Positions 1-35,183 of a stretch of 35,183 nt of DNA are shown in pieces. Location: contig MEQB01000066.1 of assembly GCA_001770015.1 (NCBI GenBank), positions 1 to 35,183 of the forward strand, given 5' to 3'. The notes under the pieces are model-generated. The model was not told the origin of the DNA. It did not search any database and saw nothing but the letters and a program-made list of their open reading frames with translations. Both the position numbers and the translations under genes were made by a program. Numbering within the stretch: the stretch's first letter is position 1; every line of letters starts with the position of its first letter. The stretch is from Bdellovibrionales bacterium RIFOXYC1_FULL_37_79 (GTDB taxonomy: Bacteria > Bdellovibrionota > Bacteriovoracia > Bacteriovoracales > Bacteriovoracaceae).

Positions 1-2
1 AA

Positions 3-143
3 AATCAAGTGATTAAGCTTGGCGTATTTAAAATGAATCAAAGAGCTATGAAGCTTTATCGCCGGCTTGGATTCAAGGTAGTTGAAGAAAGTGAAACTCA
101 CTATATGATGAAATATGAACTTCAAAAAGGACAAGAACGATGA
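3..143 (+). CDS. GNAT-family N-acetyltransferase, C-terminal fragment
   Basis: This is the 3' end of a gene that begins outside the window; 46 codons are visible. The translated tail contains NQRAMKLYRRLGFKVVEE followed by a short beta strand (YMMKYEL). That is the usual end of a GNAT acetyltransferase: helix, then the LYxxxGF turn, then the last strand pair. GNAT enzymes move an acetyl group from acetyl-CoA to an amine, but the substrate cannot be told from this fragment. The stop codon overlaps the start of the next gene (ATGA at 140-143), so the downstream small gene is probably translationally coupled. The family call rests on the tail motif alone. Confidence 0.7.
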   Translation, partial: NQVIKLGVFKMNQRAMKLYRRLGFKVVEESETHYMMKYELQKGQER

Positions 144-325
144 AAGAAAAAATCCTGGAAAAAATTAATGAGAAAATTTTCATGGATGGAGAAAAGAAAA
201 AGATCAAGTGTGCCGATGCGTTGCAGATAGCCAAGGAATTGGGGATCAACCCCAAAGAAGTGGGGCTATGTTGCAACAAAAATGACATTAAACTGGCTAA
301 TTGTCAGCTGGGTTGTTTCAAATAA
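140..325 (+). CDS. Small cysteine-containing protein in a MobB-like operon
   Basis: A 61-aa soluble protein that begins inside the stop of the upstream GNAT gene (ATGA) and ends inside the start of the next gene (TAATG). The N-terminal third is a lysine-rich helix. The rest (about residues 24-61) reads as a compact helical domain, with cysteines in KIKCADA, GLCCNKN and NCQLGCF. As I recall, short domains ending in NCQLGCF-like tails occur beside or fused to molybdenum-cofactor proteins in related bacteria; this is memory, not a search result. Double overlap with a MobB-like gene suggests a shared role, perhaps as a small winged-helix or metal-binding partner. The function is unknown. Confidence 0.6.
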   Translation: MKEKILEKINEKIFMDGEKKKIKCADALQIAKELGINPKEVGLCCNKNDIKLANCQLGCFK

Positions 326-771
326 TGGATACCAGACCCCTATATGAACGGGTCATCTTGGTGGGCTCAACTGCGAGAAAAGCAGGTAAGACTACTTACG
401 TCACCAATTTTCTTAAAACCAATAAAGGGAGATTTATTGCCATTAAAATTCAAACTTCATTAAAGTATGAAAAATTTGAAATTTTCAAGGAAGCTATCTG
501 TGGATTGGAAAATGATACCCAGAAATATTTAAAAAGTGGCGCCAAGGATGCTTACCTTATCAATGCTCCCGCAGATAAGATTATGGAAGCGTTTATGACA
601 CTTTATAAAAGTATTGATCCAAGCAGTCCTATTATCTGCGAGTCGACCTCACTTATAAAATATATAAAACCAAAGAAATTCATTTTGTTCTACAAGATTG
701 ATGCAAAAAAAAACAAACCGGATGTTGATTTATTTATTTCTATGGCCGATGAAATAATAAAAATCAGTTAA
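325..771 (+). CDS. MobB-like P-loop nucleotide-binding protein
   Basis: About 148 aa if it starts at the ATG at 325, which shares bases with the preceding TAA (TAATG). I prefer this to the upstream TTG at 301. The N-terminus VILVGSTARKAGKTT is a strand plus a P-loop of the degenerate GSxxxKAGKTT kind seen in MobB and related small GTP-binding proteins. A later FYKIDAKKNKPDVDLF stretch would fit a base-binding or late beta strand. MobB proteins are accessory factors in molybdopterin guanine dinucleotide synthesis. Substrate residues are not clear here, so a general MobB-like P-loop protein is the safe call. Its 3' end overlaps the convergent Crp/Fnr gene by 4 bp. Confidence 0.55.
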   Translation: MDTRPLYERVILVGSTARKAGKTTYVTNFLKTNKGRFIAIKIQTSLKYEKFEIFKEAICGLENDTQKYLKSGAKDAYLINAPADKIMEAFMTLYKSIDPSSPIICESTSLIKYIKPKKFILFYKIDAKKNKPDVDLFISMADEIIKIS

Positions 772-1349
772 GTTTTCTTCTTGGCCAAAATTCTATTCAG
801 GGAAGATGGGTCAATGCCTAGATACATAGCGATTTGATATTGAGGAATCCGGTTAACCATTTCGGGATGTTCATTTCTAAACAATTCATATCTTTTTTCC
901 GCTTTATACATCAGAAATTGATATTCCCGATCCTCCTTGATGAAAAATTCCTTGTCATCTAAAACCTTGGTGATTTTATACCAGCATATATGGCCATCCA
1001 GGAGTTTTTCATAGTCTTTATATTTTGCGACATAAAAAATACAATCCTCCATGCATTCAATGTTCATTTTGGATTTTTCTCGGAGGACTATTGAACGATA
1101 GTGACCAGTGGTTTGTCCCTCTTGCCTGAAACCTTTTATATATTCCTGACCGTTGGATTTCAGGTAAAATTCCTTGATCAGACCTTTGACGATGATTGCG
1201 AAATCATCATTGATTTCATCAAATTTGCCAAAGTAAGCCCCTTTTTTAAGTTTCAATTCTTTCATAAAGCTTATGGCCTTTGTTTTTTCCTCCGGAGGAA
1301 TAGGGCATATTTTCTCAAGATTTGCAAAGATGCTTGGCCAGTGACTCAT
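768..1349 (-). CDS. Crp/Fnr-family transcriptional regulator
   Basis: About 193 aa from the ATG at 1349, which has a GAGG six bases upstream; an ATG at 1367 is also possible. The N-terminal half (about residues 15-115) is a cyclic-nucleotide-binding-type beta roll: ELKLKKGAYFGK, then DDFAIIVKGLIKEFYL. A long linker helix follows. The C-terminus RIPQYQIAMYLGIDPSSLNR is the recognition helix-turn-helix of the Crp/Fnr group best known from Bacteroidetes-type regulators. No cysteines are placed for an Fnr iron-sulfur cluster, so the effector is unknown. A closely similar but broken copy lies directly upstream at 1431-1854. It probably regulates locally or acts on nearby accessory genes, but the sequence does not show a target. 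Confidence 0.8.
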   Translation of the reverse strand: MSHWPSIFANLEKICPIPPEEKTKAISFMKELKLKKGAYFGKFDEINDDFAIIVKGLIKEFYLKSNGQEYIKGFRQEGQTTGHYRSIVLREKSKMNIECMEDCIFYVAKYKDYEKLLDGHICWYKITKVLDDKEFFIKEDREYQFLMYKAEKRYELFRNEHPEMVNRIPQYQIAMYLGIDPSSLNRILAKKKT

Positions 1350-1430
1350 GAAAAACCTCATAATCAAGTGAAACTTTGAATTAATATAATCAGTTTACAA
1401 TCATGGTGTGAAAAATGGAAATAACAAATT

Positions 1431-1854
1431 TTAGATTTTTTTAGATTTTAATTTAGCGATGATACGATTTAAGGAAGAAGGATCAATTCCCAGATACATA
1501 GCGATCTGGTTTTGGGGTACCCGATTAACTAAATCGGGGTAGTTTTGATAGAATAATTCATATCGCTTTTGGGCCTTGCACATTAGAAATTGATACTCCC
1601 TATCTTCCTTTATAAAAAATTCCCGGTCACTGAAAATCCTTGATATACTCCTGTCCATTGGATTTTATGAAGCTTTCTTTTACCAGACGTTTGACGATGA
1701 TTGCAAAGTCATCATTGATTTCATTAAATTTGCCAAAATAATCCCCTTTTTTAAGTTTCACTTCCTCCATAGAGCTCATTGCCTTTTCTTTTTCTTCCGG
1801 GGGGATAGGGCAAATCGTTTCAAGAGTGTGAAAAAATGTCTTTAAATGACTCAT
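1431..1854 (-). pseudogene. Degraded tandem paralogue of the Crp/Fnr regulator
   Basis: Two reading-frame pieces match the neighbouring regulator in order. The N-terminal piece (to about 1628) ends NGQEYIKDFQ then stop. The C-terminal piece resumes at EFFIKEDREYQFLM and ends with an intact-looking helix-turn-helix (RVPQNQIAMYLGIDPSSLNR). Against the intact gene, about 168 bp are missing between the bases equivalent to 958 and 1125. A one-base length change nearby destroys the frame, so TGA follows the junction at once. The surviving parts still align closely, which suggests recent loss. The C-terminal piece could be a free DNA-binding fragment if translated, but no good start site is seen for it. 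Confidence 0.8.
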
Positions 1855-1919
1855 AAAAAAAACCAGTATGTTGATAATAATCAATTTAAAAAGGCATACT
1901 AACCATTTAGTTTAGAAAC

Positions 1920-3116
1920 ATGAATAAGATATATAGAACTACAATGTTAAATTTTTTAAATGATTATCCTCATATTCGACTTGCCAGGCAAGAGGACAAT
2001 GAACAACTTCTAAGTTTTGTAAAAAAAATAAAAATGGTCACCCATCAGACTATCCTGGCCCATAAGCGGGAACCTGATTTTTTTGCCTTTAGTCGTCTGT
2101 CGGGAAATCCAAGTTTGATTTTTATTATGGAAAATCAGGATCAATCAATTGGTGGGTATGGGATGCTTACCAAAAAGAAGGTCTATATTGAGGGAGAATT
2201 AAAGACTGTGGGATACCTGACGGATATTAGAATTTCCGATTCACTACATCGCAAAACCAGGTTTGAGTGGCGAAGTCTGTATCATGAAATGTTGAGAAAT
2301 AAACATTTGATCGAAGAAATCGCAGATTGTTTCTGCTTTTATTCAATTATTATGAGCGATAACCAGCAGTCGCTAAATGCTTTTACCAAGGGGAAAAGAG
2401 GGGTTATTTATCGTAACTTTTGTAACTTTAAAAGTGTGAATATCTTATTTCGATATAATATCTTTAAAAAAATAAATGACTTGGAAATTCGTGAAAATTA
2501 TTTTGTGAACGCAGCTAGTGAGGATGATTTACCCGAAATTAGAAATTTTCTACATTCTGAAAATAAAAGTAAAACATTTGGGTATAACTTTTGTGCAGAC
2601 GGTGAAGATGAGTTGATTAAGAGGTTTCGAAACTGGGATCAATTCAGCATATCGTCTTTTATCTTGGTAAAGGATAAAAGTAATAAAATTGTTGCCTGTA
2701 CAGCGCCGCAAATGTTCTCTTCCAATAAGTCATTAATTATTGAAAAATTGAACTTCAAATTCCGCTTATTGGGATTGGTAACAGGAATGTTCGGACTACC
2801 CAAACTAGTCAAAGGTGAAGAGCTGAAAATTTGTTTTTTAACTCATTTGGAAATCTCTTCTCACTTATCATTCTTAATAAGAAAAAAGATATTTTTGCTT
2901 ATCATTGAATATTGGTTTAGGCATAAACCTCCCAAGGCACACCATATGCTTTCATTTTATGATTATCAATACAACGATTTTTCATCCATGTTGAAGGAAT
3001 ATGGATATTTTCACCTGGTGAATGATGGAAGCATCTATGAAGTTTCTCCTGTCGAAGACAGTTTGAAACCAGTCATTTTTTCAGATCGGATCAGTCACGA
3101 AATGGCATTAAGCTGA
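1920..3116 (+). CDS. Divergent GNAT-like acetyltransferase, probable
   Basis: 398 aa, no signal peptide or membrane segment. The first half looks like a GNAT domain: an N-terminal HIRLARQEDNEQLLSFV strand-helix start, a central GGYGM strand, then GYLTDIRISDSLHRKTRF, which resembles the strand-4/acetyl-CoA loop region of GNATs. The expected (R/Q)xxGxG/A loop is degenerate (LHRKTRF), so catalysis is not assured. The second half (from about residue 195) may be a second, weaker GNAT-like domain, as in other double-GNAT proteins. The last 26 codons lie in a 159-bp segment repeated 870 bp downstream. The gene faces Crp remnants on the left and ends over a convergent remnant tail. Substrate unknown. 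Confidence 0.55.
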   Translation: MNKIYRTTMLNFLNDYPHIRLARQEDNEQLLSFVKKIKMVTHQTILAHKREPDFFAFSRLSGNPSLIFIMENQDQSIGGYGMLTKKKVYIEGELKTVGYLTDIRISDSLHRKTRFEWRSLYHEMLRNKHLIEEIADCFCFYSIIMSDNQQSLNAFTKGKRGVIYRNFCNFKSVNILFRYNIFKKINDLEIRENYFVNAASEDDLPEIRNFLHSENKSKTFGYNFCADGEDELIKRFRNWDQFSISSFILVKDKSNKIVACTAPQMFSSNKSLIIEKLNFKFRLLGLVTGMFGLPKLVKGEELKICFLTHLEISSHLSFLIRKKIFLLIIEYWFRHKPPKAHHMLSFYDYQYNDFSSMLKEYGYFHLVNDGSIYEVSPVEDSLKPVIFSDRISHEMALS

Positions 3117-3194
3117 TAGTTTGGGATCGTGTCTTTTGAAAAATAAAAAGATTGAGGTTATCCCTACAAAAACCAAGGGGATCAAAAAAAATAA
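3036..3194. repeat. 159-bp direct repeat, copy 1
   Basis: The segment matches 3906-4064 without gaps at a fixed offset of 870 bp. I count about 14 mismatches in 159, and most lie in the first 25 bases. It contains the last codons of the GNAT-like gene on the plus strand and the last codons of a convergent reading frame on the minus strand. The convergent ends share the sequence around GGCATTAAGCTGATAG. Confidence 0.9.
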
Positions 3195-3329
3195 AAAATT
3201 GGTCCAAAATTGTCTGTTGAACACTTTTAATTTTAACCTGTTGGCTTGTTCTCGTATTTTTCCTTTCTTTTTTACCCGATCATTTAAAATCAGTTGAATA
3301 ACAGCAAATTCTAGTGCTATACATCGATG
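3108..3329 (-). pseudogene. Remnant C-terminus of a membrane protein
   Basis: On the minus strand this stretch is open for 73 codons but has no start. It reads as a charged segment (LNDRVKKKGKIREQANRLK), then FNRQFWTNFLFFLIPLVF, a membrane helix, ending KRHDPKLSA. The charged coiled region followed by a terminal helix resembles the membrane anchor of GldG-type ABC transporter accessory proteins, but that match is by eye and weak. Its final 25 residues are almost identical to the end of the MFS transporter at 3978-5243, because both ends lie in the 159-bp repeat. Upstream of about 3195 the two are unrelated. I read it as a tail left by a rearrangement. Confidence 0.5.
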
Positions 3330-3415
3330 TCAACCACTAATAGCCTTAAGAGCTCATGTTAAAGAATAAGATAAAACATAAGTTTGGGGGCAATATCATT
3401 ATTCGGAGGAATTTT

Positions 3416-3895
3416 ATGTTAAGATCATTATTTTTAGTTATAAGTACGATTTGGGTTATGAATGTTTGCGCAGAAGCCGTCTTGATTCAAGATTGGACCA
3501 CCACATCTGAAATTGAAATTGAGGGTGTTACTATCAGTTTCAGTTATCAAAAATACCTTCATACTTATATGAGCAACAAACCACATACTTGGACTACTGC
3601 AAATCCTGTTTTTATTAACGTAAGTGGTGGGATTGCTGCTGATGCTAGAGAAATCAGGGTTGTTCTTAATAATGACATAAGAGGAGATTTGGTCTGTGGT
3701 CTTATGCCTAATTCGAGAACTGAAGGCCAAATCGTGGATTTAAAAAGAGCAACTGAAGGTCATTTTTATGCCCAGCTTGAAAGTATTATACTCACAGATG
3801 TTCCTTATTGCCATAATGAATATAGCGTCGGTCAGAGAGTTGCGATTGTTATTGATGGCAAATGGCTTCCAGAATTTAATGCATCAATTCATTAA
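3416..3895 (+). CDS. Small secreted protein of unknown function
   Basis: 159 aa from the ATG at 3416, chosen because CGGAGGA lies six bases upstream; the open frame extends to 3356 without a better start. The N-terminus MLRSLFLVISTIWVMNVCAEA is a signal peptide with likely cleavage after CAEA. The mature protein is predicted to be all beta, with two further cysteines (LVCGL and PYCHN) that could form a disulfide in the periplasm. I recognise no family. The gene lies between the two copies of the 159-bp repeat, so it probably arrived or was shuffled with that rearrangement. A similar overall plan (short, exported, two cysteines) is seen in the gene at 21712-22110, but I see no clear sequence similarity. 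Confidence 0.75.
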   Translation: MLRSLFLVISTIWVMNVCAEAVLIQDWTTTSEIEIEGVTISFSYQKYLHTYMSNKPHTWTTANPVFINVSGGIAADAREIRVVLNNDIRGDLVCGLMPNSRTEGQIVDLKRATEGHFYAQLESIILTDVPYCHNEYSVGQRVAIVIDGKWLPEFNASIH

Positions 3896-3905
3896 TCAGG
3901 TAAAT

Positions 3906-3986
3906 TATGAGGTGTCCTCGATCGAAGACAGTTGGAAACCAGTCATTTTTTCAGACCGGATCACTCACGAAATGGCATTAAGCTGA
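3906..3986 (+). pseudogene. Orphan C-terminal tail of the GNAT-like gene
   Basis: Beginning 11 bp after the secreted-protein gene, this stretch encodes YEVSSIEDSWKPVIFSD and continues to HEMALS. It differs from the end of the GNAT-like gene (YEVSPVEDSLKPVIFSD) at only a few residues. Nothing upstream of 3906 resembles the rest of that gene. It is the coding part of repeat copy 2 and has no plausible start of its own. Confidence 0.75.
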
Positions 3987-4064
3987 TAGTTTGGGATCGT
4001 GTCTTTTTATAAATAAAAAAATTGAGGTTATCCCTACAAAAATCAAGGGGATCAAAAAAGATAA
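3906..4064. repeat. 159-bp direct repeat, copy 2
   Basis: This is the second copy of the segment at 3036-3194, at a gap-free offset of 870 bp. It carries the orphan GNAT tail on the plus strand and the last codons of the MFS transporter (LIPLIFVGITSIFLF to the stop) on the minus strand. Beyond 4064 the sequence is transporter coding DNA with no match to the region after copy 1. Confidence 0.9.
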
Positions 4065-5243
4065 TTTAATACCCTGGCTTCGAGCAAGGCTTGATCCCCA
4101 ATGTTCAAATAAAAAACTGATCAGGAGTGCAATGGCACCGGTGGTTACCTTTAAAAATAAATTATAAAAGGCATGATAGATGGGAGCCGTGGCCTTGCCA
4201 GCCGGTTCATGGTCAACACTCTTGGCAAGCAGTACGTAGGTCAATACCAAAGTTTGGCCAATCCCAATCCCACAAAAGATACAACTTCCCAGATAAAGTG
4301 CAATAAGCAGATGCATGTTAGAAAAAAAACCCATGAGTCCAATTAAAATCAAAGAAGCAATGAAGAAAAAAAAGGAATAAAACATCCACTTCAGCGATCC
4401 CATGGCCTTGATCATTTTAGAAGCCAGTGGGGTGCAGATGGCGGCAAAAAACACGCTGATACCCACAGCATAAGAGGTATAGCTATGAGGTTTTTTTAGC
4501 AGGACTTCGGTAATATAGGGAGCAATAAAGGTGAAATAAGTATAAACACTGTTAGCTGCCAGTATACAAAGCAAAGATATGAGAAAAAAAGTGTTTTTAA
4601 AAACCAGGCTAAAATCCTTTAATAATGACTGATTATTTTTTTCATTTTGACCTACTTCTTTAAAAGGTAATAAGAAGGTGGAAATCATCATAAATATAAA
4701 CCCGATGATCGTAAAAAAAGTAATTGTATTTTGAATTCCAATGAGATTGACAATAAATCCACTCATACCAAGCGACAAAGCACCTCCAATGATCATGCCA
4801 AAAGTAACATAAGTGGAGTAGAGGGATTTATCGTGATCGTTTTTGGCGAGCACCGGAAGTAATGATAGAAAGCTGGTTTGATATAAGGAACAGCAGAGCA
4901 AATTAATGATAAGTAGTCCCAGAAGAATGATTAAATTACCCATATCAGTGACCTGATTATAGATAGGATTAAATGGAGCCAGGGAAAAAATCGAAAAAGA
5001 AATGACCGCAATTAGTTGAAAGAGAAATCGTTTTTTTATCTGAGAGATGTACCTTCCCAAAAAAGGATCAATCATGGCATTGAGAACTTGGGAGAGGGCA
5101 ATGGCCAGTCCTATGAGGGTCAAATCCTTAAAAAAAAGATAAGGCTGGTTGGCAGGGGAGATATAGGGCATCAGCCACATCCCTGTAACCCTTAAAGTAC
5201 AAACATACCCAATGTTACCAATAAGAAACGCCCACTTTATCAA
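3978..5243 (-). CDS. MFS transporter, GPH (sugar:cation symporter)-like
   Basis: 421 aa with about 12 hydrophobic segments. The start is a TTG at 5243, supported by GAGGAAG upstream on the minus strand. The segment LSQVLNAMIDPFLGRYISQ matches the loop 2-3 motif of the glycoside-pentoside-hexuronide symporter group (D/A-x-x-DPxxGxxxD). The second half has KATAPIYHAFYNLFLKVTTGAIAL, typical of helix 10-11 in the same group. These inner-membrane carriers import sugars or related solutes with a cation; the substrate here is unknown. The last 25 residues are shared with the remnant at 3108-3329 through a repeat, so the C-terminal helix may have been replaced by recombination. No sugar-metabolism genes are adjacent. 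Confidence 0.75.
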   Translation of the reverse strand: MIKWAFLIGNIGYVCTLRVTGMWLMPYISPANQPYLFFKDLTLIGLAIALSQVLNAMIDPFLGRYISQIKKRFLFQLIAVISFSIFSLAPFNPIYNQVTDMGNLIILLGLLIINLLCCSLYQTSFLSLLPVLAKNDHDKSLYSTYVTFGMIIGGALSLGMSGFIVNLIGIQNTITFFTIIGFIFMMISTFLLPFKEVGQNEKNNQSLLKDFSLVFKNTFFLISLLCILAANSVYTYFTFIAPYITEVLLKKPHSYTSYAVGISVFFAAICTPLASKMIKAMGSLKWMFYSFFFFIASLILIGLMGFFSNMHLLIALYLGSCIFCGIGIGQTLVLTYVLLAKSVDHEPAGKATAPIYHAFYNLFLKVTTGAIALLISFLFEHWGSSLARSQGIKLSFLIPLIFVGITSIFLFIKRHDPKLSA

Positions 5244-5273
5244 ACTACTTCCTCTCTATTTTTAAAAAGCTTA

Positions 5274-5777
5274 TCAGTCGTCTTGCTTCTTTTTCGCATT
5301 TTGCATGTTCTGTTCATTTTTCTTGCGTTGATCCTCGTAGTGCTTTTCTATTTCACAGGCGTTTTCCACAACCTTGTATTTACACAAAAGTTTTATCTTT
5401 TGTTGTTGTATCTCAAGAGTCTTTTGGCATGGAATTTCTTTTTCTTTTTGGCACTCTTCTTCATGCTTTTTGGCGGCGGTATCCAGGATAGTAATTTCTT
5501 TTTGATATTTTTCAAAATTCTCCCTACTAAACTCAAATTTTTTAGTATTCATTTCTCGCTGAAGTTTGCGCTCTTTTAGTTCCTGGTTGGTATAAAACTT
5601 CTTGGTTGGGACCTTGGTTTTTGGGGGTGTTTTTTTGACCTTATATTTTTCCTGATATTCTTTAATTAATTTTTGCGTTTCACCATCAATTTGGGGGTCG
5701 AGGGGTAAAGTTGGAACTTGCGAATAGGCGACTAAAATAAAAAAAGAGACGGCTAGCGTTAATGTCATTATTTTCAT
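5274..5777 (-). CDS. Secreted lysine/glutamate-rich coiled-coil protein
   Basis: 167 aa with an ATG at 5777 preceded by AAGAGG. Residues 1-20 (MKIMTLTLAVSFFILVAYSQ) form a signal peptide. The mature chain begins with a proline-rich stretch (VPTLPLDPQ), followed by a long charged helical region rich in K, E and Q that runs to the end. There are four cysteines (EECQ, IPCQ, LLCK, NACE), which could pair in the periplasm. No enzyme motif is visible. The minus-strand order places it upstream of the MFS gene (30 bp gap), so the two may be cotranscribed. It is divergent from the ClpX-like gene. Function unknown. Confidence 0.7.
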   Translation of the reverse strand: MKIMTLTLAVSFFILVAYSQVPTLPLDPQIDGETQKLIKEYQEKYKVKKTPPKTKVPTKKFYTNQELKERKLQREMNTKKFEFSRENFEKYQKEITILDTAAKKHEEECQKEKEIPCQKTLEIQQQKIKLLCKYKVVENACEIEKHYEDQRKKNEQNMQNAKKKQDD

Positions 5778-5900
5778 TTGAACCTCTTATTTAAGTTTTA
5801 AAATATTATATAGTGTCCTATTACTGAGTCGTAAGGCACTGTGCGTCTTTGCCATTGTAATTTTTTTTAGGTACTTAAGGTAAAAGAAATGGAGATCCGA

Positions 5901-7214
5901 ATGACTGACGATGATAAAAAAGAAAAGCTTCCTTCCCCTAAAGAAATTCAAAATGAGATCGAAGCATTGATGCGAAATAAATTTGGAAAAAATATACAAA
6001 TCATAGCTCAGCCTTTCGACTTTAATGATGCCTCTAAACCTGAACAAGACAAACAAATGGATGAGGATATAATTGACAGTAAGGAGTTTGATCTAAATTT
6101 TAATCTGACCCCAAAACAAGTAAAAGAATTTCTTGATCAATATGTTATTAAGCAAGATGAAGCCAAAAAGGCTTTAGCAATTGCGGTTTGTGACCATTAT
6201 AACCACGTCAGGGAATGTCATTTAAATAAGCTAAGTGGAACTACCGATAATGAGGATGACAATTATTCCAAACAAAATGTTCTAATGCTGGGGCCAACCG
6301 GAGTAGGAAAGACTTATTTAGTTAAAACTTTGGCCAAATTAATTGGTGTTCCATTTGTTAAGGCCGATGCCACCAAGTTTACTGAAATGGGATATGTTGG
6401 TGCCAATGTGGATGATTTGGTCAGAGATCTGGTGCGCATTGCGAAGGACAATATTGAACTCGCTCAGTATGGCATTATCTATTTTGATGAAGCCGATAAA
6501 ATTGCTGGAAATAAAAATACAGTTGGGAAGGATATAAGTGGTCGAGGGGTTCAATATGCCCTACTCAAGCTGATGGAGGAGACTGAAATTGATTTAAGAG
6601 GGGCACATGATGTTGCCAGCCAGATGCAAGCATTTATGGATTTTCAAAAAACCGGCAAACTAACTCCCAAAACCATAAACACCAAGCATATTCTTTTTAT
6701 TGTTAGTGGTGCTTTTTCAGGACTTGAAGAGTTGATTAAAAAAAGGCTCAAAGTCAGAACCATAGGTTTGAATATAACGGAAGAAAAAAATATTATAGAT
6801 GAAATGAATATTTTAGATAATGCTGTTACTAAGGATTTTATAGATTTTGGTTTTGAGCCTGAATTTATAGGAAGGTTGCCGGTTAGGCTTTCTTGTGTGA
6901 AGCTTTCGGCAGAAGATCTTTATAAAGTCCTAAAAGATTCCCGAGGATCGATTATTAATCAGTATGTGCAATCCTTCAAGTCTTTTGGCTTGCAAGTTAC
7001 GTTTGAAGATGAGGCGTTAGTGAGAATTGCCCAGCTTGCTTACTTGGAAAATACGGGGGCCCGTGCCTTGATGACGGTTTGTGAAAAAATATTTAGATCT
7101 TACAAGTTTGAGCTGCCGGGAACCACGATTCAATCTTTCAAGGTAACCAAGGCATTAGTGGATAATCCCGAACAAGAACTCCAAGCTATTTTAGCTCGTT
7201 CGATACATAATTAA
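5901..7214 (+). CDS. clpX: ClpX-like AAA+ unfoldase without the zinc-binding domain
   Basis: 437 aa from the ATG at 5901, which has GGAG six bases upstream; an in-frame ATG at 5889 lacks this. Walker A is GPTGVGKT (131-138) and Walker B ends YFDEADK (194-200). The pore loop GYVG is at 164-167, the GRGVQ arginine at 215 and the sensor-2 GAR at 386-388. IGL at 288-290 sits where ClpX carries the IGF ClpP-docking loop. The first about 65 residues are acidic and have no C4 zinc finger, which ClpX normally uses for adaptor and substrate recognition. It should unfold substrates with ATP, probably for ClpP. It may be a second ClpX with its own substrates; a standard ClpX could exist elsewhere. Confidence 0.88.
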   Translation: MTDDDKKEKLPSPKEIQNEIEALMRNKFGKNIQIIAQPFDFNDASKPEQDKQMDEDIIDSKEFDLNFNLTPKQVKEFLDQYVIKQDEAKKALAIAVCDHYNHVRECHLNKLSGTTDNEDDNYSKQNVLMLGPTGVGKTYLVKTLAKLIGVPFVKADATKFTEMGYVGANVDDLVRDLVRIAKDNIELAQYGIIYFDEADKIAGNKNTVGKDISGRGVQYALLKLMEETEIDLRGAHDVASQMQAFMDFQKTGKLTPKTINTKHILFIVSGAFSGLEELIKKRLKVRTIGLNITEEKNIIDEMNILDNAVTKDFIDFGFEPEFIGRLPVRLSCVKLSAEDLYKVLKDSRGSIINQYVQSFKSFGLQVTFEDEALVRIAQLAYLENTGARALMTVCEKIFRSYKFELPGTTIQSFKVTKALVDNPEQELQAILARSIHN

Positions 7215-7803
7215 AAATATACTTTCGAAATTCTAAAATCGTTTGCTCGGACTGTAAGGCTAAGAGGGTCTTGTTTTCAGGTAGGATATCATAGAGTAGC
7301 TTATCAAAAGAGTATTGAATGGTTTGCATGCCAAGGTAAAGTTGAATAAAAAAATCAATATTCTGGTTGAAGTAGTGCTCAATGAGGGCAAAAACGTCTT
7401 GATGATTGTCGTGAGCCTTACATCCCTGGCATATGCCATGATTTTCGATGTATTGGACATGACAAAAGGTTTCTTGACCAATAATAAATTCTCGTTCCTT
7501 GATATCTTCTGAGAATTTATCCATCATTTCGATGGCCAGATGGGGATGTTGTCCAAGCACGATGAAAAGTTTTTCATAAAACGTTAAATGGAGCGATATG
7601 AAAATAGTATCTTCCAGTAGATATTCCAGATATTCCTGGGTGGAATCGGAGGTTTCTTCCAGTTTTTTTAAGTCTTCTATGGCAAGGACAAAAGGTGAGT
7701 CAGGATGATTAATCATTTCGTCAAAGTAATGATTAAGCAGGGAAGGAGGGATCACATTTTCCGCCTTGGCAGGGGACTTTAAAAAATGACTGAAAATTTG
7801 CAT
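7186..7803 (-). CDS. Conserved hypothetical cytoplasmic protein with CxxC
   Basis: 205 aa; the ATG at 7803 has AGAGG seven bases upstream. The protein is soluble and largely helical, with no signal peptide. A CQGC motif (NHGICQGCKAHDNH) with nearby histidines and an upstream FCHVQYIENH could bind a metal, but this is only a suggestion from spacing. I recognise no family. Its 3' end overlaps the end of the convergent ClpX-like gene by 29 bp, and its 5' end is divergent from proC across a 66-bp gap. Confidence 0.7.
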   Translation of the reverse strand: MQIFSHFLKSPAKAENVIPPSLLNHYFDEMINHPDSPFVLAIEDLKKLEETSDSTQEYLEYLLEDTIFISLHLTFYEKLFIVLGQHPHLAIEMMDKFSEDIKEREFIIGQETFCHVQYIENHGICQGCKAHDNHQDVFALIEHYFNQNIDFFIQLYLGMQTIQYSFDKLLYDILPENKTLLALQSEQTILEFRKYIFNYVSNELK

Positions 7804-7869
7804 ATGTCACCTCTTAAATTTGTTATAGTATAATCATATCATAAAAAATTAAAAAACAAGGAGAATCGT

Positions 7870-8673
7870 TTGAAGATTAGTGTCATAGGAGGAGGTGTGA
7901 TGGGTGAAATTATCACTCGATCGATCCTTAATCAGCAAATTGCCAAACCCTCAGAAATGATGGTGGTGGATATAAATGCTTCCAAAAGAAGAATTTTGAA
8001 AAAAAAATACCTGGTGGCAACGAGTAAGTCGGCCCTTAAAGCGGTTTTTAACTCGGAGGTGGTGATTATTTGCTTAAAGCCACAGGGTTCTAATCAGGTT
8101 TTAACAGCGCTCAAAGGTAAAATTAAATCTGATGCCCTGGTCATATCCATAATGGCCGGGATCAGGCTGGCATCTCTTGAAAAGTGGCTTGGCCATCGTA
8201 ATATCGTTAGATCCATGCCCAATATTTCATCTAGGATTGGAGAGGGGATGACGGTATGGTTTGCCAATAAAAATGTACAAACCTTGCATCTTTTACTGGC
8301 CCAAATGATTTTTCAAAGTTTTGGAAAAGAATTACGGGCCATTGATGAAAATTTGATTGACTCGGCAACGGCGGTTTCAGGTTCGGGACCCGCTTATATT
8401 TTTTATATTGCGGAAAAACTGATTAAAGCATCTATTGATCTTGGGTTTGATGCAAAAGAGAGTTTGAAATTAATAAGGCAAACCTTTCAGGGGGCAATGG
8501 ATTTGTGGGATGAAACAGCGCTTTCACCTAAAACCTTGCGGGAGATGGTGACCTCGGAAAAAGGTACGACGGATGCTGCTATTAAAACTTTTGAAAGACT
8601 GAAAGCTGGAGAAGTGTTAACCAAAGGTGTTCAAGCGGCTTTTAAAAGGGCCAAAGAATTGGCCAATGAATAA
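7870..8673 (+). CDS. proC: Pyrroline-5-carboxylate reductase
   Basis: 267 aa, the usual family length. The start is TTG at 7870, supported by CAAGGAGAATCG just upstream; no ATG lies nearby. The N-terminus ISVIGGGVMGE is the Rossmann glycine motif for NAD(P)H. A central MAGIRLASLEKWL stretch and VSGSGPAYIFYIAEKL (about 173-190), then GTTDAAIKTF, make up the P5C reductase signature and active-site region. It reduces 1-pyrroline-5-carboxylate to proline in the cytoplasm. The DsrE-like gene follows after 9 bp, probably in the same transcript. rocD, which makes the P5C precursor from ornithine, is about 1.3 kb away on the other strand. Confidence 0.93.
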   Translation: MKISVIGGGVMGEIITRSILNQQIAKPSEMMVVDINASKRRILKKKYLVATSKSALKAVFNSEVVIICLKPQGSNQVLTALKGKIKSDALVISIMAGIRLASLEKWLGHRNIVRSMPNISSRIGEGMTVWFANKNVQTLHLLLAQMIFQSFGKELRAIDENLIDSATAVSGSGPAYIFYIAEKLIKASIDLGFDAKESLKLIRQTFQGAMDLWDETALSPKTLREMVTSEKGTTDAAIKTFERLKAGEVLTKGVQAAFKRAKELANE

Positions 8674-8682
8674 GGGGAAGAT

Positions 8683-9048
8683 ATGCGAAAAATGCTTTTT
8701 ATTATTTTTACTGATGATGATTGTAAGCTTAATCATGCCTTGTTATATGCCAATGATCTGAAGGGGAAAGGTCATAAGGTTAAAATAATTTTAGAAGGTG
8801 TGGCCACCAAGGTGGTAGGTAAATTGGATCAAGTGGGTAACGATTATTTGAAAAAGCTATTTAGCAAGGCCTTAGCGGATAATCTCATCGTGGGGGCCTG
8901 TGCCAAGGCCAGTAGTGGATGTCAAAACCCGAAAATATCCGTTTCAAGCATAATGGAAAAAAAAGGCATTGAGATGCTAAATGAGTTAAACGGTCATGCT
9001 TCGATTAGTGAGTATATGGAAGATGGCTATGAGTTGGTGATTTTTTAG
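8683..9048 (+). CDS. DsrE/DsrF-like sulfur-relay-family protein
   Basis: 121 aa with AGGGGAAG before the ATG. The N-terminus MRKMLFIIFTDDD, then NHALLYANDLKGKGHKVKIILEGVA, is the first strand and helix of the DsrE fold. The middle LIVGACAKASSGC carries two cysteines at the place where DsrE/TusD-type proteins hold a sulfur-carrying cysteine. The protein is cytoplasmic. Family members move sulfane sulfur or are of unknown function, so a precise role cannot be given. It follows proC by 9 bp and its stop overlaps the convergent anti-sigma gene by 4 bp. Confidence 0.75.
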   Translation: MRKMLFIIFTDDDCKLNHALLYANDLKGKGHKVKIILEGVATKVVGKLDQVGNDYLKKLFSKALADNLIVGACAKASSGCQNPKISVSSIMEKKGIEMLNELNGHASISEYMEDGYELVIF

Positions 9049-9353
9049 TTACTATTTTTTCGGATAATGTCTTCGGCAAGATTATCAAGCCGTTTTTTTT
9101 GTTCATCAGAAATATTATCTTTTAAAAATTTTTTGGCGGTCTGGTCGATGATTTCAATTTGTTTTTTATAGTCGACACAAGGCTGACAGAAAGTCATATG
9201 CCAATGATAATCAATTTTTTGAAAAAAAGTTAGATCCTGGTAGTTAGCCGAACGGTAGCTTATTTCACTACATCTGGTGATCTTTTTAATGAGCCAAACC
9301 GGCCAACATCTTACGATAAATTCATGCAATAAATACCGTAAGAAGTTTCTCAT
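9045..9353 (-). CDS. Soluble zinc-binding anti-sigma factor (ZAS type)
   Basis: 103 aa, starting at the ATG that overlaps the sigma gene stop (ATGA at 9350-9353). The segment HMTFCQPC (H52, C56, C59) is the HxxxCxxC core of the zinc-binding anti-sigma domain, and C28 could be the fourth ligand. There is no convincing membrane helix, so it is probably cytoplasmic, like RsrA/ChrR-type members that sense redox or other signals inside the cell. It should bind and hold the ECF sigma factor encoded just upstream. The tight overlap with that gene supports equal production. It is last in the minus-strand rocD-sigma-anti-sigma unit. Confidence 0.8.
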   Translation of the reverse strand: MRNFLRYLLHEFIVRCWPVWLIKKITRCSEISYRSANYQDLTFFQKIDYHWHMTFCQPCVDYKKQIEIIDQTAKKFLKDNISDEQKKRLDNLAEDIIRKNSN

Positions 9354-9955
9354 ACGTCCTTCCTGGTTATGGATTTCTTCTCTAAACATTCTCTAAGCAG
9401 ACTTTTTGCTCTGAAAATTAACACCCCAAGGTTAGTGCGGCTTAGTCCCAATTCATTACAGATAGCTTCACTTCCCATTCCTTCAACTTCTTTCATGTTG
9501 AAAGCTACTCTATATTTTTCGTTAAGTCGGTCAAGACAGTCTTCGAGACTTGTTTTCGCCTCTTGAATCCACACAAATCTTTCGGGATCAATTGGAGGAT
9601 TGGTCCATCTGCCGTCATTATCATAGTGATTATCAATCATATGATTAAAGGAATCATTATCTTCCGAATCTAGAAATTTACTATTGTTTCTCCAGTATTC
9701 CTTTATTTTATTATATAAGATGCCAAATAAATAAGTTCTGATATGGGATTTTCCTTCAAAACGATGAACTCCTTCAAAAAATGAATTCCACGTTGATTGA
9801 AGAATTTCCTCAGCGTTATCACCGCTTAAGCCTCTACCACAGGCAGCATTGTAAAGTTGCTTGTTATATTTGGTAACCAGCTCCGCAATCGCTTGTGGAT
9901 TGCGGTTGCGAAGTTTTATCAGAAATTCATCAGAGCTAAAATTTTGATCCATCAT
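9350..9955 (-). CDS. ECF-family RNA polymerase sigma factor
   Basis: 201 aa from ATG 9955 (a second ATG follows directly at 9952). Region 2 spans about residues 18-85, with NAEEILQSTWNSFFEGVHRF and the -10-binding segment RTYLFGILYNKIKEYWR. Region 4 (about 130-190) ends in GMGSEAICNELGLSRTNLGVLIFRAKSLL, a helix-turn-helix for the -35 element. Regions 1 and 3 are absent, as in ECF sigmas. The linker is long and acidic (DSEDNDSFNHMIDN). Its start overlaps the rocD stop by one base (TAATG) and its end overlaps an anti-sigma gene, so its level is tied to both. Target promoters are unknown. Confidence 0.9.
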   Translation of the reverse strand: MMDQNFSSDEFLIKLRNRNPQAIAELVTKYNKQLYNAACGRGLSGDNAEEILQSTWNSFFEGVHRFEGKSHIRTYLFGILYNKIKEYWRNNSKFLDSEDNDSFNHMIDNHYDNDGRWTNPPIDPERFVWIQEAKTSLEDCLDRLNEKYRVAFNMKEVEGMGSEAICNELGLSRTNLGVLIFRAKSLLRECLEKKSITRKDV

Positions 9956-11160
9956 TAATTAATTTTTTCAAAAACCTTTTTGATAATTCCCACCGCAATA
10001 TCAATTTCATTTTTAGTGATCACCAGTGGAGGGGCAAATCTTATAATATTTCCGTGAGTTTGTTTGGCCAGTAATCCTGCTTCTTTCAAGGCGCAACATG
10101 TATTCCAGGCTTCAAATCCTGTCACAAATTGAACTGCATTGAGCAAGCCTTTGCCGCGAATGTGGGTCAGTTTAGGGCATTTTATTTTTTTAAGTTCGCT
10201 TCGTAAATATTCTCCAAGCTCGTATGACTTGGAAGCAAGGTTTTCCTCTTCCAGCACTTCCATTGAGGCAATGGCCACCTGGCAAGCGAGAGGGTTTCCT
10301 CCAAAAGTTGAACCATGAGATCCAGGTGTGAAAACTTTCATGATTTTTCTATCGGCTACCACGGCTGAGACTGGAAAAACACCTCCACCCAAGGCTTTGC
10401 CCAGGCACATGACATCTGGCCTTACACCTTCGAGGTCACAGGCAAATTTTTTGCCTGTTCGACAGAATCCGGTTTGCACTTCATCGGCCATAAAAAGGAT
10501 ATCGTGTTCGGTACAAATTTTCCTGACTTCTTTTAAATAGCCATCGCTTGGAACATTAACGCCAGCCTCACCTTGGATGGGTTCAACTAAAAACGCAACC
10601 GTCTTATCGTTGATGGCAGCTTTTAAAGCTTTGGTATCGTTAAAAGGAATGATTTTAAATCCAGGTGCAAAAGCACTAAAACCTTCCCGGCAGACAGGGT
10701 CGGTGGAAAAAGAAATAATGGTTGAGGTCCTGCCATGAAAATTTTCTTCACAAACAATTATTTCCTGTTCACCATCTTTGATGCCTCTTATCTTGTTACC
10801 ATAGCGGCGAGCCAGTTTGAGAGCTGTTTCTATGGCTTCGGCACCAGTGTTCATTGGTAGTGCCATTTCATATCCTGTATATTCGCATAACTTTTTTAAA
10901 TAAGGTGCCAGCTTATCTGAATGAAATGCTCTCGAGGTAAGGGTTAGGGTATTGGCCTGGTCAATGAGTGCCTTAATTATTTTAGGGTGGCGATGTCCTT
11001 GATTAACAGCTGAGTAAGCTGAAAGAAAATCCATATATTTTTTCCCTTCCACGTCTTCCACCCAAACACCTTCGGCTTTGGATATCACAACGTCCAAGGG
11101 ATGGTAATTATGAGCTCCGTACTTATCACCTTGCTCGATTAATTCTTGTGATTTTGTCAT
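9955..11160 (-). CDS. rocD: Ornithine aminotransferase (ornithine-oxo-acid transaminase)
   Basis: 401 aa from the ATG at 11160, which follows GGGAG by seven bases; an in-frame TTG lies six bases further upstream. This is a class-III PLP aminotransferase: [14 protein letters not shown] (about 106-119), [14 protein letters not shown] with the PLP-contacting Asp226, and the Schiff-base lysine K255 in [23 protein letters not shown] near residue 50 and the [14 protein letters not shown] tail motif fit ornithine aminotransferase better than acetylornithine or GABA transaminases. It converts ornithine and 2-oxoglutarate to glutamate-5-semialdehyde and glutamate. The semialdehyde cyclises to P5C, the substrate of ProC encoded nearby. 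It is the first gene of an overlapping unit with an ECF sigma and its anti-sigma. Confidence 0.92.
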
Positions 11161-11270
11161 AAGCAATCTCCCAAATTTAAATAATGTAGTTTATCTATAA
11201 CAAATTTAAAAAAGGGCAACAATGAAAATCGGATGATAATTAACAACGCTTAGCATTGGGATAGCAGTTT

Positions 11271-11300
11271 CTAGAAAAAGGCGCATCGGCCTTTTTCTAG
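11271..11300 (-). terminator. Stem-loop terminator after the subtilase gene
   Basis: A perfect 12-bp inverted repeat (CTAGAAAAAGGC / GCCTTTTTCTAG) with a six-base loop begins immediately after the TAG of the minus-strand protease gene. The A-run and T-run lie within the stem arms, as in bidirectional terminators. It could also shield rocD from read-through. Confidence 0.7.
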
Positions 11301-14300
11301 CTATTCGAGGTCTACATCAAAGACCGTAGTTGATTTGCTCTCATTGTTATAAAATGCATTGATCGAAAAATTGAACACTATTTTAGTTTCAGGAATAACC
11401 GGTAGATTGGTAACTTTTGATAAATTGTACTGGGCCTTGAAACTATAAAGTTTGTTATAATTCCATCTAAAGCCAGCTTTAAGTGTTTCTTGGGAGTTGG
11501 TACTTTTAAATTCGTTGGCGAGCACAACGGGGGCACTTAATATATATGAAATTTTATAACCAAACTCTTCGCTGCCAGCAGGAATATTATAACCAGTTAT
11601 TTGGAGAAAATATTCGCCGGGTTGAATACGTTTTATGATACTTTCATTGCTGTCGCCATTAGCAGATTGAGCTAGCTGGTTGCCAAGTATGTCAAGCAGT
11701 TCGATATCAATATCGGTAGTTGGATCAAAACCATAGTAAAAGGTTTGAATTGATAAACCAAGTATACCTTGAGGGACACTGATAGGTATAATCGTGACAT
11801 CCTTGTGTTTGACGACCATTGAAGATTCATATTTCAATTCAGCTATTTTAAGGGCACTTTCACTGATGCGTAGTGCAGATCCAGGATTTTGAGCATTTTC
11901 AATCATCACATATTGGGCATTGTTCATTTTTTTGAGAGAAACTTTTTCAATATTAAGGGCCATTTCTCCAGCGTTAAATTGAAAGTAGGCTCCGGGGATT
12001 CCATCATAAAGATAATTGGAGATGGAGTCTGCCTTTATAACCACTTCGTAGAGGCCTTTGGGCATTTGATTGATCACATATTTGAGGTTATTTCTTCCTT
12101 CACCATATTCAGTGCTGGATAACACCCATGGAGTGTTGGCGCCAAGGTCTTTGGGCTCTATCTCGATACCTTGATGATAAAGATGCATGGATAGATCCCC
12201 TGGCATGTTGGGGGAAGTGCTTAGGTTTAACAAGGTCGAACCATGCTCATTGGTTACGGGAATAAAAAATCTTTGAAACATGGTGGATGGAGTAAAACCG
12301 CTTACGCCAAATTGAAAATTTTCGCTCAATCCATCGAAGGCAGTATGATAACCGATGATCGTGATCGGAAAGACCACATCAAAGTACTCAGGATCGTCTA
12401 GGTTATATCCCTTGATTACGGTGTGGTGGAGACCAGGTTTTAATCTTCCGTTTTCAATAAGCTTGTCTTTTAAAATAAAGAGCTTGACTTGTGCACCTTC
12501 GCCTCCAAACACATCAACTATTTTCTCTTTGGATATATTTAATCGGTTAAACGACAACCAGTTTATATCGGTTGGAATTTTCAAAACCAATCGTTCATGT
12601 CTGGTTAATTCGCTGGGAGTTTTGCCTGCATCAATTTTGATGTTGAATAAAATTTGGGAATCAACATCCCCAATGCTGAAGTAGCCGATTGAATCTTGAT
12701 TGTATCCAGGCATGACCGACTTGGTCTGGGTTCCCAGATAAATTGCTTTTTGCTTTTGGATATGTTCTAAAATGTTCCAGGCACCGATGGTGTTGATTCT
12801 TCCTGCACCTCCTTCAAGCCAGTTAAACTGGAATTCTTTTTCTTCCGGTTTGCACCATTCACTAAAGTTGGTGCCAAAGGATGAAAAGCAGGATGTATAG
12901 GTGAAGCTGTCATATGGTATGGCAGAGTTTAAAATGGCCTTTCTTAATTTATCAAGCGTGGTGGCCTGAAAGTTTTCTTTTGAGTTTTCGGTCAGTTTAG
13001 AAAGCCCAGATTTTTCAAGAGCATCATAAAGCAGCGCAACGATGCTGGCGACGTTGGGGGAAGCCATCGAAGTACCGGGCCAGTATTGGAAGCTGCTATT
13101 ATCATTTGGATTGAGTGGTTTTGCCAGTGGTACAGAGGATAGCACCCAGCCAGGAGCACCGATATCAGGTTTTAGTGCTCCATCATGAGTTGGTCCCCGT
13201 GAAGATGAGTTATCTGGCCAAATTTTATTTTCTAAAAAATCACCAGCTCCAAAAAATTGTCTAGCATTGGAACTCATATAGTTGGCTACGGCAATGATAT
13301 ATTTAGAGGTGGTCGTTCCATGGCTTTTGATACCTGGACCTTCATTCCCAGCTGCTTTTACAAATGGAATATTATATGTCTTGGCAATAAGATCCATCAG
13401 TTTTGATTCTGGGCCTTGAATGTCATTGATGGGTGCATTGTTGCCAAAGCTGAAATTAAAAACAATATTTTTATGTTTTTTGCTGAGTTTAATAAGTTCA
13501 TCAAAGAAGCTGGAGTGTTGTGAATCACCAATGTTGGCAACGTTAATGATCTTTGCTTGGCCGCAAGCACTTGAGTATTCAGGAGCAGTTTGAAAATTAC
13601 CAGCGGCAATTCCGGTTACGTGGGTTCCATGGCCATTGATATCATACCCAGCTATTCCAACCTTGTATATTTTTTGTCCTTCCGGGGTTTGATTGATCAA
13701 GGCAAGTTCTTTACCGTCTTCCGTCAGTTCAATACCTGGTTCCAGATTAATCACCAGATTCATAAGCCCTTTGGTGCGGTCAGGTATCAGACCTTCTTCC
13801 TGGGACCTAATAATATCCATGCGGGTCGTATATTTATAATAGCTAAGACTGGGGTCTGCATTTTCCACATAACGATCTTTTACATTTTGAGCGACCCAGT
13901 TAAAATCCATTAAAAGATTTTCATCCTCAATGGTGGAGTCACCGCCTTCGTTGTAAGTGAGGGTGTCGTTTACATTGATGTAAGCCGCAAATTTGCCTTC
14001 ACTATCTTTGAATACTACGACTGGAAAAATTCCCGTATCTTTTCCATCCTGGTTCAGGTCATAATTTGCATAACCGTCGCGGTCAATTTTGAGTGATTTT
14101 TCAGTAATAAGTCCAAGGTAAAATGCTTGTCCTTGTTGAAGCTTGGCGCTTTTTTCAATTTGGATGTCAACACCTTTCAGTTTGGCAGTCAAAAAGGTCA
14201 CTCCATCGATTACTTCTTCCTTGGCCTCGGTAACGAAGGCCACATCATTTATTCGAATGCTCCTGAGATGAATAATGCGATCCTGGAAGATATCCGTTCT

Positions 14301-14894
14301 GGAAATATCAATTCCCGTGTCAAACACGGCGATAGTAGAAGAAGAACAGTTGAGATCTATTCCGTATTGCGCTTTAAATTCAGTGATAAGTTCATCCGCT
14401 TTCATCAGCTTTGCGGAGGATAAGTCTTTGAGTATCAGATCAGTCTCAGGGCCTATTATTTTATCTTCTTGATGAATTTGATAAGGTTTAGTTTCTTGTT
14501 TTCTATCGAGGATAAAAATATCAAAACTGTTTGTTTTTATCAGCTCAAGTGCTTTGAACGCCGTAGCTTTAAAGTGGATATACTGGATTCGTTTATCTGC
14601 ATAAACGATTTGTCCCCCAGCATTTAGAATATTTTTTTTAACTTGGTCAAAATCGTCTTTGGCTATGGAGATAAAATGTTTTGCTTGCTCTTCACCATCA
14701 TCAGTAGCGGATTTGAGAAGCTCCATTTTTTTTTCATTTTTTGATGTAGCAAGGAGTTCGTTATAATCGCTTTTGCTAATGGCAACCGGTTCGGTTGTAT
14801 GTGGTTTTTCGGTTTTTTTTAAGGAACATGCATGTAAGACAAAAAGTGCTAGGGAGGTGGTAACAAGAACAAAGAGAAGCTTGGTCTTTTCCAT
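11301..14894 (-). CDS. Large subtilisin-family (S8) serine protease lipoprotein
   Basis: 1197 aa; ATG at 14894 with AAGGATT upstream. The N-terminus ends in a lipobox (VLHAC, Cys23), so it is likely a lipid-anchored envelope or surface protein. The catalytic triad is complete: Asp192 in IAVFDTGID, His422 in GHGTHVTG and Ser609 in GTSMASPN. The oxyanion Asn517 is in AAGNEGPG. Residues about 60-130 look like an inhibitor-type propeptide. About 230 residues separate Asp from His, far more than in subtilisin, and include an acidic DRDGYANYDLNQDGKD stretch that may bind calcium. The region after about 720 is a series of beta domains, as in large bacterial subtilases. It is probably a nutrient or prey-directed protease; the target is unknown. 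Confidence 0.92.
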   Translation of the reverse strand: MEKTKLLFVLVTTSLALFVLHACSLKKTEKPHTTEPVAISKSDYNELLATSKNEKKMELLKSATDDGEEQAKHFISIAKDDFDQVKKNILNAGGQIVYADKRIQYIHFKATAFKALELIKTNSFDIFILDRKQETKPYQIHQEDKIIGPETDLILKDLSSAKLMKADELITEFKAQYGIDLNCSSSTIAVFDTGIDISRTDIFQDRIIHLRSIRINDVAFVTEAKEEVIDGVTFLTAKLKGVDIQIEKSAKLQQGQAFYLGLITEKSLKIDRDGYANYDLNQDGKDTGIFPVVVFKDSEGKFAAYINVNDTLTYNEGGDSTIEDENLLMDFNWVAQNVKDRYVENADPSLSYYKYTTRMDIIRSQEEGLIPDRTKGLMNLVINLEPGIELTEDGKELALINQTPEGQKIYKVGIAGYDINGHGTHVTGIAAGNFQTAPEYSSACGQAKIINVANIGDSQHSSFFDELIKLSKKHKNIVFNFSFGNNAPINDIQGPESKLMDLIAKTYNIPFVKAAGNEGPGIKSHGTTTSKYIIAVANYMSSNARQFFGAGDFLENKIWPDNSSSRGPTHDGALKPDIGAPGWVLSSVPLAKPLNPNDNSSFQYWPGTSMASPNVASIVALLYDALEKSGLSKLTENSKENFQATTLDKLRKAILNSAIPYDSFTYTSCFSSFGTNFSEWCKPEEKEFQFNWLEGGAGRINTIGAWNILEHIQKQKAIYLGTQTKSVMPGYNQDSIGYFSIGDVDSQILFNIKIDAGKTPSELTRHERLVLKIPTDINWLSFNRLNISKEKIVDVFGGEGAQVKLFILKDKLIENGRLKPGLHHTVIKGYNLDDPEYFDVVFPITIIGYHTAFDGLSENFQFGVSGFTPSTMFQRFFIPVTNEHGSTLLNLSTSPNMPGDLSMHLYHQGIEIEPKDLGANTPWVLSSTEYGEGRNNLKYVINQMPKGLYEVVIKADSISNYLYDGIPGAYFQFNAGEMALNIEKVSLKKMNNAQYVMIENAQNPGSALRISESALKIAELKYESSMVVKHKDVTIIPISVPQGILGLSIQTFYYGFDPTTDIDIELLDILGNQLAQSANGDSNESIIKRIQPGEYFLQITGYNIPAGSEEFGYKISYILSAPVVLANEFKSTNSQETLKAGFRWNYNKLYSFKAQYNLSKVTNLPVIPETKIVFNFSINAFYNNESKSTTVFDVDLE

Positions 14895-15016
14895 TTTGAA
14901 TCCTTCGGTTTGGCAACAGTGACCTTAAGATCTTTGTATATATAATTTACGAAAAATAAACAAACGATATGCAGCCATAGGGTTTATTTTACAGATAATG
15001 CTGGGCGCAATCTGGC

Positions 15017-15054
15017 GCACCGACCAGTGCTGCGTAGCACTAGTCGGTGCTTTT
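15017..15054 (+). terminator. Strong stem-loop followed by TTTT
   Basis: GCACCGAC pairs with GTCGGTGC, and after one mismatch AGTGCT pairs with AGCACT around a GCGT loop (15017-15050). TTTTAT follows on the plus strand. The last codons of the minus-strand membrane-protein gene lie inside the right arm. On the minus strand the T-run is missing, so the direction of use is uncertain. It separates that gene from the protease promoter region. Confidence 0.5.
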
Positions 15055-15420
15055 ATATCTCTTGGTTGAAAAATGACTGATGAGTGACAGTGCTGAGAGC
15101 ACGATTGAAATGGTAATGAGGTTCATTGGTTCTATTTTGAAATCAAATAAATAATAAGTTTTATTCCATGATTCGGGCCTTATAAGAAGGATATAGCAAA
15201 TACCCAATAAGTAGAAAATATGCAAAATATACAGGGGGCGATCACATGGTCGGTAAATGGAATTTTTTTTCATTATAAATCCTGAATTTACCCAGGTTAA
15301 CCCCAGTATGAACCAGATTAATTCAAGGTCAAATTGAAAACTTCTGGTTTGCAGGAAGGGAGCAAAGCTAATGAGGATAAGCATGCCTCCAATTGATTGT
15401 ACTATTTTATATTTTTTCAA
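15040..15420 (-). CDS. Small four-helix membrane protein
   Basis: 126 aa with a probable TTG start at 15420 and AGGAAT about eight bases upstream. Four hydrophobic segments are visible: GGMLILISFAPFL, LELIWFILGLTWV, LYILHIFYLLGICYILLI and LITISIVLSALSLI. Basic residues at the N-terminus (MKKYK) and between helices suggest both termini are cytoplasmic. There is no recognisable family motif. The stop codon lies in a stable stem-loop. It is divergent from the lipoprotein gene at 15494. Confidence 0.6.
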   Translation of the reverse strand: MKKYKIVQSIGGMLILISFAPFLQTRSFQFDLELIWFILGLTWVNSGFIMKKNSIYRPCDRPLYILHIFYLLGICYILLIRPESWNKTYYLFDFKIEPMNLITISIVLSALSLISHFSTKRYKSTD

Positions 15421-15493
15421 TATAAATTCCTATTTTTTTAACCGATCATAATATGTTATCCTTATTTTTTTAATTTTTAAAATGAGTTAGTTT

Positions 15494-16006
15494 ATGCAAA
15501 TGAGTTTTATTTTAGTGCTGATATTATTATTTTTGGTGTCCTGTTCCAGTTCGACCCCCAAAACGTCACTACCCAAAGTTGATCCTCTTTATCGGCCTCC
15601 GGAGTCTCGGGAGGAATATTTAAGACGTTTGGCTATTGAAAGATATCGAGCGTTGCGCTTGGAGTATCTTAATCGACCAGCGATAAAAAAAAGAAGCCAA
15701 TCCAAGGTGTTAAGTAAAAAAACGGAATTTTTTGATTATCAAGTAAAACCTCAGGAAGTTCAAGCACCAATATTGGAGGATCCAGCCGTCTTGCAAAAAA
15801 GAAGGGAGGATCGTGAGGCAGAGATTATGCAAAATATTGATTTGTATTGTATAAAAAAACAAGATAGCGCTGAATTTAATAGCACCGCTGATTGCAAGGA
15901 ATTCTGTACTAACGCACTTTTGGATTGTGAAAGTGAAGTGGAAAATGGTTTTGAAAGAAAAGACCGAAGTCTCGTTATATGTATAAAAAACCGATTAAGT
16001 CGATGA
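15494..16006 (+). CDS. Small lipoprotein of unknown function
   Basis: 170 aa; the start may be the ATG at 15494 or at 15500. The N-terminus is a hydrophobic stretch ending in a lipobox (LVSC) followed by SSSTPKTS, so the mature protein is an acylated periplasmic or outer-membrane lipoprotein. The mature part is highly charged, with an arginine-rich helix (SREEYLRRLAIERYRALRLEYL) and a C-terminal region with five cysteines. No family is recognised. Its TGA overlaps the start of the NnrE/NnrD gene (ATGA at 16003), so the two are translationally coupled although their roles look unrelated. Confidence 0.7.
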   Translation: MQMSFILVLILLFLVSCSSSTPKTSLPKVDPLYRPPESREEYLRRLAIERYRALRLEYLNRPAIKKRSQSKVLSKKTEFFDYQVKPQEVQAPILEDPAVLQKRREDREAEIMQNIDLYCIKKQDSAEFNSTADCKEFCTNALLDCESEVENGFERKDRSLVICIKNRLSR

Positions 16007-17589
16007 CGGATCGAAGGAGATGGCAGGTGGAAAAACCTTGTAAAGTGGTTACCGCTGAACAAATGCGTGAAATTGACCAAATCACCACGCAGAAATTTGG
16101 CATGAGGGGGACAATGTTAATGGAAAATGCAGGGGGGGCTTGCACAGATGAGATCGAACAGTTTGTCCAACATCAAAATTCTTTCAAGGGGAAAATAAAA
16201 ATATTTTGTGGAACCGGTAACAACGGGGGGGATGGTTTTGTCATTGGACGTTATCTTGCTAATCGAGGATATGAAATAGAACAATATTTAATAGGAACGA
16301 TGAGTAGATTAAATGGTGATGCCAAAGAGCATGCATTAATCTTTCTAAATTATGGCAATAAGTTAATAGAACTTGATGATGAGAGTAAAATTGATCACAT
16401 TACCATAAATCAAGATGACATAATCGTGGATGCTATCTTGGGAAATGGCATTAAAGGGGCCATAACCGGAGCTATTTTAAATGTTGTTGGGAAAATAAAT
16501 GCGTCTGGGGCGAAGGTCATTGCTATTGATATTCCTACTGGACTTCCTACTGATTTTCCCCATTTGATTGGTGATGCCATTAAGGCCACCCTGACACTTA
16601 CCATCGGGTTGCCGAAAATATCTGAAGTTCTTTATCAAACTAAAAAATGGGTAGGGGAGTTGAAAATTGTGGATATTGGCTTTCCAAAAGATTTACTCCT
16701 GTCCAAAGAAATTAAAACTAATTTAATATCTAAAACAGACGTTGTTCAATATTTTCCAAAAAGACGCCAAGATGGCCATAAGGGCGATATGGGGAATGTT
16801 GCTATCGTGGCGGGCTCGGTTGGTATGACTGGTGCAGCGATACTTTCAGCGCGAGCAGCTTTTTTAAGCGGGCCTGGATTTGTTAAATTAGGGATACCTC
16901 AAAGCTTGAATGAGATTGCCGAAAAAAACTTGATAGAAATTTTAACTTTTCCCTTGGCCCAGACCAGTGAGCAGTCACTTTCAATCCATGCTTATGATGG
17001 GATAAAAAAAATGTCCAAGGATTCCTCATCTTTGCTAATTGGACCGGGGCTATCTTTAAATATAGAAACCAAACAGCTGGTTAAAAAAATCATTGGTGAA
17101 TGCCATTTGCCTCTGGTGGTCGATGCTGATGGATTAAATATTTTATCGGAGAATATTGCCATTTTAGAAAATAATCATAGGCCAATTATTTTGACTCCCC
17201 ATATCGGCGAAATGAGTAGGCTTATTAAAAAAAGCAAGGAAGAAATTTTAAACGATCCGATTAAGTATGCTACTTCTTTTGCCAAAAAATGGAAGGCCAT
17301 TATTGTACTTAAATCAGCCTCTACCATTGTCGCTGACCCTGAGGGAAACATTTGGGTTAATGTGCTTGGGAATGATGGAATGGCCAAGGCCGGATCAGGG
17401 GATATCTTGGCCGGCCTGATTGCGGGCTTTTGGGCACAGGGAGTTGAAGGAATTCAAGCCGCCATTATTGGAACCTGGATTCATTCCATGGCCGGTGATT
17501 TAGCGAGCGTAAAAAAAGGTAAAAATGCCATGATGGCCACCGATATATTGGATGCCATTCCTGAGGCAATCAAGACGACTTTGGCGTGA
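16003..17589 (+). CDS. nnr: Bifunctional NAD(P)HX epimerase / ADP- or ATP-dependent NAD(P)HX dehydratase
   Basis: 528 aa from the ATG overlapping the previous stop; an upstream ATG at 15979 is in frame but less likely. Residues about 12-225 form the YjeF N-terminal epimerase domain, with CGTGNNGGDGFVIGRYL (69-85) and AIDIPTGLPTD. Residues about 240-528 form the ribokinase-like dehydratase domain, with HKGDMGNVAIVAGS, VVDADGLN, LTPHIGE (397-403) and the catalytic AGSGDILAGL (Asp467). Together they repair hydrated NADH and NADPH in the cytoplasm: one half interconverts R and S forms, the other dehydrates the S form. Length and order match the bacterial fusion protein. Confidence 0.93.
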   Translation: MTDRRRWQVEKPCKVVTAEQMREIDQITTQKFGMRGTMLMENAGGACTDEIEQFVQHQNSFKGKIKIFCGTGNNGGDGFVIGRYLANRGYEIEQYLIGTMSRLNGDAKEHALIFLNYGNKLIELDDESKIDHITINQDDIIVDAILGNGIKGAITGAILNVVGKINASGAKVIAIDIPTGLPTDFPHLIGDAIKATLTLTIGLPKISEVLYQTKKWVGELKIVDIGFPKDLLLSKEIKTNLISKTDVVQYFPKRRQDGHKGDMGNVAIVAGSVGMTGAAILSARAAFLSGPGFVKLGIPQSLNEIAEKNLIEILTFPLAQTSEQSLSIHAYDGIKKMSKDSSSLLIGPGLSLNIETKQLVKKIIGECHLPLVVDADGLNILSENIAILENNHRPIILTPHIGEMSRLIKKSKEEILNDPIKYATSFAKKWKAIIVLKSASTIVADPEGNIWVNVLGNDGMAKAGSGDILAGLIAGFWAQGVEGIQAAIIGTWIHSMAGDLASVKKGKNAMMATDILDAIPEAIKTTLA

Positions 17590-17678
17590 GATTTTTGCTC
17601 GTAAATTGAGTTGATTAGGTGTATGTACTTGGTTGTTTGAGCCTTAATAATTGAATCATACCAATTCAGGAGTGATGT

Positions 17679-19319
17679 ATGGGAAGGAAGCTTCTTATTA
17701 GAGATTTGACCTTAAGAGATGGTCAGCAATCCCAGTTGGCAACCCGAATGAACCAAACCCAAATTGATAAGTTGCTACCTTATTACAGGGATGCCAATTT
17801 TTATGCCATGGAAGTTTGGGGAGGAGCGGTTCCTGATTCAGCGATGAGGTATTTAAATGAAAATCCTTGGGAACGGCTGGCAAAAATAAAACAAGTGATT
17901 GGTGGTGTCAGTAAACTGACTGCCTTATCCCGGGGAAGAAATTTGTTTGGTTATAATCCTTATCCGGATGATGTGATTGATGGATTCAGTAAGCATGCTG
18001 TGCAAACTGGTGTCGACATTATGAGAATTTTTGATGCCCTTAATGATACCAATAATATGCTGGCGACTATTAAGAGCGTAAAGAAATATGGAGGAGAAGC
18101 CGATTGCGCTGTTTGCTACACAGTCGATCCGAGTTATTCATGGTGGTTCAAACTTATGAGGCTAATGGAGGGAAAATCACTTCCACCCAAATTATTTACT
18201 CCAGATTATTTTGTCAGTAAGGCCAAAATTTTAGAAGAGTCTGGCGCAGACATGATTTCCATTAAAGATATGGCAGGACTTATTGACCCCGCATCTACCG
18301 CTATTTTAATCGACAAACTAAAAAAGGAATTGAAAGTTCCAGTGGATTTACACACTCACTGTACACCTGGTTATGGATTAGCATCCGTGCTTATGGCCAT
18401 GATCCACGGGGTGGATATTGTGGATACCGTTATTATGAATTTTTCGCAAGGTCCGGCAGCCCCTTCTCTTGAGTTAGTCCAAATTTTTGCGGATAAACTG
18501 GGGATGGAAACCAGCTTGAATATGCAGGCCATAGAAAAAATAAATAAAGAATTATTTCATGTCAGACAGGAACTCAAGGCGTTTGACCAGCTTAAAAAAA
18601 TTCCGGTTCAATTTGATTATACCAGGGATCAGCTACCTAAAAAAATCCATCGTTTTTTTGATGAGGCGATTATGGCAGCTTCCGATAATAAAATTAATAT
18701 TCTACTTGATAGAACTCATAAAATTGAGAAATATTTTGGATTTCCACTTCCTGATATTAAAGTTCAAAAGGCAGAGATTCCCGGGGGAATGTACTCTAAT
18801 ATGATTGCCCAGTTGGAAAGCTTAAAAGTTCCTGAACTTTTCAATGATGTTTTAAAAGCAATTCCAAGAGTAAGGCTTGATGCCGGACTGATTCCCCTAG
18901 TTACTCCTACCAGTCAGATTGTGGGGGCTCAGGCAGTCAGTAGTGTTATTCAAAAATCCAAGGGAAACCATTTCTACTCGCAAGCTTCGACTCAGTTTAA
19001 AAATTTAGTGATGGGCCAATATGGGAAAACGCCTTACCCAATTGATCCAGAATTTAGAAAATTAATCACGGGAAGTCCTGACGAAACTCCCTACGAGGTT
19101 GATAAATACGAGCATGCCGAAAATTCGCCCATTGAAGAGATCGGAGTCATGTTATGCGAAGATGAAAAAGAACAGCTTTTGCTTGAACTCTTTCCCACGG
19201 TGGCCAAAGAATTTCTAAAGAGGCAAAAAATAGACCGTTTTGAGAATATGCAGGCCCAGAAAGTCCATACAGATTATGAGCTTATGGTGGAAGGGTTGCG
19301 TGGAAATTATCAAAATTAA
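17679..19319 (+). CDS. Carboxyltransferase subunit (oxaloacetate decarboxylase alpha / transcarboxylase 5S-like), no biotin domain
   Basis: 546 aa; CAGGAG precedes the ATG. The TIM-barrel HMGL-like domain (about 1-300) has the metal-binding Asp14 in TLRDGQQS, the lysine expected to be carboxylated, K196, in ISIKDMAG, and H225/H227 in DLHTHCTPG. The conserved carboxylase domain follows (IPGGMYSNM, about 366). These enzymes move a carboxyl group between carboxybiotin and pyruvate/oxaloacetate. No biotinyl-lysine MKM motif is present; the C-terminus ends in a charged helical tail. A separate biotin carrier must exist elsewhere if it works this way. LRDGQQS replaces the more usual LRDAHQS. No partner subunits are adjacent. 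Confidence 0.85.
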   Translation: MGRKLLIRDLTLRDGQQSQLATRMNQTQIDKLLPYYRDANFYAMEVWGGAVPDSAMRYLNENPWERLAKIKQVIGGVSKLTALSRGRNLFGYNPYPDDVIDGFSKHAVQTGVDIMRIFDALNDTNNMLATIKSVKKYGGEADCAVCYTVDPSYSWWFKLMRLMEGKSLPPKLFTPDYFVSKAKILEESGADMISIKDMAGLIDPASTAILIDKLKKELKVPVDLHTHCTPGYGLASVLMAMIHGVDIVDTVIMNFSQGPAAPSLELVQIFADKLGMETSLNMQAIEKINKELFHVRQELKAFDQLKKIPVQFDYTRDQLPKKIHRFFDEAIMAASDNKINILLDRTHKIEKYFGFPLPDIKVQKAEIPGGMYSNMIAQLESLKVPELFNDVLKAIPRVRLDAGLIPLVTPTSQIVGAQAVSSVIQKSKGNHFYSQASTQFKNLVMGQYGKTPYPIDPEFRKLITGSPDETPYEVDKYEHAENSPIEEIGVMLCEDEKEQLLLELFPTVAKEFLKRQKIDRFENMQAQKVHTDYELMVEGLRGNYQN

Positions 19320-19337
19320 AAGTCTAAAAATCGTTTT

Positions 19338-20030
19338 TTATTTTTTTAAAAAATTAAGGGTTTTTTCAAGGGTTGTGTTGATGATCAATTCAGGTGGGAC
19401 ATGTAATTCATTTAAGAGTGGCATAATGAGGGTATCGTCACCTATTTGATTAACAGTATGGGCATCACTATCAACTACCATCGGGCAGTTATGTTTGAGA
19501 CAGATTTCTATGAGTTTTCTTTGCTCTTGGGGGGTAATGAGTTTGAGTTCTATTTTTGAATTATTGAGCTCTAAAGCCACATTTTTTTGGGCACAGAATT
19601 TGGCGACTTCGTTAAAATCGAGGGGAAAATTGTGATCAATCGGATGAGTGATCACATGGACTTTGTTCGAGTCTATTGCTTGCAATAATAAATCGGTGTA
19701 TTGCTTGATTCCAAGTTGGTGAGGAGTATTGAAATGGAAGCCAAGTAAAATAACGTCGATATAGGGTTTATATTCTTCGGGCAAATCGATTTTGCCTTTT
19801 TCTTTTGAATAATTGCATTCCATCCCTTTAAAAAAATGAATTTTGTCGTTATAGGGATTTTCAAATCTATCAAAGAAAGTGGATGGGGTGCGAGGCTTAA
19901 GCATTGGCCCATGGTCAGTGATGGCGATGGCCTTTAATCCTTTTTGAATTGCAAACTGAAGCATTTCTAAAACACTGTGGCAGCCACATTGACTATAGGA
20001 GGTGTGAGTGTGCAGATCGCAGTTAATCAT
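19338..20030 (-). CDS. PHP-domain metal-dependent phosphoesterase
   Basis: About 230 aa from the ATG at 20030; an upstream in-frame ATG at 20090 would add a stretch unlike the family. The PHP metal-site motifs appear in order: CDLHTHTSYSQCG at the N-terminus, ITDHGP, GMECNYS (glutamate ligand), VITHPIDH and, near the end, VVDSDAH. This is the layout of YcdX/histidinol-phosphatase-type enzymes, which hold two or three metal ions and hydrolyse phosphate esters. The natural substrate is unknown and no histidine-synthesis genes are nearby. The gene is convergent with the carboxyltransferase gene, leaving only 18 bp between stops. Confidence 0.85.
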   Translation of the reverse strand: MINCDLHTHTSYSQCGCHSVLEMLQFAIQKGLKAIAITDHGPMLKPRTPSTFFDRFENPYNDKIHFFKGMECNYSKEKGKIDLPEEYKPYIDVILLGFHFNTPHQLGIKQYTDLLLQAIDSNKVHVITHPIDHNFPLDFNEVAKFCAQKNVALELNNSKIELKLITPQEQRKLIEICLKHNCPMVVDSDAHTVNQIGDDTLIMPLLNELHVPPELIINTTLEKTLNFLKK

Positions 20031-20250
20031 CTTTAAATCCTGATATTGATGGAAGCATAATAATTTGATTTTTAGTATAATTGAACACAAAAATATGCAC
20101 AGGCTGATATTTTTAGCGAAGACAGATGCTGAGCGTTAGAGATTTTTACATTGTTCTTTAATTCTATTCATAAATGAACTTTTAACATGTACATGAGCAT
20201 AATGCGGTCAGTAGGTCCCGTGATTTTAAGTTTATAACCTTAGGACGGAT

Positions 20251-21540
20251 ATGCGAATTAAACATTTACAAAAGTTTTCCCGAGTCTTAGTTGAATTTTT
20301 AAAGTGCAAATACAAAGCACAAATGAATGAGCGTCAAAGTCGTGAATATCAATTGAAAAAACTTAAAAAAATAACCAAACTTGCCTACGAAAAAATCCCC
20401 TTTTATACCACTAAATGGAATCAGGCAGGTTTTCACCCTCGCATGCTTAAAACGCTTGAGGATATTCATAAAATTCCAATTCTTACTAAGGATGAATTAA
20501 GAAGCGAATATTTAAAGGGATTGGATACTTCCAATTGGAAAGATGGGAGATGGCTTGCTACTACTGGATCGACGGGAGCTTATGTAAATTTGTTTCAACC
20601 AAATAGCAAAATTGCGAGAGAACTGGCAGTGATGTCACCCCTATTTGTCTCCGTTTTTTTTCAAAGAAAAATCAATAAAGGACTTATGTTTTTAGTCATA
20701 GAAGAAGACTCGTATGAGGCAATGGGAGGGTTTGAGTTACCCAATCCGCGAGTTCGTTTTGAGGATGTCTTTATCCCCTTGGAAGAGATGATTAAAATTA
20801 TCAAGGAATTTAAGCCGGATGTGATTGTTACTTACCCAAGTCGATTAAAGGAGCTTCTTTCGTATATGGAAGAACACCAGATAAACAGTGTAATCGTTCC
20901 AACGATTATAACTTCCGGCGAGAAACTTGACGAAGTGACCAGGCACAAGGCCATTAAAATGTTTCATGGTTCTATTCATGAAGCATATGCCGTCACCGAA
21001 GTTGGGGTGATAGCCCTTGAAAGTCCTGATAATGAAGGATTGAAAGTGTTTGACTGGAAAATTTATTTAGAAGTGTGCGATGATTGCGGGGTTGCTTTAA
21101 AAGAAAATGATCAGCTGGGCAATATCATTGTTACAGACTTGGAAAATGATGTTATGCCAGTCATCAGGTATTCAGGTCTTGGTGACATGGCAAGTTTTAA
21201 AAATTATCAGAAAACTCTTTTAAATCCTATCTATGGAAGAAAGGTCGATATCGTAAAATCACCGAAAGGAAGAAGCATTCATCCTTTTAAACTGACTTTG
21301 GAAGTGCAAAAAGTGGAAGGTGTCAATATCTATCAGATTCAACAGAAAAAAATTAATGAATTGGATGTATTAATTGTGCCAAAAAAAGATGCTTGCCATG
21401 ACACAATAAAAAAAGAAGTTGATATGTATATGAGATCTGCGCTTGATGATGATATGAGTATTAATGTTCACCTGGTGGATAAGATACCTCGAAAAAATAA
21501 TTCCCATAAACATGCGACGGTTGTTTCGTATCTCCAGTAA
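20251..21540 (+). CDS. PaaK/CapK-like adenylate-forming enzyme
   Basis: 429 aa; AGGACGGAT precedes the ATG. The protein belongs to the phenylacetate-CoA ligase branch of adenylate-forming enzymes. LATTGSTGAYVNLFQ (about 106-120) is the phosphate-binding P-loop, AYAVTEVGVIALES the adenine-binding motif, VIRYSGLGDMA the usual YxxGD motif and KIPRKNNSHKHATVV the C-terminal hinge and lysine region. It should activate a carboxylic acid with ATP, with or without CoA transfer. CapK-type relatives are tied to polysaccharide synthesis, but no such genes are adjacent, so the substrate is open. It stands alone, followed by a terminator at 21609. Confidence 0.82.
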   Translation: MRIKHLQKFSRVLVEFLKCKYKAQMNERQSREYQLKKLKKITKLAYEKIPFYTTKWNQAGFHPRMLKTLEDIHKIPILTKDELRSEYLKGLDTSNWKDGRWLATTGSTGAYVNLFQPNSKIARELAVMSPLFVSVFFQRKINKGLMFLVIEEDSYEAMGGFELPNPRVRFEDVFIPLEEMIKIIKEFKPDVIVTYPSRLKELLSYMEEHQINSVIVPTIITSGEKLDEVTRHKAIKMFHGSIHEAYAVTEVGVIALESPDNEGLKVFDWKIYLEVCDDCGVALKENDQLGNIIVTDLENDVMPVIRYSGLGDMASFKNYQKTLLNPIYGRKVDIVKSPKGRSIHPFKLTLEVQKVEGVNIYQIQQKKINELDVLIVPKKDACHDTIKKEVDMYMRSALDDDMSINVHLVDKIPRKNNSHKHATVVSYLQ

Positions 21541-21608
21541 TTTTAAAAACAGCTAGGGATTTAATACAACCCTGGTTTTCAAGGTCGGAGTATATCTTGG
21601 GATGTAAT

Positions 21609-21643
21609 ATTTTCAAGATTTTATATTTATCTTGAAAATTTTT
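21609..21643 (+). terminator. Rho-independent terminator after the PaaK-like gene
   Basis: An 11-bp perfect stem (ATTTTCAAGAT / ATCTTGAAAAT) with a nine-base AT loop is followed by a short T-run. It lies 68 bp after the stop of the adenylating enzyme and about 70 bp before the next start. The stem is AT-rich, so it may be a modest terminator. Confidence 0.65.
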
Positions 21644-21711
21644 AGAAAATAAATTACTACTACTCTAATCGGAAGAGAAATCAAATAATGTACTAACAAA
21701 GGTTTGGTGTT

Positions 21712-22110
21712 ATGAAAAACAAAATTTTTTCCCTAGTGTTATTCGGAATAATTATATCTACAGCAAATTGTGCAGATGTAATGTTTCAGTACAAAAATAA
21801 AATGGTCAGCCTAACTGCCAGCTATGATAGTAGCGACCTCCCTGCTTTAAATGCTTTCTACCAGTTATTTTCTGGTTCAGTAGATCAAGATAGTGATACG
21901 GTCTGTATCAAGAAAAATAATGAAGATTCTGTGCTGTCAACTTTAAAACAATTGAATGACTTAAATAATTATTTGAGTGAGGGATTGTTTGAAGATCATG
22001 CTATTCGTTCAGCCATCAGTTCTACAATGCTTTATCCAATCAACCTCAGGCTTGTTGACGTACCAAATGAGGTGAATGTTGGTAGTTTAAATGTCAGGTA
22101 CTGCAGATAA
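21712..22110 (+). CDS. Small secreted protein of unknown function
   Basis: 132 aa. MKNKIFSLVLFGIIISTANCADV is a signal peptide; the -1 to -3 residues do not suit a lipobox, so cleavage by signal peptidase I is more likely than lipidation. The mature part has a mixed alpha/beta pattern with two cysteines (DTVCIKK and the terminal RYCR) that could form one disulfide. No family is recognised. The stop codon is one base from the stop of the convergent polyferredoxin gene. Its promoter presumably lies after the terminator at 21609-21643. Confidence 0.7.
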   Translation: MKNKIFSLVLFGIIISTANCADVMFQYKNKMVSLTASYDSSDLPALNAFYQLFSGSVDQDSDTVCIKKNNEDSVLSTLKQLNDLNNYLSEGLFEDHAIRSAISSTMLYPINLRLVDVPNEVNVGSLNVRYCR

Positions 22111-22111
22111 T

Positions 22112-23536
22112 CTAAAAGGGAAAATCCTCGTTACTAATCGACGGCTTTTTGGGGATATTGTTTTTTTTAGGTGAATAAGCATAAGTGTGGATGGTAAGAG
22201 GAGCTATCTTGATGGATTTGGGACTAGTCGGGCACACCTTCTGGCAAATACCGCATCCAATACAAAAATTCCTATCAACTTTTGGTGCCAGTACGTTATC
22301 AATCAGAACCATTTGGATGGCACCAGTTGGACAATGCTCCGCACATGAGCCACAAATCCGTTTGTGCACATAAGGAATGCAAGAAGTTTCATCGATTTTT
22401 GATTCGCCAATCTTGATCAATTGCTTCTGTGCGAGTCCATCATAAGCTAAGGCACCTGTAGGGCAAACGCTCAAACAAGCATTACACTCGAACGAACAAT
22501 AAGCTTCATCAAAATCAAGATAGGGTTTGTTGGTGCCGTCATAGCCATTTAGGGTAGATCCACTTTTCAATACTTTTGTTGGACAAACCGTCAGACAAAG
22601 ATTGCATCCGGTGCATGATGAGTAAAAGTGTCTAAGTGATTTGGCACCTGGAGGGATAACTAAATGGGTGCCCATTAAATTTGCTGAACCTGTTTTTTTT
22701 ATAGCAAAAAAAGCCAGCAATCCCGATCCTATTAATAGGAGAGTTTTAAATGTTTCACGTCGTTTCTTATTTTGATTGAGGAAATCCTTGCGCTTTCGCC
22801 AAGGGAATTTAAAGGTTATTTCAAAGGCTTTCTGGGGACAGCTTTCTAGGCATTCAAAACAGGTTATACATGCTTCTTTTATAATAGCGCCATCCCTAAT
22901 ACAAAGGGTGGGGCACTTGGTTTCACAGACTCCGCAGTGATTGCAGGCCTTGGAAGCATTGATATTAAAAAGGGCGTTAAGATTTAGAATTTTATAGATA
23001 GCGCCAGAAGGACACAGACCCTGGCAAAAAAAGCGGGGAGCAATAATGGGAATTACTAATATCGAAAAAAGAAATAATAAAATAAATATAAAACTGACGT
23101 ATCCTACCGAATGAGTTAATGAGAATAGTCGAATAAAATGGCTGAAATGATCAAAAAGTCCCTGATAATTTGAAGCAGTAAATATTAAAAGTAAGCTTAA
23201 TATTAAAATAAGGTTGCTGATAAAAGAAAGAATTGGAAAAAATTTTTGCGGTACCTTTGTTTTTTTGATTATTTTAAAAACGATATCTTGGATGAACCCG
23301 ACCGGGCAAAGATAGGAGCAGTAAATTCTACCGATCAAAAGTGGTATGATCAGCATAAACAAGGTTATATAGAGGAAAGTTGGAAAAATAAATTTAGCCA
23401 GGTAACTGAACGTGGGAAAAAAGTGCAAGCTGCGAAAAAAATCATGTGCCTGATTACCCTGATCAAAACTTAGTAAAAGAATTGTGCTACAGATAAAAAA
23501 GCTTAATTGGATGAAAAAACGGATTTTTTTAATCAT
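22112..23536 (-). CDS. Polytopic polyferredoxin with NapH-like membrane part and internal twin-arginine segment
   Basis: 474 aa. Four N-terminal membrane helices (about 4-24, 48-69, 102-120, 146-166) carry two NapH/CcoG-type CxxxCP motifs (C73/C77, C171/C175). A first two-cluster ferredoxin domain (C198-C233, CxxCxxCxxxCP) should be cytoplasmic. KKRRETFKTLLLIGSG (R259, R260) then precedes a fifth helix. After it come four more cluster sites (C308-C318, C347-C358, C386-C402, C425-C435), which should lie outside. A folded Fe-S domain after a twin-arginine helix is the layout known for Sec/Tat dual-targeted membrane proteins. It probably passes electrons across the membrane. It overlaps the DUF362 gene (ATGA), its likely partner. 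Confidence 0.85.
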   Translation of the reverse strand: MIKKIRFFIQLSFFICSTILLLSFDQGNQAHDFFRSLHFFPTFSYLAKFIFPTFLYITLFMLIIPLLIGRIYCSYLCPVGFIQDIVFKIIKKTKVPQKFFPILSFISNLILILSLLLIFTASNYQGLFDHFSHFIRLFSLTHSVGYVSFIFILLFLFSILVIPIIAPRFFCQGLCPSGAIYKILNLNALFNINASKACNHCGVCETKCPTLCIRDGAIIKEACITCFECLESCPQKAFEITFKFPWRKRKDFLNQNKKRRETFKTLLLIGSGLLAFFAIKKTGSANLMGTHLVIPPGAKSLRHFYSSCTGCNLCLTVCPTKVLKSGSTLNGYDGTNKPYLDFDEAYCSFECNACLSVCPTGALAYDGLAQKQLIKIGESKIDETSCIPYVHKRICGSCAEHCPTGAIQMVLIDNVLAPKVDRNFCIGCGICQKVCPTSPKSIKIAPLTIHTYAYSPKKNNIPKKPSISNEDFPF

Positions 23537-24456
23537 GCTTTTTTATTGATGTAGATTTTTTTTATATTACTATTTTTTATATCAGTGCTGCCCAGCTTGA
23601 AATCTTCCGCTAGCTTGAGATAAGTAACTTCGCTAGGATTCAAGTTTAAAATTTTACAAGCAGCAGTGTCAGCCAGGACTGCATCTGTGGATATAAGTTG
23701 CATTTTTTTCAAAATGACATCGTCGGTGGAAATTCCTCTCGGACCATTTTTAGTCATTACCAGATAAGCATCTACGATGGTTAAATCAGCATTTCGCAGA
23801 AGTGGGAAATCCGCAATCGCCTGATTGAGTCCATACTTGTGCCAAAATTGCCGATCCCAGATCACCCCCATAAAGTTTTTTAGGGATGCAGTCATCTTGG
23901 TACTGGAATGATGTTTAAGTGTGGGGACGTTAATGATTACATCACTTTCCAAGAATGCCTTATGCACTTTTACTTTTTTTAAAATTTTTCCTCCAGGGAT
24001 ATTTTTTTCGAGATAATATTTTTCATCGTCACTGGGAAGCATAATTCCCCCCGCATTTTCTACCGCTTTTTTTATTCCACTATTTTCATAACATGAACTC
24101 ATGGTATTGCAGGTATTATCAAAAACTACGATTTTCGAAGCACCTGCCGCCTTACAATGTTCAATAATTTTTGCCACCAAATCAGGTTGAGTATTGGCCC
24201 CTTCTCCCGGGGTTCGATTCCATCCGATATTAGGTTTAACCAGAACGCTCTGGCCTGGTCTTACAAATCTTTTCATTCCACCAATCGCTTCAATACCCAC
24301 ATCGAACATTTGAGCGGGGGAACCATCTTTTATAGCGATCAGATCTGGGTATTTTTTAAGTGGAATATTAGCGAAAACTTTTTTCAGAGGTGTGGTAAAA
24401 AGATAACCTGTTAAAAGTAGAGACCATTTCAGGAGCGTTCTTCTGGATGTTTTCAT
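23533..24456 (-). CDS. DUF362 protein with a Tat signal peptide
   Basis: 307 aa; ATG at 24456 with AGGAA upstream. The N-terminus MKTSRRTLLKWSLLLTGYLF is a twin-arginine signal, so the folded protein is likely exported by Tat. The body matches DUF362: VLVKPNIGWNRTPGEGANTQP, then VVFDNTC, then VIINVPTLKHHSSTKMTASLKNFMGVI, with a C-terminal ISTDAVLADTAACKIL. The family has no settled activity, and this member lacks an obvious CxxCxxC ferredoxin tail. Overlap with the downstream polyferredoxin (ATGA) and a divergent start beside tatB suggest a Tat-exported redox module whose Fe-S partner supplies or takes electrons. Function is inferred from context only. Confidence 0.85.
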   Translation of the reverse strand: MKTSRRTLLKWSLLLTGYLFTTPLKKVFANIPLKKYPDLIAIKDGSPAQMFDVGIEAIGGMKRFVRPGQSVLVKPNIGWNRTPGEGANTQPDLVAKIIEHCKAAGASKIVVFDNTCNTMSSCYENSGIKKAVENAGGIMLPSDDEKYYLEKNIPGGKILKKVKVHKAFLESDVIINVPTLKHHSSTKMTASLKNFMGVIWDRQFWHKYGLNQAIADFPLLRNADLTIVDAYLVMTKNGPRGISTDDVILKKMQLISTDAVLADTAACKILNLNPSEVTYLKLAEDFKLGSTDIKNSNIKKIYINKKA

Positions 24457-24546
24457 TTTTTCCTACTGGTTGAGCGTTCATAGTTGCTTTGGAATTTGAT
24501 TTTGTGCTAAAAGTATAAAAGATAATAATAAACTTGGAAAGATGTG

Positions 24547-24780
24547 ATGTTTGGAATAGGTGCTTTTGAATTGCTTTTCATTCTTTTTTTAGGCGTAGTC
24601 ATTCTTGGGCCTAAAAGAATTCCAATCCTTGCTGAAAATTTGGGAAAGGCGTTAAGAGAATTTAATAAGGCTAAAAATTCATTTTTAGATGAAATAAACG
24701 CTGATAAAAAAGGGGACTTGCAAAATGATGTCTCCCACGACGTACCTTTGGTTTACCAGGATAAAGATCATAATAATTAA
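24547..24780 (+). CDS. tatB: Sec-independent translocase subunit TatB-like
   Basis: 77 aa from the ATG at 24547, with GGAAAG five bases upstream; a GTG at 24544 is also in frame. MFGIGAFELLFILFLGVVIL is the short N-terminal membrane helix and GPKRIP is the hinge. An amphipathic helix follows (ILAENLGKALREFNKAKNSF), then an acidic tail. The GPKRxP hinge and glutamate near the start of the helix favour TatB over TatA, which usually has FGxxKLP. TatB forms the receptor complex with TatC for twin-arginine signals. tatA follows after 20 bp. The gene is divergent from the DUF362 Tat substrate. Confidence 0.8.
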   Translation: MFGIGAFELLFILFLGVVILGPKRIPILAENLGKALREFNKAKNSFLDEINADKKGDLQNDVSHDVPLVYQDKDHNN

Positions 24781-24800
24781 ACAGTGATAGGGGATGATAT

Positions 24801-24950
24801 ATGTTTGGTTTAGGAAGCGGAGAAATATTAATAATAGCTTTTTTGATAGTTCTTTTATTTGGGGTCAAAAAACTTCCTGATCTAGGTCATGCTCTCGGCA
24901 AAGGGATAAGAAATTTTAAAAAAGGCCTGCATGATCAAAACGAAGAATAG
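24801..24950 (+). CDS. tatA: Very short TatA pore subunit (49 aa)
   Basis: The frame encodes 49 residues. [20 protein letters not shown] is the membrane helix, then GVKKLP the hinge, then [17 protein letters not shown], the amphipathic helix, and it stops at HDQNEE. FGxKKLPDLGxxLGKGIRxFKK is the classical TatA signature. E. coli TatA is 89 residues, so almost the whole flexible tail is missing here, while the two parts needed for membrane insertion and oligomerisation are intact. It follows tatB by 20 bp. GGGG six bases upstream is a modest ribosome binding site. TatA oligomers form the passage used by folded substrates such as the adjacent DUF362 protein. Confidence 0.88.
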
Positions 24951-24962
24951 GATTGAGCTTTA

Positions 24963-25658
24963 TTATAAATCATTAATTAACATGTTTATTAACTTATGAT
25001 TAATAAGATTTAAGATGTATTTTTTGGTAGGTTCAGAAATATTTTCAAACCTGACTGCAAAACCGCCGATATTATTATTGCTATCCTTGGCGGGAGTTAT
25101 GGCGATCACGACGCCTTCAACTAAAAATGTGAAGTCCATAAATGCGATATCAAAGTAAAGCCTGTCATCTAAATCCACATCTTCAAGATTTTGAGTTTTA
25201 ATAAACAGTCCACCAATGGATAAAGAGGTAATATTTCCTTTACCCATCACTGGTCGTTGCGGATCTTTAAAAAATTTAGCGGTAAGAGGCCAATTCACGC
25301 GGTTGGATTTTCGAGGGTTTTGATCAATTTGGGTAACTAATTCCTCAAACTCAGTAAGATTCTTACAGGTCTGAATAGTTGAATATTTTTTTATAATATT
25401 TTCTGTTTCACAACTGTGTTGATTGCACAAAAATATGATGGGCAGCATGTTGTTAAGGTTAAAAATGGCCTCTAAAAATTTATGATCATCGGCTAGATTG
25501 CTGGGTTCAAATAGAAGATAGGGGGTGTCGGGGACATTGATAAGGTGAGTGAGTAGTTTTTTTATATCGTCAAACGGAAGAATGCTGGCATAACTTTCTT
25601 GGAGATTTTTTTTTAATGAAAATTTTCCATCTTTTGAAAAGTAAGTGATATTGTCCAT
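24963..25658 (-). CDS. PilZ-domain protein with an N-terminal receiver-like region
   Basis: 231 aa; ATG at 25658 with AAAGG upstream. Residues 1-110 resemble a degenerate receiver or alpha/beta domain (YLLFEPSNL, then MLPIIFLCNQ) without phosphorylation-site aspartates in the usual place. The C-terminal domain (about 114-225) is PilZ: RKSNR at 116-120 is the RxxxR motif, and SLSIGG at 145-150 matches the second motif, with Ser in place of the usual Asp/Asn. Both motifs bind cyclic di-GMP in family members, so binding is plausible but not certain. It lies between tatA and tatC in the tat locus, on the tatC strand, and is translated after tatC if they share a transcript. Confidence 0.8.
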   Translation of the reverse strand: MDNITYFSKDGKFSLKKNLQESYASILPFDDIKKLLTHLINVPDTPYLLFEPSNLADDHKFLEAIFNLNNMLPIIFLCNQHSCETENIIKKYSTIQTCKNLTEFEELVTQIDQNPRKSNRVNWPLTAKFFKDPQRPVMGKGNITSLSIGGLFIKTQNLEDVDLDDRLYFDIAFMDFTFLVEGVVIAITPAKDSNNNIGGFAVRFENISEPTKKYILNLINHKLINMLINDL

Positions 25659-25766
25659 TTTGAACCTTTTAAGTATGAGGTGATCTTTAAACCATTATAG
25701 TCTTTAATGAGATTTACTCATAGATTAAATTATTTCATTAAAATCGCACAAAATAGTGAATCTGAT

Positions 25767-26501
25767 TTATTTACTCAAGAATTTGGTGCGGATATAAACG
25801 CTCATGGTACCAATTTCAAATAAAATAATCAGTGGAATCCATAAACAAAGCATCGTTAACACGTCAGGCGGGGTAAAGATGGCGGAAATTATGGCAAGCC
25901 CAATATAGGTATAGGGCCTGGTTTTTTTTAAGCTCTGGTAAGAAACAATGTTGAGCAGTCCCAAAATAAAAATCACCATTGGAAATTGGAAAATAAATCC
26001 TAAAAAAACTAAAACTTTTATGGAAAAAATAAGATAGGTTTTTAAATTAGGCATTGCTAAGACATCTGAGACTCCAAAATTTAAAAGGAGGCTAAACGTT
26101 GAGGGGAATACCACATAATAGCCAAATAAAACTCCGCTTAAAAAAAGTAGAAAACTGATGATTATAAAAGGTCTGACCAACCTGATTTCCTTCTCATACA
26201 AAGCCGGTTTAATAAAGGACCATATTTGAAAGGTCCAAAACGGTGAGGAAAAAATGATGGAAGCGTAAAAGGAAATTTGAAAGAAGGATATTATCTTATC
26301 CAAAATACCGGTGAAAATAATTTGTTCATTTGGTTTAAGGGCGTCTCTAAGCGGAATAAGCAAAAAACTGGCTATTTGATCCCCGTAAGAAGAGCATATG
26401 ATAAACCCGACAAAAATAATTAAGGCAATTTTGATACAGGTTAGCCGCAGTTCTTTGAGATGTTCATGTAATTCCATTTTTCGCATGGAATTTTTTAACA
26501 T
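25767..26501 (-). CDS. tatC: Sec-independent translocase subunit TatC
   Basis: 244 aa with six membrane helices. The cytoplasmic N-terminus has the HLKELR motif, and the first periplasmic loop and helix contain SSPFWTFQIWSFIKPALYEKE, the most conserved TatC stretch. YIGLAIISAIFTPPDVLT is the conserved helix 5-6 loop. TatC binds the twin-arginine motif of substrates together with TatB. The start is uncertain: ATGs at 26501, 26486 and 26477 are all in frame and none has a clear ribosome binding site. tatC is separated from tatB-tatA by the PilZ gene and is on the opposite strand, so it has its own promoter near 26510-26580, divergent from clpP. Confidence 0.92.
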   Translation of the reverse strand: MLKNSMRKMELHEHLKELRLTCIKIALIIFVGFIICSSYGDQIASFLLIPLRDALKPNEQIIFTGILDKIISFFQISFYASIIFSSPFWTFQIWSFIKPALYEKEIRLVRPFIIISFLLFLSGVLFGYYVVFPSTFSLLLNFGVSDVLAMPNLKTYLIFSIKVLVFLGFIFQFPMVIFILGLLNIVSYQSLKKTRPYTYIGLAIISAIFTPPDVLTMLCLWIPLIILFEIGTMSVYIRTKFLSK

Positions 26502-26649
26502 TTTTTGGGTTATTTTGAAATGAAATAGGGAATGATTTTATAGCTCGACGTGTCCACTGGCCCTTTTTAAAAGTTGGTTTATAATGGTTTTATCGGTAGA
26601 TTATAAAAAGTTGACTGTTTTTAACGTGAATCCCAATCAGGAGTGGAGA

Positions 26650-27225
26650 ATGAGTGAAAAAGAAATCTTAAATGCCTTAAAGGACATACCAGATTTTTCT
26701 AATGAATTTTTAAAAAAGCGAAAAATATTTTTATGGGGTGGAGTTGATGATACTTCGGCCAAAGATTTAGTAGATCGTATTCTTTACTTGGAGCAAATGG
26801 ATTCAGGAAAAGAAATTGAATTTTATATTAATAGTCCAGGTGGAATTGTTACTTCGGGAATGGTGGTCTACGATACCATTAAACTCATTAAATCTCCCGT
26901 ATCAACTATTTGTCTGGGGTTGGCGGCGTCCATGGGGTCGATCCTTTTATCGGTAGGTGCCAAAGGAAAAAGAAAAGTTTTTCCCAGTGGAAAAGTAATG
27001 ATTCATCAACCAGCAATTGGTGGGGTTATCGAAGGGCCGGCAAGTGACATTTGTATCCATGCTGAGCAAATAGAAAAAACCAAAAGAATGGGGGCCGAAA
27101 TTTTAGCAAAAAACTGTAACCAACCATTTGAAAAAGTAATGAAAGATTTTGATCGCGATTATTGGATGAATGCCAGAGAATCTGTTGAGTACGGTATTGT
27201 TGATCAAATTGTTGAAAGTCTCTAG
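26650..27225 (+). CDS. clpP: ATP-dependent Clp protease proteolytic subunit
   Basis: 191 aa from the ATG at 26650, chosen because CAGGAGTGGAGA lies just before it. An ATG at 26584 would add 22 residues, but it overlaps a TATAAT sequence and lacks a ribosome binding site. The catalytic serine is in [10 protein letters not shown], the histidine in [10 protein letters not shown] and the aspartate in the [20 protein letters not shown] region. FYINSPGG is the strand near the oxyanion loop. Family length is about 190-210 residues. ClpP forms a double-ring chamber that works with ClpX or ClpA; the ClpX-like protein at 5901 keeps an IGL loop and is a possible partner. The gene is unlinked to it by 19 kb. 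Whether this is the only ClpP cannot be told here. Confidence 0.92.
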
Positions 27226-27228
27226 TTT

Positions 27229-28716
27229 TTATTTTTCTGAAAAAACGATTGCTTCAAAAACTGAAAAGTTGGCTTTTTCTCTCCAGGCGTCCATGGGAAG
27301 TCCGGCTTTTTGCGCTAGATAATTAAGCGTTGTCGAGCGGTCCCATCCTTGTTCAGGAGCAACCTGAGGTAAAAAAACCGCCGATCTTCCATTTTTTTCC
27401 AATATGATTCCATGTTTGCCAACCTCAAATTCCTCATAAGAATTTATTTTTTGGGGAGGAGTTAAAATGGAAATTTCAATTTTAATTTTATTAAGCTCAC
27501 TGGGATCTACTGGACCAAAACGAGGATCTTGGGTAGCGGCTGAAATGGTTCTATTTTTTACGACTTCCAAAACACTGCGGGTAGGGTTAATTTCCCCAAT
27601 GCAGCCGCGTAATTCCTTTCCTATGTGAAGTGTAACAAACCCTCCAGCCATTTGTTTCATCGGTTTGGTTATGGTAATTTGAGCATCTTTCTCGCTTGGC
27701 ACTTTTTTGGTTTTAATAAAGGTTTCTAAAATTAACCTGGAAAGTTTTAGTAAATCTTTTTTTTCATTGTCTGTAAAATTCATAGTGGTTTCCTTGTCAG
27801 CGTTCCATTTTCCCTCAAAGGATAGTGAAAAATAGCTGACCACCGTCTCGGTGTCACCGGTTTTATCAGCGGAAGTGGAATATTTTAAAACATTGGTTTT
27901 GGCATTTGCAGGGAGTAGGTGAAGTAAAAGAGAAATTGGCATGGCTCCACAAATAGTATCCTGGGTTGTCTCCACATGTCTTAAAAAAGCTTTAGCATCC
28001 AAGTTTTTGATAGGGAGGATGGAGTTTTCATTTAAATTTTTAAGATTTTTAGCAATGTCATGTTTAAATGGAGTGAAACCAAAATTACTTCCATAATGGG
28101 TGAAATCGCTACTGATCACGATAAGAGTTTTATGATCAATAACTTTTTTTAAAAGGTTGGCGACTTCTATTATTTTATCGGCACTAAATTGTCCCATGAT
28201 CATGGGAATCAGTTTAAAATTGCGAGCAGTTTCTTGCAGAAAAGGAATTTGATTGTCGGTGCTATGCTCTTTTAAAAAGGGCGCATTATTCTTAATAAAT
28301 AAAGAGCTTTTGCTAAGTTGGTCAATAATGTTGGTATCAAGAGGTATGGTGCCGAGTACGGTCTTATATTCATCACTATCTGGTAGTGCAATTTGATTAG
28401 TTAAATGGTGATAGTGACTAGGGCCTACTACAATAATTCGATCATAATTTTTCCCGTTAATCTGGGCGTAGGAGTAAGCCGCATTTTCACCAGAATAAAT
28501 ATAGCCGGCATGTGGAGCAATCAAGGCCATGATATCATCTTTGGGATCAGTGTGACTGGCCTTGATGAAGTCTTTAATTTGTTTTTTTAACAAAGTTGAG
28601 TCAGCTGGGTACCACATTCCTGTTTTTTCTACACCAATCATAGTCTTCCCCTTTAAACCTAAAATTACTAAACTCAAGATCAAGTTTGCAAGCAAAAAAA
28701 ACAGTGTTTTTTTCAT
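27229..28716 (-). CDS. Memo (AmmeMemoRadiSam B) - AMMECR1 fusion with signal peptide
   Basis: 495 aa. Residues 1-22 (MKKTLFFLLANLILSLVILGLK) form a signal peptide or membrane anchor. Residues about 27-302 are a Memo domain, with APHAGYIYSG (H69), VGPSHYHH (H101) and TICGAMPISL (C256), the metal and cysteine positions conserved in human MEMO1. Residues about 313-495 are an AMMECR1 domain with LRGCIGEI (369-376) and DPRFGPVDPSEL. In AmmeMemoRadiSam systems these two sit with a radical SAM enzyme, but none is visible here. Export of such a fusion is unexpected, since a radical SAM partner is cytoplasmic. It begins 10 bp after mutM and should be in the same transcript. Function is not established. 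Confidence 0.88.
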   Translation of the reverse strand: MKKTLFFLLANLILSLVILGLKGKTMIGVEKTGMWYPADSTLLKKQIKDFIKASHTDPKDDIMALIAPHAGYIYSGENAAYSYAQINGKNYDRIIVVGPSHYHHLTNQIALPDSDEYKTVLGTIPLDTNIIDQLSKSSLFIKNNAPFLKEHSTDNQIPFLQETARNFKLIPMIMGQFSADKIIEVANLLKKVIDHKTLIVISSDFTHYGSNFGFTPFKHDIAKNLKNLNENSILPIKNLDAKAFLRHVETTQDTICGAMPISLLLHLLPANAKTNVLKYSTSADKTGDTETVVSYFSLSFEGKWNADKETTMNFTDNEKKDLLKLSRLILETFIKTKKVPSEKDAQITITKPMKQMAGGFVTLHIGKELRGCIGEINPTRSVLEVVKNRTISAATQDPRFGPVDPSELNKIKIEISILTPPQKINSYEEFEVGKHGIILEKNGRSAVFLPQVAPEQGWDRSTTLNYLAQKAGLPMDAWREKANFSVFEAIVFSEK

Positions 28717-28726
28717 GCGTATATAC

Positions 28727-29530
28727 CTACTTTTGGCACGAAGGACAGTAGTAAGTTCCTCTTTGGTTTAATAAAATGATTTTCACTTTAGTTTTTTTAC
28801 ATAGCATGCAGACGGGTTGATGAAAAACCACCAGGTTTAAAATTCCTTGTCCCTGTTCGCCATGAGTATCTTTGTACCCACCATGGAAGGTTACACCTCT
28901 TGATTTAATGGATAGCTGGGTGACTTTTATGATGGCCTTGTAAAGTTTGATGGATTCAGTTTTTCCAATTTTATGGCAAAGTTTCATTGGTCTGATTCCG
29001 GCATGGGCACAAATTTCGTTGGCCATGTAATTACCAATCCCTGCAAATAAACTTTGTTCCAGCAGCAGGGGTTTTATTTTTCTATGGGGATGTTCAAGTA
29101 GCACATTGTAAAGATAGTTATGGGTAAAACTAGCGGTTGATACATCCACCCCCAGCTTACTTAAAATTTTATCTTTTGTTTTAAGCCCTACGACATACAG
29201 AAAACCAAAACGTCTTGGATCTACATAGGTAAGATGATTTTTTTCGTTAATTAATTCTAAGTGTTTGTGTTTTTCGTAGATAGCGTTTGCCGAAATTCGC
29301 CACGATCCACTCATGCCGAGGTGGGAGAGTAGGAAGTGATGTTCTCCTAGGTGAAAAATTAAAACTTTTCCGTAGCGGGAGATGTCTCGGATGGTTAAAT
29401 TTTTTAAAGAAAATTCTTCCAGTTTTAAAAGTTGGGTTAAATGTTGTGAACTTTTTATTTCTTTTATTTTAAAAGGCAGAATTTCCTTTAATTGATTTTT
29501 GATAGTTTCGACTTCGGGTAGCTCTGGCAT
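28727..29530 (-). CDS. mutM: Formamidopyrimidine-DNA glycosylase
   Basis: 267 aa, typical length; ATG at 29530 with AAAGAGAT upstream. The N-terminus MPELPEVETIK gives the catalytic proline and glutamate. ISRYGKVLIFHL contains the conserved lysine, LSHLGMSGSW the wedge/base-flip region and DPRRFG the usual loop. AGIGNYMANEI is part of the helix-two-turn-helix. The C-terminal zinc finger is intact: VCMLC, then YYCPSC. It removes 8-oxoguanine and other oxidised bases and cleaves the strand by beta/delta elimination. It is first in a two-gene minus-strand unit with the Memo-AMMECR1 gene. The putative integrative element starts just upstream, so its promoter region abuts the element end. Confidence 0.94.
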   Translation of the reverse strand: MPELPEVETIKNQLKEILPFKIKEIKSSQHLTQLLKLEEFSLKNLTIRDISRYGKVLIFHLGEHHFLLSHLGMSGSWRISANAIYEKHKHLELINEKNHLTYVDPRRFGFLYVVGLKTKDKILSKLGVDVSTASFTHNYLYNVLLEHPHRKIKPLLLEQSLFAGIGNYMANEICAHAGIRPMKLCHKIGKTESIKLYKAIIKVTQLSIKSRGVTFHGGYKDTHGEQGQGILNLVVFHQPVCMLCKKTKVKIILLNQRGTYYCPSCQK

Positions 29531-29583
29531 ATCTCTTTCAACCTTTTGTTTTTATTAGTGTCGTTTGGGCCATAATGCTTTCA

Positions 29584-29601
29584 TCACGACTTTACACGAC
29601 T
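29584..29601. repeat. CACGACT pair next to the integrase (possible att or arm site)
   Basis: TCACGACT, three bases, CACGACT. It lies just beyond the integrase stop. A near-identical arrangement with a two-base spacer is at 35096-35112. Both could be element ends or integrase-binding sites. The match is short and the spacer differs by one base, so neither role is established. Confidence 0.4.
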
Positions 29602-29605
29602 TTTA

Positions 29606-30847
29606 TTAATTATTTATAGCATTTTTAAAACTCGAAAGCGATATGACATTTTCAAATGGTACAGTTTGGGTAACGTCATCTTCTCTTTCTTTACGAATAT
29701 GATTCATAATTTTCTGGGAAAATTCTCTTTGGTCATCTTCATTGCAGCTAGAATAATGATCAGCAAGTTTTAAATCTTTGTGGCCTGTCATAGCAATGAC
29801 TGCATCAAGGCCTCCACCGACTTTCCTGGCCAGTTTTGCCATTCCATGCCTTAGTATATGCGTTCCAGAGTAAGGAAGCTTTCCTTTCTTCTGGGCGGCC
29901 CTATAATTAATTTGAATGGTACCGTAATTTAATGGACGACCTTCTACATGAAAAACAAAATCATTACCTTTTATTTTAAAGGCCTCTCTTCTTTTTAAAA
30001 TCTCCATAATCTCATCTGTGATGTATACAGGCCTTGCTTCTCTATTTTTAGGAAAAGGCTTAAGTTCTAAAAATGATTTACTCGTTTGATCCCAAATACA
30101 GGTATGTTTTATTAACAGCCTTTTGTTTTGCTGGTCAATATTACTCCACTGAAGTCCTGAAACCTCTCCAATCCTACCAGCAGTAAAAAACTGCATCATC
30201 GCAAGTTCTCTATACAGTGGCATTAAATATTCAAAGAATATAAATGCATGTTTTAGATCAATTTGCTTTTTCTTATCAGGAAGAGGTTTTATGAAACCCA
30301 ATTTTCGATGTTTTCTTTTTATTGGGCAAGTTAAATGTTGAGCTTCTTGTTCAAACTGTTCACTTTCCTTATACCAATTAAAAATAGTTACAAACATGTT
30401 AAGCTCATTATTTAAGTTACATCTTCCGGCCTTACCACGTCCTGAATTTTTATAATCAACGGAGCTGAACTTTTCTACCCAATGTTGTACCCAGCTAGTG
30501 ATTTTAGAAGGTGTAATCTTATCCATTGGTAGATGCTCTAAAATTTGGAGTAGAGTGTATCTTCTGTGCCAAATAGCTTTTGTACTTGTTGCTAAATTAG
30601 GAAAGTGCTGTTCTTTCATAGTATTCCATACAAATGCTAGGGTAGAATACTTTTGTTCAACATTTTCTTCATTTATCTCAGAAGAAATACCATCAAAATG
30701 TTTTCGCCATTTTTTTGCGTCATAAAGGTTAGAAAATACTTTATTATGTACTTTCCCTTTAATTCTTTTTTCAGCAAAAAATTTTCCTGTTTTGTTATTT
30801 TTGTAAATACCAGTAGTAACTCTTTTTAAACAATCTCTAAAATTCAT
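29606..30847 (-). CDS. Tyrosine-type site-specific integrase
   Basis: 413 aa from the ATG at 30847, seven bases after AAAGGAG; earlier ATG and GTG codons overlap that site. The N-terminal part (about 1-60) reads as an arm-binding domain (TTGIYKNNKTGKFFAEKRIKG), followed by a core-binding domain (about 65-170). The catalytic residues are in place: R225 in TAGRIGEVSGLQW, H330 and R333 in HILRH, H356 in TGHKDL and the nucleophile Y365 in ADHYSS. It should cut and rejoin DNA at att sites to insert or excise an element. The Xis-like gene ends two bases upstream, and its end holds the ribosome binding site, so the two are coupled. Confidence 0.92.
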   Translation of the reverse strand: MNFRDCLKRVTTGIYKNNKTGKFFAEKRIKGKVHNKVFSNLYDAKKWRKHFDGISSEINEENVEQKYSTLAFVWNTMKEQHFPNLATSTKAIWHRRYTLLQILEHLPMDKITPSKITSWVQHWVEKFSSVDYKNSGRGKAGRCNLNNELNMFVTIFNWYKESEQFEQEAQHLTCPIKRKHRKLGFIKPLPDKKKQIDLKHAFIFFEYLMPLYRELAMMQFFTAGRIGEVSGLQWSNIDQQNKRLLIKHTCIWDQTSKSFLELKPFPKNREARPVYITDEIMEILKRREAFKIKGNDFVFHVEGRPLNYGTIQINYRAAQKKGKLPYSGTHILRHGMAKLARKVGGGLDAVIAMTGHKDLKLADHYSSCNEDDQREFSQKIMNHIRKEREDDVTQTVPFENVISLSSFKNAINN

Positions 30848-30849
30848 TT

Positions 30850-31104
30850 TCATTCTCCTTTTAACCATTCAATGATTTCACTTGGAATGAAAATGAGCTT
30901 CTTTTTGCGTCCTCGTCGATATGGAACTTCACCTTTGCTGACTAAATTATAAATTGTCCCTTTTGCATATTTGGTGAACTTACATACTTCATCTATTCCC
31001 CATATTAATTTGTTAAAGAGCGTAAGCGAACCTATTAGTTCACGGTCGTCACTATACTGCGTGGATTTAATTTTGTAATCAGTTTTTATGTTGTTTTCAG
31101 ACAA
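30850..31104 (-). CDS. Helix-turn-helix excisionase/AlpA-like protein
   Basis: 84 aa; the start is TTG at 31104 with GGGGAGAA six bases upstream. Residues about 33-82 are a MerR-like or AlpA/Xis winged helix: GIDEVCKFTKYAKGTIYNLVSKGEVPYRRGRKK, then FIPSEIIEWL. This single-domain layout is typical of excisionases and small regulators beside tyrosine integrases. It probably binds att DNA to favour excision, or controls integrase expression. Its stop (TGA) lies two bases before the integrase start, and the SD of the integrase is inside its last codons. The first 30 residues are polar and of unknown role. Confidence 0.85.
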   Translation of the reverse strand: MSENNIKTDYKIKSTQYSDDRELIGSLTLFNKLIWGIDEVCKFTKYAKGTIYNLVSKGEVPYRRGRKKKLIFIPSEIIEWLKGE

Positions 31105-31130
31105 GCATTTCTCCCCGTTAAAATATTTTA

Positions 31131-31541
31131 CTAAACCAGTTGGGCAATATTTAATTTCTTAACCAAAAATTTTCCAAGGGTAATACCCCCTCTCGTTTTT
31201 GCTTTATACTCATTAAAAAACCGCTCGACCTTTTCCATTTTAGTCATACTTGCCGCTTGAATCTTTTTCATGTCTTTGGAATTAATTTTAGTGATTCCCC
31301 AAATCGCCAAGTCTTTAAAAGTTATTTTACGTCCGTACTCTTTATTATTTGCCCTCTCAAGCAAATCAAGCACCTTCCTAAGAACTTTCAAATCTCTTCC
31401 CAGATCAACTCTAAATCTGGTCTGCTCCTTGTTTATTTTGAACACTGCTTTATTATTTTTTAACTTTTGATCTATCTTTTTTTCTTTCACTTTCCTAACT
31501 AATCCATCCAACAAACTATTTTTATCATCCTTACCAATCAT
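31131..31541 (-). CDS. Unknown basic protein in the integrase operon
   Basis: 136 aa; GGAG precedes the ATG at 31541. The protein is rich in lysine and arginine, soluble and helical, with a middle stretch DLGRDLKVLRKVLDLLERANN and a C-terminal GGITLGKFLVKKLNI. I recognise no family. Its position, 26 bp upstream of the Xis-like gene and immediately next to the repeat-rich zone at 31570-32130, suggests a DNA-binding accessory, such as a repressor, a replication factor or a recombination-directionality partner. None of these can be shown from the sequence. It is the first gene of the unknown-xis-integrase transcript. Confidence 0.65.
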   Translation of the reverse strand: MIGKDDKNSLLDGLVRKVKEKKIDQKLKNNKAVFKINKEQTRFRVDLGRDLKVLRKVLDLLERANNKEYGRKITFKDLAIWGITKINSKDMKKIQAASMTKMEKVERFFNEYKAKTRGGITLGKFLVKKLNIAQLV

Positions 31542-31571
31542 TTATTCACTCCTTACTTACTTACTTTTTTC

Positions 31572-31716
31572 AACTCGCCCCTGCTATTTTCTTATACCTT
31601 CAGCCTTTTTCAGCGTCTTTTTGACTATACCCATCACACTGGTGGGAGGGGGATAGTCAAAAAACGCGGTCAAATAAAGGGCCGAATTTAAAGACAAATT
31701 CAAGAAGGGGCGAGTT
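31572..31716. repeat. 11-bp inverted pair enclosing the operon control region
   Basis: AACTCGCCCCT at 31572-31582 and its exact reverse complement AGGGGCGAGTT at 31706-31716 lie 134 bp apart, centre to centre, and enclose the stem-loop at 31613-31667. They could be paired operator sites for a dimeric regulator or the arms of a larger DNA structure. Confidence 0.75.
31613..31667. repeat. Long imperfect inverted repeat upstream of the integrase operon
   Basis: GCGTCTTTTTGACTAT (31613-31628) pairs with ATAGTCAAAAAACGC (31653-31667) with one base bulged. Inside, CCC faces GGG, giving an almost continuous stem. It lies about 70-125 bp upstream of the first operon gene. Possible roles are an operator, a terminator against incoming transcription or a recognition structure for the element. 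Confidence 0.7.
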
Positions 31717-31720
31717 TTGC

Positions 31721-31749
31721 ATTCTCCAGTATTCTCCAAGTATTCTCCA
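31721..31749. repeat. Three ATTCTCCA direct repeats
   Basis: ATTCTCCA occurs at 31721, 31731 and 31742, with 10 and 11 bp between starts, so about one helical turn each. All three lie on one face of the helix, as expected for cooperative binding of one protein. The last copy runs into an AT-rich stretch. Confidence 0.75.
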
Positions 31750-31978
31750 TTTTAGAAAATAAAATTTGGCCCAAAATACTTTCATTTCTCTACGTCATAA
31801 AATTATTCAGTGCTCATAGTTCTACCTCCCGTAATCTTTTTTTAACTTTTCTAATTTTATATAAGGCAAGCCACATGCCAGTTTTGATTTTTAACCAATT
31901 GCTCGCTAACCACTTGAAAAAATAATAATTAATTATTTTTTGAAGATATTTTTAATTTCGGATTACTGCAGGGAATTT

Positions 31979-32034
31979 TCTCAAAAATGAGACTCCAGTC
32001 TCAAAAATGAGAAAAAAGTCTCATTTTTGAGACT
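31979..32034. repeat. Triple palindromic cluster TCTCA-AAAA-TGAGA
   Basis: Three copies of a 14-18-bp element are present: two direct (31979-31993, 31997-32012) and one inverted (32017-32034). Copies 2 and 3 form a 16-bp perfect inverted repeat with a four-base spacer. TGAGACTCCAGTCTCA between copies 1 and 2 is itself a palindrome. Several exclusive hairpins are possible, the last followed by TTTT. Confidence 0.85.
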
Positions 32035-32101
32035 TTTACAAGAAAAAGAAGGTTTAGAAAAAACCAATTTTCAATTTGAATTTTTTTTAATTTTTAATCA
32101 A

Positions 32102-32128
32102 GTGGGCCATAAATTCGCTATGGCCCAC
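32102..32128. repeat. Perfect 10-bp-arm hairpin
   Basis: GTGGGCCATA and TATGGCCCAC flank a seven-base loop (AATTCGC). The stem is the most GC-rich in the zone. No T-run follows directly on either strand, though the minus strand continues AT-rich, so a terminator role is only possible. Confidence 0.75.
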
Positions 32129-32482
32129 CGTACAGAGTATCCCCGTTTATATCATTGCACTGGAAATTTCGTTTTATCTACTGTCCCATAGAACATATGA
32201 ACATTTGGGTTGATGGAACTGAATTATTTTATATAGGAAACTTAATTTTTTTGTCAATATTATCATCTAATCTTTCAAAGACAATCTTAAACATTTTATT
32301 TGTCCCATGCTACAGCATATCCATACTATTAGAGATATCTTTTTCTAGCATTAAAAAACTTCTAAACTTTGCAAATATTTTCATGATCGCAATATTAACC
32401 CCAATTGCACGCTGACTTCTGGAAATACCTGACATGAAATCATGGCGAGACCATTCTCAGTTAAAAACAAGGGAAGTCGTCT

Positions 32483-33193
32483 TCAATTCCCAGACATGTA
32501 TTCTATTAGTTTTTGTTTTCGTATGTTATTATTTTCTAAATACCGATGAAAGTCTGCAAAATCGATTCCCGCCAAGACATTATCTACAAATTTTTCACCA
32601 TCAACTTCAAATAAAAGAATTTCTTCTGGGCTAACAAATTGAGCATTCGTATCCAGCATTTTCGAATTCAAAACTGTTGAATGATCGCTTATAAAAAAGT
32701 TTTTTATATAAGTTGATTTAGCAATTGAACTAATTTGATTTGTATAATCGAGATCATAAATACGTCCATTGTATTCCAAGATAAAATGATATATCCATCC
32801 AGTAATGGGATGGCTCTTAACGTCGGATTTGGATCTGCCTTCTCTCGCATCCTTGACATAAAACTTGGCCTTTTGAGTTTCTCTGTTTATCCGATTTTCA
32901 GTTGTTAGATATAAAACCTTAAAATCTGAAAGATCAATTTGGGGGTATAATTTTTTTATTTCCTCAAGTAAAAAATATACATTTGACCTACAAAATCCTG
33001 ATCCGTAAAAACTACAATAATGATATAGTTTGTGAAATCGTTTATCCATTTCTTTCTGTCCGAAGGTCGTTGTTTTTTCTAAAACGCTATTTAAACATTC
33101 TCGCATTTCAGTGATTGGAAATGAATTATTTGAATACAATAATGTGCTTATCAAGATCGTAAGAATAATCTTTTTTGTTTTCAATATAGTCAA
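32483..33193 (-). CDS. Secreted protein, possible papain-fold/protein-glutaminase-like enzyme
   Basis: About 236 aa; the start is uncertain (TTG codons at 33193 and 33184, neither with a clear ribosome binding site). The N-terminus KTKKIILTILISTLLYSNNSFP is a signal peptide. C68 in SGFCRSNVYFLLEEI starts a helix. It is followed by H136 in GWIYHFILEYNGRIYDLD with D147 or D149. A cysteine at a helix start, then a W-x-YH strand and a D in the next strand, is the order of the Cys-His-Asp triad in protein-glutaminase and transglutaminase/papain-like folds. The match is by pattern only. It lies in the putative integrative element as cargo. Its target, if an enzyme, would be an extracellular protein. 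Confidence 0.5.
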   Translation of the reverse strand: MTILKTKKIILTILISTLLYSNNSFPITEMRECLNSVLEKTTTFGQKEMDKRFHKLYHYCSFYGSGFCRSNVYFLLEEIKKLYPQIDLSDFKVLYLTTENRINRETQKAKFYVKDAREGRSKSDVKSHPITGWIYHFILEYNGRIYDLDYTNQISSIAKSTYIKNFFISDHSTVLNSKMLDTNAQFVSPEEILLFEVDGEKFVDNVLAGIDFADFHRYLENNNIRKQKLIEYMSGN

Positions 33194-33446
33194 TATCTGG
33201 ATATGAAACCCCTATAAATACTACTTGGGTATTTTTCGGAGAAAGGTGGTAACCTCTGAAGTCAGTGATGAATAAATAAAGACATAGGAAATATATGCCA
33301 AAAGTTCGGGAAAATCATTTCATATCTATTATCGAAATTGATAAATGAAGACTTTTTGTTTGAAATAATCAGCTACAAATTTGAAGTTACAAGTATCGAA
33401 AATGTTCAATTATAATTTCAGTGAGTTGGGAGTCAATTACAGAAGC

Positions 33447-33476
33447 CAGTGGTACCTCAACATTGATTTACCACTG
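33447..33476. repeat. Inverted repeat CAGTGGTA / TACCACTG
   Basis: Eight-base perfect arms with a 14-base loop, followed by TTTATTTAG on the plus strand. It could be a weak terminator or an operator. It lies about 270 bp before the start of the plus-strand cargo gene. Confidence 0.6.
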
Positions 33477-33507
33477 TTTATTTAGGCCATAGTACCTGCT
33501 GTTTCTA

Positions 33508-33521
33508 AGTACTATAGTACT
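33508..33521. promoter_or_regulatory. 14-bp perfect palindrome AGTACTATAGTACT
   Basis: The sequence is its own reverse complement with no spacer. This suits a binding site for a dimeric regulator. It lies between the divergent cargo genes. No regulator for it can be named. Confidence 0.5.
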
Positions 33522-33747
33522 AATAGCTACTACAATTGACCGTAACTGCGTGCAAATATTAATTGAACATAAACTATATGAATATTTTAACGACCACTCA
33601 CTATATATATTGAACAAAAATAAATTATTAGGTAATAACAAGTGTCAAGAAAATAGGTGCGAAAAATTAAAATCTAAATATAAGGTGGCTTCCACCGTGT
33701 AAATTAGAATTTTGGTCGAAGTTGGTTTTTGTTATAGGGGGATAAAC

Positions 33748-35019
33748 ATGAGATTTTTTTTCTATTTGGTATTATTTATTACATATTTAAAAGTTGCGGT
33801 TGCTCAGGAAATAACCCTAAGCAAAGAAGCTAAAGCTTATCATAAAATAAATACTATTACCAAATTACAGGAATCTTCAACTCTAATAAATAACTGGCGT
33901 GACTACGTTGGAAAGAGTGCTGTTTATTATAGTTCGAACCCTAAAGATCCTCGGAATGGCCAACCTATAGAAATTTTAAAACGATCAAAAGACAGTACAG
34001 ACTTCGATGGTTACTCACTATATACTGTCAAATTTCCAGATGAGGAAATTCAAGATATTAATCAATATGACATCAACATTACTGAAGGTTGTACAATTCA
34101 AGGTTTTTGTGTTGGTGATTATGTTGATGTTTATTTAACAGAAGATTTTTATGATGTTATTAACGTAGTTTCTGGCAATATCATCTATATTTACTTTGAT
34201 CAAGAAGAAAATGTACGTTTGGCAGTAAGATATAATGAAAATTTGATGGCATTTGGTATTTGGCCTGCTCAGATTAAGTCATCAAAAAAGATGAGATGTA
34301 CAGATGAGCGTATATGCATTGGAGATACTTTTTATCACAATCCTTTTCACCCTGAACAAACTGATTATAGTTCCGAAGTAAAAGTTTTAGATATCGTCCC
34401 TAGGAGGAGTATTTCATCAGGCTTTGGTTATACTTACAAAATGGAAATTATCGATGGACGTGGTAAAGGCACAGTATATAACGAATGGGGATCAGCAATA
34501 CTCCTTGTTTCAACTAAGAAATTTCGAAAAACTATTACAGGTGAAAGTATTGAAATGATCAAAAATGTTCCTGGTTTTGGAATAGGGTTCAAGGATCCTA
34601 GTGGACAAATTTGGAGTTCTTTATTTCCAACACCTGTTTGGGATCAAGTCAGTTATGATGATTTTGGCTTCGCTTCGTATGCTTTATTAAGTCGTGGTGA
34701 AGCTGGCAGGGTATGCTCAATGATAGGTGGTAGAATTCCAAGTTATAAGGAATTAAAAACCCTTATGCGCCATCTGGGTGCTGGATATCCTTCAGAAAAT
34801 GGGAGTTTTTATTCGATTGATGATCAAAGGACACCCGTTATTAATGGATTAGGTATTACTCATTATTGGCGGGGTTCTAATGAACCTCATTTATTTACAA
34901 CATCAGAAACATCATCGTATCCGATATATGTTAATCTTAATCATTATGTTTCTAGTGGAGGATTTGGTTTTGACGAAGATGTTGAAGGTTCTACCGGTAA
35001 TGTTATTTGTATAAAATAA
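33748..35019 (+). CDS. Secreted repeat protein with a possible lectin-fold C-terminal domain
   Basis: 423 aa from the ATG at 33748, six bases after AGGGGG; the open frame extends 36 bases further. Residues 1-19 are a signal peptide (cleavage after VAVA). Two related modules follow: C115...FCVGDYVDVY (about 115-127) and C184...ICIGDTFYHN (about 184-198), each with a paired cysteine and a CxGD turn, in a beta-rich context. As I recall, such CxGD modules recur in secreted proteins of Bdellovibrio relatives. The C-terminal domain (about 285-423) has RVCSMIGGRIPSYKELKTL and ends in a cysteine (C421). It resembles FGE-sulfatase or DUF1566-type C-type-lectin-like folds. It may bind surface glycans or proteins. 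Cargo of the putative element. Confidence 0.6.
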   Translation: MRFFFYLVLFITYLKVAVAQEITLSKEAKAYHKINTITKLQESSTLINNWRDYVGKSAVYYSSNPKDPRNGQPIEILKRSKDSTDFDGYSLYTVKFPDEEIQDINQYDINITEGCTIQGFCVGDYVDVYLTEDFYDVINVVSGNIIYIYFDQEENVRLAVRYNENLMAFGIWPAQIKSSKKMRCTDERICIGDTFYHNPFHPEQTDYSSEVKVLDIVPRRSISSGFGYTYKMEIIDGRGKGTVYNEWGSAILLVSTKKFRKTITGESIEMIKNVPGFGIGFKDPSGQIWSSLFPTPVWDQVSYDDFGFASYALLSRGEAGRVCSMIGGRIPSYKELKTLMRHLGAGYPSENGSFYSIDDQRTPVINGLGITHYWRGSNEPHLFTTSETSSYPIYVNLNHYVSSGGFGFDEDVEGSTGNVICIK

Positions 35020-35095
35020 TTTCACCAACCAAAAAACTTTTTATCAATTTCTAGATTTGACATTTTTAAAAACCAATTTTGTCACAGTATTGTTT

Positions 35096-35112
35096 TCACG
35101 ACTATCACGACT
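35096..35112. repeat. CACGACT pair at the right side of the element
   Basis: TCACGACT, two bases, CACGACT. It resembles the pair at 29584-29601, next to the integrase, in the same orientation. If these are ends, the element is about 5.5 kb. The difference in spacer length argues for caution. Confidence 0.4.
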
Positions 35113-35118
35113 GAATTG

Positions 35119-35158
35119 GTGAAATGAAGTGAAATATTGTGAAGAAAAGTGAAATGAC
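35119..35158. repeat. Four 10-bp tandem iterons, GTGAARNNNN
   Basis: GTGAA begins at 35119, 35129, 35139 and 35149, exactly 10 bp apart, with GTGAAAT at three of the four. The spacing is one helical turn. The array sits 6 bp after the CACGACT pair and just before a possible gene start at 35154. Confidence 0.8.
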
Positions 35159-35183
35159 TAAAACGCCAAGAAGCCCATTAACA
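35154..35183 (+). CDS. Possible gene start, cut by the window end
   Basis: An ATG at 35154 opens MTKTPRSPLT to the window edge. GAAGAAAAG upstream could act as a weak ribosome binding site, and a GTG at 35139 is in frame. Ten codons are not enough to be sure it is a gene. Confidence 0.25.
   Translation, partial: MTKTPRSPLT

Follow-up and report, generated by a model that had tools for sequence, protein, structure and literature searches.

The repeat cluster beside the integrase operon of Bdellovibrionales bacterium RIFOXYC1_FULL_37_79 is, judged from comparison of related loci, most likely a transfer origin (oriT) of a kind widespread in Bdellovibrionota. The stretch of DNA analyzed here, referred to as the window, is 35,183 nt long and makes up the complete contig G000:C66 in an assembly of 74 contigs; the element carrying the cluster runs off its right end. 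We consider it likely that positions 31570-31750 are a MOBC-type oriT and that the window element, inserted at the mutM 5' end, is a relaxase-less IME moved in trans by related elements. As far as the contig shows, the element no longer encodes a DNA-nicking enzyme of its own, and it probably relies on one supplied by other elements. A transfer origin was among the functions that a preliminary description had suggested for this region, and it is supported by a conserved site next to MOBC-like relaxase, T4SS and coupling-protein genes, with direct repeats and a covarying hairpin.

All of the repeats listed in the preliminary description were present. An exact 11-bp inverted pair (AACTCGCCCCT at 31572-31582 and AGGGGCGAGTT at 31706-31716, 93% over 14 nt) flanks an inner stem-loop (31618-31639/31642-31663) and is followed by three copies of ATTCTCCA at 31721, 31731 and 31742 (start-to-start distances of 10 and 11), an AT-rich palindrome (about 31913-31945), three copies of TCTCAAAAATGAGA at 31979, 31999 and 32019, the third of them inverted, and a hairpin with GGGCCATA/TATGGCCC arms (about 32104-32127). 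Both the inverted-repeat fold and TCTCAAAAATGAGA exceeded chance: as single-stranded DNA, 31570-31720 (minus strand) folded with -33.6 kcal/mol compared to -14.0 +/- 2.6 kcal/mol for shuffled sequences (z -7.6, 0/200), and three copies of TCTCAAAAATGAGA were found where 0.03 were expected. ATTCTCCA is not rare, with 5 copies across the entire window compared to 2.1 expected, and its unusual trait is the tandem 10/11-nt spacing. The cluster had been taken as one set. Its pieces are real, but it is a composite: 31570-31750 and 31803-32035 are parts of one mobilization operon, whereas 32095-32206, which contains the GGGCCATA hairpin, is a short repeat that also occurs at unrelated loci on contigs C2 (beside an ORF6N gene), C70 and C6 of the same assembly. 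The hairpin at 32104-32127 is unrelated to the putative oriT, and the iterons, the hairpin, the AT-rich palindrome and the 32.1-kb hairpin represent more than one functional unit.

The three TCTCAAAAATGAGA palindromes (31979-32032, not assigned to a strand) are operator-like, lie upstream of the old relaxase gene/operon promoter and are kept in contig C62. They form a separate operator-like cluster, and it is probably there, and not in the rest of the region, that the earlier suggestion of a complex operator fits. In the corresponding position ahead of the relaxase gene, contig C29 (L050 10330-10560) has different palindromes, of the TTCCCAANNTTGGGAA type (by eye); the TCTCAAAAATGAGA triplets of the window and C62 and the TTCCCAANNTTGGGAA type of C29 are putative operators that are specific to the lineage and perhaps immunity-like. 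Rfam returned nothing at the gathering threshold, and a sub-threshold match to TD-2 RNA at 31942-32036 (plus strand; 39.5 bits compared to a cut-off of 48.7) rests on the TCTCAAAAATGAGA palindromes. Four further candidates were rejected: a tRNA or attP at the cluster (the integrase-proximal att candidate is at mutM, 2 kb off), an integron attC (no such sites), a retron or type III antitoxin RNA (neither reverse transcriptase nor toxin nearby), and a plasmid iteron origin (no Rep found, and the basic protein encoded beside the cluster is absent from plasmids).

Read on the minus strand, 31570-31750 follows a conserved plan, in which an 11-nt-period direct-repeat array (31721-31749; three copies of ATTCTCCA/TGGAGAAT) precedes a nested inverted repeat about 145 nt long (31570-31720), whose outer arms are the 11-bp pair and whose inner hairpin core spans 31606-31675. 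Across 30 diverse sequences of the inner hairpin, compensatory changes occurred in 10 of 14 pairs, 96% of cells were paired compared to 69% after shuffling, and double changes were seen in 117 cells compared to 38. The covariation score was 0.688, compared to 0.192 for shuffled sequences and at most 0.204 when the alignment was slid. G-U accounted for only 3 of 420 cells, and this near-absence is more in line with selection on a DNA hairpin or on the symmetry of the DNA than with an RNA. TGAC/GTCA and an AC at the loop base never varied, and the 5' arm consists of a polypyrimidine tract that is strand-specific. The sequence of the outer arms differed greatly between lineages, but their complementarity was kept. 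Just 5' of the hairpin, 57 non-redundant loci showed an 11-nt periodicity (z 10.9 at lag 11, 7.0 at lag 22 and 4.5 at lag 33), and the sequence of the direct repeats depended on the lineage: TGGAGAA is common to the window, C62 and genome G127, and another stretch 5' of the hairpin is common to contigs C34 and C29 (both by eye). The region combines inverted and direct repeats with a conserved core, as expected of an oriT, and the direct-repeat array is a candidate binding site for a relaxase or an accessory protein.

A search of the same genome with the 609-bp region identified partial copies on C62, C29, C34, C9 and C2, and the unit common to the first four is 31542-31716, an imperfect palindrome. 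We also built a covariance model, R1, from the inner hairpin and ran it within the phylum Bdellovibrionota. It detected nine copies in this genome (the window, C62, two on C34, C27, C29, C9, C6 and C3), the top-scoring of which was the window hairpin (63.8 bits, minus strand). The copies on C34 and C9 are without the basic gene; on C34 (L051), two oriT-like hairpins (7200-7269 and 8332-8402) lie 1.1 kb apart on a contig with neither a relaxase nor a basic gene. R1 hairpins were present at an E-value of 1e-6 in 76 of the 129 genomes of the taxonomic family, and a relaxase-like gene, RR, was present in 77 of the 129; phylum-wide, R1 matched 110 of 291 genomes. By pattern plus folding, the inner hairpin was found at 80 of 86 loci having the basic gene (72 distinct sequences, including three copies from this genome), and the remaining loci include mis-called starts and contig ends. 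Among the matches listed, 92 of 144 hairpins had a listed RR gene on their 5' side, in the same orientation and at a distance of 69-270 nt (median 97). The other 52 include several that adjoin divergent, unlisted RR genes (L123, L124, L127, L132, L134), some at contig ends and some true relaxase-less cases. Outside the family, 12 of 13 sampled hairpins adjoined an RR gene with a PD...ExE motif, and the named matches of RR came from Bacteriovoracaceae, Halobacteriovoraceae and Bdellovibrionales MAGs.

In relatives the structure is usually found some 100 nt downstream of the relaxase-like gene and just upstream of the basic-protein gene, within a module of the order T4SS-T4CP-relaxase-hairpin-basic-SSB-Xis-Int. 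As annotated on L041, TrbL-like, VirB9, VirB10, lipoprotein and VirD4/TraD-type genes lie upstream of RR, and genes for the basic protein, SSB, an Xis-like HTH protein and a tyrosine integrase downstream, all co-oriented with it. The structure adjoins relaxase and transfer genes in relatives, as expected of an oriT; the window differs in having lost the relaxase gene. In 20 relatives RR was 229-260 aa long (one truncated by a contig end), and the gap between RR and the basic gene held a same-plan hairpin wherever it was fully delimited. Fifteen divergent RR members shared an invariant HD, PD, ExE and K, with the motif order PD...ExE..K. The MobC profile NF041423 matched 12 of the 15 (best E-value 3.8e-7) and PF13814 (Pfam Replic_Relax) matched 7 (best E-value 5.2e-7), below curated cut-offs where shown. 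Profile scores were 16.8 and 23.6 bits compared to the NF041423 cut-off of 200, and RR is therefore a divergent relative of MOBC and not a certified member. Its best plasmid matches were Bacillus proteins annotated as "replication-relaxation family protein", mostly on mobilizable plasmids; a relaxase search in phages found none. AlphaFold2 (pLDDT 77) predicted an N-terminal winged helix and, after it, an alpha/beta domain with PD-(D/E)xK topology. In a fold search residues 1-84 matched MarR-like proteins with Z of about 10, consistent with a winged helix, and the top rows of a Foldseek search with whole RR included YaeQ, PaqCI and BstEII at low TM-scores. MOBC relaxases are related to PD-(D/E)xK nucleases (PMC5714925, PMC12857230). 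Taken together, the weak profile matches, the motif and the predicted fold suggest that RR is a divergent MOBC-type relaxase.

Within the window, three minus-strand genes follow the hairpin: those for the basic protein (31131-31541), for an HTH_17/AlpA-like, Xis-like protein (30850-31104) and for a tyrosine integrase (29606-30868). The basic protein is the hairpin's conserved neighbor, encoded downstream of it, and has relatives in 66 of 129 family genomes; AlphaFold2 gave a poor helical model (pLDDT 63), and the protein may serve as a relaxosome accessory factor. On the other side of the hairpin, the stub of a deleted relaxase gene (31765-31817, minus strand) became apparent when the window was aligned with C62 and with the intact genes of C29 and G127. 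What remains of RR is its RBS (31825-31830), a five-codon ORF from the ATG at 31817 to the stop TAA at 31803 (stop included) and a C-terminal scrap (about 31765-31789), and the deletion junction is nearly the same in C62. The preliminary description stated that no gene is present in the repeat region, which is correct, but only because the relaxase gene found here in relatives has been reduced to this stub. Compared to C62, the basic, HTH and integrase genes were intact, with dN/dS of 0.44, 0.27 and 0.24, respectively; by this measure all three are under purifying selection (0.24-0.44). The operon is mosaic, as dS differed between the genes. No relaxase, coupling-protein or pore gene was found in the window, the element's right end lying beyond the contig. 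The window carries an integrase and Xis, as a relaxase-less IME would, and has neither the T4SS nor the relaxase that an ICE encodes.

The integrase subfamily was located at the 5' end of mutM in four genomes (the window, L035, L125 and L149). A candidate att core lies in the first mutM codons (CGGGTAGCTCTGGCAT, 29515-29530, plus strand) and resembles att-like repeats in genome G115 and at the end of C62 (C62:78-93). CACGACT occurred 6 times in the window compared to 1.0 expected, and included a pair at the int end (29585/29595, spanning 29585-29601) and a pair near the right end (35097/35106, spanning 35097-35112), both on the plus strand. As possible integrase arm sites, these pairs suggest an element of about 5.7 kb with its right att just past the contig; a second mutM-like core was not found in the window before the contig end. 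GTGAAAT repeats at the contig end (35119-35155) resemble sequence rich in GTGAAA that precedes the att-like site on C62. Genome G115 contains an RR-less Int-Xis-hairpin element (about 59.8-64.7 kb, about 4.9 kb long) bounded by att-like repeats that match the first mutM codons, and further repeats are found at 77.0 and 80.2 kb. This mutM locus with four att-like repeats (L154/L155, 59.8-80.2 kb) is a probable tandem array of small islands. Relaxase-less Int-hairpin loci were also found at L118, L120, L121, L122, L130 and L131.

We propose that the integrase and Xis would excise the element, and that a MOBC-like relaxase, composed of a winged helix and a PD-(D/E)xK nuclease, would use its winged helix to bind the direct repeats with their 11-nt period, either by itself or together with the basic protein, and nick one strand within the conserved inner hairpin. 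A coupling protein and T4SS would then export the nicked strand. Within the window, the relaxase and all pore genes of the element are gone, and the integrase, Xis, the basic protein and an intact putative oriT are kept; the element would be moved in trans by related elements. A helper-driven process had been suggested from the window alone, and is supported by the missing relaxase, the presence of RR elsewhere in the genome and the relaxase-less Int-oriT loci of relatives. RR genes in this genome are located on C29, C3 and C6, and of these contigs only C6 also has a coupling protein. No VirB10 gene was found in the assembly and a VirB4 search gave ATPase look-alikes only, so the pore would come from outside or be encoded in the missing 4% of the assembly. 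As the hairpin beside RR on C29 has another repeat type, this genome showed no matching helper that carries TGGAGAA repeats. The element on C6 (L106 2526-7842) comprises an integrase, an HTH protein, a 120-aa protein, the hairpin, RR, its own coupling protein and a sigma-factor-like gene, and no pore gene was seen within it.

The same gene losses could mean that the window element is an immobile remnant of a decayed ICE with a real oriT, a reading that agrees with ours on the site but not on mobility. The relaxase stub, the missing T4SS genes of the window, the C34 and C9 copies without basic gene and the failure to find a pore gene in the assembly are all consistent with decay. However, the integrase, Xis and basic ORFs are intact and constrained relative to C62, the window hairpin is the best-scoring copy of the genome, and similar relaxase-less loci recur in relatives; we therefore regard an immobile remnant as rather doubtful. 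It is improbable that the region is solely regulatory, acting as operators or as a leader/attenuator of the basic-xis-int operon with the basic or relaxase-like protein as repressor. In most loci the structure does lie directly 5' of the basic-protein gene on the transcribed strand, and there are promoter-like matches upstream on the minus strand, but these are no more frequent than expected by chance. Furthermore, hairpins adjoin Int without a basic gene, in L146/L147 the hairpin is instead 5' of the relaxase-like gene, and covariation almost without G-U is unlike an RNA attenuator; an oriT role and autoregulation are in any case compatible. Replication of an excised circle by the rolling-circle mode, started here by the relaxase-like protein, is a quite remote prospect: the replication origin proposed earlier finds nothing in its favor beyond the family name replication-relaxation (PF13814) and the listing of MOBC TraX among multifunctional relaxases (PMC5714925), whereas the genes of the operon include those for T4SS proteins and a coupling protein, and the window is without an initiator.

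Favoring a mobilizable element with a MOBC-type oriT, we tentatively extend this reading to the phylum. The hairpins could represent an oriT class read largely as folded DNA (a nested one-strand hairpin) by divergent PD-(D/E)xK relaxases, with lineage-specific repeat "addresses", that serves complete ICEs and many small relaxase-less hitchhikers in predatory bacteria. To our knowledge, MOBC relaxases have received less study than most other relaxases. R1 identifies candidate oriTs in about 38% of the sampled phylum genomes and allows hitchhiking elements to be found without any protein marker, and site choice and nicking by a PD-(D/E)xK relaxase become directly testable. The open-licence literature yielded no description of such oriTs or conjugative elements in Bdellovibrionota, and as far as we found, three points are new: the plan of an oriT built on this hairpin, its association with divergent MOBC-like relaxases, and its wide distribution in Bdellovibrionota.

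The system in relatives resembles the MOBC systems of pAD1 (TraX) and CloDF13 (MobC) in its predicted relaxase with a winged helix and a PD-(D/E)xK-type domain. TraX of pAD1 likewise contains a winged helix; the five direct repeats to which it binds are 70-120 bp away from nic, and the 11-nt array parallels this site (PMC12857230). The C6 element pairs a relaxase with its own coupling protein and no detected pore, like MobC plasmids and streptococcal IMEs (PMC5704250), and so resembles CloDF13-type mobilizable elements. In contrast to pAD1 and CloDF13, RR falls short of the curated MobC cut-offs, the putative oriT takes the form of a large nested hairpin that covaries and has a conserved TGAC-polypyrimidine-AC core, and the system belongs to Bdellovibrionota and includes an SSB and a small basic protein. 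A partial parallel exists with the IME SGI1 (MpsA/MpsB), which is reported to require a small RNA and accessory proteins besides its oriT for mobilization (PMC9299015, PMC6414798); unlike in SGI1, Mps proteins were not found here and the hairpin covariation is of the DNA type and not the RNA type. Relaxase-less IMEs that carry an oriT alone, or an oriT plus an accessory factor, have been described as a class (PMC5704250; iOriT in PMC11389934). MGIVflInd1, MGIVchHai6 and MGIVmi1, the latter two with MobI, share with the window element a tyrosine integrase, Xis and an oriT, carry at most an accessory factor and no relaxase, and need a helper (PMC5704250), as the window element presumably does. 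It differs from them in being related to the MOBC type, sited at mutM, small and probably arranged in tandem arrays. By its anatomy, the window element fits the oriT-plus-accessory-factor sort of relaxase-less IME.
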